DNA of 64,000 nt, taken from positions 620,001 to 684,000 of the forward strand of contig NZ_CAMPOV010000002.1 in the NCBI RefSeq assembly GCF_946892675.1, written 5' to 3'. Of this stretch, positions 1-64,000 are shown piece by piece. Below the pieces are notes generated by a model. It saw only the letters and a program-made list of their open reading frames with translations, searched no databases and had not been told where the DNA came from. A program made the position numbers and the translations under genes. Each line of letters begins with the position of its first letter. Positions within the stretch are counted from its first letter, which is position 1. The stretch comes from Arthrobacter sp. Marseille-P9274. Lineage in GTDB: Bacteria > Actinomycetota > Actinomycetes > Actinomycetales > Micrococcaceae.

Positions 1-1
1 C

Positions 2-427
2 GGCAGCCGGACCCTGCCCGTGGCCGAACTGGTCACCGGGGATGCCACCAATGCGCTGGCGCCCGGCGAGCTGCTGCGCAGCGTCCACCTGCCGGCCCAC
101 GCGCTGTCCGCCCGGACCGCGTTCCGCCGCCTATCGCTGAGCAACCTGGGCCGCTCCGGCGTCCTGCTCATCGGCCGCCAGGACCTGGACGGGGTGTTCG
201 TGCTGACCGTGACCGCGGCAACCAAGCGCCCGGTCCAGCTGCGCTTTCCCGCCGCCCGCCTGCCCGGGCCGCGGCAGCTGCAGGACGCCCTGGACGTGGC
301 CATCGAACCCGGGCTCTACCACGACGACATCCACGGCCTGCCCGAGTGGCGCCGCGACATGACCCACCGGCTGGCGGAAGAAATCCGCGCCGAACTGCTG
401 GCTGAGCCGGCGGAAAGGAGCGCCTGA
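2..427 (+). CDS. Xanthine dehydrogenase-type FAD-binding subunit, C-terminal part (cut by window edge)
   Basis: The reading frame is open from the first base and encodes about 141 residues beginning GSRTLPVAEL, so the true start lies outside the window. It matches the C-terminal (CO_deh_flav_C-like) domain of the medium, FAD-carrying subunit of molybdenum hydroxylases, which passes electrons between the Fe-S clusters and the acceptor. The stop lies 1 nt before the ATG of the fused Fe-S/Mo subunit, so the two are clearly one operon. The FAD-binding N-terminus is not visible. The substrate (xanthine, hypoxanthine or another N-heterocycle) cannot be read from this fragment; the purine-catabolic neighbours favour xanthine. 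Confidence 0.8.
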   Translation, partial: GSRTLPVAELVTGDATNALAPGELLRSVHLPAHALSARTAFRRLSLSNLGRSGVLLIGRQDLDGVFVLTVTAATKRPVQLRFPAARLPGPRQLQDALDVAIEPGLYHDDIHGLPEWRRDMTHRLAEEIRAELLAEPAERSA

Positions 428-428
428 C

Positions 429-3299
429 ATGGCGATCGAGATCAACGGCGAACCGTACGCCAACACACCCCGGCCCGGCCAGTGCCTGCGCACCTTCCTG
501 CGCGCGGAGGGCATGCTCGGCGTAAAAAAGGGGTGCGACGGCGGTGACTGCGGTGCGTGCACCGTGCATGTCGACGGCGAACCCGTGCACAGCTGCATCT
601 ACCCCGCCGTGCGCGCCGAGGGCCGGTCCGTCACGACGATCGAGGGCTTGGCCGGCGAGGACGGGCTGCACCCGATGCAGCAGCAATTCCTCGACGCCCA
701 GGGCTTCCAGTGCGGGTTCTGCTCCGCAGGGATGATCATGACCGCGGCGACGTTCAGCGAGGAGCAGAAGCAGAATCTGCCGCGCAACCTGAAGGGCAAC
801 CTCTGCCGCTGCACCGGCTACCGGGCCATCGAGGACGCCGTCCTGGGCCGCGACGGCGGCAGCTGCTCCCATCCGGCGGACGGGGACTGCGCGCTGGATG
901 CCCCGGCAGGAGCCGGGACTGCGGAAGGCGCCGGGCGAGCCAAAGCACCCCGCGCCGTCGGTGCGGACACCCCCGCCCCCGCCGGCCCCGCCGTCGTTAC
1001 CGGCACCGCGCGTTACACTCTGGACGTCCCGGCGGAGCAGCTGCTCGCGCTGCTGCACCTTAAGCTGGCCCGCTCGCCGCACGCGCACGCCCGGATCCGT
1101 GGCATCAGGACCGAGGCGGCACTGGCGGTGCCCGGCGTCGTCGCCGTCTTCACACACGAGGACGCACCCGTGCAGCCGTTCTCCACCGCCCAGCACGAAC
1201 TGTATGCGGACGACCCGGACGACACCCGCGTGCTGGACGACGTGGTCCGGTTCAAGGGGCAGCGGGTCGCCGCCGTCGTCGCCGATTCCGTCGCCGCTGC
1301 CGAGGCCGGAGTGCGCGCGCTCGAGGTGGACTATGAGCTGCTGCCCGCGGTCTTCGATCCGGCCGCCGCGCTGGCGCCGGGTGCGCCGCTGCTGCATGCG
1401 GACAAGCCGGCGGAGTCGCGCATCGCCGTGCCCGAGCGCAACATCGTGGCCGAAGTGCACACCGAGATCGGCGATATCTCCGCAGCCTTGGCCGCCGCGG
1501 ACGCGGTCCACGAGGAAACCTACCGGACCCACCGCGTGCAGCACGTGGCGCTGGAGACGCACGCGGCCATCGCGTGGACCGGACCGGACGGCTCACTGGC
1601 GGTGCGTTCCTCCACCCAGGTGCCGTTCCTGGTCCGCCGCACGCTCGCGCGGATCTTCGCCCTGGACGAGGACCGGGTCCGGGTCACCGCCGGACGGGTC
1701 GGCGGCGGATTCGGCGGGAAGCAGGAGGTTCTGACCGAGGACATTGTGGCCCTGGCCGCGCTGAGGCTGGGCCGGCCGGTGCAGCTGGAACTGACCCGCA
1801 GCGAGCAGTTCACCGCCACCACCACACGGCATCCGTTCAGCATCGCCGTGCGCGCCGCCGCCCGGAAGGACGGCACGCTCACCGCGCTGGCGGTCGACGT
1901 CACCACGGATACCGGGGCATATGGCAACCACGCGCCGGGCGTGATGTTCCACGGTTGCAGCGAATCCATCGCGGTCTACCGGTGCGCCGCGAAGAAAGTG
2001 GACGCCCGCGCCGTCTACACCAACACCGTGCCGGCCGGCGCCTTCCGCGGCTATGGCCTGAGCCAGATGATCTTCGCCGTCGAGTCCGCGCTGGACGAAC
2101 TCGCCCGCACCCTGGGGCTGGACCCGCTGGAGTTCAAACGCCGCAATATGGTCTCCGAGGGCGACGAATTGCTCTCGCTGCACGCGGAGCCGGAAGAGGA
2201 TGTCATCTGCGGCAGCTACGGGCTGGACCAGTGCGTTGATTTGGTCCGCAGCGCGCTGGACCGCGGCCGCGAGCGCGGAGCCGGCGGGCAGGACCTCGGC
2301 GCGGAGTGGCTCGTTGGCGAGGGCACCGCGCTGTCCATGATCGCCACGGTCCCTCCGCGCGGCCACTTCGCGCACAGCGTCATCCGGCTGGAGGCGGACG
2401 GCTACCTGCTGGACGTCGGCACCGCCGAGTTTGGCAACGGCACCACCACCGTGCACGCACAGCTGGCCGCCGAGGCCTTGGGCGTGGCGCCGTCGGTCGT
2501 GCGGATCCGGCAGTCGGACACCGCCCTGACCGAGCACGACACCGGCGCGTTCGGCTCCACCGGCACTGTCGTCGCCGGTAGGGCGACCCTCGCCGCGGCA
2601 CAGGAGCTCGCCGCCCGGCTGCGCACACTCGCCGCCGAGCTGACCGGCAGGCCGGCGCGGCACTGCGTCCCGGGCCCCGAGGGCGTGGACTGCGGGGACC
2701 GGGTTCTCGGTTTCGCGGAGCTGGCCGCGGCCGCCACGCGGCAGGGCGGACCGCTGCAAACCGAGGGCCGCTGGGGCGGAACGCCTCGCTCGATTGCGTT
2801 CAACGTCCAGGGTTTCCGGGTCGCCGTGCACTCCGGCACCGGGGAACTCGCGATCCTGCAGAGCGTGCAGGCGGCCGACGCCGGCGTCGTCGTCAACCCC
2901 CGCCAGTGCCGTGGCCAGATCGAAGGCGGCATCGCCCAGGCCCTCGGCGCCGCGCTCTACGAAGAGGTGAGGATTGACGACGGCGGCGCCGTCACCACAG
3001 ACATCCTGCGGCAGTACCACATCCCTACCTTCGCGGACGTCCCGCGCAGCGAGGTCTACTTCGCCAGGACCTCGGACACCCTGGGCCCGCTCGGCGCGAA
3101 GTCGATGAGCGAAAGCCCGTACAACCCGGTCGCTCCCGCGCTAGCCAATGCCCTGCGGGACGCTACCGGCCTCCGCTTCACCTCGCTGCCGCTCGCCCGC
3201 GACCGCATCTACCTGGCCCTCAAAGCCGCCGGCCGAGTCCCTGCCGACACCGCCGGCCAGGTGTCGGCGTCGAAGGCAGCGGCGGGCATGGCGGGATAG
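429..3299 (+). CDS. Fused 2Fe-2S and molybdopterin-binding subunit of xanthine dehydrogenase
   Basis: This 956-residue protein joins two subunits that are usually separate. Residues 1-160 are a [2Fe-2S]x2 module with cysteines at about 36, 41, 44 and 56 (plant-ferredoxin cluster) and at about 95, 98, 126 and 128 (CGFC and CRC motifs). After an Ala/Pro-rich linker, residues about 185-930 are an aldehyde oxidase/xanthine dehydrogenase molybdopterin domain with the GGGFGGK loop and the AFRGYG motif. The start is set by a GGAAAGGAG ribosome site 8 nt upstream. It would hydroxylate a purine such as xanthine using water and pass electrons to the FAD subunit encoded just upstream. The guanine deaminase, urate permease and uricase genes next door support a purine substrate. 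Confidence 0.88.
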   Translation: MAIEINGEPYANTPRPGQCLRTFLRAEGMLGVKKGCDGGDCGACTVHVDGEPVHSCIYPAVRAEGRSVTTIEGLAGEDGLHPMQQQFLDAQGFQCGFCSAGMIMTAATFSEEQKQNLPRNLKGNLCRCTGYRAIEDAVLGRDGGSCSHPADGDCALDAPAGAGTAEGAGRAKAPRAVGADTPAPAGPAVVTGTARYTLDVPAEQLLALLHLKLARSPHAHARIRGIRTEAALAVPGVVAVFTHEDAPVQPFSTAQHELYADDPDDTRVLDDVVRFKGQRVAAVVADSVAAAEAGVRALEVDYELLPAVFDPAAALAPGAPLLHADKPAESRIAVPERNIVAEVHTEIGDISAALAAADAVHEETYRTHRVQHVALETHAAIAWTGPDGSLAVRSSTQVPFLVRRTLARIFALDEDRVRVTAGRVGGGFGGKQEVLTEDIVALAALRLGRPVQLELTRSEQFTATTTRHPFSIAVRAAARKDGTLTALAVDVTTDTGAYGNHAPGVMFHGCSESIAVYRCAAKKVDARAVYTNTVPAGAFRGYGLSQMIFAVESALDELARTLGLDPLEFKRRNMVSEGDELLSLHAEPEEDVICGSYGLDQCVDLVRSALDRGRERGAGGQDLGAEWLVGEGTALSMIATVPPRGHFAHSVIRLEADGYLLDVGTAEFGNGTTTVHAQLAAEALGVAPSVVRIRQSDTALTEHDTGAFGSTGTVVAGRATLAAAQELAARLRTLAAELTGRPARHCVPGPEGVDCGDRVLGFAELAAAATRQGGPLQTEGRWGGTPRSIAFNVQGFRVAVHSGTGELAILQSVQAADAGVVVNPRQCRGQIEGGIAQALGAALYEEVRIDDGGAVTTDILRQYHIPTFADVPRSEVYFARTSDTLGPLGAKSMSESPYNPVAPALANALRDATGLRFTSLPLARDRIYLALKAAGRVPADTAGQVSASKAAAGMAG

Positions 3300-3327
3300 C
3301 GCACGCTCCACGCAGTGCCCGGCCAGC

Positions 3328-4683
3328 CTACGCTTCTGCGAGGAGCTGGCAGGCTGCTGCCGAGTGGTCGGCGATCAGGCCGTCGAGGTCGAGCCCTTCG
3401 ACGCGGCCGTCAATGACGCGCCAGCGACCGCCGACCATGACGCGGTCGGCCCGGTCGGCGCCGCAGAGCAGCAGCGCCGAGAGCGGGTCGTGGCTGCCGG
3501 AGAACCGGAGGCCGTCCAGTGTGAAGAACGCGAGGTCGGCCTGCTTCCCCACTGCGATCTCGCCGATGTCGGTGCGGCCCAGGGCCAGGGCAGAGCCCTT
3601 GGTGGCCCAGCCGAGAGCCCGCTCCGGGGTCGCCAGCTCCGCCCCGTAGCGCAGCCGTTGCAGGTACAGGGCCTGCTTGGCCTCGAGGATCATGTTCGAG
3701 CCGTCGTTCGAGGCGGATCCGTCCACGCCGATCCCGACGTGCACGCCGGCGTCCTCCAGCTCCACCGCGCGGCAGATCCCGGAGGCCAGCCGCATGTTGG
3801 AGCTGGGGCAGTGTGCCACGCCGATGCCGGCGGCACCGAGCCTCGCCACTTCATCATCGTTGAAATGGATGCCATGCCCCAGCCAGGTCCGCGGCCCCAG
3901 CCATCCGACGTTCTCGAGGTAGTCGACCGTCCGCAGGCCGAACCGTTCCAGGCAGAACTGCTCCTCATCGATGGTCTCCGCCAGGTGCGTGTGCAGCCGG
4001 ACGTCATGCGACTCGGCCAGGGCAGCGCTGTCCTTCATGATCTCCGGGGTCACCGAGAACGGCGAGCACGGCGCCAGCGCGATCTGGATCTGCGCACCCG
4101 GCCCGCGCTCGTGGTAGCGGCCGATCAACCGTTCGCTGTCCTCGAGGATCACCTCCGGCGACTGGACCACCCGCTGCGGCGGCAGACCGCCGTCGTCCTC
4201 GCCCAAAGTCATGCTGCCCCTGGTGAGCATGGCCCGCATGCCCAACTCCCGGACCACCTCCACCTGCACGTCCACCGAATCCTCCATCCCGGCGGGGAAG
4301 AGGTAGTGGTGATCGGCGGCCGTGGTGCAGCCGGAGAGCAGCAGCTCGGCCAGCGCGGCCTTGGTGGCGAGCCGGAGGGCCTCGGGGGTCAGCCGGGCCC
4401 AGACGGGATAGAGGTTGACCAGCCAGGGGAACAACGGTACGTTGACCACCGGCCGCCAGGCCCGCGTGAGGGTTTGGTAGAAGTGGTGGTGCGTGTTGAC
4501 CAGGCCCGGCAGCACCACATGGGCGCCGGCATCGAATACCGAGCCCCAGCAGGTCTGCGGCTCCCGGCCTGCGGGCACGAGCTCCGCGATGGTGCCGCCT
4601 TCAACGACGAAACCGCCGGCAGCGTCCTCCGTGTTTGCGGTGAAGACGGCCAGCGGGTTGCGGATCCAGATTCGTTCGGCCAT
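3328..4683 (-). CDS. 8-oxoguanine deaminase / guanine deaminase-like amidohydrolase
   Basis: A 451-residue amidohydrolase with the metal-binding NTHHHF motif near the N-terminus, then HTHLAE, GHGIHF and GVDGSASND, in the order seen in the AtzA/TrzN/8-oxoguanine deaminase branch. Known members deaminate 8-oxoguanine or guanine, giving urate or xanthine. The start chosen is the ATG preceded by GAGGAGAGA; an ATG 13 codons upstream lacks a good ribosome site. The gene is convergent with the XDH operon and lies upstream of no other minus-strand gene. Its position between xanthine dehydrogenase and uricase fits purine salvage or catabolism. Exact specificity (8-oxoguanine, guanine, isocytosine) is an inference. 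Confidence 0.8.
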   Translation of the reverse strand: MAERIWIRNPLAVFTANTEDAAGGFVVEGGTIAELVPAGREPQTCWGSVFDAGAHVVLPGLVNTHHHFYQTLTRAWRPVVNVPLFPWLVNLYPVWARLTPEALRLATKAALAELLLSGCTTAADHHYLFPAGMEDSVDVQVEVVRELGMRAMLTRGSMTLGEDDGGLPPQRVVQSPEVILEDSERLIGRYHERGPGAQIQIALAPCSPFSVTPEIMKDSAALAESHDVRLHTHLAETIDEEQFCLERFGLRTVDYLENVGWLGPRTWLGHGIHFNDDEVARLGAAGIGVAHCPSSNMRLASGICRAVELEDAGVHVGIGVDGSASNDGSNMILEAKQALYLQRLRYGAELATPERALGWATKGSALALGRTDIGEIAVGKQADLAFFTLDGLRFSGSHDPLSALLLCGADRADRVMVGGRWRVIDGRVEGLDLDGLIADHSAAACQLLAEA

Positions 4684-4819
4684 GGGTCTCTCCTCATCAG
4701 TTGCAGTATCGAAGCCGAGCATCCAAGGGACGACGGCGGTGCCGCCAGCTCAGTTACGTCCTGTCTGCTGATCCAGGAGACCATCAACAATGGCCGGCCC
4801 GGGCGGTGGAAGCCCGGGG

Positions 4820-4852
4820 GCCGGGCCGGCTCCGCGGTGGAGCCGGCCCGGC
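4820..4852 (-). terminator. Hairpin downstream of the purine permease
   Basis: GCCGGGCCGGCTCC pairs perfectly with GGAGCCGGCCCGGC across a 5-nt loop, giving a 14-bp stem that begins 13 nt after the permease stop. There is no long U-run, as is common for actinobacterial terminators. It would separate the permease transcript from the deaminase gene downstream. Confidence 0.6.
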
Positions 4853-4865
4853 CTGAGGTACGTTG

Positions 4866-6470
4866 TCAGTTGTCCTTTCCGGCCGGGCGGATACCGGCGT
4901 CGGGTTCGTCCGAAACCTCTTCCTCGCAGATCCGGCGGATGTCCTCGGGGCAGGTCACCTCGCCCCGGTCCAGCTTCTCCTTGACCACCTGGTACTGCTG
5001 GGCGGTCACGACCGGAATCTCGGTTCCGTCCGCGGCGATCAGCTTGCCGCCCTGGTAGTAGTCGCCTTCCTCGAGCGCGTGCAGCTCCTCGACGCGCACC
5101 ATCCGCGGGGGGCTGGCCACCAGCGTGGACTGCTTCTCCGAATTGCCGGCCTTCAGCTGGTTGAAGAGCAGGTTCAGCAGCACGGCCATGATTGCCGCGG
5201 AGCTGATGCCGGAGTGGAAGATAATGCCGAACCAGGTGGGGAACTGGTCGTAGAACTCGGGCTTGACCACGGGGATCATGCCGAAGGCCAGCGACACGGC
5301 CACAATGACCATGTTCATGTTGTCCTTGTAGTCCACCTTGGACAGCGTGCGGATGCCGCTGGCGGCCACCGTGCCGAAGAGCACGATGCCGGCGCCGCCC
5401 AGGACGGGAGTCGGCACGGCGGCGACGACGCGGCCGAGCACCGGCAGCAGCCCGAGCACCAACATGATGGCGCCGCCTGCGGTGACGACAAAGCGGCTCT
5501 TCACGCCGGTGATCGCCACCAGGCCCACGTTCTGCGCAAAGGCGGTCTGGGTGAAGGAGTTGAACACCGGCGCGAGGGCGCTGGAGAGCATGTCCGCGCG
5601 GAGCCCGTCGGCGATACGCCGGGAGTCCACCTTGGTCTTGGCGATCTCGCCCACGGCGAGGATGTCCGCCGTCGTTTCCGTCATGGTCACGAGGATAACG
5701 ATGGTCATCGAGATGATGGCGGCCACGTCGAAGACCGGCCAGCCGAAGGCGAACGGCTGCGGGATGGCGAAGATGGCCCCGTTGCCCACGTTGGAGAAGT
5801 CGGCCATCCCCAGCAGTGCCGCGATGACGGTGCCGGCGACGATGGCCAGCAGGATGGACAGCCGGGAGATGGCGGCGTTGCCGAGTTTGCTCAGCAGCAG
5901 GACCAGTGCCAGTGTCAGGGCTGCCAGCCCGATGTTGGGCAGGCTGCCATAGTTCTCGGCCTGTGCGTTGCCCCCCATGGCCCAGTTGGCCGCCACAGGC
6001 ATCAGGGTCAGGCCGATCGTGGTGATGATGACGCCCGTGACGACCGGCGGGAAGAACCGGATGACCTTGGCGAAGAACGGGGCGATCACCAGGCCGATCA
6101 CGGAGGCCACCAGGACGGATCCGAAGACCATCTGGATTCCGCCGCCGCCGCTGAGGATCGCGGTCATCGTGGCGACGCCGGCGAAGGAGACGCCTTGGAC
6201 CAGCGGAAGCTGCGAGCCGAAGAACTTCACTCCATAGCTCTGCAGGATGGTGGCCGCGCCGCCCACGAAAAGGCAGCTGGCGATCAGAAGTGCGATTTCG
6301 TCCTGGGATAGTCCGGCTGCGTTCCCCACGATCAGCGGGACCGCAATGATGCCGCCGTACATTGTGAGGACGTGCTGGAGACCGTACGTGAAGGACCTGC
6401 CCACCGGCAGGCGTTCGTCCTCAGGTCTTTGTGCGGTTAAAGTCTTGGTTGTGGCTTTTGCTGCATTCAC
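4866..6470 (-). CDS. NCS2-family nucleobase (urate/xanthine) permease
   Basis: A 534-residue polytopic membrane protein of the nucleobase:cation symporter-2 family, with about 12-14 hydrophobic segments. The QxxLTMYGG-like stretch (LQHVLTMYGGIIAVPL) in TM1 and the MTETTADILA segment are family hallmarks; the latter is the substrate-binding loop. Members import urate, xanthine or uracil with a cation. The GTG start is preceded by AAGGAGGT at ideal spacing; an upstream frame extension lacks a ribosome site. The C-terminal 70 residues are hydrophilic and acidic. It follows uricase on the same strand, so urate or xanthine is the likely cargo. Confidence 0.88.
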   Translation of the reverse strand: MNAAKATTKTLTAQRPEDERLPVGRSFTYGLQHVLTMYGGIIAVPLIVGNAAGLSQDEIALLIASCLFVGGAATILQSYGVKFFGSQLPLVQGVSFAGVATMTAILSGGGGIQMVFGSVLVASVIGLVIAPFFAKVIRFFPPVVTGVIITTIGLTLMPVAANWAMGGNAQAENYGSLPNIGLAALTLALVLLLSKLGNAAISRLSILLAIVAGTVIAALLGMADFSNVGNGAIFAIPQPFAFGWPVFDVAAIISMTIVILVTMTETTADILAVGEIAKTKVDSRRIADGLRADMLSSALAPVFNSFTQTAFAQNVGLVAITGVKSRFVVTAGGAIMLVLGLLPVLGRVVAAVPTPVLGGAGIVLFGTVAASGIRTLSKVDYKDNMNMVIVAVSLAFGMIPVVKPEFYDQFPTWFGIIFHSGISSAAIMAVLLNLLFNQLKAGNSEKQSTLVASPPRMVRVEELHALEEGDYYQGGKLIAADGTEIPVVTAQQYQVVKEKLDRGEVTCPEDIRRICEEEVSDEPDAGIRPAGKDN

Positions 6471-6536
6471 AGCTGACCTCCTTGTCGGCTGGGGAGGTCG
6501 GGGCGCGCCCACCGCGTCCCGACCTCCGGCATGTGG

Positions 6537-7445
6537 CTAGCAGAATCCGGCGATGTTCGCCCAGATCGGGTGGTCAGCGCGCGAGCCCTCGCGCTGGATG
6601 GTGGCTTCGATCAGTCCGTAGGGACGGTCGGCGGCGAAGAACACCTCGTTGGGGTTGTCCTGTCCGAAGGGCTGCAGGTCCACCAGGAAGTGGTGCTTGT
6701 TCGGCAGGGACATCTTGATTTCGTCGATTTCCGGGTGCGCCTCGATGACGGCCCTGCCCATTTCGAACATGGTCTGCTGCAGGGCCAGCGAGTGGGTCTC
6801 GGCGAAGGCCTTCAGCAGCAGCCCGCGGACGTTCGCGTAGACGGCGTCGAAGTCCACATCGACCGTGTTGTAGCGCCAGCGGGCGCTGACATCCGTGGCG
6901 AGGATGCGGTCGGTGGTTTCCTGCAGGGTGGTGTACTTGTCCCGCGGGAAGCCGTGGAACTCCGAACCGGTGGACTTCAGGACCGTCAGGCCCTCGATCC
7001 CGGCGACGATGGACTGCTCTTCGCCCGAGATCTCGAGTACGGCCGTGCGCACCTCGCTCTTGTTGCGGGAGAAGGCGTGGTCGTGGTCGTTGATGCGGTC
7101 CCAGAAGAACTGCTGCGCCGCCCAGCGCCCGCCGGTCACCCAGTCGAAGCCCTCGGTGAAGTGCCTGCCCAGCCGGAGCAGGAACTCCTCGGTGGTGGCG
7201 AAGCCATCGCGGGCGAAGGCGTAGACTGTGTTCTTCTGCGTGTCGGTGGCGACCACGTGCGCGTTGTCGCCGGCAGTGTGGGCGGCCTCGAAGTCGCCGC
7301 GCAGCTGCGAGGTGACGTTAAGGTCCTGGATCTCGTGCCGGGTGGTGTCGCGCGTGACCTTGACGAGGCGGACTTCGGCCTTGCCGTACTGGTTCTGTCC
7401 AAGGACGACCTTGGTGCCGGTTGAGGTTTCTGCGGTGGCAGTCAT
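6537..7445 (-). CDS. Urate oxidase (uricase)
   Basis: A 302-residue cofactor-free uricase that converts urate, O2 and water to 5-hydroxyisourate and H2O2. Visible family features are the NQYGKAEVRLVKV N-terminal motif with the catalytic lysine near residue 22, the TDTQKNTVYA motif with the catalytic threonine near 68, and NKHHFLVDL near the C-terminus with the third active-site residue, His. The length is normal for the single-domain enzyme. It begins 2 nt after hydroxyisourate hydrolase ends, and it ends about 65 nt before the permease starts, so all four genes form one minus-strand operon. Confidence 0.95.
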   Translation of the reverse strand: MTATAETSTGTKVVLGQNQYGKAEVRLVKVTRDTTRHEIQDLNVTSQLRGDFEAAHTAGDNAHVVATDTQKNTVYAFARDGFATTEEFLLRLGRHFTEGFDWVTGGRWAAQQFFWDRINDHDHAFSRNKSEVRTAVLEISGEEQSIVAGIEGLTVLKSTGSEFHGFPRDKYTTLQETTDRILATDVSARWRYNTVDVDFDAVYANVRGLLLKAFAETHSLALQQTMFEMGRAVIEAHPEIDEIKMSLPNKHHFLVDLQPFGQDNPNEVFFAADRPYGLIEATIQREGSRADHPIWANIAGFC

Positions 7446-7447
7446 GG

Positions 7448-7789
7448 CTAACTCCCTCGGTAGGTTGAGAATGCAAACGGGCTGATGAGAAGTGGTACGT
7501 GGTAGTGCTCTGCCGGTTCCTTCACCTCGAAGGCCAGCTCCACGAACGGGAAGAAGGTTTCCGTTCCCTTCTGCCCGAAGTAGGGCCCGGTTTCGAAGAC
7601 GATCCGGTATATCCCTGCTTCGACCGCCTCGGGACCCAAGTTCTTGATACGGCCGTCATTGTCCGTACGGGCCGAGGCGATTTCTTGCCAGCCGGTTGCC
7701 GATTTGGCTTCCAGAGTGGCCTTGACACCGGAGGCAGGCCTCCCGGTCCCGGTGTCGAGAATGTGGGTAGTGACATGGCTGACGCTCAT
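7448..7789 (-). CDS. uraH: 5-hydroxyisourate hydrolase (transthyretin-like)
   Basis: A 113-residue transthyretin-related protein that hydrolyses 5-hydroxyisourate to OHCU. It has the N-terminal SHVTTHILD block with the catalytic His, an internal Arg in the SARTDNDGR segment, and the C-terminal YRGS tetrapeptide that defines this family. Its ATG overlaps the stop of the OHCU decarboxylase gene by 4 nt (ATGA), implying translational coupling, and uricase starts 2 nt after it. Confidence 0.96.
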   Translation of the reverse strand: MSVSHVTTHILDTGTGRPASGVKATLEAKSATGWQEIASARTDNDGRIKNLGPEAVEAGIYRIVFETGPYFGQKGTETFFPFVELAFEVKEPAEHYHVPLLISPFAFSTYRGS

Positions 7790-8280
7790 GCTTCGATGAC
7801 TCCTTCAAGTCGGAGGATGGCGATTTCGCGGAGCTGCTGGGCCACGACGGCGATTTCTTCGTCGGGCGAGTTGTGCAGGCGCTTCTGCAGCTGCTCGAGG
7901 ATGTCTTCGGCGCTGCGGCCGGCGGCCCGGATCAGGAAGACCCGGTCGAATTTTTCCTCGTAGGCGCGGTTTCCCGCGTCGAGCGCGGCCTGGACTTCGG
8001 CGGAACGTACGACGCCGGACTGCTCGTTCCGCGACATCCCCGCCTCCGCGCTGTTTCCGGCGGCGCGCTCCCCGATCCGGGGATGGTGCGCCAGCGCGGC
8101 GTCGATCTCTGCGGTGGTCCAGGGTGCGGCGGCCCGGCCCGCGAAATCGATCAACTCGCCGCGGTTGGCGAAGGGCCGGAGGGCGACGATCTCCTCTACC
8201 CAGCGGTCGATATCCACGCAGGGCCGGAGGACGGCTGCCGCTTCGGCGGCCGGTGAGTCATTAAAGGAGGAAAAATCCAT
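7786..8280 (-). CDS. uraD: OHCU decarboxylase
   Basis: A 164-residue 2-oxo-4-hydroxy-4-carboxy-5-ureidoimidazoline decarboxylase, which completes urate conversion to (S)-allantoin. The HPRIGE motif with the catalytic His and the SRNEQSG motif are both present, as is the EEKFDRVFLIRAAGRS block. It is the first gene of the uraD-uraH-uricase-permease operon. There is no clear ribosome site before the ATG at 8280, so the start is the only plausible one in frame rather than a well-supported one. No allantoinase lies in the window, so the pathway must continue elsewhere. Confidence 0.93.
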   Translation of the reverse strand: MDFSSFNDSPAAEAAAVLRPCVDIDRWVEEIVALRPFANRGELIDFAGRAAAPWTTAEIDAALAHHPRIGERAAGNSAEAGMSRNEQSGVVRSAEVQAALDAGNRAYEEKFDRVFLIRAAGRSAEDILEQLQKRLHNSPDEEIAVVAQQLREIAILRLEGVIEA

Positions 8281-8369
8281 GGCGGGTGTCAGCTTTCAGT
8301 AAGGCTTCTCGATACAGCGCTGAACACCCTTGACCATCGATTTGCAATCGACTTGATTCGATGTTTTTG

Positions 8370-8396
8370 TATCGCGGAATTTTTATTTCGAAAATA
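8370..8396 (-). promoter_or_regulatory. 27-bp operator-like block upstream of uraD (shared with aceE)
   Basis: On the plus strand the block starts TATCGCGGAAT and ends CGAAAATA, with a T-rich middle. It is identical to the block at 12136-12162 except at two positions. Its core is CGGAAT-N4-ATTTCG, a one-mismatch inverted repeat. It lies about 90 bp upstream of the uraD ATG. No regulator gene for it is evident in the window. Confidence 0.6.
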
Positions 8397-8474
8397 GTGT
8401 AAGCCCGCTCACACGAACCCTGTCAAGGGTATCGGCAACGATCTTTTTGCAACAGAGTCCCGGGCCGAAAACTC

Positions 8475-8504
8475 TTGACCAGCCAGGCCGGGACATCCTA
8501 GTCT
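8475..8504 (+). promoter_or_regulatory. Candidate promoter of the 55-codon gene
   Basis: TTGACC at 8475-8480 and TAGTCT at 8499-8504 are separated by 18 bp, a good housekeeping-type spacing. The start point would fall in the left arm of the adjacent inverted repeat, about 40 nt before the ribosome site AAGGAG. Confidence 0.5.
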
Positions 8505-8539
8505 TTCGTATAGCAATAACAAAGTTCCACGATACGAAA
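8504..8539. promoter_or_regulatory. Inverted repeat TTTCGTAT-N20-ATACGAAA
   Basis: Two perfect 8-bp arms lie at 8504-8511 and 8532-8539, just downstream of the promoter-like pair and just upstream of the AAGGAG ribosome site at 8541-8546. The position suits either a repressor operator or a small RNA stem. It is not seen at the partner site before aceE. Confidence 0.5.
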
Positions 8540-8552
8540 CAAGGAGCAGGCC

Positions 8553-8720
8553 ATGACCCAGATCAACCAAGCGCCGCCGTCACACTCCCCCGCATATGAA
8601 GCGGGAGGTTCCGACCCCGACTTCTACCTGCCGCCCGTCAGGACCGACAGTGCCGGCCTCCTCGCGAAGATTCTGCGCAACATCCCAGGGCTGTCCGCAC
8701 TGCTGCGCGGCTCGCGCTAA
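8553..8720 (+). CDS. 55-residue small protein of unknown function
   Basis: ATG at 8553 has AAGGAG six nucleotides upstream and runs 55 codons to TAA. The product is Pro- and Ser-rich in its first half and has a short hydrophobic, basic C-terminal segment (LLAKILRNIPGLSALLRGSR), which could be amphipathic. I recognise no family. It has its own promoter-like sequence and a strong inverted repeat, and it diverges from the urate operon, so it may be co-regulated with urate catabolism. Codon use looks typical for the window. Confidence 0.6.
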   Translation: MTQINQAPPSHSPAYEAGGSDPDFYLPPVRTDSAGLLAKILRNIPGLSALLRGSR

Positions 8721-8787
8721 ATAGGCAGAGCCCAGCTTCCGTCAGGCCGGCCAAGGTGCCACTGTTTTCCACCCGAACTTGCACTCA

Positions 8788-8805
8788 AATTGCTAAGTAT
8801 GCTTA
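8788..8805 (+). promoter_or_regulatory. TAAG-N4-CTTA motif upstream of the glsB relic
   Basis: AATTGCTAAGTATGCTTA carries the palindrome TAAG-N4-CTTA. The same 18 bp with one change sits at the same place before the intact glsB gene (16373-16390). This shows that the promoter of the broken copy is still recognisable. Confidence 0.55.
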
Positions 8806-8808
8806 CCG

Positions 8809-9186
8809 TCATGGCAAGCCATTAAGACGCAACCATGCGGTTTCATCATTGAACCGAACGTTCTTGGGTTCGTTTTTTCCGTGATCGCAGTCGTACTGCT
8901 GATCGGTGTCGCCGAGGGCTTCGCCGGCCGCCGCAGCCTCCGCCGCTAGCCTCAGGCCTGGGCGTCCTGGCCCCGCCCGCAGGTCGAAATGGAGCCTCTT
9001 CTTGCTGGCCTTGCCTTCCGGCACCGGAACGACATCGATGGACGGCCAGGCCCCGTCGGGCGGCCCGATCGTGATGAAGCCGCTCTCCTGTTCCAGGACC
9101 CGCCAATCGAGGACCTTGCACCAGAAGTCCGCCACTTTAGGCGGATTGACGTCACCGATAACGATGACAGCTAAGCGGCTCGCCAT
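8809..9186 (-). CDS. VOC/glyoxalase-like protein with a replaced C-terminus
   Basis: The first 70 residues match the glyoxalase-like (VOC) fold: MASRLAVIVIGDVNP, then FWCKVLDW, IGPPDGAWP and KKRLHFDL. The remaining 55 residues are unlike the family and run antisense through the glsB relic, so the second half of the domain appears to have been lost when the two were joined. ATG at 9186 is chosen; a GTG three codons upstream is possible and neither has a strong ribosome site. It is probably non-functional or altered. Confidence 0.5.
   Translation of the reverse strand: MASRLAVIVIGDVNPPKVADFWCKVLDWRVLEQESGFITIGPPDGAWPSIDVVPVPEGKASKKRLHFDLRAGPGRPGLRLAAEAAAAGEALGDTDQQYDCDHGKNEPKNVRFNDETAWLRLNGLP
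8835..8949 (+). pseudogene. Internally deleted glsB/YeaQ-family copy
   Basis: The first codons and last 31 codons of a GlsB/YeaQ/YmgE-type membrane protein are joined with the centre missing. The start (ATG, then a stop after five codons because of a frameshift) matches the intact gene at 16420, as does the upstream sequence from 8788. The tail encodes LNVLGF...VLLIGVAEG...GRRSLRR before TAG, nearly the same as the intact protein's end. About 150 bp of the middle is gone. This is a paralogous relic, not a working gene. Confidence 0.8.
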
Positions 9187-9282
9187 GGCAACCACCGTGG
9201 GGGAGCATCACAGCTACCGGATAGGCAAACCGGCCAAGGGCCGGCAGCACGTTTACGATCCTGCCCCCTCGCTCCGGCCGGC

Positions 9283-9320
9283 CGAATGTGGCCCCTCCTT
9301 TCGGGGAGGGGCCACATTCG
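9283..9320 (-). terminator. 16-bp hairpin after aceE
   Basis: CGAATGTGGCCCCTCC at 9283-9298 pairs perfectly with 9305-9320 across a 6-nt loop. It begins about 20 nt past the aceE stop and is the strongest stem in this area. It probably ends the aceE transcript before the VOC gene. Confidence 0.75.
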
Positions 9321-9339
9321 TTCCGCGGCCGCATCGGGA

Positions 9340-12078
9340 CTACGCGTCGCCGCCTGCGGTCCCGGAGGTGCCAGCGCTGACGTCGTCCAGACGGTAGCGG
9401 CGGAAGGCCTCGACGGCAGCGTTGGCGGGAACTTTGCCTTCCTCGGCCAGCAGCTGCAGGGTCCGGACAACAATAGAGTGGCTGTCGATGTTGAAGAACC
9501 GGCGGGCGGCGGCGCGGGTATCTGAGAAGCCGAAGCCATCGGCGCCGAGCGTGGCGAAGCGGTGCGGCAGAAACTGCCGGACCTGGTCTGGGACCTGCGC
9601 CATGTAATCGGATACAGCGACAACGGGGCCTTCGGCATTCTCGAGCTGCCGGGCGATGAACGGCTTGCGGGCGTCGGCGCCGGGATTCAGGAAGGCTTCC
9701 CGCTCCGCGGCGAGGCCGTCGCGGCGCAGTTCGGTCCAGCTGGTCACGGACCAGACATCGGCGGAGACGTTCCACTCCTCGGCGAGGATCTGCTGGGCCT
9801 CGAGCGCCCACGGGACAGCAACGCCTGAGGCCAGCAGCTGGGTCTTCGTGCTTGCGGCTCCGCCTTCCTTGAGCCGGTAGATGCCGCCCAGGACGCCGTC
9901 GACGTCGAGGTCCTGCGGCTCAGCCGGCTGGACGATGGGCTCGTTGTAGACGGTCAGGTAGTACATGACATTCGGGTCCGGGTGGTTCCCGCCGTACATG
10001 CGCTCCAGGCCGGCCTTCATGATGTGCCCGATCTCATAGCCATAGGCCGGGTCGTAGGTGACGACGGCCGGGTTGGTCGCTGCGAGGACCGGGGAATGTC
10101 CGTCGGCGTGCTGGAGGCCCTCGCCGGTCAGGGTGGTCCGGCCGGCGGTTGCACCGATGACGAAACCGCGCGTCATCTGGTCCGCGGCGGCCCAGAAGGA
10201 ATCGCCGGTCCGCTGGAAGCCGAACATCGAGTAGAACACGTAGATCGGGACCAGAGGCTCGCCGTGCGTGGCGTAGGACGTGCCGGCTGCGGTGAACGCC
10301 GCGACGGCGCCGGCCTCGTTGATTCCGGGATGGATCAGCTGTCCGGCGGGCGACTCCTTGTAGGCGAGCACCAGGTCGCGGTCCACCGAGAGGTAGTTCT
10401 GCCCGGAGGGATTATAGATCTTCGCCGTCGGGAAGAAAGCGTCCATGCCGAAGGTGCGCGATTCGTCCGGCACGATCGGGACCACCCGGTTGCCGAATTC
10501 CTTGTCCCGCATCAGGTCCTTCAGCAGCCGGACGAAGGCCATCGTCGTGGCGGCCTGCTGCTTGCCGGAGCCCCGCTCGGCGACTTCGTAGGCCTTGGCC
10601 TCGGGCAGCTTCACGGCGGCGTGGCCGCTGCGCCGGGCCGGGACGGAGCCGCCGAGTGCCCGGCGGCGCTGCAGCAGGTACTTGATCTCCGGCGCGTCCC
10701 GGCCGGGGTGGTAGTACGGCGGGCGGTACGGGTCCGACTCAAGGACCTCGTCACTGATCGGAATCCGCAGGTGGTCGCGGAACTGCTTAAGGTCCTCGAG
10801 CGTGAGCTTCTTCATCTGGTGGGTCGCGTTGCGGCCCTCGAAGCGGCTCCCGAGGCCGTATCCCTTCACGGTCTTCACCAGGACAACCGTCGGCTTGCCC
10901 TTATGGTCCATGGCCGCCTTGTAGGCCGCGTATACCTTCCGGTAGTCGTGGCCTCCGCGCTTGAGGTTCCAGATCTGCTCGTCGGTCAGGTCCGCGACCA
11001 TTTCCTTGGTCTGCGGGGTCTTGCCGAAGAAGTGCTCCCTGACGAATCCGCCGGACTCGGCCTTGTAGGTCTGGTAGTCACCGTCCGGCGTCGTATTCAT
11101 CAAGTCGACGAGGTGGCCCTCGTGGTCCTTGTCCAGCAGACCGTCCCACTCCCGGCCCCAGACCACCTTGATGACGTTCCAGCCGGCACCGCGGAAGAAC
11201 GCTTCCAGTTCCTGCATGATCTTGCCGTTGCCGCGGACCGGGCCGTCGAGGCGCTGCAGGTTGCAGTTCACCACGAAGGTCAGGTTGTCCAGCTTCTCCT
11301 GCGCCGCGAGCTGCAGCAGCCCGCGGGATTCGGGCTCGTCCATTTCGCCGTCGCCAAGGAAGGCCCACACGTGCTGGTCCGAAGTGTCCTTGATGCCGCG
11401 GTTCTGCAGGTACCGGTTGGACTGCGCCTGGTAGATCGCGTTCATCGGGCCGATGCCCATCGAGACCGTCGGGTACTCCCAGAATTCCGGCATCAGGCGG
11501 GGATGCGGGTAGGACGAGAGCGCGTGCCCGGCCTTGGACTTTTCCTGCCGGAAGCCGTCAAGGTCCTCTTCGCCGAGGCGCCCTTCGAGGAAGGCCCGGG
11601 CGTACATGCCGGGGGAGGCATGGCCCTGGAAGAAGACCTGGTCTCCGCCGCCGGGATGGTCCTTGCCACGGAAGAAATGGTTGAAGCCGACTTCGTACAG
11701 GGTCGCGGCCCCGGCGAAGGTGGAGATGTGTCCGCCGACTCCGATCTCGGGATGCTGAGCCCGGTGGACCATGACGGCGGCGTTCCAGCGCATCCAGGCC
11801 CGGTAGCGGCGCTCGGTCTCTTCGTCGCCCGGGTACTGCGGCTCCACGTCGGACGCGATCGTGTTGATGTAATCGGTCGTCATGCCCAGCGGAACATCCA
11901 CCCGGCGGGAACCAGCGCGCTCGAGCAGCGAACGCATGATGAAGCCGGCGCGGGCCGTTCCGCGGGCATCGATCAGCTGGTCCAGGGATTCGGACCATTC
12001 GGCCGTCTCTTCCGGGTCATGGTCTCCGAAGCCGCCGGCCGGGAGGTTCGCAGCGGTGAAATCGTCGATGGCGGTCAT
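9340..12078 (-). CDS. aceE: Pyruvate dehydrogenase E1 component, homodimeric type
   Basis: A 912-residue thiamine-diphosphate enzyme that decarboxylates pyruvate and acetylates the lipoyl E2 subunit. It has the AceE layout: an N-terminal TPP-binding domain with [14 protein letters not shown], the [10 protein letters not shown] metal/TPP motif with its downstream [14 protein letters not shown], and a central pyrimidine-binding domain around [13 protein letters not shown]. The ATG at 12078 is preceded by GGAAGAGG; a TTG two codons upstream is less likely. The gene stands alone with its own hairpin terminator and an operator-like block in its promoter. E2 and E3 are not in the window, as is usual in actinobacteria. 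Confidence 0.97.
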
Positions 12079-12135
12079 GTGCAACCTCTTCCTTGAGGGG
12101 CAGAGTTCTCCTGCCGCTCTTGCAGCATAGTTTCA

Positions 12136-12162
12136 TATCGCGGAATCTTTATTCCGAAAATA
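12136..12162 (-). promoter_or_regulatory. 27-bp operator-like block upstream of aceE (shared with uraD)
   Basis: The block starts TATCGCGGAAT and ends TTCCGAAAATA. Its core CGGAAT-CTTT-ATTCCG is a perfect 6+4+6 inverted repeat. On the aceE strand it lies 58-84 nt upstream of the ATG, just ahead of a TATGCT sequence that could be the -10 box, so a bound protein would cover the -35 region. Confidence 0.65.
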
Positions 12163-12244
12163 TAGGCTACAGTGAACACAGGCGACCGGCCGTCTGTCAA
12201 AGCCTGCCGCCTCTTCACCCGCCGACCACTGGAATGAGGACCAC

Positions 12245-13012
12245 ATGGATCGGGATCCCTCGGCACCCCGGATGCGCACCGCCGTCGTCACCGGAGCCGG
12301 CTCCGGCATTGGCCGGGCCGTGGCACGGCAACTGCTGGACGCCGGATTGGCCGTGGCGCTGGCCGGGCGACGCGTGGAGGCTCTCCACGAAACCGCGTCG
12401 GGACATGGGGAGGCGCTCGTGGTTCCCGCGGACATCACCGATGCCGGGCAGGTGGAGGCGCTTTTCGGCCGCGTGCGCGAGGCCTGGGGCAGGCTCGACG
12501 TGCTGTTCAACAACGCCGGCTCCTTCGGCCCGGCCGCCGCGGTGGACGAGATCGACTTGGCGGACTGGAACGCGACGATCGCGGTCAACCTCACCGGAGC
12601 GATGCTCTGCGCGGCCGAAGCGTTCCGGGTCATGAAGGGCCAGCAGCCCCAGGGCGGGCGGATCATCAACAACGGCTCGATCTCCGCTCATGTGCCGCGC
12701 CCCCGCTCGGTGGCCTACGCCGCCACTAAACATGCGCTCACCGGGCTGACCAAGTCGATCGAACTCGACGGCCGGCCCTACGGAATCAGCTGCGGCCAGA
12801 TCGACATCGGCAATACCGCCACGGCCATCGTGGCGCACACCGGAGCCGACACCGGAGCGCTGCAGCCCGATGGAAGCCGTCGGCCTGAGCCCACCTTCGA
12901 TGTGGAGGAGGCCGCGCGCGCTGTCGTCCTCATGGCCACGATGCCGGCCCAGGCCACCATCAACCAGCTCACGATCACCGCCGCCGGCATGCCCTACATC
13001 GGGCGCGGCTGA
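12245..13012 (+). CDS. SDR-family oxidoreductase
   Basis: A 255-residue classical short-chain dehydrogenase. It has the TGAGSGIG nucleotide-binding loop near residue 17, the NNAG motif near 90, and the catalytic Ser with YAATK near 160. The substrate is unknown. The start at 12245 has a GAGG-like ribosome site; an internal ATG nine codons later is an alternative. It is divergent from aceE and lies 9 nt before pyruvate kinase, so it is likely co-transcribed with pyk, an unusual partner. Confidence 0.85.
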
Positions 13013-13021
13013 GGAGGAACC

Positions 13022-14440
13022 ATGCGCCAAGCCAAGATCATCGCCACCTTCGGTCCGGCCCTGGCCGGCTACGAACGCACGCTTGCCGCGCTCGAGGCGG
13101 GCACCGACGTCGTACGCCTGAACATGAGCCACGGCGAGCACTCGGTGCACGAGGAAACCTACCGCAACGTCCGCCGGGCTGCCGCCACCCTGGACCGGCC
13201 CGTAGGCATCTTCGCGGACCTGCAGGGACCGAAAATCAGGCTGGGGCGCTTCGCGAGCGGGCCGCACGAGCTTGGGGCCGGGGACCGCTTCACCGTCACG
13301 ACGGCGGACGTTCAGGGCACCCGCGAGCGGGTCTCAACCACATACCCCGGCCTGCCCGGCGACGTGCGGCCCGGTGACACGCTGCTGATCGACGATGGCA
13401 AAGTGACGCTCCGCGCGGTGGACGTCGACGCACAGAACGTGGTCACCGAAGTCGTGGTCGGCGGACACGTCTCCAACAACAAGGGCATTAACCTCCCCGG
13501 CGTCGCCGTGAACGTGCCCGCCCTGAGCGCCAAGGACGAGGCAGACCTGCGCTGGGCGCTGCGCACCGGTGTAGACATGGTGGCGTTGTCCTTCGTGCGC
13601 AGCGCCGAGGATATCAGCCGCGTGCACGACATCATGGATGAGGAAGGACGGCTGACTCCGGTCATCGCCAAGATCGAGAAGCCGCAAGCCGTCGACGCGC
13701 TGGAGGAAATCATCGACGCCTTCGACGCCATCATGGTGGCCCGCGGCGATCTGGGTGTGGAGCTGCCGCTGGAGGATGTGCCAGTGGTGCAGAAGCGGGC
13801 CATCGAGCTGGCCCGCCGCGCCGCGAAGCCTGTCATCGTTGCGACGCAGGTTCTTGAGTCCATGATCGAGAACCCGCGGCCGACCCGCGCGGAGGCCTCG
13901 GACTGCGCGAACGCCGTCCTCGACGGCGCCGACGCGGCCATGCTTTCCGGCGAAACCAGCGTCGGCCGCTACCCCATCGACGCCATACGGACCATGGCCC
14001 GCATCATCGAATCCACCGAAGAGCATGGACTGGAACGCATCCAGCCCCTCGGCAGCACACCAAAGACCCGCGGCGGCGTGATCACCCGCTCCGCCGTTGC
14101 CATGGCGGCCCAGCTGGATGCGCGGTGCATCTGCGTACTCACCCAATCAGGCGACTCGGCGCGGCGTCTGGCGCGGCTGCGTCCGCCCAAGCCGCTCTAC
14201 GCCTTCACTCCCCTGCCGGCCTCCGTCAACGAGCTCACCCTGGCCTGGGGAATCCGGCCGCAGCTTGTGGACTTCGTATCCCACACCGACCAACTGGCGG
14301 CGCAGGTGGATCGAATCCTGTGCGAGCGGGGACTGGCGGGAATGGGCGACCTGGCCGTCATCGCGGCGGGCTCTCCCCTGGGCAAAGCCGGGACCATCAA
14401 TTCGCTGCGCCTGCACCGCATCGGGGACCTGGACGCCTAG
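13022..14440 (+). CDS. pyk: Pyruvate kinase
   Basis: A 472-residue enzyme that converts phosphoenolpyruvate and ADP to pyruvate and ATP. Diagnostic blocks are QAKIIATFGPA at the N-terminus, LNMSHG, FADLQGPKIRLG, the IAKIEKPQA motif with the catalytic Lys, and MVARGDLGVELP with the metal ligands. Length is normal for the bacterial enzyme. GAGGAGG upstream of the ATG sets the start, 9 nt after the SDR stop. Confidence 0.97.
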   Translation: MRQAKIIATFGPALAGYERTLAALEAGTDVVRLNMSHGEHSVHEETYRNVRRAAATLDRPVGIFADLQGPKIRLGRFASGPHELGAGDRFTVTTADVQGTRERVSTTYPGLPGDVRPGDTLLIDDGKVTLRAVDVDAQNVVTEVVVGGHVSNNKGINLPGVAVNVPALSAKDEADLRWALRTGVDMVALSFVRSAEDISRVHDIMDEEGRLTPVIAKIEKPQAVDALEEIIDAFDAIMVARGDLGVELPLEDVPVVQKRAIELARRAAKPVIVATQVLESMIENPRPTRAEASDCANAVLDGADAAMLSGETSVGRYPIDAIRTMARIIESTEEHGLERIQPLGSTPKTRGGVITRSAVAMAAQLDARCICVLTQSGDSARRLARLRPPKPLYAFTPLPASVNELTLAWGIRPQLVDFVSHTDQLAAQVDRILCERGLAGMGDLAVIAAGSPLGKAGTINSLRLHRIGDLDA

Positions 14441-14462
14441 GATGACGTCGGCGCCTTCGCGG

Positions 14463-14735
14463 TTATTCAGCCGCGTCTTCGGGAGGCGCCTCTTCCAAAT
14501 AGCGTTCCCCATGGCCGGCGTCGCGGACCGTGAAGTTCTCTTCCACATACTCGATGGCCGCCGCGTCGGTCTCGCCGGGAGGAGTGACCGGGTCATCCAG
14601 GACGCTGCGGTCCGCGTCGCCGTACACCTGCGCCAGGCCCTTGGCATCCGGCGTGACCTCGCCCGGCTCCAGCACCTCCTGGTCCCGGGTGATGCGGCCT
14701 TCGCTGTCTGCGTTTTCTTTACGTTCCTGGCTCAC
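14463..14735 (-). CDS. Small acidic hypothetical protein
   Basis: About 90 residues, strongly acidic and hydrophilic, with no membrane segment or recognised domain. A GTG start (VSQERKENADS) preceded by AAAGGAAG is preferred; an ATG six codons upstream is possible. It is convergent with pyk. It resembles small acidic proteins common in the Micrococcaceae, but I can assign no function. Confidence 0.65.
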   Translation of the reverse strand: MSQERKENADSEGRITRDQEVLEPGEVTPDAKGLAQVYGDADRSVLDDPVTPPGETDAAAIEYVEENFTVRDAGHGERYLEEAPPEDAAE

Positions 14736-14832
14736 GGCTCTTCCTTTGCTCATGCGACGTCTTCAGCAGCTCCAGCTAATCACCTGGGTGTCATGAGCAA
14801 CAGGGCTTGGCCGGGTTACGCTCGGCCGCGTA

Positions 14833-14976
14833 TCAGGACAGGCGCCGGAATTCGCCCGGCCTGAGTTCGACATATATCGGCAGCACCAGCTGCAGGTGGG
14901 CGACGCCGACAGGCTCGTCGAGCAACTCGTTAATCGAGGTCTGCCCTTCGAGCTCACCGGTCTGGTCCCTGTCCAT
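14833..14976 (-). CDS. 47-residue small hypothetical protein
   Basis: ATG at 14976 with an AAGG sequence seven nucleotides before it opens a 47-codon frame. It has an acidic first half (DQTGELEGQTSINELLDE) and a second half of alternating hydrophobic residues (AHLQLVLPIYVELRPGEFRR) that suggests a beta-strand pair. The order is protein-like rather than random, but I recognise no family. It could be transcribed with the 90-residue gene downstream. Confidence 0.4.
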   Translation of the reverse strand: MDRDQTGELEGQTSINELLDEPVGVAHLQLVLPIYVELRPGEFRRLS

Positions 14977-15067
14977 GAATCGACCTTATGCGCGTCTGGA
15001 CGAGCCGCCCGCTTAGACACGAACCTCAGGCTCTATCCAGCCTGAAGAGGCGCCGAGCGAGGCACCG

Positions 15068-16195
15068 TCACGGGGCCTGGCGGCGGACCAGGCGCGTAGC
15101 CGTCTTGGCAAGCATCAGGACCAGCAGCAGGATGCCGACATAGCCGTTGATCACATAAACGATGTTGACCATCTGGGAGAACGGGAGGACCAGGCCGATC
15201 ACCGTCCCGACGGCGGCCAGGCCAATGGTCAGGTACTTGAAGCGGGGCGTCTTATCGGCAAAGAAGCGGGACGATACGGTCCACAGCAGCGGGACCGCCG
15301 TTGTGTAGATGCCGGCGAGGATCATCACCGAGATGCCGGAGGCGAGCAGCACGTTCACGTCGGAGGCGAGGACGAGCATCGGAATCTCCGTGTTGCCGAC
15401 GCGCGTGATGTTGGCCAGCAGGCCCAAGCCGACGATGATGCAGGCCACCGAGAAGGCGATCGCACCGACCAGGGCGCCGGAGGCAGCTTCCTTCCGGCTG
15501 CGCGCCGTCTTGCCAAGCGCGGTGAGGAAGGCGGCCAGCCACAGCATGCAGAAGCCAACATAGGACAGGCCGGCCATGAACCAGTTCGTCGACGCCTGGG
15601 TCAACGCCAACTCCGGCAGCAGGGCGTTGCCCTCGGCGATCCCGCCCGGATTGCGGACGATCCCCAGTACGCCGAGGGCGATCGCAATCACGACGATCAG
15701 GGGGCCGATCTTGCCGATCACGTCGACCAGGCTCTTCAGCCCGAACCACACACTGATGCCGACGGCCACGGCCAGCCCGACACCGCCGATGTACTTCGAC
15801 AGGCCGTAATGCTCCTCGAAGACGGCGCCGGCACCGGCGACCATCACCGTGAAACTCAGGAAAACGAAGAGGACCGAGAAGAAGTCGAAGAACGTTCCGA
15901 GATGCTTGCCGCAGTAGTAGTGGAAGATCATCGACGGCCGGTCGAATTTCTTGGCTTGGCCGACGGTGAAGAACTCGACCGCGACGTAGGTCATGAGCAC
16001 CAGGACCAGAAGTCCGGTACCGAAGACGCCCCAGTACCCGTACGAGGTGAAGTACTGCAGAATCTCCTGGCCGGTGGCGAATCCCGAACCTATCAGGAAC
16101 GCAACGATTGCCCCGGCGTAGGTGAGAACCCGCAATACGCTTGTCTTCTCGAGGGTATGCAAGTGCGCTCTGGTCTGCGACGACGTCTGGGCCAT
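15068..16195 (-). CDS. YkvI-like membrane transporter
   Basis: A 375-residue protein with about ten transmembrane helices. The IGSGFATGQEILQYFTSYG block in TM1 is typical of the YkvI group of the amino acid/sodium-symporter-like (LeuT-fold) superfamily. The substrate is unknown. It stands alone on the minus strand, with a 224-bp AT-rich upstream region. Confidence 0.75.
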   Translation of the reverse strand: MAQTSSQTRAHLHTLEKTSVLRVLTYAGAIVAFLIGSGFATGQEILQYFTSYGYWGVFGTGLLVLVLMTYVAVEFFTVGQAKKFDRPSMIFHYYCGKHLGTFFDFFSVLFVFLSFTVMVAGAGAVFEEHYGLSKYIGGVGLAVAVGISVWFGLKSLVDVIGKIGPLIVVIAIALGVLGIVRNPGGIAEGNALLPELALTQASTNWFMAGLSYVGFCMLWLAAFLTALGKTARSRKEAASGALVGAIAFSVACIIVGLGLLANITRVGNTEIPMLVLASDVNVLLASGISVMILAGIYTTAVPLLWTVSSRFFADKTPRFKYLTIGLAAVGTVIGLVLPFSQMVNIVYVINGYVGILLLVLMLAKTATRLVRRQAP

Positions 16196-16419
16196 ATCTT
16201 CCTTCGTCAGATTGATATATCAGTCGTATAGAAAAATATGGCAAGAGGTGTGATCCAGTCAACACTTGAGTCATAACGATTTATCAATCGCAGTTGCCGG
16301 ACCATGGCAGGGGGATGGATTCAAGGCCGGCATGACGAAGGACCGTGGCCTCTGCGACAGGATTTGCCAAAGAATTGCTAAGTCTGCTTATGGTTGGGGA
16401 AAGCCATAAGGAGGCAAAT
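16196..16419. promoter_or_regulatory. Divergent intergenic region, YkvI-like gene / glsB
   Basis: There is no gene here. It contains several short A/T-rich palindromic stretches near 16215 (TTGATATATCA) on the YkvI side and the TAAG-N4-CTTA motif on the glsB side. These are probably two separate promoters. Confidence 0.45.
16373..16390 (+). promoter_or_regulatory. TAAG-N4-CTTA motif upstream of glsB
   Basis: AATTGCTAAGTCTGCTTA, 30 nt before the glsB ATG, differs by one base from the copy before the glsB relic at 8788. The half-sites TAAG and CTTA are symmetric. It is a candidate stress-regulator site. Confidence 0.5.
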
Positions 16420-16680
16420 ATGATCGGTTTCATCATTGCTGGACTCATCATCGGGGCGCTGGCGCGCTTGGTTAAGCCCGGGAGGCAGAACCTGGGGCTC
16501 CTGGCCACCCTGCTGCTGGGCCTGGCCGGGTCGGTCATCGGCGGCGTCATCGCCAACCTGCTCGGGACGGGCGACATCTTCGAGCTGAACGTCGTTGGAT
16601 TCGTCGTCGCCGTTATCGCGGCCGTGCTCCTGATCGGCGTGGCCGAAGGACTATCGGGCCGGCGCAGCGTCCGCCGCTAG
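16420..16680 (+). CDS. GlsB/YeaQ/YmgE-family stress membrane protein
   Basis: An 86-residue, very hydrophobic protein with three predicted membrane helices and glycine-rich segments (IGALARLVKPG, GLAGSVIGGVIANLLG), ending in a basic GRRSVRR tail. The family is induced by general stress and its biochemical role is unknown. The start follows AAGGAGG with good spacing. A deleted paralogue lies at 8835-8949. Confidence 0.88.
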   Translation: MIGFIIAGLIIGALARLVKPGRQNLGLLATLLLGLAGSVIGGVIANLLGTGDIFELNVVGFVVAVIAAVLLIGVAEGLSGRRSVRR

Positions 16681-16841
16681 CGCACCCTCAGGCATGACCG
16701 GTCTTGTCCCGGAGCGCTGCGAGGCCTCCGGGGCAGGACCAAGCTTTCCTCTCCAACGTGACGATCGGCCCAGCGGGCTGATCCGCGCCGCAACTCTGTA
16801 GTATGCAGAGTCACGGCAAAACCATCCAATGGGAGATCGAA

Positions 16842-18452
16842 ATGCCTGCACCAGCCCTCGACGTCGAGGCCCTCCTTCGGCGCTACGACACGCCCGCCGC
16901 CTGCGCCGCCGAGCTGCTCTGCGACGCACACGATCCGGATGCCATCGCGTTCACCATCATCGGAGCCGACCTCTCCAGCGAGGACATCACGTACGGACAG
17001 CTGCGCGAACGTTCCGAACAGGGAGCGGCGGCGCTGGCAGAGCTGGGTATCGGCCGCGGTGATTGTGTAGCGACGCTGATGGGCAAGTCCGCTGACCTCG
17101 TCGTGATGCTCCTGGCCATCTGGCGCCGCGGCGCCATCCACGTTCCTCTCTTCACCGCCTTTGCCTGGCCCGCCATCGAGCTGCGCCTCGTGTCATCAGG
17201 CACCAAAGTCATTATTTGCGATGCGAATCAGCGTCAGAAGATCGAGGAGACAACCGCTACGGTCCTGGTGGCCGGCGGCCAGGCCACGACACCCGACCTG
17301 GCCCTGGCGCAGCTGCTGGACGCGCAGCAGCCCGGCATCCCTGCGGAAGCAGTCGGCGGCGACGGCACGCTGGTCATCATCTTCACGTCGGGGACCACGG
17401 GAACACCCAAGGGTGTTCCCGTTCCGCTTCGCGCGCTGGCCGCGTTCCGGCAATACGTCGAGCTCGGCCTCGATGTCCAGGAAGACGATGTGTTCTGGAA
17501 CGCCGCCGACCCGGGCTGGGCCTACGGACTCTACTACGGCATCCTCGGCCCGCTGGCTGCGGGACGGCGCAGCCTGCTGCTGCAGGCGGGCTACTCTCCG
17601 GAGTTGAGCTTCGCCGTCCTTGAGCGGTTCCGGGTCACGAACTTCGCCGCGGCCCCGACCATTTACCGGACCATGCGGTCCAAGGCCGCAGGCGCGCCGA
17701 AAGACCTCAGCCTGCGCCGGGCCTCCTCGGCGGGGGAACCGCTGACTCCGGAAGTCATCTCCTGGTCCGAGCAAACCTTCGGCGTTCCGGTCAGGGACCA
17801 CTACGGGCAAACGGAACACGGCATGATGATCATCAACGCCTGGCACGACGACATCCGGAAGGAGCTGCGACCGGGCTCCATGGGACACCCCCTGCCCGGG
17901 TGGACCTGCGCCATCCTGAAGGACTCTTCGGATGAACCGGCGGCTCCGGAGGAAATGGGCAGGGTCGCGGTCGATGCCACGGCGAGCCCGCTGATGTGGT
18001 TCACGGGCTATAAGGACGCCCCGGAGAAGACGGCCGAGCGCTTCTCCGCGGATGGCCGCTGGTACATCACGGGGGACGCGGGCAAGGTCGACGAGGACGG
18101 ATACTTCTTCTTCTCGTCCAGGGACGACGACGTCATCATCATGGCCGGATACCGCATCGGGCCCTTCGACGTCGAAAGCGTCCTGTCGATGCATCCGGCA
18201 GTCCAGGAAAGCGCCGTCATCGGCGCCCCCGACGAACTCCGCGGCGAAGTCCTGGAAGCGTACGTCGTCCTCGCCGAGGGGACCACCGGCGGCGACGCAC
18301 TCGCCGCCGAGCTTCAGAACCTGGTCAAGACCCAGCTGGCCGCCCACGCGTACCCCCGGAAGGTCCACTTCGTCGAAGTCCTCCCCAAGACACCGTCAGG
18401 AAAGCTCCAACGGTATGTCCTGCGGCAACGCCGCGCAGCCCAACCGGAATAG
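16842..18452 (+). CDS. AMP-forming acyl-CoA synthetase
   Basis: A 536-residue adenylate-forming enzyme of the acetyl/medium-chain acyl-CoA synthetase branch. It has the P-loop IIFTSGTTGTPKG, the DHYGQTEHGM motif, YITGDAGKVDEDGY, the hinge region RDDDVIIMAGYRIGP, and a C-terminal KTPSGKLQR lysine that catalyses adenylation. It activates a carboxylate with ATP and CoA; the chain length is not determinable. ATG at 16842 follows GGGAGA; an upstream ATG adds 13 unlikely residues. It is monocistronic. Confidence 0.88.
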   Translation: MPAPALDVEALLRRYDTPAACAAELLCDAHDPDAIAFTIIGADLSSEDITYGQLRERSEQGAAALAELGIGRGDCVATLMGKSADLVVMLLAIWRRGAIHVPLFTAFAWPAIELRLVSSGTKVIICDANQRQKIEETTATVLVAGGQATTPDLALAQLLDAQQPGIPAEAVGGDGTLVIIFTSGTTGTPKGVPVPLRALAAFRQYVELGLDVQEDDVFWNAADPGWAYGLYYGILGPLAAGRRSLLLQAGYSPELSFAVLERFRVTNFAAAPTIYRTMRSKAAGAPKDLSLRRASSAGEPLTPEVISWSEQTFGVPVRDHYGQTEHGMMIINAWHDDIRKELRPGSMGHPLPGWTCAILKDSSDEPAAPEEMGRVAVDATASPLMWFTGYKDAPEKTAERFSADGRWYITGDAGKVDEDGYFFFSSRDDDVIIMAGYRIGPFDVESVLSMHPAVQESAVIGAPDELRGEVLEAYVVLAEGTTGGDALAAELQNLVKTQLAAHAYPRKVHFVEVLPKTPSGKLQRYVLRQRRAAQPE

Positions 18453-18464
18453 CTGCGCCCGCCC

Positions 18465-19064
18465 CTACTTCGAGGAGTCGGGGTGCTTGTCGCCGATGTG
18501 GCCTGGTGCCGTGGCGGCCAGCACGCGCTGCACGAAGGCGCAGTACTCGTCCATGTAGTGGCGCAGGAACTCGCGGGTACCCTCTTTTTTCACCTCGCCG
18601 TCCTCGCCGAACACTTCCGGGTCGAACTTGACGTAGGCCTCGGGCGCGTTGAGCTGCGGGGCGTCGAGGAAGCTGAGCACGCTGCGCATGGAGGACTGCA
18701 TCACGGCCGTGCCGATGCCGCCCGGAGATGCGCCGATGATCCCGGTGGGCTTGCGCGCGAAGGAGTTGGTGCCCCACGGCCGGGAGCCCCAGTCGATGGC
18801 GTTCTTCAGGGCGCCGGGGACGGACCGGTTGTATTCGGGCGAGACGAAGAGGATGCCGTCGGACGCCTCGATGGATTCCTTGAGGGCGCGGGCCGGGGCC
18901 GGGAAGTCGGCATCGTAATCCGGGCTGTAGAGCGGCAGGTCCTTGATCGGGATCTCGGTGAACTCGAGTTCGTCCGACGCCAGCTTGATCAGCGCCTTGG
19001 AAAGGGTGCGGTTGATGGAGTTGGAGGCGAGGCTCCCGACGAAGTATCCAATCTTGTGTGCCAC
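18465..19064 (-). CDS. NADPH-dependent FMN reductase-family flavoprotein
   Basis: A 199-residue flavodoxin-like protein with the N-terminal phosphate loop GSLASNSINR and the SPEYNRSVPGALKNAIDW motif that defines the FMN_red family (chromate/azo/quinone reductases). The GTG start at 19064 follows AAGGGAG; an ATG six codons upstream is less likely. It is convergent with the acyl-CoA synthetase and 110 bp from the ROK gene on the same strand. Confidence 0.88.
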   Translation of the reverse strand: MAHKIGYFVGSLASNSINRTLSKALIKLASDELEFTEIPIKDLPLYSPDYDADFPAPARALKESIEASDGILFVSPEYNRSVPGALKNAIDWGSRPWGTNSFARKPTGIIGASPGGIGTAVMQSSMRSVLSFLDAPQLNAPEAYVKFDPEVFGEDGEVKKEGTREFLRHYMDEYCAFVQRVLAATAPGHIGDKHPDSSK

Positions 19065-19171
19065 GTTCGGTACTCCCTTCAAACGGCCGGAGCTGATCCG
19101 GCCCTTACCCGGACGCCTTCCGGTCTAGCACGGCCCCAATCCTGCGGCTAGGGAAAAACCGGATCCGGACA

Positions 19172-20395
19172 TTACCCGACCGCAGCCGGCTGCCCGCCCG
19201 GGGTGAGGGACGGCATATTCTCTTCGACATAGTCGAGTGCCAGCCGAAGGGCGCCGGTGGCGACGATGCCGTCGCCGAGCCGGGAAACTTCGACGCGCGG
19301 GGGCCGCTCGGTGAGCGACGGGAGCTCCCGGTTGATCGTGGGCAGCAGCGCCGCGGCCGAGTCTGCCACGGCTCCGGCGAGGACCACGAGTTCGGGATCG
19401 AGGAAGGTGCCGAGCACGGCGATGACCCGCGCGATCCTGCGGGCGATCTTGTCCAGGATCTCCAGCGCCACAGCATCCTGCCGGGCGGCGGCTTCGAAGA
19501 CGTAGCGGGCCGAGACGCGCGTGGTGCCGGGCCCGACCAGCTCGCGGATCAGCGTCGGCCGGTCCTCCTCCAGCGCCTGGGTGCCCCAGTGCCGGGCGAG
19601 CCGGGCGATGCCGTCCTGGCTTCCAACGCCCTCGACCAGCTGCAGCGATCCCACGTCCCCGGCGCCGCCATTGCTGCCGTGCAGCAGGCGCCCGGACTCG
19701 ATCAGCCCGGTGCCGAGCCGCTCGCCGGCCAGCATGACGGCCAGGTCCTGGGTCCCCTGGCCGATGCCGCGCCACCTTTCGGCCAGTGCCGCCAGGTTCG
19801 CGTCGTTCTCCAGCAGCACGGGCCAGGCGCGGTCGCGCCACACCTCGGTCTGCAACCCCAGGTCGAACATCGACGACAGGTGGTGGCCGCCCGCGATGTT
19901 GCCATGCCGGTCCACGACGGTAGCGACTCCGATCCCCACGGCGAGCACCGCCGTCGTTGGCAGTCCGGCGTCCTGGAGCACCCGGTCGACAGTCCCGGTG
20001 ATGGTCTCCAGGCGCGCGCTGGACGTGGCCTCCGCGGCCCGTCCGGGGATCCGCTGCGCGGCGCGGCCGAGCACCGTGCCTTTCAGGTCCGCCACGTGGG
20101 CGGTGACCGTCGCGACGCCGAGGTCGAGGCCGAGCACGCAGCCTGCCTCGCCGTTGAATTCGAAGCGGCGCGCCGGCCGGCCCTTCTGGACTCCCCCGTT
20201 CCGCTCGGAGACGAGCTCGCGGACCCAGCCCCGCCGGACCAGGTCGTCGCACACGGCGATCACGGTGGCGCGGGTGAGCCCGGTGCGGTCGATCAGGTCG
20301 GTTCCCGTACAGGTTCCGCCGTTCCTCATCACGTCGAGGACGGCCTTGAGGTTGGTCCTGCGCAGGACCTGGGGCGTGCTGGCGCTGCTGCTCAC
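19172..20395 (-). CDS. ROK-family transcriptional repressor
   Basis: A 407-residue protein. Residues 10-70 form a winged helix-turn-helix (DLIDRTGLTRATVIAVCDDLVRRG), followed by a sugar-kinase-like ROK domain with LGLDLGVATVTAHVADL (phosphate loop), ENDANLAALAE, and GAGDVGSLQL in place of the usual zinc-binding GHxxxxxxGxxCxCGxxGC signature. The Cys-rich zinc motif is missing, so this is a divergent ROK. The GTG start follows AAGAGG. It diverges from gap with only 83 bp between them, which contain a palindrome, so control of gap by a sugar signal is likely. Confidence 0.85.
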   Translation of the reverse strand: MSSSASTPQVLRRTNLKAVLDVMRNGGTCTGTDLIDRTGLTRATVIAVCDDLVRRGWVRELVSERNGGVQKGRPARRFEFNGEAGCVLGLDLGVATVTAHVADLKGTVLGRAAQRIPGRAAEATSSARLETITGTVDRVLQDAGLPTTAVLAVGIGVATVVDRHGNIAGGHHLSSMFDLGLQTEVWRDRAWPVLLENDANLAALAERWRGIGQGTQDLAVMLAGERLGTGLIESGRLLHGSNGGAGDVGSLQLVEGVGSQDGIARLARHWGTQALEEDRPTLIRELVGPGTTRVSARYVFEAAARQDAVALEILDKIARRIARVIAVLGTFLDPELVVLAGAVADSAAALLPTINRELPSLTERPPRVEVSRLGDGIVATGALRLALDYVEENMPSLTPGGQPAAVG

Positions 20396-20405
20396 AAAGT
20401 ACCTC

Positions 20406-20435
20406 TTGACGTTAGCGGGTCCGACTCCGAATAAT
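20406..20435 (+). promoter_or_regulatory. Candidate gap promoter
   Basis: TTGACG at 20406-20411 and AATAAT at 20430-20435 are separated by 18 bp. The start point would fall directly ahead of the ATTTAG palindrome at 20451. Confidence 0.45.
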
Positions 20436-20450
20436 AATAAAGGAACATAA

Positions 20451-21489
<1,039 letters not shown>

Positions 21490-21563
21490 CCTGCCGCGGG
21501 GCATCGCCGCCGGACGGGCCGCTGCGGCGCCGGGTTCTCCCGACCTAGCGGCCGTGCCGGCGG

Positions 21564-22820
21564 CTACTCCTTGATGACGCCGGGCAGGTACCTGGCCCCT
21601 CCGGCCGCGGCGAGGACCGCGCAGGAGAACCAGATGGCGCCGGCCGGCCCCAGCGGCGCGGCGACCAGGCCGGCGGCGAGCGGCAGCACTACCTGGCCAA
21701 TGCGGTTGCCGAGGAGGCGCAGCGCGAGGGCGGCGCCGCGGGATTCGGGCCGGACAGCCCGGCTGATCAGGGTCATGGTCAGCGGCTGGCCCAGCCCGAG
21801 CAGGAAACCGCCGGCGAAGAGGCAGGCCCCGGCAACCCACAGGTGGTCCAGGAGGAACGGGGCGGCGGCGATGATGACCCCGGCCCCGGCCAGGCTCGCC
21901 ACCAGCAGCTGGTACCTGGTCCAGCGGCCCAGCAGCTGGTACAGGATCACCCGCGAGATGATCGATGCGAGGGCGCGGACGGCCAGCAGAATCCCGACGA
22001 AGACCGGTGCGACACCCTGTTCCTCTGCCAGCAGCGGCAGGAACGCGACGAGGATGTCGATCATCGACAGCAGCGCCAGCGAGGCGGCCATGTTCCAGGT
22101 GACGCCGGGCTGGCGTAGGATGGACAGCGCCGAATCGGGCTTGGCCGCCCGCGCACCCCCGCCGTCGTTATGGCCCTTGGCAGCGGGAGGCAACTCCGCC
22201 GTCTTGCCCGGACGCCGGGCCCGCCCCGGGGCGTAGCCGAGCATCAGCGGCATGGCGGCCGCGGCAATGCCGGCCGCGAGGTAAAGCGACAGGTTGATGG
22301 CGGACATCCGGTCCTCGCCCGCCGTCTCCACGCCGCTGCCCAGCATCAGGCCGGCGATCAGCGGGCCCAGCAGCTGGCCGCCGGAGAAGGCGGCGGTGAA
22401 CCAGCCGAAGCCGCTGTCCATCTGGTCCAGCGGGGCGTAGCGGGCAATCGCGGACTGGCCGGCGATGGTGAAAACGAGATGACCCATGCCAAGCACCGCA
22501 CTGGCCGCGCCGATCCAGGCGATTCCCGGTGCGAGGGCAAGCAACAGCCCCGCAACCGCCAGCAGCGCCGCACCGGTCACCACCAACCCGCGCAGCGAGG
22601 GCAGCCGGTCCGTCACGCGCCCCAGCCAGAGCGCCGCGATCACCGGCAGGGTGGCGTAGACAGCAGTGACGAGGCCGATCGCCGCCGCGTCCCCGCCGAG
22701 GGCCAGGATCTTGTACGAAATCACCGGGCGGGCCAGGTTCAGCGCGGTCTGCGTCAGGACGGCCGCGCCGATCAGCACCAAGAGCCATAATGCGGGCTTT
22801 TGTGCTTCGGCGGCCGGCAT
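21564..22820 (-). CDS. MFS transporter
   Basis: A 418-residue major facilitator protein with 12 hydrophobic segments. The WLGRVTDRLPSLRGL loop between TM2 and TM3 is the MFS signature. It resembles drug or metabolite exporters but gives no substrate clue. The ATG at 22820 has GAGGAG about 11 nt upstream, a slightly long spacing. It diverges from the BNR-repeat gene by 120 bp and is convergent with gap. Confidence 0.82.
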   Translation of the reverse strand: MPAAEAQKPALWLLVLIGAAVLTQTALNLARPVISYKILALGGDAAAIGLVTAVYATLPVIAALWLGRVTDRLPSLRGLVVTGAALLAVAGLLLALAPGIAWIGAASAVLGMGHLVFTIAGQSAIARYAPLDQMDSGFGWFTAAFSGGQLLGPLIAGLMLGSGVETAGEDRMSAINLSLYLAAGIAAAAMPLMLGYAPGRARRPGKTAELPPAAKGHNDGGGARAAKPDSALSILRQPGVTWNMAASLALLSMIDILVAFLPLLAEEQGVAPVFVGILLAVRALASIISRVILYQLLGRWTRYQLLVASLAGAGVIIAAAPFLLDHLWVAGACLFAGGFLLGLGQPLTMTLISRAVRPESRGAALALRLLGNRIGQVVLPLAAGLVAAPLGPAGAIWFSCAVLAAAGGARYLPGVIKE

Positions 22821-22940
22821 CTGGCGTGTGGCTCCTCGGTGCAGTTCTGGTCGGGCTCGGGCTCCCCTATTCTGCCGCACGCCGAACCGTTCACCGCATA
22901 ACCGTTGCGGGTCGTGTCCCCCGATGGTCGAATAGGGACC

Positions 22941-24035
22941 ATGGCCAACGGCGCAACCACCCTGCTCGCGATCGGCACGAAGAAGGGTCTCTGGCTGGCG
23001 ACCAGCCAGGACCGGGCTAACTGGACCTTGTCCGAGCCGCACTTTTTGATGAACGAGGTGCCCAGCATCGGAATCGACCGGCGCGGCGGCCGGACCCGGC
23101 TGCTCGTGGGTGCCCGCTCCGAGCACTGGGGCCCCACGGTCTTCCACTCGGACGACCTTGGCGCTACTTGGACCGAACCGGAGCAGGGCGCGATCCGCTT
23201 CGCGGAGGAGGACGGCGCCGCGCTCGAACGGATCTGGCAGCTCTATCCGGACGCCGAGGACCGGCCGGGCGTGGTGTGGGCGGGCTGCGAGCCGATCTCG
23301 GTGTGGAAATCCACGGACGGCGGCGAGCATTTCGAACTGAACCGCAGCCTGTGGAACCATCCGGACAAGGAGCAGTGGGGTGCCGGCTTCGGCGGCGCGG
23401 CCGCCCATTCCGTCCTGCCCAGCCCCGCGGATCCGCAGACCGTCCACATCGCCATGAGCACCGGCGGCGTCTACCGGAGCACCGACGGCGGGCAGAACTG
23501 GACCGCGCGCAACCACGGCATCTCCGCGTACTTCATGCCGGACCCGAATCCCGAGGTGGGCCAGTGCGTCCACAAGATCGCGCGGGATGCCGGCAAACCC
23601 GAGACCCTGTTCGCGCAGAACCACCACGGCGTCTACCGCTCGGACGACAACGCGGACACGTGGGTCTCGATCGCGGACGGGCTGCCCACGGACTTCGGCT
23701 TCGTCATGCTCACGCATCCGCGCACGTCCGGCACGGCGTGGGTGGTCCCGATCAAGGCGGACGGCGAGCGGATTCCGCCGGAGGGACACCTTGCGGTGCA
23801 CCGGACCAACGACGGCGGTGCCTCCTGGACGCGGTTGTCCACCGGTTTGCCGGACAGCGACTTCAATGCAGTGCTGCGCGACGCCGCGGGTGTGGACCAG
23901 GCGGAGCCTGCGGGCGTGTACTTCGGCACCCGCGGCGGCAGCGTCTATGCCAGCGCGGACGAGGGCGACGTCTTCGTGGAGGTCGCCTCGCACCTGCCGG
24001 ACGTGCTGTGCGTCCGCGCGGCCACACTGAGTTAG
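22941..24035 (+). CDS. BNR/sialidase-fold repeat protein
   Basis: A 364-residue protein built of Asp-box (BNR) repeats. S/T-x-D-G-G-x-x-W-like units occur as STDGGEHF, STDGGQNW, SDDNADTW and TNDGGASW, as in sortilin/sialidase-type beta-propellers. There is no signal peptide and no sialidase catalytic triad that I can identify, so it is probably a cytoplasmic propeller of unknown activity. ATG at 22941 lies in a short leader; a TTG 12 codons upstream is possible. The MoaD/ThiS-like gene starts 7 nt after it ends, so the two are probably a functional unit. Confidence 0.78.
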   Translation: MANGATTLLAIGTKKGLWLATSQDRANWTLSEPHFLMNEVPSIGIDRRGGRTRLLVGARSEHWGPTVFHSDDLGATWTEPEQGAIRFAEEDGAALERIWQLYPDAEDRPGVVWAGCEPISVWKSTDGGEHFELNRSLWNHPDKEQWGAGFGGAAAHSVLPSPADPQTVHIAMSTGGVYRSTDGGQNWTARNHGISAYFMPDPNPEVGQCVHKIARDAGKPETLFAQNHHGVYRSDDNADTWVSIADGLPTDFGFVMLTHPRTSGTAWVVPIKADGERIPPEGHLAVHRTNDGGASWTRLSTGLPDSDFNAVLRDAAGVDQAEPAGVYFGTRGGSVYASADEGDVFVEVASHLPDVLCVRAATLS

Positions 24036-24042
24036 GAGCGCC

Positions 24043-24345
24043 ATGGCGCAGCAAGAAACGCAGGTGGTCACCGTCGTCGTACCCAGCCTGCTGGCGAAGG
24101 CGATGGACGACCGGCGGGAACTGCAGGTGGGCCTGGACGAGCCGGCCACGGTTGCCGGCGTGCTGGACCGGCTCGCGGCGGACTACCCCGTGTTCGGCCG
24201 CCGGGTGCGCAACGAGCTCGGCGACATCCGCCGCTATGTGAACCTGTACGTGGACGGCGAGGACATCCGCGGGCTGGACGGGATTGGCACGCAGCTTCGC
24301 CCCGGCCAGGAACTTCTGATCATCCAGTCGGTGGCGGGCGGGTAG
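24043..24345 (+). CDS. MoaD/ThiS-family small protein ending in Gly-Gly
   Basis: A 100-residue ubiquitin-like protein with the beta-grasp pattern of MoaD/ThiS: VVTVVVPSLL, then LQVGLDEPATVAGVLDRLAADYP, VNLYVDGEDIR, and GQELLIIQSVAGG. The C-terminal Gly-Gly is the residue pair that is adenylated and converted to a thiocarboxylate in family members. It is about 15 residues longer than MoaD. It is adjacent to the BNR protein and not to moa or thi genes, so a role in cofactor synthesis is not assumed. Confidence 0.82.
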   Translation: MAQQETQVVTVVVPSLLAKAMDDRRELQVGLDEPATVAGVLDRLAADYPVFGRRVRNELGDIRRYVNLYVDGEDIRGLDGIGTQLRPGQELLIIQSVAGG

Positions 24346-24417
24346 CGTTATGTGGCTCCAGGGTCTAGAACTGGAAGGGCCACAGGAAACAGCACTGCAC
24401 GGAAAGGGAGGGGCACC

Positions 24418-24669
24418 ATGACCAGCAGCAGCAACGAGCCTTATTCGCCCGAGGCGGAGGAAGCCGACCGCCAGTGGCAGCAGATGCCCGCGGGGCCGGA
24501 GGACGACGGCGACGAGGTCCTGGCCCCTCCCCCTGCCGCGCCCGAGGCCAACGAGGCCGACCTGCTCGAGCAGTCCCTCCCGGTGAATCCGGACGAGGAT
24601 GACGAATATCCGCACGGCGCCGCGGAGGAATACGCCGCCGAGGAATACGCCGCCGAGGAATACGAGGAG
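24418..24669 (+). CDS. Acidic repeat-tailed small protein
   Basis: An 83-residue, extremely acidic protein. The start at 24418 follows GGGAGGGG. It has a conserved-looking ANEADLLEQSLPVNPDEDDE core and a C-terminal tandem of AAEEYAAEEYAAEEYEE type made of 15-bp DNA repeats (gaggaatacgccgcc). The LLEQ-PVD/E core resembles small Micrococcaceae proteins of unknown role. The repeat tract may vary in copy number. Confidence 0.65.
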
Positions 24670-24672
24670 TAG
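24645..24672 (+). repeat. 15-bp tandem repeat at the end of the acidic gene
   Basis: The unit GAGGAATACGCCGCC, encoding EEYAA, recurs in tandem from about 24625 to the stop codon. The last unit is partial. Short in-frame repeats like this can change in number by slippage. Confidence 0.5.
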
Positions 24673-24731
24673 GCGGCCGGCAGGCGGCTCCCCCGGCGAG
24701 GGCGGCTCCGCCTTCAAACAGCATCCATTGC

Positions 24732-24773
24732 GCAGCTGCGGCCCTTTCCAATGCCGGAAAGGGCCGCAGCTGC
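24732..24773. terminator. 18-bp bidirectional hairpin
   Basis: An 18-nt arm, starting GCAGCTGCGG and ending CCCTTTCC, pairs perfectly with 24756-24773 across a 6-nt loop. It lies between the convergent acidic gene and the ABC binding protein, so it can terminate both. Confidence 0.8.
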
Positions 24774-24799
24774 TTGTGATTCCCCGGGAAGGTGCGGGC

Positions 24800-25783
24800 C
24801 TACGGGAAGATGCTCTCCAGGTCCGGCTCCTTGCTCAGGGTGCCGTACTTGACGGCGGCGTCGGCCAGCTTCTGCGCGGCCTCCATGTTGAAGTCCTTGC
24901 GGAAGGTCGGCAGCGCCATCTCGGCCCGGTCCGCCTCTTCGATCTTGGTGTAGGTGCCGACGATGTCCCGGACCTCCTGCGGATTCTCCTGCGCGTACTC
25001 CAGCGACTTGTTCATCGCCGACTGGAACTTGGCGACGAGCTCCGGATCGCTGCTGACCTTGTCCCCGGTGGTGAAGTAGCCGGAGATGTCGAGCTTCGGG
25101 TCGAAGTCGGCGAAGTTGTAGGAAACCACGCGGCCGCCGTCCGCCACGGCCTTGGACAGGAACGGCTCGAGGATCCACGCGGCGTCGACCTGGCCGTTGG
25201 ACAGCGCGGCGGGGGCGTCGGGGAAGCCGACCTCGACGAACTTGATACTGTCGGGATCGCCGCCGTCGGCCTCGACTACGCTGCGGATGGTGGTATCGCC
25301 GATGTTGGACAGGGTGTTGACCGAGACGGTCTTGCCGGCGAGGTCCTTGGGCGACTTGATGTCCGAATCGTCCTTGACCACGACGCCGCTGAAGTCCTTC
25401 TGGGTATCGCCGGACGTGGAGTTGCCGTTGGCGACGAGCTTGATGTCCAGGCCCTTGTCGTTGGCCACCATGACCGAGACGAGGTTGCCGAAGGAGAAGT
25501 CGAAGCCGCCGCTGACCACGGCCGGGATGGCTGCAGCACCGCCGGCGACGGTCTGGATGTCCAGGTCGAGCCCTTCCTCCTTGAAGAAGCCCTTCTCATC
25601 GCCCAGGTACAGCGGGGCGGTGTCAACGATCGGGATGACTCCCACGGTGACCTTGGTGAGGTCACCGCCAGGCGCGGACTCGCTGCCCTGGGGCGCTTCC
25701 CCGCCGCTGGGCGAGCCCGACCCGCAGGCCGCCAGGCCGAGCGCGGAGACGCCGGCCATGAGAGTCAAGAGCGTTCGTTTCAT
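24800..25783 (-). CDS. ABC transporter substrate-binding lipoprotein (NMT1/SsuA-like)
   Basis: A 327-residue periplasmic-type binding protein with a lipoprotein signal: a basic start, a hydrophobic core and the lipobox LAAC at residues 17-20. It is followed by a Ser/Gly/Glu linker and a bilobed NMT1/THI5/SsuA-like domain (VTVGVIPIVDTAPLYLGDEKGFFKEEGLDLDI begins it). Members bind nitrate, sulfonates, taurine or thiamine precursors. No permease or ATPase gene is adjacent. It is divergent from an IclR regulator, with the operator-like site between them. Confidence 0.85.
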   Translation of the reverse strand: MKRTLLTLMAGVSALGLAACGSGSPSGGEAPQGSESAPGGDLTKVTVGVIPIVDTAPLYLGDEKGFFKEEGLDLDIQTVAGGAAAIPAVVSGGFDFSFGNLVSVMVANDKGLDIKLVANGNSTSGDTQKDFSGVVVKDDSDIKSPKDLAGKTVSVNTLSNIGDTTIRSVVEADGGDPDSIKFVEVGFPDAPAALSNGQVDAAWILEPFLSKAVADGGRVVSYNFADFDPKLDISGYFTTGDKVSSDPELVAKFQSAMNKSLEYAQENPQEVRDIVGTYTKIEEADRAEMALPTFRKDFNMEAAQKLADAAVKYGTLSKEPDLESIFP

Positions 25784-25900
25784 GTCACTTCCTCGTGTTT
25801 TAAGGTGCGGCAGCGCGGGCGCACTCCCCCAAACGGAGCACGCAAAAAGCGTGCGGCGCTGCTGTCACCACTGTGCGGCAATGTGTCGACGACCACATTC

Positions 25901-25921
25901 TAATTCTGACAGGCAGAATTA
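25901..25921. promoter_or_regulatory. IclR operator candidate 1
   Basis: TAATTCTG-ACAGG-CAGAATTA is a perfect 8+5+8 inverted repeat in the 204-bp region between the binding-protein gene and the IclR gene. Its core TTCTG-N5-CAGAA recurs at 25981. Confidence 0.7.
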
Positions 25922-25980
25922 TTCAGCAGGCGGCGGCCGATCGAGGAGCCCGTGTCGCTACCCGCCCGGCGGCCCTAAGC

Positions 25981-25995
25981 TTCTGATATGCAGAA
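25981..25995. promoter_or_regulatory. IclR operator candidate 2, overlapping the start codon
   Basis: TTCTG-ATATG-CAGAA repeats the half-sites and spacing of the 25901 site, and its centre is the ATG of the IclR gene. This suggests autorepression. Confidence 0.65.
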
Positions 25996-26806
25996 CACGA
26001 AGGTCCAGCGCACCAAGCCGACCTACGCCATCGAAGCCGTGGACAACGCGCTGCAGCTGCTGCAACTGCTGCGGGACCTCGGCAGGGTGCGGCTCAAGGA
26101 CGCGGCCGCGGAGCTCGGCGTCGCTCCGTCTACCGCCCACCGGCTGTTCGCCATGCTGGTCTACCGCGGCTTCGCCGTCCAGGACGAGACCAAACAGTAC
26201 CTGCCCGGCCCCTCGCTGGACGCCGCCCCGGCGGGGGTCAGCTGGACCACGCAGCTCCGCCGGGTCTGCCAGCCGCACCTGGAACTGCTCGCCTCGCGCG
26301 TGAACGAGACCGTCAACCTCATGATCCGGGTGGGCAGCCAGGCCCGGTTCCTCAGCACGGTCGAGGGCACCAACATCCTCCGAATCGGCGACCGCCAGGG
26401 GGCCGTCCTGCCGGCCCGGAGCGCCTCCGGGGGCAAGGCCATGCTCGCGGAACTGGAGCCGGCCCAGCTGCATCAGCTCTTCCGCCCCAACAGCTCGGGC
26501 ACTGGCGGCGCCGGCGAGATCATCCCCGACGTCGAGCACCCGGGCTTCCTCCGGGAGCTCGAGGCGATCAGGCAGAACGGCTTCGCCGCCAACTTCGAAG
26601 GCACGGAGGAAGGCGTGAGCGCGCTGGGCGTGGCTATCCACAACGGCGCGGGCGAGGCGCTCGGCGCGGTCAGCGTCGCCGTCCCGGCCACCCGCTTCCG
26701 GCAGGTCTTCGACAACGGGCTGCCCCAGGAGGTGCTGCGCTGGCGGCAGGAACTCGAGCTGGACCTGAAGTCCTTCCTCGTCCCCGATGACGGGCCTGCA
26801 GCATAG
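25988..26806 (+). CDS. IclR-family transcriptional regulator
   Basis: A 272-residue protein with an N-terminal winged helix-turn-helix (VRLKDAAAELGVAPSTAHRLFAMLVYRGF) and a C-terminal effector domain (SRVNETVNLMIRVG, ASGGKAMLAELEP, EGTEEGVSALGVAIHNGAGEALGAVSVAVP). The ATG at 25988 lies inside a palindrome matching a site 80 bp upstream, so it probably regulates itself and the divergent lipoprotein gene. There is no conventional ribosome site before the ATG, so the transcript may be leaderless. The effector is unknown; IclR members often sense small carboxylates. Confidence 0.88.
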   Translation: MQNTKVQRTKPTYAIEAVDNALQLLQLLRDLGRVRLKDAAAELGVAPSTAHRLFAMLVYRGFAVQDETKQYLPGPSLDAAPAGVSWTTQLRRVCQPHLELLASRVNETVNLMIRVGSQARFLSTVEGTNILRIGDRQGAVLPARSASGGKAMLAELEPAQLHQLFRPNSSGTGGAGEIIPDVEHPGFLRELEAIRQNGFAANFEGTEEGVSALGVAIHNGAGEALGAVSVAVPATRFRQVFDNGLPQEVLRWRQELELDLKSFLVPDDGPAA

Positions 26807-26813
26807 TGCCCCG

Positions 26814-27404
26814 TCAGGTCCCCGGCACGGCCTCCGGCCCGCGGTGCGACCGCAGCGCCGAGATGACGGCGTAGGTCAGCCGGACGCCGGAAAACAGCGT
26901 GCGGACGCCGAAGAGCATGGTGATGCCCAGCAGCGTCAGCAGCGGCAGGAGCAGCGCCAGGACCGCCAGCGCCGCGTCGAGGAGACCCAGCAGCAGCACC
27001 GTCCGCCGTTCAGCCCCCGCTACCCGGGGCAGCAGGGACAGGTGGCTGACGGCGCCGGCGGCGAGCGCGCACACCCCGATCGCCACCAGGGCGGCCACCT
27101 GCGCGCCCGGCCAGGCCGCTATCAGCACGCCGGCCAGGATCCAGGCGATCGCCACCAGCGGCGGCATGAGCCGCCGCGGCGAGCGCGGAACGGCCGCAAG
27201 GTCCGCCAGGCCCGAGAGCGCCAGCCCCAGGCCGATCGACAGCGAGTAGTGGCTTAGCGAGGCCACCGGGTTGAGGATCAGGAACACGCCCAGTCCGCTG
27301 GCGAACAATCCCAGCGCCAGCAGTACCCACCACGGCGCGCCCTGCAGAAGCCGCGCCACGAGGCTCGGCCAAGCCCGTAAGCGTTCCCCGATCGTCCTCC
27401 GCAC
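26814..27404 (-). CDS. DUF308-like membrane protein
   Basis: A 196-residue protein with about six hydrophobic helices in two triplets, resembling the HdeD/DUF308 group (LILNPVASLSHYSLSIGLGLALSGLADL). It starts with a basic amphipathic stretch. It is convergent with the IclR gene, ending 7 nt from it. Function unknown. Confidence 0.6.
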   Translation of the reverse strand: MRRTIGERLRAWPSLVARLLQGAPWWVLLALGLFASGLGVFLILNPVASLSHYSLSIGLGLALSGLADLAAVPRSPRRLMPPLVAIAWILAGVLIAAWPGAQVAALVAIGVCALAAGAVSHLSLLPRVAGAERRTVLLLGLLDAALAVLALLLPLLTLLGITMLFGVRTLFSGVRLTYAVISALRSHRGPEAVPGT

Positions 27405-27510
27405 GCCAGCCTCCTCGACCCCCCGGCCGAAGCCGGAACTACTTGGTGGTGCCGCTACCCTTCAGGGTACCCGCGCCGGTCCGGCCCGTCGCGGCCCGGA
27501 CGCCACCCGC

Positions 27511-29220
27511 TTAGCGGGAGAGCTGCTCCCGGACCTTCTTGCGCAGCACCTTGCCCAGCATCGACTTGGGCAGCTCGTCCACCGGCACGATCCGGCGCGG
27601 GACCTTGTACGCCGCCAGCCGCCCGCGGCAGTACTCGCGCAGGGCACCCTCGTCGATGGTGGCCTGGGGACGGAGCACGACGGCGGCCGTCACGTCCTCG
27701 CCGCCGGCCGCCCTGGGCAGCCCCACTGCGGCGGCTTCGATCACGTCCGGATGCGAACGCAGCGCATCCTCCACCTCGGAAGGCGAGACGTTGAAGCCGC
27801 CGGTGATGATCAGTTCCTTCTTGCGGTCCACAATCGTTGCGTTGTGGTCCGCGTCAACGGTGACGATATCGCCGGTGCGCAGCCATCCACCGTCGAGCAG
27901 GGTGGCCGCCGTCTCCTCCGGCTTGCCCCAGTAACCCTGGAAAACCTGCGGCCCGCGGATCAGCAGTTCCCCCGGCTGGCCCGGCTCGACGTCGTTCCCG
28001 GGGTGTTCCGGATCCACCACCCGCATTTCCGTGCTCGGGAACGGGACCCCGATGGTGCCGTTCCGCCGGGTGTCGGCGAACGGATTGCCCAGCGCCACGG
28101 GCGAGGTCTCGGTCATGCCGTAGCCCTCGACCAGCAGCCCGCCGGCGGTGCTTTCCCAGAGGTCCACGGTCTCCTGCGTCAGGTTCATGGCCCCCGAGAT
28201 GGCGAAGCGGACCGAACTGATGTCCACGCCGCGCTTCCGTGCCTCGGTGGCGGTGCGGTCGTAGATCGGCGGGACGGCGCAGAAGATGGTCGGCGGGTGC
28301 TTCTTCGCCGCCGCCAGCACCAGGTCCACGTCGAACTTGGGGAACAGCACAATGCGCGAGCCGGCCAGGATCCCGAAGGTCAGGTGCAGCGTCATGCCGA
28401 AGGCGTGGAACATCGGCAGCACCGCATACATCACCTCCTTGCCCTCCCGGGCGCCGTGCATCCACACCCGGCCCTGCTCGGCGTTGGCCCGCAGGTTCAG
28501 GTGGGTGAGCATGGCGCCCTTGGGATGGCCGGTGGTGCCGGACGTGTATTGGATGGCGGCGAGGTCCCCGACCCGTGGCTGCGGGTAGGCCCGCGGCAGC
28601 GGCTTGTTCCGCAGCAGCTTCTCCCACGGGACCGTGTGCCTGACGACGGCGGTCAGTGCCTTGCGCGCGTTCCGCGCCTTGGGCACGGGCAGCTTGAGCG
28701 CCAACCGCTTGGAGCGCGGCATGGCACGGATGATGTCGACGGAGACGATGGTGTCCACCGCGATGTCCCGCGGGAAGCCCTGGATCTTCTCCACCACGTT
28801 GTTCCACACGATCGCCACGGTGGCGCCGTGGTCTTCGAACTGGTGGCGCAGTTCCCGCTCGGTATAGAGGGGGTTGTGCTCAACAACGACGGCGCCGAGC
28901 CGGAGTACCGCATAAAAGGCCACCACGTGCTGCGGACAGTTGGGCAGGATCAGGGCCACCCGGTGGCCCGGTCCCACGCCCAACCGGCGCAGCCCCTCGG
29001 CCGCCCGCTCCACCTGGTCGCCGAGCTCCCGGTAGCTGGTGGCGGCGCCGAAGAAGTCCAGCGCGGTCTTGCGGCCGAACCGTCGGGCGGACGCGGCCAG
29101 CATCTCCGGCAGGGAATCGGCGGGAGTCTCGATATCGGCGGGGACGCCCGGCTGGTAGTTCTTCAACCACGGCCGGGTGGCTGTGCTCGCTGTGCCTTCG
29201 TTGCTTTCGACGGCGGACAT
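27511..29220 (-). CDS. Long-chain fatty-acid-CoA ligase
   Basis: A 569-residue adenylate-forming enzyme of the FadD type. It has the YTSGTTGHPKGAMLTH P-loop, EGYGMTETSP, GWLRTGDIVTVDADHNATIVDRKKELIITGGFNVSP across the hinge, and the final PKSMLGKVLRKKV with the catalytic Lys. It activates long-chain fatty acids for beta-oxidation or lipid synthesis. ATG at 29220 is the first in the conserved region; its ribosome site is weak. It is monocistronic. Confidence 0.92.
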   Translation of the reverse strand: MSAVESNEGTASTATRPWLKNYQPGVPADIETPADSLPEMLAASARRFGRKTALDFFGAATSYRELGDQVERAAEGLRRLGVGPGHRVALILPNCPQHVVAFYAVLRLGAVVVEHNPLYTERELRHQFEDHGATVAIVWNNVVEKIQGFPRDIAVDTIVSVDIIRAMPRSKRLALKLPVPKARNARKALTAVVRHTVPWEKLLRNKPLPRAYPQPRVGDLAAIQYTSGTTGHPKGAMLTHLNLRANAEQGRVWMHGAREGKEVMYAVLPMFHAFGMTLHLTFGILAGSRIVLFPKFDVDLVLAAAKKHPPTIFCAVPPIYDRTATEARKRGVDISSVRFAISGAMNLTQETVDLWESTAGGLLVEGYGMTETSPVALGNPFADTRRNGTIGVPFPSTEMRVVDPEHPGNDVEPGQPGELLIRGPQVFQGYWGKPEETAATLLDGGWLRTGDIVTVDADHNATIVDRKKELIITGGFNVSPSEVEDALRSHPDVIEAAAVGLPRAAGGEDVTAAVVLRPQATIDEGALREYCRGRLAAYKVPRRIVPVDELPKSMLGKVLRKKVREQLSR

Positions 29221-29304
29221 GGCTCGGGTACGGTCCTCTCGCTTGGCTGTGGCCAGTCTACGAGGGACAGCCGGGCTGCGAGGCACGATACCCGGTTTTG
29301 GTGC

Positions 29305-29709
29305 TCAGGCGCCCGTGGGGGCGGGGGCGGCCGTCAGCCCCGCCAGCGCCAGCATGCCGAAGGCGAGGGCGATCGCGGCCGGGGTCACCAGGGTGGATAA
29401 CCGGACGGCGTGTTCCTTGCGCCAGTGCCACAGCGCCAGGACGCCCAGCGCCACGCCGTAGGCCAAGGCAACCAGCACCGCGACGGGCGCGCCGGCCTGC
29501 CAGAAATACGGCAGGCTGATAACCGCTGCGAGCCCCAGCTCGCCCGCGCCTGTCCAGCGCTGGGCCGCGGGCCCGGGCTCCTCGCCGTAGACAAACCACG
29601 GAAGGCGGAACAGGTTGCTGAACGCACTGCCCAGCAAGAAGGCGACGAATGCAATGTGCACCATCACCACCATGATCTCGAAGACTCCCTGACCATCGTT
29701 TGCCACCAT
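29305..29709 (-). CDS. Small membrane protein, hypothetical
   Basis: A 134-residue protein with four hydrophobic segments and a short WHWRKEH loop between TM3 and TM4. GAGGG lies 7 nt before the ATG, so translation is likely. It begins MVANDGQGVFEIMVVMVHIAFVAFLLGS, suggesting an outside N-terminus. No family recognised. Confidence 0.55.
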   Translation of the reverse strand: MVANDGQGVFEIMVVMVHIAFVAFLLGSAFSNLFRLPWFVYGEEPGPAAQRWTGAGELGLAAVISLPYFWQAGAPVAVLVALAYGVALGVLALWHWRKEHAVRLSTLVTPAAIALAFGMLALAGLTAAPAPTGA

Positions 29710-29815
29710 CGTGCTGCCCTCTTCATCGCCTGCTCTTCCTTGATAGACAACCCGCGGCTCCCGCCGGCGGTTCCTCAGGCCGCGGCAGTGAGAGCAACAC
29801 CACCCCCGGACAGCA

Positions 29816-29852
29816 GGAAGCCCCGCATCGATCGTGTCGATGCGGGGCTTCC
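29816..29852 (-). terminator. 16-bp hairpin after rpf
   Basis: GGAAGCCCCGCATCGA pairs perfectly with TCGATGCGGGGCTTCC across TCGTG. It lies about 40 nt past the rpf stop and before the small membrane gene. Confidence 0.75.
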
Positions 29853-29892
29853 CGGTGCTTCGAACGCAGCCGCAGGCTGCGGTCAGTCGGCC

Positions 29893-30585
29893 TTAGTTGG
29901 CCGGGAGCTGCAGAACCTGGTCCACGAAGATCAGGTTCGGGTTGCTGACGGTGTCGGCATTGGCAGCGTGCAGTGCCTGCCATCCACCCTCGATGCCGAG
30001 CTTGGAGGCGATGGTGTTCAGGGTATCGCCCGCCTGGACGGCGTAGGTCTCGCCGCTGACGGCAACCTCGGCCGGTGCCTCTGCCGGGGCCGGAGCCGGG
30101 GCTTCAGCCTGCACCGGAGCCGGAGCTTCGGCCTGCACCGGAGCCGGAGCCGGAGCCGGAGCCTCGGTCGGGACCTGGGCCACGTTCACCTCAACCGGTG
30201 CCTCTGCCGGGGCCGGAGCCGGGGCTCCGCCGCCGCCGGAGAGTCCCAGCTTGGCCGTGCATGCGGGCCAGGCGCCCCAGCCCTGAGTGGCCTGGACCTT
30301 CTCGGCTACAGCAATCTGCTCAGCCTTGCTGGCGTTCTCCGGGCTGCCGGTGCCACCAAAAGCGGCCCAGGTGCTGGGGGTGAACTGCAGTCCGCCCGAG
30401 AAGCCATTGCCGGTGTTGATGCTCCAGTCGCCGCCGCTCTCGCACTCTGCGAGGGCGTCCCAAGTGGCGGTGTCGGCGGCGTTGGCCGGCGCACCGACCA
30501 TGGCAACGCCTGCACCCGTCAGGGCTACTGCAGCAAGTCCGCCACGCAGGGCACGGCTGAGGTTCTTGTTGTTCTTAGAGTTCAC
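29893..30585 (-). CDS. Secreted resuscitation-promoting factor-like protein (Rpf domain plus LysM)
   Basis: A roughly 230-residue exported protein. A signal peptide (GGLAAVALTGAGVAMVGAPANA) is followed by an Rpf/transglycosylase-like domain (WDALAECESGGDWSINTGNG, GGLQFTPSTWAAFGG) with the catalytic Glu, a long Ala/Pro/Glu linker, and a C-terminal LysM (YAVQAGDTLNTIASKLG). Rpf domains cleave peptidoglycan and wake dormant actinobacterial cells; LysM binds glycan chains. GTG at 30585 is the preferred start, with GGAG close upstream; a GTG six codons earlier is possible. The upstream leader is long. Confidence 0.9.
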   Translation of the reverse strand: MNSKNNKNLSRALRGGLAAVALTGAGVAMVGAPANAADTATWDALAECESGGDWSINTGNGFSGGLQFTPSTWAAFGGTGSPENASKAEQIAVAEKVQATQGWGAWPACTAKLGLSGGGGAPAPAPAEAPVEVNVAQVPTEAPAPAPAPVQAEAPAPVQAEAPAPAPAEAPAEVAVSGETYAVQAGDTLNTIASKLGIEGGWQALHAANADTVSNPNLIFVDQVLQLPAN

Positions 30586-31288
30586 GATGCTCCGCAGGGC
30601 CACCTTCGCTCCATCCGTCCCCGGACTTCATTGCGCCACCGTCAACCGCTCGTAATCGAGGTCAATTCCGACGTCTGCCATGTTGACGGCGTATGGTGTG
30701 GGCAGCGTCGAGCATATTCGGTTTTTCAAGATTGGTTCGGCTGTTGTCGCCGAATCCCCTTTGTGCGGGTTTCACGATCCCCCGCTCGCGATGCAACGTT
30801 ACCCCATCGTTATGGTGAGACCAAATCGTGATCTTCACCTTGGCGTGTCGCGCCAGCTTTCAGCGGCTAGCCTATGCAATTACGGGCCTGAAGCCAAACC
30901 GGGACGAGGGGAAGTACGCCATGGCGCCTAGCAGCAGCAAACGCTATTTCGGCATTCTTGTGCGGGCTGACAAGGACTTTCGCGCAAGCATGCCGGACTT
31001 ATCCATCCCGTCGACTGTAGCGATGATCACCGGAAGGTCCGGCGCCTGCCCCGCCATCGGATCTGGCGTCGCATCCACGACGAGGGGCTCGAAATGTCAC
31101 GGCGGGATCACGACGCAAGAAGGGCCGATAGACCCTATTCGGCAGGGCAGGCAGCGCACACCTTGGCCCGGAATGACGCCGATCATTGCGGCGGGACGGG
31201 CCGGCAATCACGGCGCCGGGCGGGGCTGCCCGACATTCCGCGCCGCCTTTTTGTCACATTTCTTAACACGGCTTTGCGGGAAGCACCC
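30586..31288. promoter_or_regulatory. 700-bp leader/promoter region with no supportable gene
   Basis: This stretch contains an open frame (30828-31292) with atypical composition that I do not believe. On the minus strand it is the upstream region of rpf and holds a GAGCGGGGGAT segment followed by an AAAGGGGATTCGGCG segment and a TTCGGC/GCCGAA stem. This weakly resembles part of the cyclic-di-AMP (ydaO) riboswitch found before other actinobacterial rpf genes, but the conserved 3' half is not present. The rightmost 200 bp is the promoter of the MobA-like gene. Confidence 0.3.
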
Positions 31289-31957
31289 GTGAGGGCGGTT
31301 GCGGTCCTGTTGGCCGCCGGCGCCGGCAGCAGGCTCGCCCGCGGGCCGAAGGCGCTGCTCCCCTACCGGGGACGGACACTGGTCGAGCACCTGGCCGGTG
31401 AGCTGCGTGCGGGAGGTTGCGGCGACGTCGTTATTGTCCTGGGGGCCGGGGCTGACGATGTGCGCCGGCGGTGCCGGCTGGAAGACTACCGCGTGGTCCA
31501 TAACCCCGACTGGGCCAGCGGCATGGGCTCGTCCTTCCGTCTAGGCGTGGCGGCGGCCGAGGGGGCGGAGGCCATCCTCGTGGCACTCGTGGACCAGCCG
31601 GATGTGAACGCCGTACTGGTCCGGCGGCTGCTGGAACGGCACCGGACCGGCCGCGTCACCGCCGCCGCATACCGGGCCGATGCAATCGCCGGCGGAAATC
31701 CCGACGGCGCAGCGGCCGGACACCACCCGGCCGTCCCTCAGGGGACGATCCAGGCGGCGGAGCCCAGGCTGCGGCGCGGGCACCCGCTGGTCTTCGACGC
31801 CCCGCTGGCCGTGGAGGCCGCAGCCGAGGCGGCCGGAGACGCGGGCGCCCGGAACTACCTGGGCAGGCATCCCGAGCTGATCGATCTCGTGGACTGCTCC
31901 GGCCTCGGCTCGGCCGGCGACGTGGACACGGAGGCGGACTTGCCCCTCCTGGACTAA
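31289..31957 (+). CDS. MobA/MocA-like nucleotidyltransferase
   Basis: A 222-residue protein with the nucleotide-binding start VLLAAGAGSRL-RGPKALLPYRG and the VALVDQPDVN motif of molybdenum-cofactor cytidylyl/guanylyltransferases. It ends with GHPLVFD and DVDTEADL, both typical of MocA. A run of about 30 Ala/Gly/Pro-rich residues (AIAGGNPDGAAAGHHPAVPQ and on) interrupts the usual RGHPLVF segment. A GTG start with GGAAG upstream is chosen. A cofactor role for the two xanthine dehydrogenases in the window is likely. Confidence 0.8.
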   Translation: MRAVAVLLAAGAGSRLARGPKALLPYRGRTLVEHLAGELRAGGCGDVVIVLGAGADDVRRRCRLEDYRVVHNPDWASGMGSSFRLGVAAAEGAEAILVALVDQPDVNAVLVRRLLERHRTGRVTAAAYRADAIAGGNPDGAAAGHHPAVPQGTIQAAEPRLRRGHPLVFDAPLAVEAAAEAAGDAGARNYLGRHPELIDLVDCSGLGSAGDVDTEADLPLLD

Positions 31958-31972
31958 CCCGGCCCGGCGGGG

Positions 31973-32222
31973 TCAGGCATCCGCCCCCTGGAGCAGCTGC
32001 AGCCGGCTGAGCGTTCTGAAGTCGTCGGGACGCTCCGCCGTGTCCACGCGGAACTCCCGATAGTCCAGTTCTGACGTGAGGTAGGACGGCGTGTCGGAGT
32101 CGCAGAGGATATCCACCAGATTGCTGGGCGGGATCCAGTGTGAAGCCCGCCTCCGCCGCGGACCGGTCTATCGCCGTCGTTATGTCCCGCCTGACGCGGC
32201 GCCGCAAACTCACGCGACCCAT
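31973..32222 (-). pseudogene. Frameshifted small gene
   Basis: The first 27 residues read MGRVSLRRRVRRDITTAIDR and SAAEAGF in one frame. The sequence then continues sensibly in another frame (IPPSNLVDILCDSDTPSYL, ELDYREFRVDTAERP) to a stop at 31973. Neither piece alone covers the span, which is one base off a whole number of codons. Either a real frameshift or a sequencing error splits a gene of about 80 residues. Family unknown. Confidence 0.45.
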
Positions 32223-32520
32223 TCTGCCGGATCAGCGTTTCACCACCGGCCCGAGGCCCGCGCAGCCCACCCGCCTCAGCACCTGCCTCCACACCGCACC
32301 CGCCCTGCTCGCCGTCCAGCCGCAGCGCCCGTCTTTACGCTTCAAGCTTTCCAAAGACGCAGGTCAGCGCGTTGCTTGAAAGGTAAAGCGGGGCAGCGAA
32401 GGCAGAAGCTGCACACCCGGGCGGCGCGGAGGCGGGCGAGCAGGGAAAGGGTCTACCGTCTGGACAACCCGAAGCGGCGCCTGGATCATCAGACGCCGCC
32501 CCGGGAGCTTATGTGACCGC
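32223..32520. other. Gene-free stretch before the DHA2 transporter
   Basis: I see no protein-like frame, clear promoter or strong repeat here. A weak pairing near 32472-32498 (CGGCGCC with GGCGCCG-like bases) could be part of a terminator for the MFS gene on the minus strand. Confidence 0.3.
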
Positions 32521-34146
32521 TTACGAAGCGGGTTCGAGCTGCTCCGCTTCGCGCTCCGGGTCGGCGGCCGCGTCGCGGCGGCCTCCCAGTCCAAACCAGC
32601 TGAGCAGCGCGGCGGCCAGGGCCGCGACGGCCACCACGAGGAAGGCCTGGGTGAATCCGCTGCCCAGCGCCTCCATGGCAAACTGGCTGGCGGCGGAACC
32701 CGGTACGCCTTCGGGGAGGCTGTTGACCGCGATCGGTCCGCCGGCTTGCGCGATGCCCATGGCCGGACCGAGCTGGTCCGCCGGCAGGCCGGAGGTCTGC
32801 AGTGACGCCACGAGCTGGCCGCCGGCGGAGCTCAGGGCGATGGCTCCGACAAGCACGGGCCCCAGTGCGAAACCGAGGTCGCGCAGCAGGTTGGTGGTGG
32901 CGCTGGCCATGCCGGTCATTTCCCGCGGGACGGAGTTCACGGCGATCGCCGTCATCGGGCTCAGGGTGAAGGCGAAGCCGAGGCCGACCAGCAGGGACGG
33001 CAGGACGAACACGCTGACGTCACGGTTGGCCACGTCGGCCGTGGAGTTCATCAGCGCGCCGGCAGCCATGGCCAGGAAGCCGAAGGTCATCAGCCAGCGC
33101 GCCGGGACGCGGTGCTGCAGCCGGGAAAGCAAGGGAATCAGGAGGAACGCCGGGCCCTGCAGCAGCAGGAAGAGCAGCCCGAGGAACAGCGGATTCTGGT
33201 GCTGGACCGGGCCCAGCCACATGCTCGTGGAGAAGCAGGCGCCGAGGAAGGCGAACATGCCGACGACCGCGACGATAGACGAGACGGTGAACTGCCGGTT
33301 CAGGAACAGGCGCAGCTCGAGCAGCGGGGATTCCACGCGCAGTTCGATGGCGATGAAGGCGGCCAACAGGACGGCGCCAGCAATGAGGGAGCCGATGATG
33401 TGCGGGGCTGTCCAGCCGTCCTCCGGCCCCTGGACCAGCCCGAAGAGCACCAGGATCAGGCCCAGAGCGAAGGTGATCTGGCCCCAGAGATCCAGGCGGC
33501 GGCCCTCGGCGACCTTGGCCTCCGCGGAACGGAAGATAGTCAGGAGCATGGCGGCGACGCTCACCAGTGCCACCACAATGTAGGCCCCGCGCCACCAGCC
33601 GAAGCCGGCAAAGACGCCGCCGAGCAGCGGGGAGACGGCGGAGCCCGCGGAGAGGAAACCGGCCCAGATGGCGATGCCGCGCACCCGCTCCTGCATGGTC
33701 CGGGCCACGGAAGCGACCAGCGCCAGCGACGCCGGGAAGATCGCGCCCGCACCGAGGCCGTTCAGCGCCGACCCGATCCACATCGCCTGGATGCTCGGCG
33801 AGAATGCGCAGACCAGCGAACCGAGGACAACCAGCACGGCGCCGCCGAGCACCAGCTTGCGATGGCCGAACTTGTCGCCGAGCACGCCGAAGGTCAGCTC
33901 GAACACCACCACCGGAATCATGAACGCGGCGGTGATCCACGTCAGCTGCGAGCCGAAGGAATTGAAAGTCAGCTGGAATTCGCCGTTGAGCGCGCCCGGA
34001 AGGGCGTTGGCGACCTGCGCCACCATCACGGCCAGGGAAGCGGCTGCCAGGGTGCCCTTGGCTCGGGCGCTCCCCGGTCGGGCCGGCTTCGCGGACGGCG
34101 GGTAGGACTGGTCTGAGGACGTGAGTGTCCCGCGATCTTGGCTCAT
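32521..34146 (-). CDS. DHA2-type MFS drug exporter
   Basis: A 541-residue transporter with about 14 membrane segments, the arrangement of EmrB/QacA-type proton antiporters. Hallmarks are GVLGDKFGHRKLVLGG after TM2, SALNGLGAGAIFPASLALV, and the C-motif AGSAVSPLLGGVFAG in TM5. The start has AAGGAGACCTTC ahead. It is divergent from a TetR gene, with three palindromes between, so drug-induced derepression is likely. Confidence 0.9.
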   Translation of the reverse strand: MSQDRGTLTSSDQSYPPSAKPARPGSARAKGTLAAASLAVMVAQVANALPGALNGEFQLTFNSFGSQLTWITAAFMIPVVVFELTFGVLGDKFGHRKLVLGGAVLVVLGSLVCAFSPSIQAMWIGSALNGLGAGAIFPASLALVASVARTMQERVRGIAIWAGFLSAGSAVSPLLGGVFAGFGWWRGAYIVVALVSVAAMLLTIFRSAEAKVAEGRRLDLWGQITFALGLILVLFGLVQGPEDGWTAPHIIGSLIAGAVLLAAFIAIELRVESPLLELRLFLNRQFTVSSIVAVVGMFAFLGACFSTSMWLGPVQHQNPLFLGLLFLLLQGPAFLLIPLLSRLQHRVPARWLMTFGFLAMAAGALMNSTADVANRDVSVFVLPSLLVGLGFAFTLSPMTAIAVNSVPREMTGMASATTNLLRDLGFALGPVLVGAIALSSAGGQLVASLQTSGLPADQLGPAMGIAQAGGPIAVNSLPEGVPGSAASQFAMEALGSGFTQAFLVVAVAALAAALLSWFGLGGRRDAAADPEREAEQLEPAS

Positions 34147-34283
34147 GAAGGTCTCCTTGTGGATGAACGAGATCGAACCGATGCTGGGCTGGCGGGTGCC
34201 ATGGAGTCTTGCCCTCGGCCGGGACGACGTCGATCCCGGCGATCCGGGCCCTCAGGCAGTGAAGGTCTTTTTCGTAGTCGCGG

Positions 34284-34299
34284 TCACAGCCAGCTGTGA
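34284..34299. promoter_or_regulatory. Palindrome TCACAGC-CA-GCTGTGA
   Basis: This is a perfect 7+2+7 inverted repeat in the DHA2/TetR intergenic region, 138 nt from the transporter start and 103 nt from the TetR start. It is a candidate TetR operator. Confidence 0.55.
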
Positions 34300-34301
34300 T
34301 T

Positions 34302-34316
34302 CATGCAACAAGCATG
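34302..34316. promoter_or_regulatory. Palindrome CATGC-AACAA-GCATG
   Basis: A perfect 5+5+5 inverted repeat immediately beside the 34284 site. It may be a second binding site or half of a larger one. Confidence 0.4.
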
Positions 34317-34360
34317 CCGCTCACACGACACGCTGTCAAGTAAAACTTCAGCGAGAAAAG

Positions 34361-34372
34361 TGAGTGGTCTCA
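34361..34372. promoter_or_regulatory. Palindrome TGAG-TGGT-CTCA near the TetR start
   Basis: A perfect 12-bp inverted repeat, 17 nt upstream of a TATCCT -10-like box for the TetR gene. Its position suits autoregulation. Confidence 0.45.
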
Positions 34373-34401
34373 GTCACAGCTCCTCGGCTATCCTGAATGG
34401 C

Positions 34402-35010
34402 ATGGCAACCCTTCGTGAAGCGCAAAAGCAGCAGACGCGCCAGCTGCTCCTGGACAAGGGTCTGGAGCTCTTCGAATCCAAGGGCTACCCGGCTACCACC
34501 ATCGACGACATCGCCTCCGCGGCGGGCACAACGAGGACGACGTTCTACCTGCATTTTTCGTCCAAAGCGGAGCTCATGTCCGAATTGATCACCACGGTGG
34601 ACCAGATCCTCACGACGGTGGACAACCCGCCCCTTTCGACCGTGGTTGAGCTGGGCCGGCGGGACCTGGTGCGTGCGTGGCTCGACAGCAAGTTCGACCA
34701 GTGGCAGGTCATCCGCCCCTACATTCTTGTCGCGCATCAGGCGGCGGCGGGAGAGCCCGAGGTCGCCGACAAGATCGAGTCCTGGTTCGAGGACGTCACG
34801 GCGTCGATGCGGGAAGGGCTAGACCGAGCCGGACGCTTCAGTCCCGAATCCCGCCGGGTCCGGTGCGTGCTTGCTTTCGGCCAGTTCGAGTTCCTCTCGC
34901 GCCGCTGGTTCCTCTCGGGCTGGACCTCGGACCGCGAGGTTTGCCTGGAGACGCTCACGGATTCCTGGTGCCATTTGCTGACGGATGCCGGCCAGGCTGC
35001 TGCGGGCTAG
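34402..35010 (+). CDS. TetR-family transcriptional regulator
   Basis: A 202-residue protein with an N-terminal TetR helix-turn-helix (KGYPATTIDDIASAAGTTRTTFYLHFSSKAELM) and an all-helical ligand domain. A TATCCT box ends 7 nt before the ATG, so the transcript may be leaderless. It is divergent from the DHA2 exporter and very probably its repressor. Confidence 0.9.
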   Translation: MATLREAQKQQTRQLLLDKGLELFESKGYPATTIDDIASAAGTTRTTFYLHFSSKAELMSELITTVDQILTTVDNPPLSTVVELGRRDLVRAWLDSKFDQWQVIRPYILVAHQAAAGEPEVADKIESWFEDVTASMREGLDRAGRFSPESRRVRCVLAFGQFEFLSRRWFLSGWTSDREVCLETLTDSWCHLLTDAGQAAAG

Positions 35011-35110
35011 GGCCTTGGTCGTCTAGCTCAACCAGGCCGAAGGCGCCCGCGAACCAACCGAGATGCCTGAGCCAGCGCGCATCAGGGCCCGCAGGATGCG
35101 AGGATGAGGC

Positions 35111-35863
35111 GTGCCGGACTCAACGTTGCTCAACCTCGGACCGGCCAGCTGGGTCCTTCTCGCGGTGCTCCTGCTCGGCGCGGCAGCCGTCTGGCGTTTC
35201 GCGCTCTCCGGCGGCTTCCGCCATGTCTTCGCCGCCGGGATCAGGGCGCTGCTGCAGCTGGCACTGGTCGCGCTAATCATCTCCCGGGTCTCAGGGAACC
35301 CGCTCCTTGCCCTGCTCCTGGTCGCCGTGATGTTCGCCGTGGCCACCTGGACCTCGGGCCGTCGCGTGGCCCAAAAGGGACGCTGGTGGATGGCCGCCCT
35401 GCCAATTGCCGCGGGAGTGCTGCCGACGGGGCTGCTCATGTTCGCCAGCGGTGTCCTGCCTGCCGACGCCCTGGCCCTGATCGCCGTCCTGGGCCAGCAG
35501 ATCGGCGGAGCCATGGCCACCACCACCGTGGCCGGCCGGCGTATCGAGGCCGAGCTTTCCACCCGCCGCGGCGAAGTCGAAGCCGGTGCCGCCCTGGGGC
35601 TCACCTGGCCCCAGGCGAGGATGCTTATCGCCGGTCCGGTGGCAGGCGAGGCCGTCCTGCCGAGCATCGACCAGGCCCGAACCGCCGGAACCGTCACGCT
35701 GCCCGGCGCGTTTGTCGGCCTGATCCTGGGCGGAGCCGACCCCTTCAGCGCGGCGCTGGTGCAGCTCCTCGTGCTGATCTCCCTGCTGCTCGTCAACACC
35801 GTGGCCGCGTGGACCACGCTCCAGTTGAGCGCCCGGGCGGGCTGGCGGCCGCTGCCAAGGTGA
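35111..35863 (+). CDS. FetB/YbbM-like ABC permease
   Basis: A 250-residue protein with seven to eight membrane helices. The internal GQQIGGAMATTTVAGRR and EAGAALGLTWPQARMLIAGPVAGEAVLPSIDQARTAG blocks are diagnostic of the iron-export permease FetB (UPF0014). The matching ATPase (FetA) is not next to it. The GTG start follows AGGA. It lies 100 bp after TetR. Confidence 0.8.
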   Translation: MPDSTLLNLGPASWVLLAVLLLGAAAVWRFALSGGFRHVFAAGIRALLQLALVALIISRVSGNPLLALLLVAVMFAVATWTSGRRVAQKGRWWMAALPIAAGVLPTGLLMFASGVLPADALALIAVLGQQIGGAMATTTVAGRRIEAELSTRRGEVEAGAALGLTWPQARMLIAGPVAGEAVLPSIDQARTAGTVTLPGAFVGLILGGADPFSAALVQLLVLISLLLVNTVAAWTTLQLSARAGWRPLPR

Positions 35864-35887
35864 CGATCCAATGGGCCCGCCGGGAAG

Positions 35888-37351
35888 TCAGGTTCCGCAG
35901 AAGGTCCGGTAGGGTCCGAAGCTTTCCGGAGCCGGCGCGGCATAGAGTTCCAGGCCGGGGCGCTCGTCATAGGGCCGAGTGACCGCTTCCAGGAGCGACC
36001 CGAACGGCTGAAGGTCGTCCTCCGTCGCGGCGGCCAGCGCCTCCTCGACCAGATGGTTCCGCGGAATGTAGGCGGGATTGACCCGGTCCATCGCATCCGC
36101 GTCCGGACCGGTTGCGCGCCAGCGGTCGACCCACGCATCGAAATCGGACGGGTCGGGAAACAGGCACCGCGCCGCTTGGAGGTTGCCCCGGGCGGCAGCC
36201 CCCAGGCTCCGGAAGAAGGACGTGTAGTCGGGGCCGGCCGCCTGCAACAGGGAGACCACCCCGTCCACCAGGGACGAGGCGGTTTCCTCGTCCGCGCCGG
36301 CCGGCAGCCCGAGCTTGGCCCTCATGCCGGCGGACCACGCCTGGCTGTACTGTTCCCGGAAGCCTGCGAGGGACTCCTCGGCCGCGGCGACAGCCTCGTC
36401 CTCGGTGCCGGGGAAGAGCGGCAGGAGCGCCTCCGCCAGGCGGGCCAGGTTCCACTCCGCCACGACGGGCTGGTTGCGGTACGCATAGCGTCCGGCGTCG
36501 TCGATGGAACTGTAGACGGTGGCCGGATCGAAGGCGTCCATGAAGGCGCACGGCCCGTAGTCGATGGTCTCGCCCGAGATCGTCATGTTGTCCGTGTTCA
36601 TGACGCCATGGATGAAGCCCACGAGCATCCAGCGCGCCACGAGCGTCGCCTGCGCGGCGACCACCGCCCGGAACAACGCCAGGTAGGGCGACTCTGCTTC
36701 CGCGGCGCCGGGATGGTGGCGGGCGATCGCATGGTCCGCCACTCGCCGCAGGAGATCGACGTCGCCGGTGGCCCGGGCGTACTGGAAGCTGCCCACCCGC
36801 AGATGGCTTTCCGCCACCCGGGCCAGCACCGCCCCGGGCAGCACGGTGTCCCGGCGCACCGGGCGGCCGGTCGCCACCACAGCTAGCGACCGGGTAGTGG
36901 GGATGCCGAGGGCGTGCATCGCCTCGCTGACGATGTACTCGCGCAGCATGGGACCGACGGCGGCAAACCCGTCCCCGCCGCGGGCAAACGGCGTGGGGCC
37001 GGAGCCCTTGAGATGGATATCGCGGAGGCGGCCGCCCCTGTCCTCGACCTCTCCGAGCAGGAGGGCGCGCCCGTCGCCGAGGCGCGGGGCGTAGAAGCCG
37101 AACTGGTGCCCGGCATAGGCCTGCGCCACCGGAGTGGCACCGTCCGGCAGCCGGTTTCCGGTCAGCAGCGCCAGCCCCTCCCCCGACCGCAGGAAGGCCG
37201 GGTCCAGCCCCAGCTGGCCGGCCAGCGGTTCGTTGAGGACCAGCAGGCGGGGATCGGCGATCTCCTCCGCCTGCCAGGGCAGGGCCAGTTCGGCCAGGTC
37301 CCGGGCGAACCGGCCGCCGAGCGTGAAAGTAGGCGAGGCTGCTGTGCTCAT
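35888..37351 (-). CDS. Protein adenylyltransferase SelO
   Basis: A 487-residue member of the SelO (YdiU/UPF0061) pseudokinase-fold family, which transfers AMP to Ser/Thr/Tyr of proteins. It has [12 protein letters not shown] and [10 protein letters not shown] at the N-lobe, [28 protein letters not shown] with the catalytic and metal Asp residues, and GRYAYRNQP. The C-terminus FCGT carries a Cys at the position where mammalian SelO has selenocysteine. Its ATG overlaps the XdhC stop by 4 nt (ATGA), so it is translated with the xdh operon. Confidence 0.95.
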
Positions 37352-38205
37352 TCCTTAAAGCTACCCGCGTCCGCCGCCTCGGTGGCCGCCCGAGACGTTC
37401 CTGGCCGGGTCCTGCCCGCGGATCGGTCGAGGGCCTCAAGCAGCTCCGCCGCGATGGAGACGGCGATGGCGGCCGGAGCCTTGCCCGCAATACCGGGCAG
37501 GCCGACCGGACAGCGGATGCTGTCGACGTCGTCGTGCCCCTCCGCGAGCAGCCGCCTGCGGAACCGCGCCCACTTGGCGGCGGACCCGATCAGCCCGACG
37601 TCCAGGTCTCCTTGGTGCAGCGCGGCGTCGCACAGCAGGAAGTCCTCCGCGTGGTCGTGCGTCATGACGTACACGTGCGCGCCGGCGGGGAGGGCGCGGA
37701 GCACGGTCTCGGGAGCGGGGGCATGATGTACGACGACGGCGGCGGGTCCGGCGGTCACGTCCGCCAGCCGCAGCGGGTCGAGTTGCGCGGCGCGGCTGTC
37801 GACCAGGTGCAGGCGCACGCGCAGCCGGGAGAGGATGCGGGCGAGTTCGTAGCCGACGTGTCCGAGGCCGAAGATGGCGACGACGGGATCCACGTTCAGC
37901 GGTTCCAGCAGCACCTGCACCTCGCCGCCGCAGCACTGGCGGCCGTGGCGGTTCGCGACGTGCTCGTTGAGCGCGAAGGCCAGCGTCTCGGGGAGGCCGG
38001 CCCCTTCGGCGACCATGGCGCGGGCGCGGTCGATGACCTCGGCCTCGAGGTTGCCGCCGCCGACGCTGTCCCACGTGGCGTCCTGGGCTACGACCATCTT
38101 GGCCCCCGCCTCCCGCGGTGCATGCCCCCGCACCGAGACGACGGTGGCGAGCACGCCGGGCCGGCCCTCCTCGCGCAGGCTCCCTACGGCTTCCAGCCAA
38201 TCCAT
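37348..38205 (-). CDS. xdhC: Xanthine dehydrogenase accessory protein XdhC
   Basis: A 285-residue maturation factor that delivers sulfurated molybdenum cofactor to xanthine dehydrogenase. The N-terminal domain has [11 protein letters not shown] and [14 protein letters not shown]; the C-terminal Rossmann domain has [30 protein letters not shown] and [16 protein letters not shown]. The ATG at 38205 follows GAGGAGGCGG. It starts 13 nt after the Mo subunit ends and overlaps selO downstream. Confidence 0.94.
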
Positions 38206-38218
38206 GGCAACCGCCTCC

Positions 38219-40693
38219 TCACTCCCGGGCGCGCGGCGCGAGCCCGCGTTCCCGGCTCGGGGACCGGTCCGGACTGTGCTGCCGGGGCGGGCCTGCTGCC
38301 CCGCCCTCTTCGCCGGCAACCTGGCTGCCCGCTTCGGCGGCGGCATCCCCGAGCGTTTCCGCGAGCGCGTCCCGCGCCCCCTGAAGCGCCCAGAACACGG
38401 CTTCCGGAGTGGCCGGGCTGGCCAGCTCAAGCGGCCGGTCCGCGGGCCCGAAGGCCCCGGCCGCCGCGCGCAGCGCCTCGCGCACGCTGAAGGCGAGCAT
38501 CAGGGGCGGCTCCCCCACCGCCTTCGAGCCGTACACCACGCCGCTCTCGGTGGCCCGTTCGTAGAGATGGACGTTGAGCACGTCCGGCATCTCGGAGAAG
38601 GCGGGCAGCTTGTAGGTGCTCGCCGCCTGCGTCGCCAGCCTGCCCCGATCCGGCCCGTCCGAGGTGTCCCAGCGCAGCTCCTCGAGCGTGAGCCAGCCCG
38701 CGCCCTGGACGAACGCACCCTCGATCTGCCCAAGGTCCACCAGCGGCGAAAGGCTGTCCCCGACGTCGTGCACTATATCGGTGCGCAGGAACCGGTAGGC
38801 GCCGGTGAAGCCGTCCACCTCCACCTCGGAAACGGCGGCCCCGTAGGAGAAGTACTTGAACGGCTCGCCCTGCATCCGGGCGGCGTCCCAGTGGAGGCCC
38901 TCGGTGCGGTAGTAGCCGGCGGCGAACAGCGGGATGCGCTGGAAGTAGGCGTCGTTGACCACCTCCGCGAAGGCGAGGTCCTGGTCGTGGAAGCCGATCC
39001 CCGTGACGCGGCCGTCCACGAACCGCACGTCGTCGGGGTGGATGTTGAACCTGCGGGCGGCGACCTCGGCCAGCCTGTCCCGGATCTGGTCGCAGGCGTT
39101 CTTCACTGCCCCGCCGTTGAGGTCCGCCCCCGAGCTCGCGGCGGTGGCGGAGGTGTTCGGGACCTTGTCGGTGCGGGTCGGCGCGAGCCGCACGCCGCCC
39201 AGCGGGATGCCGAGCGCGGTGGCGGCTACCTGGCGCATCTTGGTGTGCAGGCCCTGGCCCATCTCCGTGCCGCCGTGGTTGATCAGCACCGAGCCGTCCT
39301 TGTAGACGTGCACCAGCGCGCCGGCCTGGTTGAAGGCCGTGAGATTAAAGGAGATGCCGAACTTCACCGGCGTCATCGCGATTCCGCGTTTGGTGTGCTC
39401 GTGCGCCTCATTAAAGCGGACGACGGCGGCGGCGCGGCTTTCGAGGTCGGCAAGCCGGGCGAGCCGGGTCCAGATGTCCAGCAGCCGCTCGGCGTGCCGG
39501 ACCGGCTGGCCGTACGGCGTGCTCTGGCCGGGCACGTACAGGTTGCGGCGGCGCAGCTCGGTCGGGTCGATGCCTAGCGCCGGCGCGCAGCGGCCCAGGA
39601 TGTCCTCGATGACGAGCATGCCCTGCGGCCCGCCGAACCCGCGGAACGCCGTCTGGGACGTCTTGTTGGTCTTCGCGATGCGCCCGTGGACCTCGATGTC
39701 CGGGATGAAGTAGGAGTTGTCGATGTGGCACAGCGCCCGGGCCAGTACCGGTTCGGAGAGGTCCAGGCACCACCCGCCGTCGGACGTGATGGTGGCGCGC
39801 AGCGCGAGGAGGCGGCCGTCGTCGTCGAACCCCACCTCCCAGTCGGCGTGGAACGGGTGCCGCTTGCCGGTCATGGTCATGTCCTGGGTGCGGTTGAGCC
39901 GCAGCCGCACCGGGCGGCCGGTCAGCACCGCGCCGAGCGCGGCCACCGCGGCGAGCCCGTGCGGCTGCATCTCCTTGCCGCCGAACCCCCCGCCCATGCG
40001 CAGGCACTGGACGGTGACCTCGCTGCTGGAGCGGCCGAGCACGTGGGCGGCGATCTCCTGGGTCTCCGACGGGTGCTGTGTGGAGGCGTGGATGAACACC
40101 TGCCCGGCCTCGTCCACGTAGGCCAGCGAGGCGTGGGTCTCGAGGTAGAAGTGCTCCTGGCCGCCGAGCTCGAAGGTCCCGGCGAAGCGGCGCGGGGCGG
40201 CTTCGAGCGCGTCGGCAGCATCGCCCCGGGAGAGCGTGGGCTGGTGGCCCTGGAAGCTGCCGGCTGCGATCGCCTCGGTGAGGGTCAGCAGCGAGGGCAG
40301 CACCTCGTACTCGACCTCGACGGCGGCGGCACCCAGGCGGGCGGCCTCCAGCGTCTCGCCCAGCACCCAGCAGACGGCGTGCCCGTAGTACATCACCTCG
40401 CCGGGGAAGAGCGGCTCGTCCTCCTTGGTGCCTGCGTCATTGGTGCCGGGGACGTCCGCGGCGGTCAGGACGCGGACGACGCCGGGAACCGCCATTGCGC
40501 CTTCGGTGCGGAGGGCGGCGACACGGGCATGGGCGTGCGGCGCCTGGACCGGCCAGGCATGGAGGCACCCGGGCATGCGGCCGACCAGGTCATCCGTGTA
40601 GAGCGCCGTCCCGGTCACGTGCAGCGCGGCGCTCTCGTGCGGGACGGTCAGGCCGACCGCGGGATTGACGGGCCGTTCGGCGAGCGACTTCAT
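38219..40693 (-). CDS. xdhB: Xanthine dehydrogenase molybdopterin-binding subunit
   Basis: An 824-residue Mo subunit with the MGGGFGGKE molybdopterin loop, AFRGFGGPQG, GGTEMGQGLHTKM, and the active-site Glu in KAVGEPPLMLAFSVREAL. It is longer than most bacterial XdhB by a Gln/Pro/Arg-rich C-terminal tail of about 40 residues. Its ATG overlaps the stop of xdhA by 4 nt. Confidence 0.96.
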   Translation of the reverse strand: MKSLAERPVNPAVGLTVPHESAALHVTGTALYTDDLVGRMPGCLHAWPVQAPHAHARVAALRTEGAMAVPGVVRVLTAADVPGTNDAGTKEDEPLFPGEVMYYGHAVCWVLGETLEAARLGAAAVEVEYEVLPSLLTLTEAIAAGSFQGHQPTLSRGDAADALEAAPRRFAGTFELGGQEHFYLETHASLAYVDEAGQVFIHASTQHPSETQEIAAHVLGRSSSEVTVQCLRMGGGFGGKEMQPHGLAAVAALGAVLTGRPVRLRLNRTQDMTMTGKRHPFHADWEVGFDDDGRLLALRATITSDGGWCLDLSEPVLARALCHIDNSYFIPDIEVHGRIAKTNKTSQTAFRGFGGPQGMLVIEDILGRCAPALGIDPTELRRRNLYVPGQSTPYGQPVRHAERLLDIWTRLARLADLESRAAAVVRFNEAHEHTKRGIAMTPVKFGISFNLTAFNQAGALVHVYKDGSVLINHGGTEMGQGLHTKMRQVAATALGIPLGGVRLAPTRTDKVPNTSATAASSGADLNGGAVKNACDQIRDRLAEVAARRFNIHPDDVRFVDGRVTGIGFHDQDLAFAEVVNDAYFQRIPLFAAGYYRTEGLHWDAARMQGEPFKYFSYGAAVSEVEVDGFTGAYRFLRTDIVHDVGDSLSPLVDLGQIEGAFVQGAGWLTLEELRWDTSDGPDRGRLATQAASTYKLPAFSEMPDVLNVHLYERATESGVVYGSKAVGEPPLMLAFSVREALRAAAGAFGPADRPLELASPATPEAVFWALQGARDALAETLGDAAAEAGSQVAGEEGGAAGPPRQHSPDRSPSRERGLAPRARE

Positions 40694-42153
40694 CGGGCGG
40701 CCTCCGGCTCCGCCAGGCTTTCGGCGCAGAAGCGCAGCATCGCCTGCTCCAGCATGGCGGTGCGGTAGCGGGCGCTGGCCCGGTGGTCATCCAGGGGCGT
40801 GCCCTCGCCGGCCATGGCGGCAGATGCCGCCGCGGCGACCTCCGCGGTCGGTTCCTTGCCGGCCAGCGCTTCCTCTGCAGCCCGGGCGCGGATCGGGGTC
40901 GCTGCCACGCCGCCGAGGCCGATGCGCACATCGGTGACCAGTCCGCCGTCGTACCTTGCCGCAAACGCGACGGCGACGGAGGAGATGTCGTCGAAGCGGC
41001 GCTTGGCGATCTTGTGGAATGCGGTGCGGGCGGCCAGCGGAAGCGGGATGCGGACGGCCCGGATGATCTCGCCCGGTTCGCGCACGCTCCGCCGGTAGCC
41101 GGTGAAGTAGTCGGCGAGCGCCACCTCCCGCTCGCCCCGTTTCGACGCCAGCACCAGGGTGGCGTCGAGTGCCAGCAGGACGGGTGCGGCGTCGCCGATC
41201 GGCGAGGCGGTCCCGAGGTTGCCGCCGAGCGTGGCGCTGTTCCGGATCAGCGGGGAGGCGAACTGCGGGAAGAGCCGGCCGAGCAGCGGGACGCGCCCGT
41301 CCAGCCCGCGCTCGATCTCGCTGAGGGTCAGGGCGGCGCCGATCTCGACGTATCCGGCGCCTTCGTGGAGCCCGCGCAGCTCAGCCAGCCGGTCCACCGC
41401 GAGGATCAGCGGCGGCCGTGAATGGCGGAGGTTGCGCTCGACGCCGATGTCCGTGGCGCCGGCGACGAGCAGGGCGTCCGGCTGCTGCTCGAGCCGGTCG
41501 AGCAGCTCCCCGAGGGTCGCGGGGCGGACGAATTCCGAGCCGCCGGCAGCGGAACGGGTGGGCCGGGCGGCGGGCGGCGCCGCGGCACGGCGCGCGGCCA
41601 GCGGATCCTCCTCCGCGGGATCGCCCAGGGCATAGGCCGCGTCCCGGATGGGCCGGTAGCCGGTACAGCGGCACAGGTTGCCGCTCAGCGCGTGCAGGTC
41701 GAAGCCGTTGGGTCCGTGGTGCGGCTCCGGTTCGCTGGACCCGCCGGCGGCCGGGCGCTCGGGCCGGTAGTACTCGGCGGCCATGGCGCAGACGAACCCC
41801 GGGGTGCAGTAGCCGCACTGCGATCCGCCGCGGTCGGCCATCTCGCGCTGGACCGGGTGCAGGTCTTCGGCCGCGATCACTCCGGCGGCGGTGCCGAGCC
41901 CCTCGGACGTGACGATTTCCCCGCCGTCGAAGGCCGGGGCCGGCGGCAGACACGAGTTGATAGCCGTCCACCGGGTCCGGGCCGGGCCGTCCGGCCGGGC
42001 GACCAGCACGGCGCAGGCCCCGCACTCGCCCTCTGCGCAGCCCTCCTTGGCGCCGGTCAGGCCCTCGCCGCGCAGCCAGTCCAGCAAGCTGACGTTCGGG
42101 CCCGCCGCGGACCTTCGCGCCAGGCCGTTGACGGTCACGTCGATCGGCTCCAT
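40690..42153 (-). CDS. xdhA: Xanthine dehydrogenase Fe-S/FAD subunit
   Basis: A 487-residue small subunit with both 2Fe-2S clusters (CAEGECGACAVL, then CGYCTPGF and CRCTGYRPI) fused to an FAD domain with the flavin motifs VAGATDIGVE and NSATLGGNLGTASPIGD. This is the ordinary XdhA arrangement, in contrast to the first enzyme, where the Fe-S domain is fused to the Mo domain. It begins the xdhA-xdhB-xdhC-selO operon. Confidence 0.96.
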   Translation of the reverse strand: MEPIDVTVNGLARRSAAGPNVSLLDWLRGEGLTGAKEGCAEGECGACAVLVARPDGPARTRWTAINSCLPPAPAFDGGEIVTSEGLGTAAGVIAAEDLHPVQREMADRGGSQCGYCTPGFVCAMAAEYYRPERPAAGGSSEPEPHHGPNGFDLHALSGNLCRCTGYRPIRDAAYALGDPAEEDPLAARRAAAPPAARPTRSAAGGSEFVRPATLGELLDRLEQQPDALLVAGATDIGVERNLRHSRPPLILAVDRLAELRGLHEGAGYVEIGAALTLSEIERGLDGRVPLLGRLFPQFASPLIRNSATLGGNLGTASPIGDAAPVLLALDATLVLASKRGEREVALADYFTGYRRSVREPGEIIRAVRIPLPLAARTAFHKIAKRRFDDISSVAVAFAARYDGGLVTDVRIGLGGVAATPIRARAAEEALAGKEPTAEVAAAASAAMAGEGTPLDDHRASARYRTAMLEQAMLRFCAESLAEPEAAR

Positions 42154-42399
42154 CGCCTCACGCTCCTCATCCGACGGGATGTGTCCCTACCGATGAGCCT
42201 AGTGGCTGCCCTGCGGGACCTCCAGAGCCCGCGGCTTCCCGCGCAAGGACCGGGCCGGGAACAACGCCGGGAGCGGCGTGGGGGCCCGGCTCGGGGAATG
42301 AATCGGGGCCGCCGCGCGGTTGCCTAAGATGTTCTCTTGGACAAGGTGCGGCAGCTTCCTGCCGGAGCAAGATTGACGACGGCGAGGAGCTGATTGACG

Positions 42400-42987
42400 A
42401 TGGCCACGAGCGGCCTGCTGGCGCTGATGCGCGAGGACCTCAAGGCCGCCCGGGCCCAGGATCCCGCGGCCAACTCCGACCTCGAAGTCGCAGGGGCTTA
42501 CTCCGGCGTGCACGCGGTCTGGGCCCACCGGATTGCCCACGCGATGTGGCGCCGGCCCGGCCTGCGGACGCCCGCGCGGCTGCTCTCCCAGTTCACCCGG
42601 TTCCTCACCGGCATCGAGATCCACCCCGCGGCGACCCTCGGCCGGCGCATCTTCCTCGATCACGGCACCAAGATCGTCATCGGCGAAACCGCCATCGTCG
42701 GGGACGACGTGATGATGTACCAGGGTGTCACGCTCGGCGGCCGCGCATTGGACAAGACCAAGCGCCACCCCACGATCGGCAACCGGGTGATGCTCGGCTC
42801 CGGCTGCCGCATCCTGGGACCCGTGACCATAGGCGACGACTGCGCGATAGGCGCGAACGCCGTCGTCGTCACCGATATCCCGGCCGGTTCCGTGGCGATC
42901 GGGATCCCGGCGCAGTTCCGCCCGAAGGACGGCAACTACCCCTGGGATCCGCGGCTCGACCTGATCGATCCGGCCTTCCTCCTCTAG
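42400..42987 (+). CDS. cysE: Serine O-acetyltransferase
   Basis: A 195-residue enzyme with a short helical N-terminus and the left-handed beta-helix of hexapeptide repeats (IGETAIVGDDVMMYQGVTLGG). The DHGTKIVIGE catalytic region and the C-terminal IPAQFRPKDGN are typical of CysE. It makes O-acetylserine for cysteine synthesis. ATG at 42400 is 10 nt after GAGGAG; a TTG two codons upstream is an alternative. No cysK is adjacent. Confidence 0.93.
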   Translation: MATSGLLALMREDLKAARAQDPAANSDLEVAGAYSGVHAVWAHRIAHAMWRRPGLRTPARLLSQFTRFLTGIEIHPAATLGRRIFLDHGTKIVIGETAIVGDDVMMYQGVTLGGRALDKTKRHPTIGNRVMLGSGCRILGPVTIGDDCAIGANAVVVTDIPAGSVAIGIPAQFRPKDGNYPWDPRLDLIDPAFLL

Positions 42988-43088
42988 GCCCGAGCCGGGG
43001 CCGCGGAAACACCCCCAGGGGTACCGCCCGGCAAACCTCAGCGGTAACGTGACGAGCAGACCGGCTCAGCGAGGAGGATGATTCCGGC

Positions 43089-44438
43089 ATGGAAGTCGTC
43101 ACGATCGAAACACCGCAGCTCGGCGACCGCACCTACCTGGTCCACGACGGCGAGGTCGGAGTCGTCATCGACCCCCAACGGGACACCGACCGGGTTGAGA
43201 AAGCCGTCTCCGACGCCGGGGTGCGCATCACCCACGTCGCCGAGACCCACATCCACAACGACTACGTCACCGGCGGACTGCAGCTGGCCAGGGACCACGA
43301 TGCGGTGTACCTGGTCAATGCCGCCGACGACGTCCCATACAGCCGCCAGCCGATCTCCGACGGAGAAACGGTGCAGGTCGGCAGGCTGGTCCTCAAAGCG
43401 GTGGCCACTCCCGGACATACCCACCACCACCTCTCCTACCTTATTAACGACGGCGGGCGGCAGGCGGTGTTCTCCGGCGGCAGCCTGCTCTACGGCTCCG
43501 TGGGTCGCACCGATCTGGTCAGCGAGGAAGACACCGTCCCCCTCACCCATCATCAGTACGCCTCCGTCCGGCGGCTGGTGCAGCAAGCCAGCGATGATGC
43601 CGGGCTCTACCCCACGCACGGCTTCGGTTCCTTCTGCTCCTCCGGCCCGGCCAGCGGCGCGGACTCCTCCACCATCGGCGAGCAGCTGCGGGACAACCAC
43701 GCCCTGACCGATGAGGACGAGGACCACTTTGTCCGTGAGCTCATCCACAACCTCACGGCCTACCCCTCGTACTACGCCCACATGGCGCCCATCAACATGG
43801 CCGGCCCCACTCCACCCAACCTTGAAGTGCCGGGTTCTTTGGCAGCGGACGAGCTGCAGTCCCGACTGGAGCAGGGCGAGTGGGTCGTCGACCTGCGGAA
43901 CCGCGTCGCATTCGCCAACAACCACCTCAGCGGCAGCGTCAGCTTCGAATACGGCGACGGCACCAAGTTCACCGCGTTCCTCGGGTGGGTCCTGCCCTGG
44001 GACGAACAGCTGACGCTGGTCGGTGAACGCCGGGACGTCGAAAACGCCATCCGGGACCTCTCCCGCATCGGTATCGACAATCCGGACGCAGCCATCGGTG
44101 CCGGCCCGGCCGAACTCGCGCCCGAAGCAGCCACCTCGTCCTATGACAGCGTCGGCTGGCAGGAAGTACTGGGAAAACCCGAGAAGGACACCATCTTGGA
44201 TGTCCGCCGCACGGACGAGTTCGAACAATCCCACATCGAAGGGGCAGTCAACATCCCGCTCCACGAACTGCTCCGGCGCATGGACGAAGTGCCCGCCGGG
44301 CGCCTGTGGGTGCACTGCGGCTCGGGATACCGTGCCTCTGTCGGCGCGAGCCTCCTGCAGCGGGCCACCCATGACGTCGTCCACATCGACGCCAAGTTCG
44401 AGGACGCCAAGAAAAGCGGACTCAAACTCAGCAGCTAA
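43089..44438 (+). CDS. MBL-fold metallo-hydrolase with two rhodanese domains
   Basis: A 449-residue fusion. Residues 1-210 are a metallo-beta-lactamase fold with ETHIHNDYVTGG, TPGHTHHHLSY and the LYPTHGFGSFC stretch, as in persulfide dioxygenases. Then come a degenerate rhodanese domain and a C-terminal rhodanese whose active-site loop HCGSGYRAS keeps the cysteine. A role in oxidising or transferring persulfide sulfur is likely. It follows cysE and precedes a DUF302 gene, a sulfur-handling neighbourhood. The ATG has GAGGAGG upstream. Confidence 0.9.
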   Translation: MEVVTIETPQLGDRTYLVHDGEVGVVIDPQRDTDRVEKAVSDAGVRITHVAETHIHNDYVTGGLQLARDHDAVYLVNAADDVPYSRQPISDGETVQVGRLVLKAVATPGHTHHHLSYLINDGGRQAVFSGGSLLYGSVGRTDLVSEEDTVPLTHHQYASVRRLVQQASDDAGLYPTHGFGSFCSSGPASGADSSTIGEQLRDNHALTDEDEDHFVRELIHNLTAYPSYYAHMAPINMAGPTPPNLEVPGSLAADELQSRLEQGEWVVDLRNRVAFANNHLSGSVSFEYGDGTKFTAFLGWVLPWDEQLTLVGERRDVENAIRDLSRIGIDNPDAAIGAGPAELAPEAATSSYDSVGWQEVLGKPEKDTILDVRRTDEFEQSHIEGAVNIPLHELLRRMDEVPAGRLWVHCGSGYRASVGASLLQRATHDVVHIDAKFEDAKKSGLKLSS

Positions 44439-44472
44439 CCGACGCTCACCCTCAACCGGAGGCATGAACACC

Positions 44473-44880
44473 ATGGCCTACACGCACTCCATCACGGTCC
44501 CGCTTCCTTGGGATGACGCCCTCGCCCGCACCCGCGAAGCCCTGGCTGACCAGGGCTTTGGGGTCCTCACGGAAATCGACGTCCGGGCAACCTTCACCAA
44601 GAAGCTCGGACAGGACGCCGGCGACACGGTCGGCGACTACATCATCCTCGGCGCCTGCAACCCCCAGCTCGCCCAGCGCGGCATTACCGCCGAACCCCAA
44701 CTGGGTGCGCTGCTGCCGTGCAACGTCGTCGTCCGCCGCCCACCCGGCGCCACCGAAACTACCGTGGAAACCGTCGACCCGCAGACCATGGTCCAACTCG
44801 CAGACAACGACGCCATCCGCGAGGTAGCCGACGACGCCGACCGCCGGCTAAAGGCTGCGCTGCAGGCCCTTTCCAGGTAA
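44473..44880 (+). CDS. DUF302-domain protein
   Basis: A 135-residue protein of the DUF302 family: the DQGFGVLTEIDVRATFTKKL segment, then YIILGACNPQLAQR and PCNVVVR. Structures of this family show a small alpha/beta fold of unknown activity, often next to rhodanese and sulfur genes. Start ATG at 44473 lies 10 nt after GGAGG; an ATG three codons upstream is 1 nt from it and unlikely. It follows the MBL-rhodanese gene by 34 nt, so the two are co-transcribed. Confidence 0.87.
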   Translation: MAYTHSITVPLPWDDALARTREALADQGFGVLTEIDVRATFTKKLGQDAGDTVGDYIILGACNPQLAQRGITAEPQLGALLPCNVVVRRPPGATETTVETVDPQTMVQLADNDAIREVADDADRRLKAALQALSR

Positions 44881-44888
44881 GTTCGGCT

Positions 44889-46190
44889 TCACCTCTCCGT
44901 ATCGGCGGACGGTTGGCTGACCCGGATCCGTCCGATCCGCAGCCGGTCCATCGACAGCACGGTGAACATCCGTCCCTCGGCTTCCACCCGGTCACCGGTC
45001 CTCGGCATGCGGCCCAGCCGGTCGATCATGAAGCCGGCGACGGTCTCGTAGCCGCCCTCGGGCAGCCGGACCCCCGTAAGGGATGCGAACTCCTGCAGGA
45101 TGAGGCCGCCGTCGATATCTATGGTGCCCCCGGACTTCCGGACCCTATCCTCCGGGTCCGCACCGGCGTCGTACTCGTCATAGATTTCCCCCACGAGTTC
45201 CTCCACTAGGTCCTCGAGGGTGAGGATGCCGTCCGTGCCGCCGTACTCGTCCACCACCAGGGCGATCTGATGGCCCTCCCGGCGCATCAGGGACAGCGAC
45301 GGGAGCACCCGGTTGGTTCCGGGCAGGGGCAGCAGCTCCCGGATCATGCCGCGCACAGTGGCCCCGGGGTCCTCGCCAGGGTGCGGAATCAGGTCCCGGA
45401 TGTGGATGAAGCCCAGCACGTCGTCCGGGGTCCTGCCGATCACCGGGTAGCGGGAAAACGGCAGGCTGCGGGTGAATTCACGCGCCTCGGCGAGCGTCAT
45501 GCTTCCGTTGATGAACTGCACCTCGGTGCGCGGCCGCATGACCTCCTGCAGCAGCCGCTCTCCGGCCCCGAAGACGTCCGCCAGGATGCTGCGGCTGTCC
45601 TCCTCGAGGGCCTCGTTCTGCGACACCATGTCCCACAGTTCCTGGGTGGAGACCGACTCCTCGCGCTCGGACGGGTCCCGCCCGAGCAGGCGCAGCACTC
45701 CGTTGGTGGAAACCGAAAGCAGCCAGATGACGGGGCGCATGACGCGGGCGAAGACGTTCAGCGGCGGCGAGAGGATGCGGGTGAATCCGACGGCGGTCTG
45801 CATGGCGAGGCGTTTAGGCACCAGTTCGCCCAGCACCAGCGACAGGTAGGCCACGAAGATGGTCATGCCCACCAAGGCCGTCGTTTCCGCGACGCCGGCC
45901 GGCATGCCCCACCCCTCAAGCAGCGGGGAAATGTCCGGCGCGATCGTGGAGGCCCCGTAGGCGGCCGAAAAGAAGCCGGACAGCGTGACGCCGATCTGCA
46001 CAGCCGAGAGGAAAGTATTGGGATTTCGGGCCAGCCCGGCCGTCCTCGCCCCGCGTTCCCCTGACTGCTCGATCCGGTGGATCTGGCTCTCGCGCAGGGA
46101 GACCAGGGCCATCTCCGTCCCGGCGAAGACACCGCCGAGCAACACAAAAAACAAGACCAAGGCAAGGTTCAGCCAGGTGTCGGCATCCAT
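44889..46190 (-). CDS. CNNM/CorC-like membrane protein (DUF21, CBS pair, CorC_HlyC)
   Basis: A 433-residue protein with the DUF21 membrane domain in the first 180 residues (GVFAGTEMALVSLRESQI, LVLGELVPKRLAMQ), a pair of CBS domains including RPRTEVQFINGSM and LVVDEYGGTDGILTLEDLVEELVGEI, and a C-terminal CorC_HlyC domain. The family handles Mg2+ or Co2+ at the membrane and is sometimes called hemolysin. The motif VVDEYGGT is diagnostic. Confidence 0.92.
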   Translation of the reverse strand: MDADTWLNLALVLFFVLLGGVFAGTEMALVSLRESQIHRIEQSGERGARTAGLARNPNTFLSAVQIGVTLSGFFSAAYGASTIAPDISPLLEGWGMPAGVAETTALVGMTIFVAYLSLVLGELVPKRLAMQTAVGFTRILSPPLNVFARVMRPVIWLLSVSTNGVLRLLGRDPSEREESVSTQELWDMVSQNEALEEDSRSILADVFGAGERLLQEVMRPRTEVQFINGSMTLAEAREFTRSLPFSRYPVIGRTPDDVLGFIHIRDLIPHPGEDPGATVRGMIRELLPLPGTNRVLPSLSLMRREGHQIALVVDEYGGTDGILTLEDLVEELVGEIYDEYDAGADPEDRVRKSGGTIDIDGGLILQEFASLTGVRLPEGGYETVAGFMIDRLGRMPRTGDRVEAEGRMFTVLSMDRLRIGRIRVSQPSADTER

Positions 46191-46297
46191 AGCCCGACAA
46201 TACCCAACGTCAAACTGGGGACGCTTGCCCCTAGCGGGACCGCGCAGGCCGGGCCGACACTGCTCCTAACTGTCTCGCCCCGTAGGAGTTGAGCGCC

Positions 46298-47839
46298 ATG
46301 AAACCCGGTCACATCATCATGCTCGTGCTGGGAATCCTGTTCTCGCTCGTCGGCCTCGCGCTGGCCGGCGGGGCGGCGTTCACCGGCGCGGTCCAGGCCG
46401 CGCAGGACAACGAGGGCTACCTCGTCTCGGACCATTCCCGGTTCACCGCGGATTCCCATGCCCTGGTCAGCGAGCCGCTGGAAGTCCTGCTGGACCAGGA
46501 ACTGCCGCCCGGCGTGGAGGCCAATGACACTTTCGGCGTACTGCTGCGCGCGAGGGCGGCGAGCGCGGGCCGGGAGATCTTCATCGGCATCGCGCCGACC
46601 GCGCAGGTGGACGGCTACCTTGCGGGCGTCGCGCATTCGGTGGTTAACGACGTCGGCTTGGACCCTTTCGATCCCGACTACCGCCAGGTGCCGGGGACCC
46701 AAACGCCCGGCCCTCCCGGCGAGCAGGACTTCTGGGCCGTTTCGGCCTCGGGCACCGGCCGGCAGCAGATCCATTGGGACCTCCAGTCCGGGGACTGGAC
46801 CGTCGTCGTGATGAATGCAGACGGCAGCCGGCCCGTTTCCGCTGACCTCGCCGCCGGGGTCAGGCTGGGGTTCCTCGGACCGCTGACCATCGGCCTGCTG
46901 ATCACCGGCCTGGTCCTGCTGGTCATCGGGCTGCCGCTGCTCATCCTGGGGGCTGCCGGACTCGGCCGCCATCTGCCGCCCGGACCGGCCAACCGCCCGG
47001 CCTACCCGGACCACCCGCCGACCTATCCCGCGGCCGCCGCCGGCCCGCCCGGCGCGACGTACTGGAGCGGGCCGCCCCCACCCGGCTCAGGCAGTTCCGT
47101 CTCCACTCGGCCCGGCAGTCCATATCCGGCCCTGCTCTATGGCGAGCTTGACCCCGGGGTCTCGCGCTGGATGTGGCTGGTCAAATGGCTGCTGGCCATC
47201 CCGCACTACATCCTGCTGTTCTTCCTCTGGTTCGCGTTCGGCGTCGTCACGATCGTCGCAGGCTTCGCCATCCTCTTCACCGGCCGCTACCCCCACTCGC
47301 TCTTCCAGTTCTGCGTCGGCGTGGCGCGCTGGAACTGGCGCGTCGCCTTCTACGCCTACGGCGCCCTGGGAACGGACCGCTACCCGCCCTTCACCCTGGC
47401 CCCGCTGGCCTCGTACCCGGCGGAGTTCGACGTCGCATATCCCCACCGCCTCTCCAACGGCCTGGTGCTGGTCAAGTGGTGGCTGCTGGCCATCCCGCAC
47501 TATCTGGTGATCGCGGCGCTGACCGGCTCCGCCTACACCTGGTGGGCGGCGGGCGACGACTGGGGCGAGTACGTCCGCGTCAGCGGCCCGTCCCTGCTCG
47601 GCCTGCTGGTTCTCATCGCCGCCGTCATCCTGCTCTTCAGCGGAATCTACCGCCGGCCCCTGTTCGACCTCATCCTCGGCATTAACCGGTGGGTCTACCG
47701 AGTCCTCGCCTACGCGGCCCTCATGCGCGACGAATACCCGCCGTTCCGGTTGGACCAGGGGCCTGTGGATCCGCTCGCGCCCGCCGCGGCCCCCGGGCCG
47801 ACACCTCCGCCGGGCATGGGGCCCGATCACCGAACCTAA
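46298..47839 (+). CDS. DUF4389 membrane protein
   Basis: A 513-residue protein with an N-terminal signal-anchor helix, an extracytoplasmic domain of about 150 residues, a second helix near 210, a Pro/Gly/Tyr-rich linker, and two copies of the DUF4389 module (YPALLYGELDPGVSRWMWLVKWLLAIPHY and YPAEFDVAYPHRLSNGLVLVKWWLLAIPHY). The domain is of unknown role. ATG at 46298 follows GTAGGAG. It ends by overlapping the convergent LysR stop by 3 nt. Confidence 0.8.
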   Translation: MKPGHIIMLVLGILFSLVGLALAGGAAFTGAVQAAQDNEGYLVSDHSRFTADSHALVSEPLEVLLDQELPPGVEANDTFGVLLRARAASAGREIFIGIAPTAQVDGYLAGVAHSVVNDVGLDPFDPDYRQVPGTQTPGPPGEQDFWAVSASGTGRQQIHWDLQSGDWTVVVMNADGSRPVSADLAAGVRLGFLGPLTIGLLITGLVLLVIGLPLLILGAAGLGRHLPPGPANRPAYPDHPPTYPAAAAGPPGATYWSGPPPPGSGSSVSTRPGSPYPALLYGELDPGVSRWMWLVKWLLAIPHYILLFFLWFAFGVVTIVAGFAILFTGRYPHSLFQFCVGVARWNWRVAFYAYGALGTDRYPPFTLAPLASYPAEFDVAYPHRLSNGLVLVKWWLLAIPHYLVIAALTGSAYTWWAAGDDWGEYVRVSGPSLLGLLVLIAAVILLFSGIYRRPLFDLILGINRWVYRVLAYAALMRDEYPPFRLDQGPVDPLAPAAAPGPTPPPGMGPDHRT

Positions 47840-48744
47840 CCGGCCGAGGCCTCGATGAGGCGGTCCATGACGTAGCGCAGCGGGGGCCAGTTGCTCCGCC
47901 CCTTCCGCGTCTGCGCATAGGCGCGCAGCACCACTTCGGGCTGTTTCAGGGGGAGAATAACGACGCCGGGGCTTGGCTTCCGGTCCACGGGCAGCAGGCC
48001 GATGCCCAATTCCGCGGCGATGAGGTCCTCCACCAGGTCAAGGCTGTCCGCTTCGTGCCGGATCCCTGGCTCGAACCCCGCGAGGGATCCGATGATGCGC
48101 AGCACGTCCGCGTCCGCCCGGTTGCGCGAATTCCCGATCCAGTCCCGTTCGCGGAAGGCGGCGAAGACCGCGGGCGAGCTCTCGCGGCCGCGACCAGCAT
48201 CGCTCAGCGGGACGCCCAGGCCCCAGGGCGTTGACCAGAGCGGCGTGAGGTCAAGCCGGGGGTCGCTGCCCAGTGCGGCCAGGCTGTAGTCATAGGTCAG
48301 CGCCAAGTCAACATCGTCGGCGAGCAGCATCTCCCTCGCCTCGGCCGGTTCGTGTTCGTGCACCGTGACCTGGAGCGAGGGGTGCCTGGCGGCGGCCTCC
48401 TGGATGATCGGCATGAGGCTGTGGCGGATGGCGGTGGCGAAACCTGCCACGCGCACGGTGCCCGCCGGCTCCGCGTCGGGCACCAGATCGGCGCGGGCGG
48501 CATCGACCGCCGCCAGGATCGTGACGGCATGGTCGGCGAGGCGCCGGCCGGCCGGGGTTAACCGCACGCCCCGGCCACTCGGTTCCAGCAGAGCCGTCCC
48601 GACTTCACGCGCGAGCGCGGCAATCTGCTGGGAGACCGTCGAAGTGGTCGTACCGAGGAGGTCGGCCACCTCGCGCATGGAGCCGCTGCGGGAGAACTCG
48701 AGAAAGGTCCGGAGACGCTTGGTGTCCACGAGAAGATTGTTCAC
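47836..48744 (-). CDS. LysR-family transcriptional regulator
   Basis: A 302-residue protein with the N-terminal LysR helix-turn-helix ([49 protein letters not shown]) and a periplasmic-binding-type effector domain. A GTG start five codons further in is possible; neither has a clear ribosome site. It diverges from the DMT exporter, 68 bp from its preferred start. Confidence 0.9.
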
Positions 48745-48812
48745 ATTTTCTGGACGGAATGCACGTATCCATCACGTGGACATGGACGAGCCGGGCCGGT
48801 CTACTGGATGCC

Positions 48813-49727
48813 ATGGTCCCTTCCCTTCCCGTTTCCCGCGCCGCCACCGGCACCGCCATGGCGGGCGCCGCCATGTGCTGCGTCCAGTTGGGCCTGGCGG
48901 TGTCCGTCGGCCTCGTGGACCGGCTGGGCCCCGGAGGGGTCGCCTGGCTGCGGCTGGCCTGCGCGGCACTTCTGGTGGTCATATTCACCCGGCCGTGGCG
49001 GTTGCGGTTCAGTGCCGGCGCCCTGCGTACGTGCACGTGGCTGGGTGTGGCTACTGCCGGCATGACTATCCTGTTCATGGCTGCCGCGGAGCGGCTCCCG
49101 CTGGGCACGGCGGTCGCCTTGGAATTCCTTGGCCCGCTAGGGGTGGCGGTGGCCCGCGGCAAGGGAGCTTCGCGCCTCTGGGCTGTGGTGGCCGGCGCGG
49201 GCGTGCTGGCGCTGACCGAACCGTGGCACGGGCAGACGGATGTGCCGGGCATCCTGTTCGCGCTGGGGGCGGCGACCTGCTGGGCGGCCTACATCCTGCT
49301 CACGCAGCGCGCGGGCGATGAGGTGGCGGGCATCCACGCGCTGGCCGTCTCCATGCCGGTCGCCGCGATCGTCGCAACGATTACCGTGGGCCCGTCAACC
49401 TTCGGCCACCTCGATCCGGCTCTTCTCCTCGCCGGATTCGGATTGGCGCTGCTGCTGCCCGTAGTTCCCTTCAGCCTGGAGATGCTGGCGCTGCGCCGGT
49501 TGAGCACCGCCGCCTTCGGAACCCTGATGTGCCTGGAGCCGGCGATCGGCCTCGCCGTGGGGCTGGTCTTCCTCGGCCAGGTTCCCGGACCCGCGGCGAT
49601 CCTCGGCATCGCCCTGGTCGTCGCTGCAGGTATCGGAGCCACCCGCACGGGGGGACGCACAGCCGCGCCCGGCGACCCGGAGGCTCTCCGCACGCCGTCG
49701 AACGCGGACGCAGACGCCCGGCAGTAG
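48813..49727 (+). CDS. EamA/DMT-family exporter
   Basis: A 304-residue protein with ten hydrophobic segments in two EamA repeats, resembling RhtA-type threonine/homoserine exporters ([20 protein letters not shown] and [23 protein letters not shown]). The start at 48813 is chosen because upstream codons give a non-conserved, Trp/Thr-rich extension; the site is weak. The divergent LysR gene is the likely regulator. Confidence 0.82.
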
Positions 49728-49828
49728 CCGGGACCAAGGTCCCGTCTTTACCCAGCCCCTACTTGTGAAAGGCAGTTCGGCTATATGATGAAAACCTAAA
49801 TTAGTGGATCAACGAAAGCCGTGCAGCC

Positions 49829-50263
49829 TTGCCAGACAAGCCCGCTTCCCACGCCCCGCTGTACGAGGTCAAAGCCAACCTGTTCAAGGGCCTGGCCCAC
49901 CCCATCCGGATCCGCCTGCTCGAGCTGCTGGCCGAGGCGCCGTCGGTCTCCGTGACCGACCTGATCGCGGGAACCGGCCAGGAAGCCTCGAACATCTCGC
50001 AGCATCTCGGCGTCCTCCGCCGGCACCACCTGGTCGTTGCGGAGCGCCGGGGACTGCAGGTCTTCTACAGCCTCGCCTACCCGCAGGTGGCAGAGCTGCT
50101 GACCGTGGCCCGGAGCTTCCTGACGCAGGTGCTGGCGACCACGCAGAAGAACCTCGAACTGTCCATGGCCCCCGGGCCGCCGGCGCCGGAGCCGGAGCCG
50201 CCCTCGGGACGGGCGCCAGAGGCCCAGCCGTCAGAGGCCCGGCCAGAAGGGGCACGGCGATGA
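49829..50263 (+). CDS. ArsR-family regulator without cysteines
   Basis: A 144-residue protein with a winged helix-turn-helix (ADLIAG-like VSVTDLIAGTGQEASNISQHLGVLRRHHLV) of the ArsR/SmtB type and a long Pro/Glu/Ala tail. It has no Cys at all, so it cannot use the classical thiolate metal site. The only in-frame start before the conserved region is TTG; an ATG is absent. Its stop overlaps the SulP start by 4 nt. Confidence 0.85.
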   Translation: MPDKPASHAPLYEVKANLFKGLAHPIRIRLLELLAEAPSVSVTDLIAGTGQEASNISQHLGVLRRHHLVVAERRGLQVFYSLAYPQVAELLTVARSFLTQVLATTQKNLELSMAPGPPAPEPEPPSGRAPEAQPSEARPEGARR

Positions 50264-51921
50264 ACCTGCTCGGTACCGCCCGCCAGCTGCTGCCGGGACC
50301 GGGAGATTATGCGCCGCTGCGGCGCAGCTGGAAGAACGATCTGGTCGCCGGCGTCACGGTCGGCATCGTGGCCCTGCCGCTGGCGCTGGCCTTCGGCGTC
50401 AGCTCCGGCGCGGGCGCGGCTGCCGGGCTGATCACGGCCATCGTGGCCGGCGTCGTGGCGGCCGTTTTCGGCGGGTCCAACGTGCAGGTCTCCGGACCGA
50501 CCGGGGCCATGGTGGTGGTGCTCGCGCCGGTCATCGCGGCGCACGGCATGCAGTCGCTGGCTCTCGTGACTATCATGGCGGGCCTCGTCGTGCTGATCGC
50601 CGGCGCCCTCAGGCTCGGCCGGGCCGTGAGCTACATTCCGTGGCCGGTCATCGAGGGGTTCACCCTCGGCATCGCGGCCATCATCTTCCTGCAGCAGGTT
50701 CCGGCCGCGTTCGGCGTGCCCGCCGGCGCGAGCACCAACGCCGCGGTAGCCGCCTTCCAGTCGCTGCGGGCCACGGACTTCGCCACGCTGTTGTGGCCCG
50801 TAGCCCTGGTGCTGGTCGTTGCCGCCATCATGGTCCTGGCCCCGAAGCTCCATCCGCAGCTGCCCGGCTCCATCATCGGCATCGTCGTCGCCACGCTGCT
50901 GGCCGAGCTGGCCGGCCTTCCCGTCGCGAGGATCGGCGAACTGCCCGCCTCGCTGCCGGCGCCGTCCCTGCCCTTCGTGGACCCGGCCCTGGTCACGACC
51001 CTGCTCGGGCCGGCGCTGACCATTGCCGCGCTGGCCGCCATCGAGTCGCTGCTCTCCGCCCGGGTGGCCGCCTCCATCTCGGACACCGGCCCCTACGACG
51101 CGGACCGCGAGCTGGTCGGGCAGGGCCTGGCCTCCGTCGCCGCGGGCTTCTTCGGCGGAATGCCGGCCACCGGGGCCATCGCCCGCACCGCGGTGAACAT
51201 CAGGGCAGGCGCCCAAACCCGCGCCTCCGCCGTCGTCCATGCCCTGGTGCTGCTCGCCGTCGTCTACCTCGCCACCGGACCGGTCTCCCGGATCCCGCTC
51301 GCCGCGCTATCCGGCGTGCTCATGGTGACCGCCTTCCGGATGGTCTCGCCGGCAACGCTGCGCAGCGTCATCGGTTCCACCCGCGCGGACACCATCACGT
51401 TCGTGGTGACGGCCGTCATCACCGTCTCCTTCGACCTGATCCAGGCCGTCGAGATCGGCGTCATCGTCGCCGCCTTCTTCGCCCTGCGCTCCCTGGCGAA
51501 AGCCAGCGGCGTGCACCGCGAGGAGCTCCCCGGCCCGGCCCGCGAGGGGGACGAGCAGATCGCGCTCTTCCGGCTCGACGGCGCGCTGTTCTTCGGCGCG
51601 GCCGAGCGGATGCTGGAGCGTGTCGGCGCCATCCGCAACGTCCAGGTGGTCATCATCCGCATGTCGCAGCTGCAGATCCTGGACGCGACCGGCGCCCGGG
51701 TGGTGGCCGAGCTCGTCACCGCTCTGGAGCGCCGCGGGGTCACCGTGCTCATCAAGGGGATCCAGGAGCGGCACCTGAAGCTCGCCGCACGGGTCGGCAT
51801 GCTGGAGTCGCTGCGCCACCACAAGCACCTGTTCGCCGAGCTGGAACCGGCGGTGGAGCACGCCCGCAGCCACGTGCAGCGCGCCCGGCAGGCACAGTCC
51901 ACTAACGACGGCGGTGCGTAA
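50260..51921 (+). CDS. SulP-family anion transporter with STAS domain
   Basis: A 553-residue transporter with about 12-14 membrane helices (KNDLVAGVTVGIVALPLALAFGVSSG, FGGSNVQVSGPTGAMVVVLAP, and MPATGAIARTAVNI) and a C-terminal cytoplasmic STAS domain (LDGALFFGAAERML and LDATGARVVAEL). Members move bicarbonate, sulfate or other anions. ATG overlaps the ArsR stop by 4 nt, so translation is coupled. The group with ArsR suggests regulated uptake of bicarbonate or sulfate. Confidence 0.92.
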   Translation: MNLLGTARQLLPGPGDYAPLRRSWKNDLVAGVTVGIVALPLALAFGVSSGAGAAAGLITAIVAGVVAAVFGGSNVQVSGPTGAMVVVLAPVIAAHGMQSLALVTIMAGLVVLIAGALRLGRAVSYIPWPVIEGFTLGIAAIIFLQQVPAAFGVPAGASTNAAVAAFQSLRATDFATLLWPVALVLVVAAIMVLAPKLHPQLPGSIIGIVVATLLAELAGLPVARIGELPASLPAPSLPFVDPALVTTLLGPALTIAALAAIESLLSARVAASISDTGPYDADRELVGQGLASVAAGFFGGMPATGAIARTAVNIRAGAQTRASAVVHALVLLAVVYLATGPVSRIPLAALSGVLMVTAFRMVSPATLRSVIGSTRADTITFVVTAVITVSFDLIQAVEIGVIVAAFFALRSLAKASGVHREELPGPAREGDEQIALFRLDGALFFGAAERMLERVGAIRNVQVVIIRMSQLQILDATGARVVAELVTALERRGVTVLIKGIQERHLKLAARVGMLESLRHHKHLFAELEPAVEHARSHVQRARQAQSTNDGGA

Positions 51922-52080
51922 CCTTGTCGAGCACCTCGCCGCACGTTGTCCTGCTCGGTCATCGGCCTCCGCTGCTCGTATCCGGTGCCTTACTATTCGG
52001 CCCTACCTGGCCGGCGCCTAGGTATGCGCCCGCGCCGGACCGGTGCTGAGCCGCACCCCGATCCTGCCTAGAGTAGAAAG

Positions 52081-52566
52081 GTGAGCTCCGAAGCAATGTC
52101 CCGACCCGCCGTCGTACGCAAGGCGAATCCCCTCCAGTGGCTGGTCGCGATGGCCAGCATCCCCATGGCCACGCTGGTAGCGCTGTGGGTGGTGGCCGGG
52201 CGGCTGCTCTTCGGAATCTCCGGGCCCATGGTCGCGATCTTGGGCTATAGCCTGGGTCCGGCGCTGTTCATCCTGCTGCTGATCGCCGGGGTGAAGACGA
52301 CGGCTAACGCCCTGAAGGGCCGGCCCGACGGCGCACCGATTAAGACCTGCGCGCTGCTGCTGGTCGCCTGGCTGACGGCGATCGGATTCGGCTTCACCGT
52401 GCCGGACTTCGGCGAGGACGGGGGCTCGGTCATGACCGCGCTGGCCGGCGAATCCGCGCTGGGCATGTCGACCGCGCTGTGCAACCCGCTGGGCATCATC
52501 TCTGTCGGGCTCGCCATCACCGTCGCCGTGACGGCCTGGCGGGACGCCAAGTACGCCCGGCACTAA
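52081..52566 (+). CDS. Hypothetical membrane protein
   Basis: A 161-residue protein with about four hydrophobic segments. TAGAGT ends 6 nt before a GTG at 52081, so it may be translated from a leaderless mRNA; ATG at 52096 is the alternative. It contains DLS-like GFTVPDFGEDGGSV between TM3 and TM4. No family recognised. Confidence 0.6.
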   Translation: MSSEAMSRPAVVRKANPLQWLVAMASIPMATLVALWVVAGRLLFGISGPMVAILGYSLGPALFILLLIAGVKTTANALKGRPDGAPIKTCALLLVAWLTAIGFGFTVPDFGEDGGSVMTALAGESALGMSTALCNPLGIISVGLAITVAVTAWRDAKYARH

Positions 52567-52805
52567 GCGTCGCTCCGCAGGCGCCCGGCGTCGCCCGCAC
52601 GCCGTCCTCCTTCGCATGAGCAGGGCGGGACCTGCCACTTGCTGCACGAATTTGCTAGTCAGCCTGTATAGCTCTTTTGCACATCTGCGGGTCAAGATGC
52701 ACAGATTGTCGACTCCATCAGTGACGGATTGCACGGTAGCCGCGGCTCAGGTCACACTCATTGGCAAGAGACCATGACGACCCGAGAGCACTGAGGAGTC
52801 CCGCC

Positions 52806-54563
52806 ATGACCGCCGTCGCAGACCGCCCCGCGAACACCGCCGCCACCACCCTCGCTACTGAGGCCACCGCTACCGTTCCCCAGGCCGTGGCCCGGGTCGT
52901 GCGCGAGCGTGCCACCGCCCTCTTCGGGCTGATGGGCAACGGCAACGCCCACCTGATCAGCGAGCTGACCAGCACCGGCTTCCCCTTCGTCACCGTGCGC
53001 CATGAGGCCGGTGCGGTGGCCGCCGCGGATGCGTACTTCCGCGCGTCTGGGAAGCCGGCCACGGCCACCGTCACCTACGGCGCCGGGTTCACGAATACCC
53101 TCACCGCCCTGTCCGAGGCTGCCATCGCCCGGATCCCGCTGATCCTGATCGTCGGTGACGCCCCCGCATCCGGCCCGCGCTTCTTCGATGTCGACCAGGT
53201 CGGCATGGCGGCCGCTGCCGGAGTCGAGACGGTGCGCCTGGACGCCCAGGACCCGGCCGCCCGGGTCCGTGACGCCTACGACCGCGCCGCGGCGGAATCC
53301 CGGCCGATCGTCGTCGCCATCCCGTATGACCTGGTGGAGGTCCCGGTGCAGGCCGTCACGCAGCCGGCCGAAGCGCTGCACCTCACGACGCCGGCCCCCG
53401 CCACGCCTGCGGCCGCGGAGCTGGAGCCGCTGGCCGCCGCGCTGCGCGGCGCCGAGCGGCCACTGATCATTGCCGGCCGCGGCGTCGTCGACTCCGCCGG
53501 GGCCCCCGAGGCCCTGCGCCGGCTGGCCGACGGGCTGGGTGCCTTCATCGCCACCTCCGTGATGGCCCGCCATGTGGCCGGGCCCGAGGGCGATCTGGGC
53601 ATCGCCGGCGGTTTCGCCCGGCCGGAGCGCGTGGAGATCATGCGCCGGGCCGACGTCGTGCTGGTCGTCGGAGCGAGCATGAACCCGTTCCAGATGCGCT
53701 ACGGGACCCTCGTGTCCGAGGACGCCACCGTGCTCCAGGTGGACTCCCGCGCCGGCCAGCGTCATGAGCGCACGGACCGCTTCCTCCTCGCTGACGCCGG
53801 AACCGCACTGGCGGCCCTGGCGGCGGCGTTTGGCGCCACACCGCAGGAGAACGGCCGCCCCGACGGCGGCTGGCGCGCCCGCCAGCCCATGCCGGCGGCC
53901 CCGCGCGTGGAGGACATGCGCGAGGACGGCTCCGTGGAGGACGGACTGGCCCCGGACGGCCGGCTGAACCCGCGGACGATGGCGCTGGCGCTGGAGGGCA
54001 TCCTGCCCCGCGAGCGCACGTTCGTGCAGGATGGCGGGCACTTCATCGGGTGGATCCCGCTGATGTGCTCGGTGCCGGATGCGCGTTCCCACCTGTTCGT
54101 CGGCACGGCGTTCCAGTCGATCGGGCTGGGCTTCCCCTCGGCCGTGGGTGCCGCGGTGGCCCGCCCCGAACGGACCACCGTGCTGGTGACCGGCGATGGC
54201 GGCGGGCTGATGGCCCTGGCCGACTTCGAGAGCTTCGTGCGCCAGGCACGCAGCGGCGTGGTGGTCGTGTTCAACGACGCTGCCTACGGTGCCGAGCTGC
54301 ACCAGTACGCCGCCCGCGGACTGGATGAAACGGCCATGCTCATCGAGGAGGTGGACTTCGCCGCTCTGGGCCGGGCCTTCGGCGCCGAGGGCGTCAAGGC
54401 CCGGGGCCTGCAGGACCTGGAGGCGCTTAAGGCCTGGGTGTCCCGCGGCGCTGAAGGCGTGTTCGTGCTGGACCTGCCCATCTCCCAGGACGTGGTCGCC
54501 GAGTACATGGCCGAGTCGATGGCCGGTGCCCAACCCGCGCCGCGTCCGCTGCCGGTCGGCTGA
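52806..54563 (+). CDS. Thiamine-diphosphate-dependent decarboxylase/synthase-like enzyme
   Basis: A 585-residue protein of the acetolactate synthase/benzoylformate decarboxylase superfamily. The N-terminal VRHEAGAVAAADAYFRASG contains the catalytic Glu, and the C-terminal GDGGGLMALADFESFVRQ...FNDAAYG is the TPP/Mg2+ motif. It is not glyoxylate carboligase: the N-terminus and spacing differ. The substrate is unknown. Start follows GAGGAG. It is a single gene with no partner small subunit. Confidence 0.82.
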   Translation: MTAVADRPANTAATTLATEATATVPQAVARVVRERATALFGLMGNGNAHLISELTSTGFPFVTVRHEAGAVAAADAYFRASGKPATATVTYGAGFTNTLTALSEAAIARIPLILIVGDAPASGPRFFDVDQVGMAAAAGVETVRLDAQDPAARVRDAYDRAAAESRPIVVAIPYDLVEVPVQAVTQPAEALHLTTPAPATPAAAELEPLAAALRGAERPLIIAGRGVVDSAGAPEALRRLADGLGAFIATSVMARHVAGPEGDLGIAGGFARPERVEIMRRADVVLVVGASMNPFQMRYGTLVSEDATVLQVDSRAGQRHERTDRFLLADAGTALAALAAAFGATPQENGRPDGGWRARQPMPAAPRVEDMREDGSVEDGLAPDGRLNPRTMALALEGILPRERTFVQDGGHFIGWIPLMCSVPDARSHLFVGTAFQSIGLGFPSAVGAAVARPERTTVLVTGDGGGLMALADFESFVRQARSGVVVVFNDAAYGAELHQYAARGLDETAMLIEEVDFAALGRAFGAEGVKARGLQDLEALKAWVSRGAEGVFVLDLPISQDVVAEYMAESMAGAQPAPRPLPVG

Positions 54564-54718
54564 ATCGCGGTTCCCCGCCATCGAGTGCGGGGGCGTGCCA
54601 CCAACCGCTCATCATCCGGCGGTCCATGGATGCCTTCGGAATGGGGTTTCAACCCGATCGGGTCATCCATGGGCGGGATCCCCGGGCAGCGGTCGGGGCC
54701 GGTTCCGGATCGTGGGAT

Positions 54719-55624
54719 TCACCCCGGCTTGCGCACCACGCGTTCGGTGATGTGTGCCTCCCAGCCGCCGGCTGACTGCGCGTAGAGCCGGTATTCGCCC
54801 GGTGCAGCACGGACGGTGACCTTCCCGGCAGCGGCCTTCATCGTGGAGATGATCGGCTCGGTGAAGTTTGGCACGGCCTTGGTTCCGGCCGGCAGCAGGT
54901 AGATGAACCCGGCGCCGTCCAGGGTGTAGCTGATGGTCAGCGCATCCCCGCTGACCAGGAACTTCTCGGACGGCCCCGCGCCGGTCCGGGCCGAGAGCGT
55001 CGCTACTTCCTGCCACTCCCAGTCGGGCTCCGCCGGCGGGAAGAGCGCGGTAAGTACAGATAGCGTGGTCCGGCCGGCACCGGCCGTCAGCTTTCCCGTA
55101 TAAGGGCCCGCAGCGGACACGGCTGCCACACCGGTCCCCAGGATCACGGCCAGCGACACCGCCACGGCCAGTACCCTGTGGCTGCGCCGGCCCTTCATCG
55201 GATGCCCTCTGCCGTCCACGGCATATCCGGCCGCCACCGCGAGCAGGTCCCCGGCCCACCAGAAGCCGGCACCGCCCACGGTGAGCAGTTTCAGCGCCCC
55301 GGTGACCGGGCGGCCGCGGTGGAACCGGTCCACGCCCAGGACACCCAGGAATAGGGACAGCGCCCAGTTGGTGCGGAAGTCCTTCAACTCGGGCAGGTCC
55401 ACCGGGAACGGCCCGTATTCCTCCGCCGTAGACCGGCGGGGACGGGCGGGCGCACCTGCCTCGGAGTAGGGCCCCGGCGCCGGTTCGGGCGCCGGACCTG
55501 ATGGGAGGCCGGAAGGCGCCAGCGGCGGCACGACGGAAAGCCCGCCGACGTCGAGGGATGGTGCTGGACGGTGCGGCTCCGACGCAATGCCGCCAGCGGC
55601 GCGGTCACCTTCGGAAGCATCCAT
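54719..55624 (-). CDS. TM2-domain membrane protein
   Basis: A roughly 301-residue protein. A Pro-rich N-terminus is followed by a TM2 domain (NWALSLFLGVLGVDRFHRGR, then a second helix), a third membrane helix near 165, and an extracytoplasmic beta-rich C-terminus of about 120 residues. The TM2 DRF-like motif after the first helix is present (GVDRFHRG). Function unknown. A GTG three codons upstream could also start it. Confidence 0.75.
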   Translation of the reverse strand: MDASEGDRAAGGIASEPHRPAPSLDVGGLSVVPPLAPSGLPSGPAPEPAPGPYSEAGAPARPRRSTAEEYGPFPVDLPELKDFRTNWALSLFLGVLGVDRFHRGRPVTGALKLLTVGGAGFWWAGDLLAVAAGYAVDGRGHPMKGRRSHRVLAVAVSLAVILGTGVAAVSAAGPYTGKLTAGAGRTTLSVLTALFPPAEPDWEWQEVATLSARTGAGPSEKFLVSGDALTISYTLDGAGFIYLLPAGTKAVPNFTEPIISTMKAAAGKVTVRAAPGEYRLYAQSAGGWEAHITERVVRKPG

Positions 55625-55744
55625 GATGGCCACGGCATCTAAATGTTCCGCGGACGGTACGTATTCGCCATGACCCCGTCGGCCATATGCTCAGATTACA
55701 TCCCCCGCCCCATAGCCGGGACGGGCCGAGCGGGAACGACGAGG

Positions 55745-55768
55745 CCTCGCATATCCGATGTTTGCCAC
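55745..55768 (-). pseudogene. First codons of a serine resolvase, truncated
   Basis: On the minus strand, GTG at 55768 is followed by codons for ANIGYAR, the N-terminus of resolvase/invertase serine recombinases up to the residue before the catalytic Ser. The frame then runs into unrelated DNA. The 80 bp upstream, 55769-55850, is AT-richer and could be its former res/promoter region. The catalytic part is missing. Confidence 0.5.
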
Positions 55769-56082
55769 AACCACATCAGGTCCCATCAAAGGTTCAAATT
55801 TCTGTTTCTGAGACTCGCATAAGTGCGGCACATTGGCACATCGCGCTCGAGTCGCGGGCTACAACCGGAAAAGTCCTGCTGTTCCCAACCGGCTCTGAAT
55901 GACGCGCTGATCCGCTAGGGCAAGTCAACCTGGTCGAGGTCGACTCTAGCGATCTTCACAGGTATATCTCCGTTCTTTCGGCGGTCATTGTGGGGCCTGG
56001 CACGTTGACGGACAGCGGGACAAGAACCAGCCTCCCGGTCTGCTTCCTGGCGAGGAAGTCCTGTGCCTTGGCAATGTCGGCA

Positions 56083-56377
56083 CCGGCACCGTCATGACTC
56101 CGAGCGCGACGCGACGCTGTTACCCTTGCTCGAGGTCGCGGCAGGAAAACGAACCGGATGGGCCGACTACCTTGAAGCGGTCTCCTTCGGCCTCGGCGCA
56201 CTCGGCTGGAGCACCCGCACCGGAGCCGAACTGGAACCGAAAACCGTCCAAGCACTCCTCATCGACGCCCGAGACATCCTGCTGAACCTCGGCATCTTCG
56301 ACAACCGCTTCGGGCTCAAAGCAAACACCGCCAAGATGCCAGGGCAAGCCTTCGCCCGCGCAGCACTTCGTTCATAA
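56083..56377 (+). pseudogene. C-terminal fragment of a pRiA4b ORF-3 / IS1096-passenger-like protein
   Basis: The fragment encodes HDSERDATLLPLLEVAAGKR and a LEAVSFGLGALGW segment, then QALLIDARDILLNLGIFD and a basic PGQAFARAALRS end, matching the C-terminal region of plasmid pRiA4b ORF-3-family proteins carried by some insertion sequences. The N-terminal two thirds are missing and the preceding DNA is not in a coherent frame. Confidence 0.5.
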
Positions 56378-56704
56378 CCACTCACAACCAGCAAAACACC
56401 CACCCCGCGGCGCCCCACGTTCTCCGAGGCTAAGCCGAGCCATTGAAGCAGTTGTATTCGCAGGTTCCCAATACGCCGGCTCACCAGCAAAACTCTGCGT
56501 GTCTCAGTGAATGAATCCATTCGACACAATTCCCTCCAATGGAGTCACCAAAGAACCCTCGGTGGCGGCGCCAATCTGGAGTCCCGATCGCACCTCCCGT
56601 TGACCTGACTCCCTCCATAGGCTTGAAATTGACGACCAAAGTAGCTCATCATTTCGCTTCATAGTGGAACGACCGACCGATCAGCAGGCAAAGCGAGGAA
56701 AACG

Positions 56705-57154
56705 GTGAAGCAGTGTCATACCTCCGACGACGGCGCCGCGACCTGCCAACGCAGTTTAGATCCCAGCGATTCCCCCGGGCGCCTTACGATCAACCAATTA
56801 CTACTTGAGAGCCGCACCGGGCTCGAGCGTGTTCACGCTTCGGATCTTGAGCGGGAGATGACGGCGGGCGCCCTTATTGTTGACACACGGCCGGTCGATC
56901 AGCGAGACCGCGACGGTGATCTTCCGGGAGCGGTCGTCATTGACCGAAACGTTCTCGAGTGGCGACTCGATCCTTCCAGCCCCCACCGGCTCCCGATCGC
57001 CGACGACCCCGCGCGGCGGATCGTGGTCGTCTGCAATGAGGGCTACAGCTCCAGCCTCGCCGCACACACCCTGCAACGGCTGGGGCTGACCCGTGCGACC
57101 GACCTTATCGGCGGTTTCCAAGCCTGGGCAGCACTGCGCAAGCAGTCCGACTAA
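56705..57154 (+). CDS. Single-domain rhodanese-like protein
   Basis: A 149-residue protein with a rhodanese domain from about residue 40: ALIVDTRPVDQRDRDGDLPGAVVIDRNVLEWR, and active-site loop VVCNEGYSSSLAA with the catalytic Cys. It ends DLIGGFQAW, typical of the family. The GTG start has GAGG upstream. It is intact although the flanks are mobile-element scars. A sulfurtransferase or phosphatase-like role is inferred. Confidence 0.8.
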   Translation: MKQCHTSDDGAATCQRSLDPSDSPGRLTINQLLLESRTGLERVHASDLEREMTAGALIVDTRPVDQRDRDGDLPGAVVIDRNVLEWRLDPSSPHRLPIADDPARRIVVVCNEGYSSSLAAHTLQRLGLTRATDLIGGFQAWAALRKQSD

Positions 57155-57506
57155 ATAAGGTGCCTGCCCGGGCAATTTTCCTCACACCTGCGCCCTGCGC
57201 TTTCAACAGCGCTATCTCCTCACGTTCTTCGAACGACAGGTACCGGCCTTTGAGCGCTGTGAGCATGAACGTCGGCATGCCGCCACGATCCCGGAACCAG
57301 CGCGTTCCAGCCGCTTGCGTCACGCCAACCGAAATCGCCGCCGCGTCACTCGTGCACCCCGTCGTGATCGCACGCCAGAACGCCCGCTCAGTGTCGCGCC
57401 GTATGACGGCTTCCACGGCGATTCCATCGGGGACCTGCCCGTCAACGCCTTCATCCAGCCCGCCGGCCTGCCCATCACTACCTCCAGAATCGAGGCGTTG
57501 CGACAA
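57105..57506 (-). pseudogene. IS30-family transposase, N-terminal fragment
   Basis: The frame encodes the N-terminal helix-turn-helix region of actinobacterial IS30-like transposases: ERAFWRAITTGCTSDAAAISVGVTQ, then GTRWFRDRGGMP and GRYLSFEEREEIALLKAQG and GVRKIAR. It then stops; the DDE catalytic core is absent. It overlaps the 3' end of the rhodanese gene. This is a decayed insertion. Confidence 0.75.
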
Positions 57507-57626
57507 CCGGTTGAATTCGTCCTCTGAACCGCGGTCTGCGTGGTGGTGTTGGACATAGCGGTGCTGCTCCGGCCGCTAAACGGCCGAGTGAGCGCGGCGG
57601 TCCCCACGCCCCCTCAGCCGCGCGCG

Positions 57627-59168
57627 CTATGGCGCCCCGTGGGGTTTAGCCGTGGGGACGTCTTCCGGGCCCTCTACCGGGACCTCCTCGGTGACGGCGC
57701 CGGCCACGCGGCGGTCCCATGCAGTTATGACCGCCGGATCCGTTCGCCGGCTCAGCAGCGAGACCGCGAAGTAGGCCACCAGGGCGGCAATCAGGCCGTA
57801 ATAGATCGGCTCGTTGGCGTAGACACCGTCGTACTGGTTCTCGGCATTGACCTCCAGCACGATCATCGTCGCCAGCGTGACCACGGTGCCGACGGCCATC
57901 GCGGCCGCGGCGCCGAGGCCGGTGCCGCGCTTCCAGAGCAGACCGCCGAGGATCGGAATCAGCAGCCCGCCGACCAGGATGTCGTAGGAAATGGTCAGCG
58001 CCGCGACCACGTCTTGGACCACGATGGCCAAGGCGATCACCAGCACGCCCAGGCCCAGCACATACCAGCGGCTGCCCTGGACATCGTGCTCCGGGTTTTC
58101 CCCGTGTTCGTGGTGGATTGGCTTGCCGAACCAGGAACGGACGAACGGTACCACGTCGGCCTTGGCCACGGTGGCCGCAGCAATCAGAGCCCCGGAGGCG
58201 GTGGACATCATCGCGGCGACCGCGGCGGCCAGCACGAGGCCGCCGATGCCGATCGGCAGGATGTTGATGGCCACATCGGCGTACACATCGTCCGTGACCT
58301 CAATGTTGGGCAGTACCACCGAGGCGGCCATGCCGATCAGCGCCCCGGCCACGCCGTAGAGGATGCAGTAAACGCCGGCCGTGGTCCCGCCCCAGCGGGC
58401 TACCTGCGGGGTCCGGGCGGTGAACACCCGCTGCCAGATGTCCTGGCCGATCAGCAGGCCGAGGGTGTAGACCACGAAGTAAGTGATGATGGTCTGAACA
58501 CCGATTCCGGTGATGTCGAAGAAGGATTCGTCAACGCGATGGCGGATCCCCTCCAGCCCGCCCGCCCGGGCGAAGGAGAATGGCAGCATCAGCAGGAATA
58601 CGCCGATGGTCTTGATCACGAACTGGGCCATGTCCGCTAGCGTGATCGACCACATGCCGCCGATCGTGGAATAGATCAGCACGATCGCACCGCCGACGAC
58701 GATAGCCAGCCAGCGTTCCCACCCGAAGAGCACTACCAGAATGGTGGCGTACGCGCCGGTCGAGGTGGCGCAGAGCATCAGGGTGTAGGCCAGCATTACT
58801 ATGCCGGAGACCTTGGTGGCACTAACGCCATAGCGCAGGGTGAGCATCTGGGCCACTGTGTAGATCTTCAGCCGCTGTAGCGTCGGGGCGAAGAACAGGC
58901 TCAGCACCAGTACCCCGGTGCCGATCGCAACCACCAGCCACATACCCGAGATGCCGAACTTGTAGCCAAGCCCCACGCCTCCGACCGTGGACGCCCCGCC
59001 GAGGACGACGGCGGCCATGGTGCCGGTGTACAGCACGCCGCCGAGGCGGCGCCCTGCAACCAGATAATCGCTGTTGTTCTTGGTGCGGGACTTACCCCAC
59101 CAGCCGAAAAGCAGCATCGAGACGAGGTATGCGACAACGATTCCGCCATTGACAAGTTGTCCGTCCAT
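57627..59168 (-). CDS. Sodium:solute symporter
   Basis: A 513-residue SSS-family transporter with 13 helices. It has the family GWWGKSRTKNNSDYLVAGRR and LGGASTVGGVGLGYKFG blocks, and AAVAAMMSTASGALIAAATVAKADV in the sodium-binding region. The substrate is unknown; the downstream genes (semialdehyde dehydrogenase, amidase) hint at an amide or polyamine-derived compound. GGGAG precedes the ATG. A TTGACG-N18-TAGCCT promoter with a palindrome at the start point is visible upstream. Confidence 0.92.
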   Translation of the reverse strand: MDGQLVNGGIVVAYLVSMLLFGWWGKSRTKNNSDYLVAGRRLGGVLYTGTMAAVVLGGASTVGGVGLGYKFGISGMWLVVAIGTGVLVLSLFFAPTLQRLKIYTVAQMLTLRYGVSATKVSGIVMLAYTLMLCATSTGAYATILVVLFGWERWLAIVVGGAIVLIYSTIGGMWSITLADMAQFVIKTIGVFLLMLPFSFARAGGLEGIRHRVDESFFDITGIGVQTIITYFVVYTLGLLIGQDIWQRVFTARTPQVARWGGTTAGVYCILYGVAGALIGMAASVVLPNIEVTDDVYADVAINILPIGIGGLVLAAAVAAMMSTASGALIAAATVAKADVVPFVRSWFGKPIHHEHGENPEHDVQGSRWYVLGLGVLVIALAIVVQDVVAALTISYDILVGGLLIPILGGLLWKRGTGLGAAAAMAVGTVVTLATMIVLEVNAENQYDGVYANEPIYYGLIAALVAYFAVSLLSRRTDPAVITAWDRRVAGAVTEEVPVEGPEDVPTAKPHGAP

Positions 59169-59220
59169 GGATGCTCCCGCTAGTCAGATATTGAAGGACT
59201 TGGGTGGATTGCCCTGGGGG

Positions 59221-59232
59221 CAACAATTGTTG
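59221..59232. promoter_or_regulatory. Palindrome CAACAATTGTTG at the symporter start point
   Basis: A perfect 12-bp palindrome located where the transcript should start: the -35 box (59263-59268, complement TTGACG) and -10 box (59239-59244, complement TAGCCT) are 18 bp apart. A bound repressor would block initiation of the symporter transcript. Confidence 0.55.
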
Positions 59233-59332
59233 AGTATTAGGCTATTCATGTGACGCGGCCCACGTCAACCTCCTTATGCGACGGGCATCAACGCCGCCGG
59301 CGGAGGGAAACAGCGAGGAGCGGAGATCTGCT

Positions 59333-59655
59333 GTGAAAGCACTGCCCTTGGAGCCGACCAACTCCCCCTTGACCATCGGCTGCCGCATCCGGGCCGCCGG
59401 GCAGGCTCAGCGAATGACTATCGAACAGGTTGCCGAGTCCACCGGGCTGACCAGAGGATTCCTGAGTCGGGTCGAACGGAAACTCACCTCACATTCGATC
59501 GCCTCGCCAATGACGCTTTACCAGGTCCGGTGAATTCTCATCGGCGACCTGTTCGCGGATCCGGCAACTTACTTGAACGTCAGTGCGAAGGTCCGGATCA
59601 ATCTCGAGGCTGACGGCAAGCGAGAACAGCTGCTGACGCCGCCGCGGTCGTGAAG
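59333..59655 (+). pseudogene. XRE-family regulator with cupin-type tail, broken
   Basis: The N-terminal helix-turn-helix is intact (IGCRIRAAGQAQRMTIEQVAES and TGLTRGFLSRVERKLTS). A TGA at 59531 interrupts the frame, but the reading continues as ILIGDLFADPATYLNV and [14 protein letters not shown], the linker found in XRE-cupin regulators. The cupin domain is absent because the DNA then joins a pdxS tail. It is divergent from the symporter and was probably its regulator. Confidence 0.7.
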
Positions 59656-59781
59656 GCCACCGCCTTCTACGACGATCCGGATATGATCGCCAAGGTTTCC
59701 CGCGGCCTCGGCGAAGCGATGGTCGGCATCAACGTGGACGAGATCCCGCAGCCGCACCGCCTCGCCGGGTGCGGCTGGTAA
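59637..59781 (+). pseudogene. C-terminal remnant of pdxS (pyridoxal 5'-phosphate synthase)
   Basis: The codons read [20 protein letters not shown], then after a one-base insertion at about 59700, [20 protein letters not shown] and LAGCGW, then TAA. This is the C-terminal end of PdxS. The remaining 240 residues are missing. It directly follows the broken XRE gene. Confidence 0.75.
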
Positions 59782-59843
59782 TACGTCCAGACAATAACGG
59801 TAATCCCCCACGCCACCATTGACATCCTGGGTGATTGCCGTTG

Positions 59844-60038
59844 TTAAATCGGAAGCAGCTCGACCGAGTAGCCTTCCGCTTTTTCGAAAAGCTGACGAGG
59901 GTTGCCGCCGTGGTGTTCCATCCATAAGACATCCGCTGCGGGTGTCACTTCTTCAACTCGACCAGCCCGCACGGGAGTGCCGTCCTTTCGGATAAGGACC
60001 TGTCGCCCCTGCAGGTCCTTCCAACATTCAATGGTCAT
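59844..60038 (-). CDS. 64-residue hypothetical protein
   Basis: ATG at 60038 with GGAAGGAACCGAA upstream opens a 64-codon frame. The product is compact and hydrophilic with alternating hydrophobic residues (QVLIRKDGTPVRAGRVEEVTPAADVLWMEH), suggesting a small beta-barrel. No family recognised. It stands alone, opposite the aldehyde dehydrogenase promoter. Confidence 0.6.
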   Translation of the reverse strand: MTIECWKDLQGRQVLIRKDGTPVRAGRVEEVTPAADVLWMEHHGGNPRQLFEKAEGYSVELLPI

Positions 60039-60172
60039 TTCGGTTCCTTCCTGTGAAGCGCCCGCCTTTACGCCAGCGCCCGTCGTCCCTCTGTCTAGAC
60101 GGGCGAGCGGCTGGATTGATGGCTGGTGCTTTGCATGTCTGTGACAGCTCGGTACAGTAGAAGCATCATATA

Positions 60173-60185
60173 TGAACGTCGTTCA
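60173..60185. promoter_or_regulatory. Palindrome TGAACG-T-CGTTCA upstream of the semialdehyde dehydrogenase
   Basis: A perfect 6+1+6 inverted repeat about 135 nt before the GTG start, overlapping a CATATATG-type -10-like sequence. It is a likely operator. It is not related to the palindrome before the symporter. Confidence 0.55.
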
Positions 60186-60320
60186 CTTTATGGAGTCCGT
60201 CACAGGATGCTGCGGAAGGCCATTCCAGCATCATCCGCACTATTGAGTTGTAGGTTCTTGGAGCGGTCGAGAGACGGCTTCCAGCGCCCACGCGCTAATT
60301 TTCAACAGGAGACACTGCCA

Positions 60321-61715
60321 GTGACTGCCACGTCGACCACCCAGCCCGGCTACCGCGTGCTTAATCCGGCCACCGGCGAGGTGGTGGAGGAATTCCCGAC
60401 CGCCACCGATGCCGAGATCCAGGACGCCCTGGCCAGATCCCAGGAGGCCTTCCAGTCCTGGAAGGACGTGCCGATCGCCGACCGCGCCAAGATCGTGGCC
60501 AAGGTCGCCGATCTGTTCACCGAACGGGCCGATGAGCTCGCCGCGATCATCACCGAGGAAATGGGCAAGCCGCTCTCCCAGTCCAAGGGCGAGGCCGAGT
60601 TCTGCACCGACATCTTCAACTACTTCGCGACCGAGGGCCCCGGCCTGGCCGCGGACCAGGAAATCAAGGCCATCGGCGGCGGGCGCGCCCTCATCCAGCG
60701 GCTGCCGGTCGGCCCGCTGCTGGGCATCATGCCCTGGAACTACCCGTACTACCAGGTGGCCCGGTTCGCCGCACCCAACCTCGTGCTGGGCAACACCATC
60801 ATCCTCAAGCACGCCGAGACCTGCCCGCGCTCGGCGCTGGCCATCCAGCAGATCATGGACGACGCCGGCGTCCCGGCCGGCGCATACATCAACGTCTTCG
60901 CCAGCCACGAGCAGATCGCGGACATCATCGCCGACCCGCGCGTCCAGGGCGTCTCGCTGACCGGCTCCGAGCGGGCCGGCGCCATCATCGGCGAACTGGC
61001 CGGCAAGAACCTCAAGAAGGCCGTGCTGGAACTCGGCGGCTCCGACCCCTACGTAGTGCTCGACGCCGATGACGTCGCGGCCGCGGCGGCCGATGCCTGG
61101 GAGTTCCGGATGGAGAACACCGGCCAGGCCTGCAACTCCAACAAGCGCATGATCGTCATGGAAGACATCTACGAGGACTTCGTCGCCGAACTGACCAAGC
61201 AGGCCAAGGACCTCAAGCCCGGCAACCCGGCCGAGGAAGCCCAGGGCACCTTCGCCCCGCTGTCCTCCCGCGCCGCGGCGGAGGCCCTCGCCGAACAGCT
61301 CAAGGACGCGGTCAACAAGGGCGCCACCCTGCATGCCGGCGGCCAACTGCAGGACGGGCCGGCAGCCTACATCGCCCCCGCCGTCCTCACCGGCGTCACC
61401 CCCGAGATGCGCGCCTACACCGAAGAGCTCTTCGGCCCGGTCGCCGTGGTCTACAAAGTCTCCTCCGACGAGGAAGCGCTCAAACTGGCCAACGACACCC
61501 AGTACGGCCTCGGCGGCGCGGTCTTCAGCACCGACGAGGAACGCGCCCGCAGGATCGCCCAGCAGCTCGAGGTCGGCATGGCCAACGTCAACGGCGTCGG
61601 CGAAGGCGCGGACATCCCCTTCGGCGGCGTCAAACGCTCCGGCTTCGGCCGCGAACTCGGCCCGCTCGGCATGGACGAATTCGTCAACAAGCGCCTCTTC
61701 TACATCGGCGACTAG
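60321..61715 (+). CDS. NAD(P)-dependent succinate-semialdehyde dehydrogenase-type ALDH
   Basis: A 464-residue aldehyde dehydrogenase with the MPWNYPYYQVARF nucleotide/substrate region, VLELGGSDPYVVLDADD with the general-base Glu, and NTGQACNSNKRMIV with the catalytic Cys. The short N-terminus places it in the SSADH group (GabD-like). The GTG start follows AGGAG. The gene follows the symporter on the opposite strand and could complete breakdown of an imported amine or amide. Confidence 0.9.
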   Translation: MTATSTTQPGYRVLNPATGEVVEEFPTATDAEIQDALARSQEAFQSWKDVPIADRAKIVAKVADLFTERADELAAIITEEMGKPLSQSKGEAEFCTDIFNYFATEGPGLAADQEIKAIGGGRALIQRLPVGPLLGIMPWNYPYYQVARFAAPNLVLGNTIILKHAETCPRSALAIQQIMDDAGVPAGAYINVFASHEQIADIIADPRVQGVSLTGSERAGAIIGELAGKNLKKAVLELGGSDPYVVLDADDVAAAAADAWEFRMENTGQACNSNKRMIVMEDIYEDFVAELTKQAKDLKPGNPAEEAQGTFAPLSSRAAAEALAEQLKDAVNKGATLHAGGQLQDGPAAYIAPAVLTGVTPEMRAYTEELFGPVAVVYKVSSDEEALKLANDTQYGLGGAVFSTDEERARRIAQQLEVGMANVNGVGEGADIPFGGVKRSGFGRELGPLGMDEFVNKRLFYIGD

Positions 61716-61759
61716 TTAAAGCAGCATCACCAGGAGATGTTCGACTGGAAGCCGCTGCA

Positions 61760-61800
61760 GGCAGGCACGTCCCGGGGGTATCATCCCGGACGTGCCTGCC
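61760..61800 (+). terminator. 13-bp hairpin after the aldehyde dehydrogenase
   Basis: GGCAGGCACGTCC at 61760-61772 pairs with GGACGTGCCTGCC at 61788-61800 with one CGGG/CCCG bulged step between. It lies 45 nt after the stop and before the small peptide gene. Confidence 0.6.
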
Positions 61801-61859
61801 CGGGCCGGCAAGAAGTTGGACTTCTTCCCCTCTGCCCATGCCTGGGAGCAAGGAATCAA

Positions 61860-62009
61860 ATGTCCATGAAACCAGTTGCCGGTACAGCCGTGTCGCCGCC
61901 GCGGCATGACGCACTAATCTCCGGAGTTGAACCGTTTCCCGTTAACCCGGCAGGGGCCGCCGGCTGTCCCACCGACTGCTTCTACTGCTGCAGCCCGGAA
62001 ACAGACTGA
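61860..62009 (+). CDS. 49-residue peptide with a C-terminal CxxxCxxCC motif
   Basis: ATG at 61860 with AAGGA five nucleotides upstream opens a 49-codon frame. The first 33 residues are a neutral, Pro/Val/Ala-rich leader-like stretch; the last 15 contain four Cys as GCPTDCFYCCSPETD. This layout is that of a metal-binding peptide or a peptide precursor modified at its C-terminus. The core CPTDCFYC also matches the spacing of a radical-SAM cluster motif, but the protein is too short and the motif is at the wrong end for an enzyme. No modification enzyme is adjacent. Confidence 0.5.
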   Translation: MSMKPVAGTAVSPPRHDALISGVEPFPVNPAGAAGCPTDCFYCCSPETD

Positions 62010-62262
62010 CGCTACGACGTCCTCATTCACAGCTGTTGTGATTTCCTGTCCGAGAGCAGCGAGCAGGTCCGCAACGGCACCTCCCGTGCCCCCGCCGGTC
62101 TCGGCCCGCAGCCTTCGCGGGTCGGCTGGAGCTGTGGCTGGCCGAATGGCTGGACGAGAATCCAGGATCCGTCTGCCAACGCCCCGGGCAGCTTGTCCCG
62201 GGGCGCCGGGGCAATGACACATGGCTTGCCTGCTTGCGTCAGAGCCCGTGCAGGGTCCCGGC
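62010..62262. other. Gene-free stretch before the amidase end
   Basis: No frame here is convincing in length or composition. A minus-strand run encoding ADLLAALGQEITTAVNEDV and a plus-strand run RLELWLAEWLDENPGS look protein-like for 15-20 residues but have no starts or context, so they may be remnants. It contains the amidase hairpin at 62180. Confidence 0.3.
62180..62205 (-). terminator. 9-bp hairpin after the amidase
   Basis: CGCCCCGGG pairs with CCCGGGGCG across an 8-nt loop, 58 nt past the amidase stop on its strand. GC-only stem, no U-run. Confidence 0.5.
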
Positions 62263-63987
62263 TTAGTTCAGCGGCGGGGTGCGCGGGGGAACGGTGCGGC
62301 GGGCACCCGTGGCCTCGAACGCGGCGGCCAGGGTCAGCAACGCGGTGTCGTCATAGGCCCGGCCGGCGAAGGTTAGACCGACGGGCATGCCGATGTCAGC
62401 CAGGGTGCCCATCGGGACAGTGACCGTCGGGATGCCCAGGTGCCGCGGGACCAGATTGCCGTTGGCGACCCACACTCCGTTGCTCCAGCCAAGGTCTGCG
62501 GAGGCCTCGTTGATGTCCATGTCGGCCGGTCCGACGTCGGCGACGGCCGGGAAGACCACCGCATCCAGCCGCAGACCGTCCATCCATTCCTCCAGGTCAA
62601 TCCGCCGGGTCTCCTCAAGCCCGCGCAGGCCTTCCGCAAGGTGAGGGATCTCGGTGAACGATTCCACCTTGTGCTTGCGGACGTGTTCCGGGTACTCCGC
62701 GATGTCGTCGTCGAAGCCGCCGTAGCGGTCCGGCAGCGCCCCTTCCGGATGCGGAAAGATCTGGGCTCCCTCGACTCCGGTCAGACTGTGGAGTCCCGGG
62801 TCGCCGTTGGCCGCCAGGAAGTCTTCCCACGCCCACGCCGAAAGATCCACGATCTCGTGCCGCAGGTAATCCGGATTCACCAGTCCGCGCGTGGCGATGG
62901 TCGGAGCCCCGGGGCGGTCGCCTTCGTAGTTCGTCACGACGGGGAAATCTACCAGCACTACTTCGGCCCCTGCCGCCTCGAGGTCGCGCCTCGCAGCCTG
63001 CCACAGGTCGACCACGGACTGGCGCGTGTGGATTCGTTGGCCGGTGGGTCCGCCGATACCGGGGTGCGCGCTCGTCCCGGCCTCGGAGTCGGCATTAATG
63101 TACATCCTCGGCACGCCAAACCGCTTCCCTTGGAGAGCCGTCCGCGCTGTGTCCGGGTCGGCAGGTGCCAGCGCCGGGTATGAGGCCGGGCGGATCAAGG
63201 ATGCGGCCGGAATCGGGATCCACGACTGGGCGCGCCAGAAATCGCCGCGCGTTTCGGGGTCATCCGCCACGACGACGTCGAGGAGTTCAAGCAGATCTGC
63301 CATGGATCGGGTGTGCGGCACGACGACGTCCATGGTCGGCACGAGGGGCCAGTTGCCGCGCACCGAGATCACCCCGCGCGACGGCGTATAGGCGCACAAA
63401 GCGTTGTTCGATGCCGGGGCTCGTCCGCTGGACCAGGTCTCCTCCCCCAGTCCGAATGCAGCGAAGCTGGCCGCCGTCGCGGTCCCCGAGCCGTTGGACG
63501 AGCCGGAGCCGAAGGCCGCTGTGAGGAAGTCGGCGTTGTACGGACTTTCGGCACGCCCGTAGAGGCCGCGCTGCATGCCTCCGTTGGCCATGGGCGGCAT
63601 GTTGGTGAGCCCGATCAGCACTGCGCCGGCGGCCCGCAGGCGTTCGATCGTGAACGCATCGCGCCGGGCGATGAGATGTTCGAATGCCGGCGACCCTGCT
63701 GCCGCCGTCAGTCCCTTGGCAAGATAGCTGTCCTTGGCTGTGTAGGGGATGCCGTCCAGCGGTCCGCGGGTCTCGCCCCGGTACCTGCGCTCGTCCGAGG
63801 CCCGCGCCTGCGCCAGTGCGTCGGGATTCATGACGACCACTGCGTTCAGCCTGATCCCGTTCCGGTCGTAGGCCGTGATCCGGTCAATATAGGCCTGGGT
63901 GAGCTCTTCACTGGTCACCTGGCCCGCTTCCATGGCGGCGCGCAGCTGAGCGATGGAGGCCTCGACAACCTCGAAGCGGCGACCCAT
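62263..63987 (-). CDS. Amidase-signature-family hydrolase
   Basis: A 574-residue amidase. The catalytic Lys lies in YTAKDSYLAKG near residue 85, and the Ser-cisSer-Ser region is GSGSSNGSGTATAASFAAFGLG, a Gly/Ser-rich variant of the usual GGSSGG loop. The family hydrolyses a C-N amide bond of diverse substrates. The ATG at 63987 or the GTG one codon before may start it; 10 bases of upstream sequence remain in the window. It is next to the small peptide gene and the semialdehyde dehydrogenase, which may process the product. Confidence 0.88.
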   Translation of the reverse strand: MGRRFEVVEASIAQLRAAMEAGQVTSEELTQAYIDRITAYDRNGIRLNAVVVMNPDALAQARASDERRYRGETRGPLDGIPYTAKDSYLAKGLTAAAGSPAFEHLIARRDAFTIERLRAAGAVLIGLTNMPPMANGGMQRGLYGRAESPYNADFLTAAFGSGSSNGSGTATAASFAAFGLGEETWSSGRAPASNNALCAYTPSRGVISVRGNWPLVPTMDVVVPHTRSMADLLELLDVVVADDPETRGDFWRAQSWIPIPAASLIRPASYPALAPADPDTARTALQGKRFGVPRMYINADSEAGTSAHPGIGGPTGQRIHTRQSVVDLWQAARRDLEAAGAEVVLVDFPVVTNYEGDRPGAPTIATRGLVNPDYLRHEIVDLSAWAWEDFLAANGDPGLHSLTGVEGAQIFPHPEGALPDRYGGFDDDIAEYPEHVRKHKVESFTEIPHLAEGLRGLEETRRIDLEEWMDGLRLDAVVFPAVADVGPADMDINEASADLGWSNGVWVANGNLVPRHLGIPTVTVPMGTLADIGMPVGLTFAGRAYDDTALLTLAAAFEATGARRTVPPRTPPLN

Positions 63988-64000
63988 CACGCCACCTGCC

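What the first reader, a model, noticed from the sequence alone, without database searches (positions are those of the whole stretch)
8370..12162. A 27-bp block is shared by the urate-operon and aceE promoters
The sequences at 8370-8396 and 12136-12162 differ at only two of 27 positions, and both face the minus-strand gene. The aceE copy has a perfect CGGAAT-N4-ATTCCG core. Two unrelated promoters sharing such a long block is best explained by one regulator that joins purine breakdown and pyruvate oxidation. I know of no described regulator with this exact site; IclR/PdhR-type proteins bind palindromes of this size.
Basis: partly seen in the sequence, partly recalled or inferred. Interest (0 to 1): 0.72.

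Follow-up and report, generated by a model that had tools for sequence, protein, structure and literature searches.

The report
Shared operator linking urate and pyruvate genes
The shared DNA block is very probably a binding site for one regulator that switches on a waste-purine pathway, including a spare copy of a pyruvate-burning enzyme, and in front of the urate genes the same letters also form part of a conserved RNA fold that matches no family in the library searched.

Summary
The block is real: 25 of 27 positions match, chance gives none, and no other site in the 4.78-Mb genome comes within two mismatches of a 21-base version. The conserved element is a 25-bp three-box site, GRAA-N6-TTYC-N7-GRAA, on the minus strand at 8365-8389 (urate operon) and 12131-12155 (aceE). 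A matrix trained only on the malic-enzyme/iclR promoter of 28 relatives finds both. The likely regulator is an IclR-family repressor encoded 3.9 kb before the window, with most of the glyoxylate-binding positions of IclR/AllR. The promoters are not unrelated: this aceE is a second copy in a purine-to-glyoxylate island holding malate synthase and malic enzyme. The second copy has the site in 8 of 8 loci, the main aceE in 0 of 9. A third operator (8504-8539) precedes a 55-aa ORF. In the urate leader the middle box is also the 5' strand of a covarying RNA stem; two different leader RNAs precede uraD in relatives, and neither matched Rfam. The regulator idea is largely right, "unrelated promoters" is wrong, and the overlapping RNA is the most novel part. 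All of it is sequence evidence; nothing was bench-tested.

The parts
8365..8389 (-). Three-box operator of the urate operon, GAAA-N6-TTCC-N7-AAAA (GAAATAAAAATTCCGCGATACAAAA)
   Evidence: 11 of 12 positions; own-genome operator model hit, E 0.003
12131..12155 (-). Three-box operator of aceE2, GGAA-N6-TTCC-N7-GAAA (GGAATAAAGATTCCGCGATATGAAA)
   Evidence: 12 of 12 positions; best own-genome operator model hit, E 0.0017
8504..8539 (+). Third operator in the interval: TTTC-N7-AATA-N6-TTCC-N7-GAAA, just upstream of the small ORF
   Evidence: 15-mer at 8525, score 17.3; E 0.83
8396..8426 (-). Predicted urate-operon promoter TTGACA-N18-TTACACT; the operator starts 6 nt past it (a steric-block position)
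   Evidence: TTGAC lies 41-54 nt before the TTYC box in 26 of 35 loci. No start site mapped
12171..12200 (-). Predicted aceE2 promoter TTGACA-N18-TTCACT
   Evidence: seen by eye in all 7 aceE2 upstream regions printed
8279..8379 (-). uraD 5' leader RNA, type A: P1, P2 ACAUC/GGUGU, P3 hairpin, UCAGC/GCUGA helix reaching the ribosome-binding region
   Evidence: (90.3 bits; the window species is one of the 20 training rows); no Rfam match
8368..8379 (-). P1 5' strand UUCCGCGAUACA of the leader RNA, the same bases as the operator's middle box and part of its third box
8308..8316 (-). P1 3' strand UGUAUCGAG, pairs with CGAUACA
7786..8280 (-). uraD (OHCU decarboxylase), first gene of the urate operon
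   Evidence: TIGR03180, 188 bits, above its cut-off
3328..7789 (-). Rest of the urate operon: HIU hydrolase (7448-7789), uricase (6537-7445), NCS2 purine permease (4866-6512), 8-oxoguanine deaminase (3328-4722)
   Evidence: all above the cut-offs of their models. Operon structure inferred from order and strand
9340..12078 (-). aceE2, second copy of homodimeric pyruvate dehydrogenase E1
   Evidence: TIGR00759, 1367 bits; the other copy at C1:1788674-1791358 is 82% identical
8553..8720 (+). Small ORF, 55 aa, conserved YEAGGSDPDFYxPP core, divergent from uraD
   Evidence: tblastn in held loci: 8 genus genomes (E 1.6e-32 to 2.7e-07), weaker in G043 (1.9e-05), G039 (0.003) and G025 (0.012); no Pfam match

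Best explanation
The block is the operator of an IclR-family repressor, functionally like IclR/AllR, encoded at G000:C2:615302-616060 beside malic enzyme in the same purine-catabolism island. Three GRAA/TTYC boxes of alternating direction lie on one face of the helix, just downstream of the -10 hexamer, so bound repressor would block transcription. When purines are degraded to glyoxylate, glyoxylate should release the repressor. That would turn on the urate operon, the gcl-hyi glyoxylate operon, malate synthase with malic enzyme, the small ORF, and aceE2, a dedicated second E1 that turns the pyruvate made from malate back into the acetyl-CoA used by malate synthase. At the urate promoter the same bases also encode the 5' strand of a leader-RNA stem, which probably adds a translational control. 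Shown by sequence: the sites, their conservation, the second aceE copy, the regulator gene and most of its pocket, and RNA covariation. Inferred: protein-DNA binding, repression, glyoxylate as signal, and the RNA's function.
For: A half-site matrix trained on the malic-enzyme/iclR intergenic region of 28 relatives (own species among them), not on the two sites in question, ranks aceE2 second (24.5) and urate fifth (14.0) among 25-mers on both strands of 84 kb; rank 1 is the hyi/gcl promoter (30.4), ranks 3-4 the malic/iclR training site. In the 20-kb regions of G001, G003, G004 and G008 the same matrix puts aceE2 first and uraD second; in G006 they are first and third; in G002, on separate short contigs, each is first. 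aceE2 promoters: 8 of 8 at 12/12; main aceE promoters: 0 of 9 above 9/12. uraD upstream regions of genomes with the iclR gene: 46 of 57 at 11 or more of 12, 7 at 10, 4 lower; mononucleotide shuffles reach 11 in 3 of 1220. The sequence-only operator model gives four own-genome hits at E up to 10, all in the island: aceE2, uraD, hyi and small ORF (all four were training rows). Regulator: IclR_C E 1.7e-37, HTH_IclR E 2.5e-19; best curated relatives BhcR and E. coli IclR. Of the pocket positions listed in PMC11323563, Gly160, Asp212, Ser239 and Ser241 are kept (read).
Against: No binding, expression or ligand data. The own malic/iclR site is not among the four operator-model hits of G000, although it was a training row, so the model is imperfect. 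BhcR, IclR and AllR scores are all far below their cut-offs; pocket position 161 is Val, and of the four hydrophobic-patch positions only Met146 is kept (143 Ala, 154 Ala, 220 Val). The third box of the urate copy in this species is degenerate (AAAA). In four genomes (G031, G058, G081, G039) the best uraD match lies about 235-245 nt upstream, not at the leader. In G007 the uraD site is not among the nine best of its 20 kb. G079 has an operator (11/12) but no iclR hit; its assembly has about 160 contigs. G005 has the iclR gene but no operator hit and no aceE2. Another IclR-family gene lies at window 25988-26803, and its sites could look alike. aceE2 with the site was looked for only in the genus.
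Confidence: 0.82

Rival explanations
1. The urate copy is conserved mainly as RNA (P1 stem of a leader) and its likeness to the aceE2 DNA site is secondary.
For: P1 strands covary: matched strands pair at -13.27 kcal/mol on average against -8.93 (sd 0.48) after shuffling partners, 0 of 20000 as good (27 representatives). In G009, which has no iclR hit, the GRAA boxes are gone but TTCCACC and its RNA partner remain.
Against: uraD promoters without either leader (G014, G077, G089, G096) keep the three-box site at 12/12. The GAAA box lies outside P1. aceE2, hyi and the small ORF carry the site without this leader: R1 finds only 8279-8379 in the window and nothing in L041 at E up to 0.01.
Confidence: 0.1
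2. A different regulator (another IclR paralogue, or a GntR or PucR type) owns the site.
For: A second IclR-family gene lies at window 25988-26803. A GntR-type gene stands divergent from a purine/allantoin-type permease that has an operator hit in L187; L175, L182 and L176 look alike.
Against: The same operator sits in the region shared by this iclR gene and malic enzyme: 28 of the 30 loci fetched (of 61 listed hits) match the search pattern, and the other two show a similar site by eye. The site fits the published IclR-family pattern (PMC8222616). Of four uraD-bearing family genomes without an iclR hit, scores are 8, 9, 10 and 11 of 12.
Confidence: 0.1
3. The two blocks are similar because of recent local duplication, not function.
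For: They lie 3.8 kb apart and are 93% identical.
Against: The alignment of the two intergenic regions stops at the 27 bp. In other genus members the two sites differ from each other, yet each keeps the same 12-position pattern. uraD operators occur in many other genera of the family, where aceE2 was not looked for.
Confidence: 0.02

Closest known systems
IclR-family three-box operators (Suvorova and Gelfand 2021, PMC8222616; abstract and passages seen)
   Same: Group 1 subtype WTTYCRYW3RYGRAAW plus a group 2 pair (TGRAACAN1-2TGTTYCA), three boxes of alternating direction; the paper gives 18-22 nt between centres of tandem sites, and boxes of one direction here are 21 bp apart
   Different: The words Arthrobacter, Micrococc and purine do not occur in its main text; its supplements were not available. 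No overlapping RNA appears in the passages seen
E. coli AllR and IclR
   Same: IclR-family repressors of allantoin/glyoxylate genes whose DNA binding glyoxylate weakens (PMC11323563, passages); their listed sites are GGAA-N5-TTCC palindromes (PMC8222616, Table 1)
   Different: This protein scores far below the AllR, IclR and BhcR cut-offs; its operator adds a third box; its predicted targets include aceE2 and the urate genes
Xanthine (NMT1) riboswitch (PMC7373994, PMC8266621; passages seen)
   Same: Leader RNA tied to purine oxidation
   Different: Reported from alpha-, beta- and gamma-Proteobacteria and, by its authors, not seen with genes for degrading oxidized purines; no Rfam match here; stems and junctions differ by my reading
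Dicarboxylic acid cycle for glyoxylate (recalled)
   Same: Glyoxylate plus acetyl-CoA to malate, to pyruvate, back to acetyl-CoA
   Different: Here a dedicated second aceE appears to be co-regulated with it
Allantoin-inducible glyoxylate-to-pyruvate pathway of Pseudomonas aeruginosa (PMC12694930; search listing only)
   Same: Glyoxylate from purines is turned into pyruvate by an inducible gene cluster
   Different: Other organism; not compared further

Membership tests
IclR-family regulator | IclR helix-turn-helix and IclR C-terminal effector domain | tested here: met
   HTH_IclR E 2.5e-19, IclR_C E 1.7e-37
IclR-family regulator | TTYC-N7-GRAA palindrome and alternating boxes near the regulator gene and its presumed targets | tested here: met
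IclR-family regulator | Direct DNA binding as dimer or tetramer | not testable with these tools
   No binding data
AllR (E. coli type) | NCBIfam AllR score above cut-off 406 | tested here: not met
   110.4 bits
AllR (E. coli type) | Glyoxylate-binding pocket residues | tested here: inconclusive
   4 of the 5 oxygen-binding positions listed in PMC11323563 kept, 161 is Val; 1 of 4 hydrophobic-patch positions kept; read by eye from the alignments
PdhR (GntR family) | GntR-family regulator of aceE | tested here: not met
   The gene beside the operator is IclR-family; the PdhR site and gene were not searched for
Xanthine (NMT1) riboswitch or any Rfam 15 family | Covariance-model match | tested here: not met
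   0 matches at E up to 1 in 20 uraD loci; in window 7900-12700 only suhB, 18.6 bits against a gathering score of 41, E 2
Riboswitch | Conserved structured leader with covariation | tested here: met
   the controls do not keep relatedness
Riboswitch | Specific ligand binding that changes expression | not testable with these tools
   No ligand test

The most novel reading that the evidence does not exclude
One short stretch carries two codes. As DNA it is the three-box operator of a glyoxylate-sensing IclR repressor; as RNA it is the closing stem of an undescribed riboswitch that senses a urate-pathway metabolite and controls translation of uraD. Two structurally different leader classes (type A in many Micrococcaceae genera, type B in others and in a second family) evolved over the same operator at the same gene.
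Probability: 0.42. Interest if true: 0.85.

Novelty: new variant of a known kind. Interest (0 to 1): 0.62.

Why it matters
It gives a testable regulon joining purine oxidation to glyoxylate and acetyl-CoA recycling through a dedicated pyruvate dehydrogenase E1, with a regulator gene and exact sites. It also points to two leader RNAs in front of urate-degradation genes. The xanthine riboswitch authors saw no genes for degrading oxidized purines under their class (PMC7373994, passage), so a class that does control such genes would fill that gap.

Tried and rejected
Rejected: the inner palindrome alone as the motif, since with mismatches it is only mildly above chance and is not the conserved unit. 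A general aceE operon under this control was rejected because the main aceE lacks the site. Rfam was rejected for the leaders, NMT1 also on its published stems and junctions (passages). Two distant hits of leader model R1 were set aside as probable chance: L156 lies inside a predicted gene, L157 in a predicted ORF whose start is uncertain. MAFFT misaligned the P1 3' strand, so RNAalifold on A1 gave no P1; P1 was tested by swapping strands between species, which does not keep relatedness. There G025 pairs poorly (-4.2 kcal/mol) and the own partner ranks first in 6 of 27 (ninth for the window species). The single-sequence fold of the window leader also lacks P1. I first suspected a broken allantoinase; it is an intact frame. 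Ten literature searches listed no paper on these leaders or this regulon in the open-access library held; most subscription papers are not in it.

Rows dropped before counts: two malic/iclR loci (L070, L088) failed the search pattern and were left out of training. G053 was dropped from the type A set because the start chosen by the pattern was not its leader. Rows with identical P1 strands were collapsed, 31 to 27, and identical cores, 31 to 28. G007's main aceE upstream was not scored.
Full report
OBSERVATION. The two 27-mers are present as described and differ at 2 positions; aligning the two intergenic regions returns exactly that stretch. They are the only matches in the window at up to 3 mismatches, none being expected, and the only matches in the own genome at up to 2 mismatches of a 21-base version. 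Both precede minus-strand genes: uraD, head of a urate operon with HIU hydrolase, uricase, a purine permease and 8-oxoguanine deaminase, and an aceE.

WHAT SURROUNDS THEM. The window is G000:C2:620001-684000. The 20 kb before it (L041) holds a glycerate kinase, a TPP enzyme read as glyoxylate carboligase, an oxidoreductase read as tartronate semialdehyde reductase, an amidohydrolase read as allantoinase and a cytidine-deaminase-fold protein read as guanine deaminase (Pfam; the specific names are from their sequences and context). It also holds a hydroxypyruvate isomerase-like protein (below its cut-off), malate synthase A, malic enzyme and an IclR-family regulator. The window opens with a xanthine-dehydrogenase-like protein, below the curated cut-offs. 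The aceE here is a second copy: another, 82% identical, lies at C1:1788674-1791358. The window-type copy is found in 8 of 10 genus genomes, in G007 only as contig fragments; G005 and G009 lack it. The G006 contig that carries the site has the same length (418261) as the Arthrobacter mangrovi NBRC 112813 record in which the site was found.

THE REAL ELEMENT. uraD promoters across the family show, after TTGACA...TTACACT, the pattern GRAA-N6-TTYC-N7-GRAA. The promoter region shared by malic enzyme and the iclR gene holds a longer version in 28 of 30 loci by pattern, and in the other two by eye. A half-site matrix from that promoter alone ranks hyi/gcl, aceE2, malic/iclR and urate at the top of 84 kb, and aceE2 and uraD first and second in the 20 kb of G001, G003, G004 and G008. 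In neighbouring stretches of relatives without these genes its best scores were 14.7 (L049) and 11.8 (L051), with none of 6 or more in L044, L054 and L055. So a score near 14, like the urate copy's own, is not decisive alone; conservation is what carries it. Counting 12 fixed positions: aceE2 8 of 8 at 12; main aceE 0 of 9 above 9; uraD in genomes with the iclR gene 46 of 57 at 11 or more, 7 at 10, 4 lower (G049, G072, G053, G005). In G049 and G072 the upstream DNA looks coding, G053 is cut by a contig end, and G005's uraD is only 51% identical. Shuffles reach 11 in 3 of 1220. Four uraD-bearing family genomes without an iclR hit score 8, 9, 10 and 11. Of 13 genomes searched with the operator model, 11 had hits at E up to 10; G005 and G009 had none. 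The own genome had four: aceE2, uraD, hyi and the small ORF, all training rows; the own malic/iclR site was not among them. Some relatives carry further sites before a purine/allantoin-type permease (L187; L175 and L182 look alike) and a peroxiredoxin (L179); the own thiol peroxidase gene has a 15-mer at L041:675.

HOW IT PROBABLY WORKS. Boxes of one direction are 21 bp apart, two turns of the helix, and the site lies just after the -10 hexamer, which suits a repressor (inference). The regulator's closest curated models are BhcR and E. coli IclR, both below cut-off. Four of five oxygen-binding pocket positions listed in PMC11323563 are kept, but only one of four in the hydrophobic patch that contacts pyruvate's methyl group; BhcR also lacks that patch in the paper's table. 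Glyoxylate, the end of the ureide pathway, is thus the likely signal (inference). Pathway logic: glyoxylate plus acetyl-CoA gives malate, malic enzyme gives pyruvate, and aceE2 restores acetyl-CoA (established chemistry; its use here is inferred).

A SECOND CODE IN THE SAME BASES. Of 55 uraD upstream regions carry a type A leader, 13 type B and 10 neither (one search counted 30/13/12; G057 and G030 are type A with a changed spacer). Type A forms P1 between TTCCRC..ATAC and a downstream strand. Matched strands pair at -13.27 kcal/mol against -8.93 (sd 0.48) with swapped partners, 0 of 20000 as good; the P3 hairpin gives -9.40 against -4.95, 0 of 20000. In this species both P1 strands differ from its neighbours together (CGATACA/TGTATCG). 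Model R1 finds all 29 type A loci supplied, the window among them (20 were training rows, 9 were not), and none of the 7 other loci supplied; covariation is 0.281 against 0.128 shuffled, for P2, P3 and the UCAGC/GCUGA helix. Among 297 order genomes it hits 7: five at uraD, two set aside as probable chance. The window leader alone folds with GGGUGUUCAGC paired to GCUGACACCC next to the start codon, z -2.33, and without P1, as expected if two folds compete, but equally what one would see if P1 were weak here. Type B shows compensatory changes in two stems: 18 of 18 loci supplied match R2 (13 training rows, 5 found with R2 itself), covariation 0.191 against 0.089. R2 hits 11 of 297 order genomes, three of them in another family; six are known uraD loci, and the five others precede uraD or, in L195, a uraD-like start followed by HIU hydrolase. 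Neither leader matched Rfam 15. The shuffles do not keep relatedness, so these numbers are not probabilities. G009, without an iclR hit, has lost the outer boxes but kept P1, while promoters with neither leader keep the boxes: the two functions can be separated.

KNOWN OR NEW. The operator fits a published IclR-family three-box type (PMC8222616, passages). The regulon with a dedicated aceE2 and the leader RNAs were not found in the paper searches listed under Tried and rejected. I file the operator as a new variant of a known kind and the leaders as candidate, not proven, riboswitches.

Noticed in passing
window 8553-8720 (+): Conserved 55-aa protein with a YEAGGSDPDFYxPP core, divergent from uraD and under its own operator; no Pfam match; function unknown.
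   Followed up: partly
L196, L197, L198; uraD leaders in L102, L105-L108, L112, L113, L120, L121, L124, L131, L133, L135, L191, L195: Type B leader RNA, AUGCUGAAAUAACAGUUCC...GGAUGCCAGCA, with compensatory changes; present in two families, before uraD in the loci examined.
   Followed up: partly
L041:665-700: Operator-like 15-mer just before a thiol peroxidase gene next to the allantoin genes; a similar site lies before a peroxiredoxin in G039 (L179). It may protect against peroxide from uricase (inference).
   Followed up: partly
window 12076-12115 (-): aceE2 leader has a conserved GGCAGGAGAACTCTGCC hairpin-like stretch before the ribosome-binding site in genus members (by eye).
   Followed up: no
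window 12245-14440 (+): A short-chain dehydrogenase and a pyruvate kinase are divergent from aceE2; the operator lies about 90 bp before the first, so they could share the control.
   Followed up: no
L041:10774-12282 (-): A DUF6986 protein (HpcH/HpaI aldolase-like, 582 bits) directly follows malate synthase in the island; function unknown.
   Followed up: no
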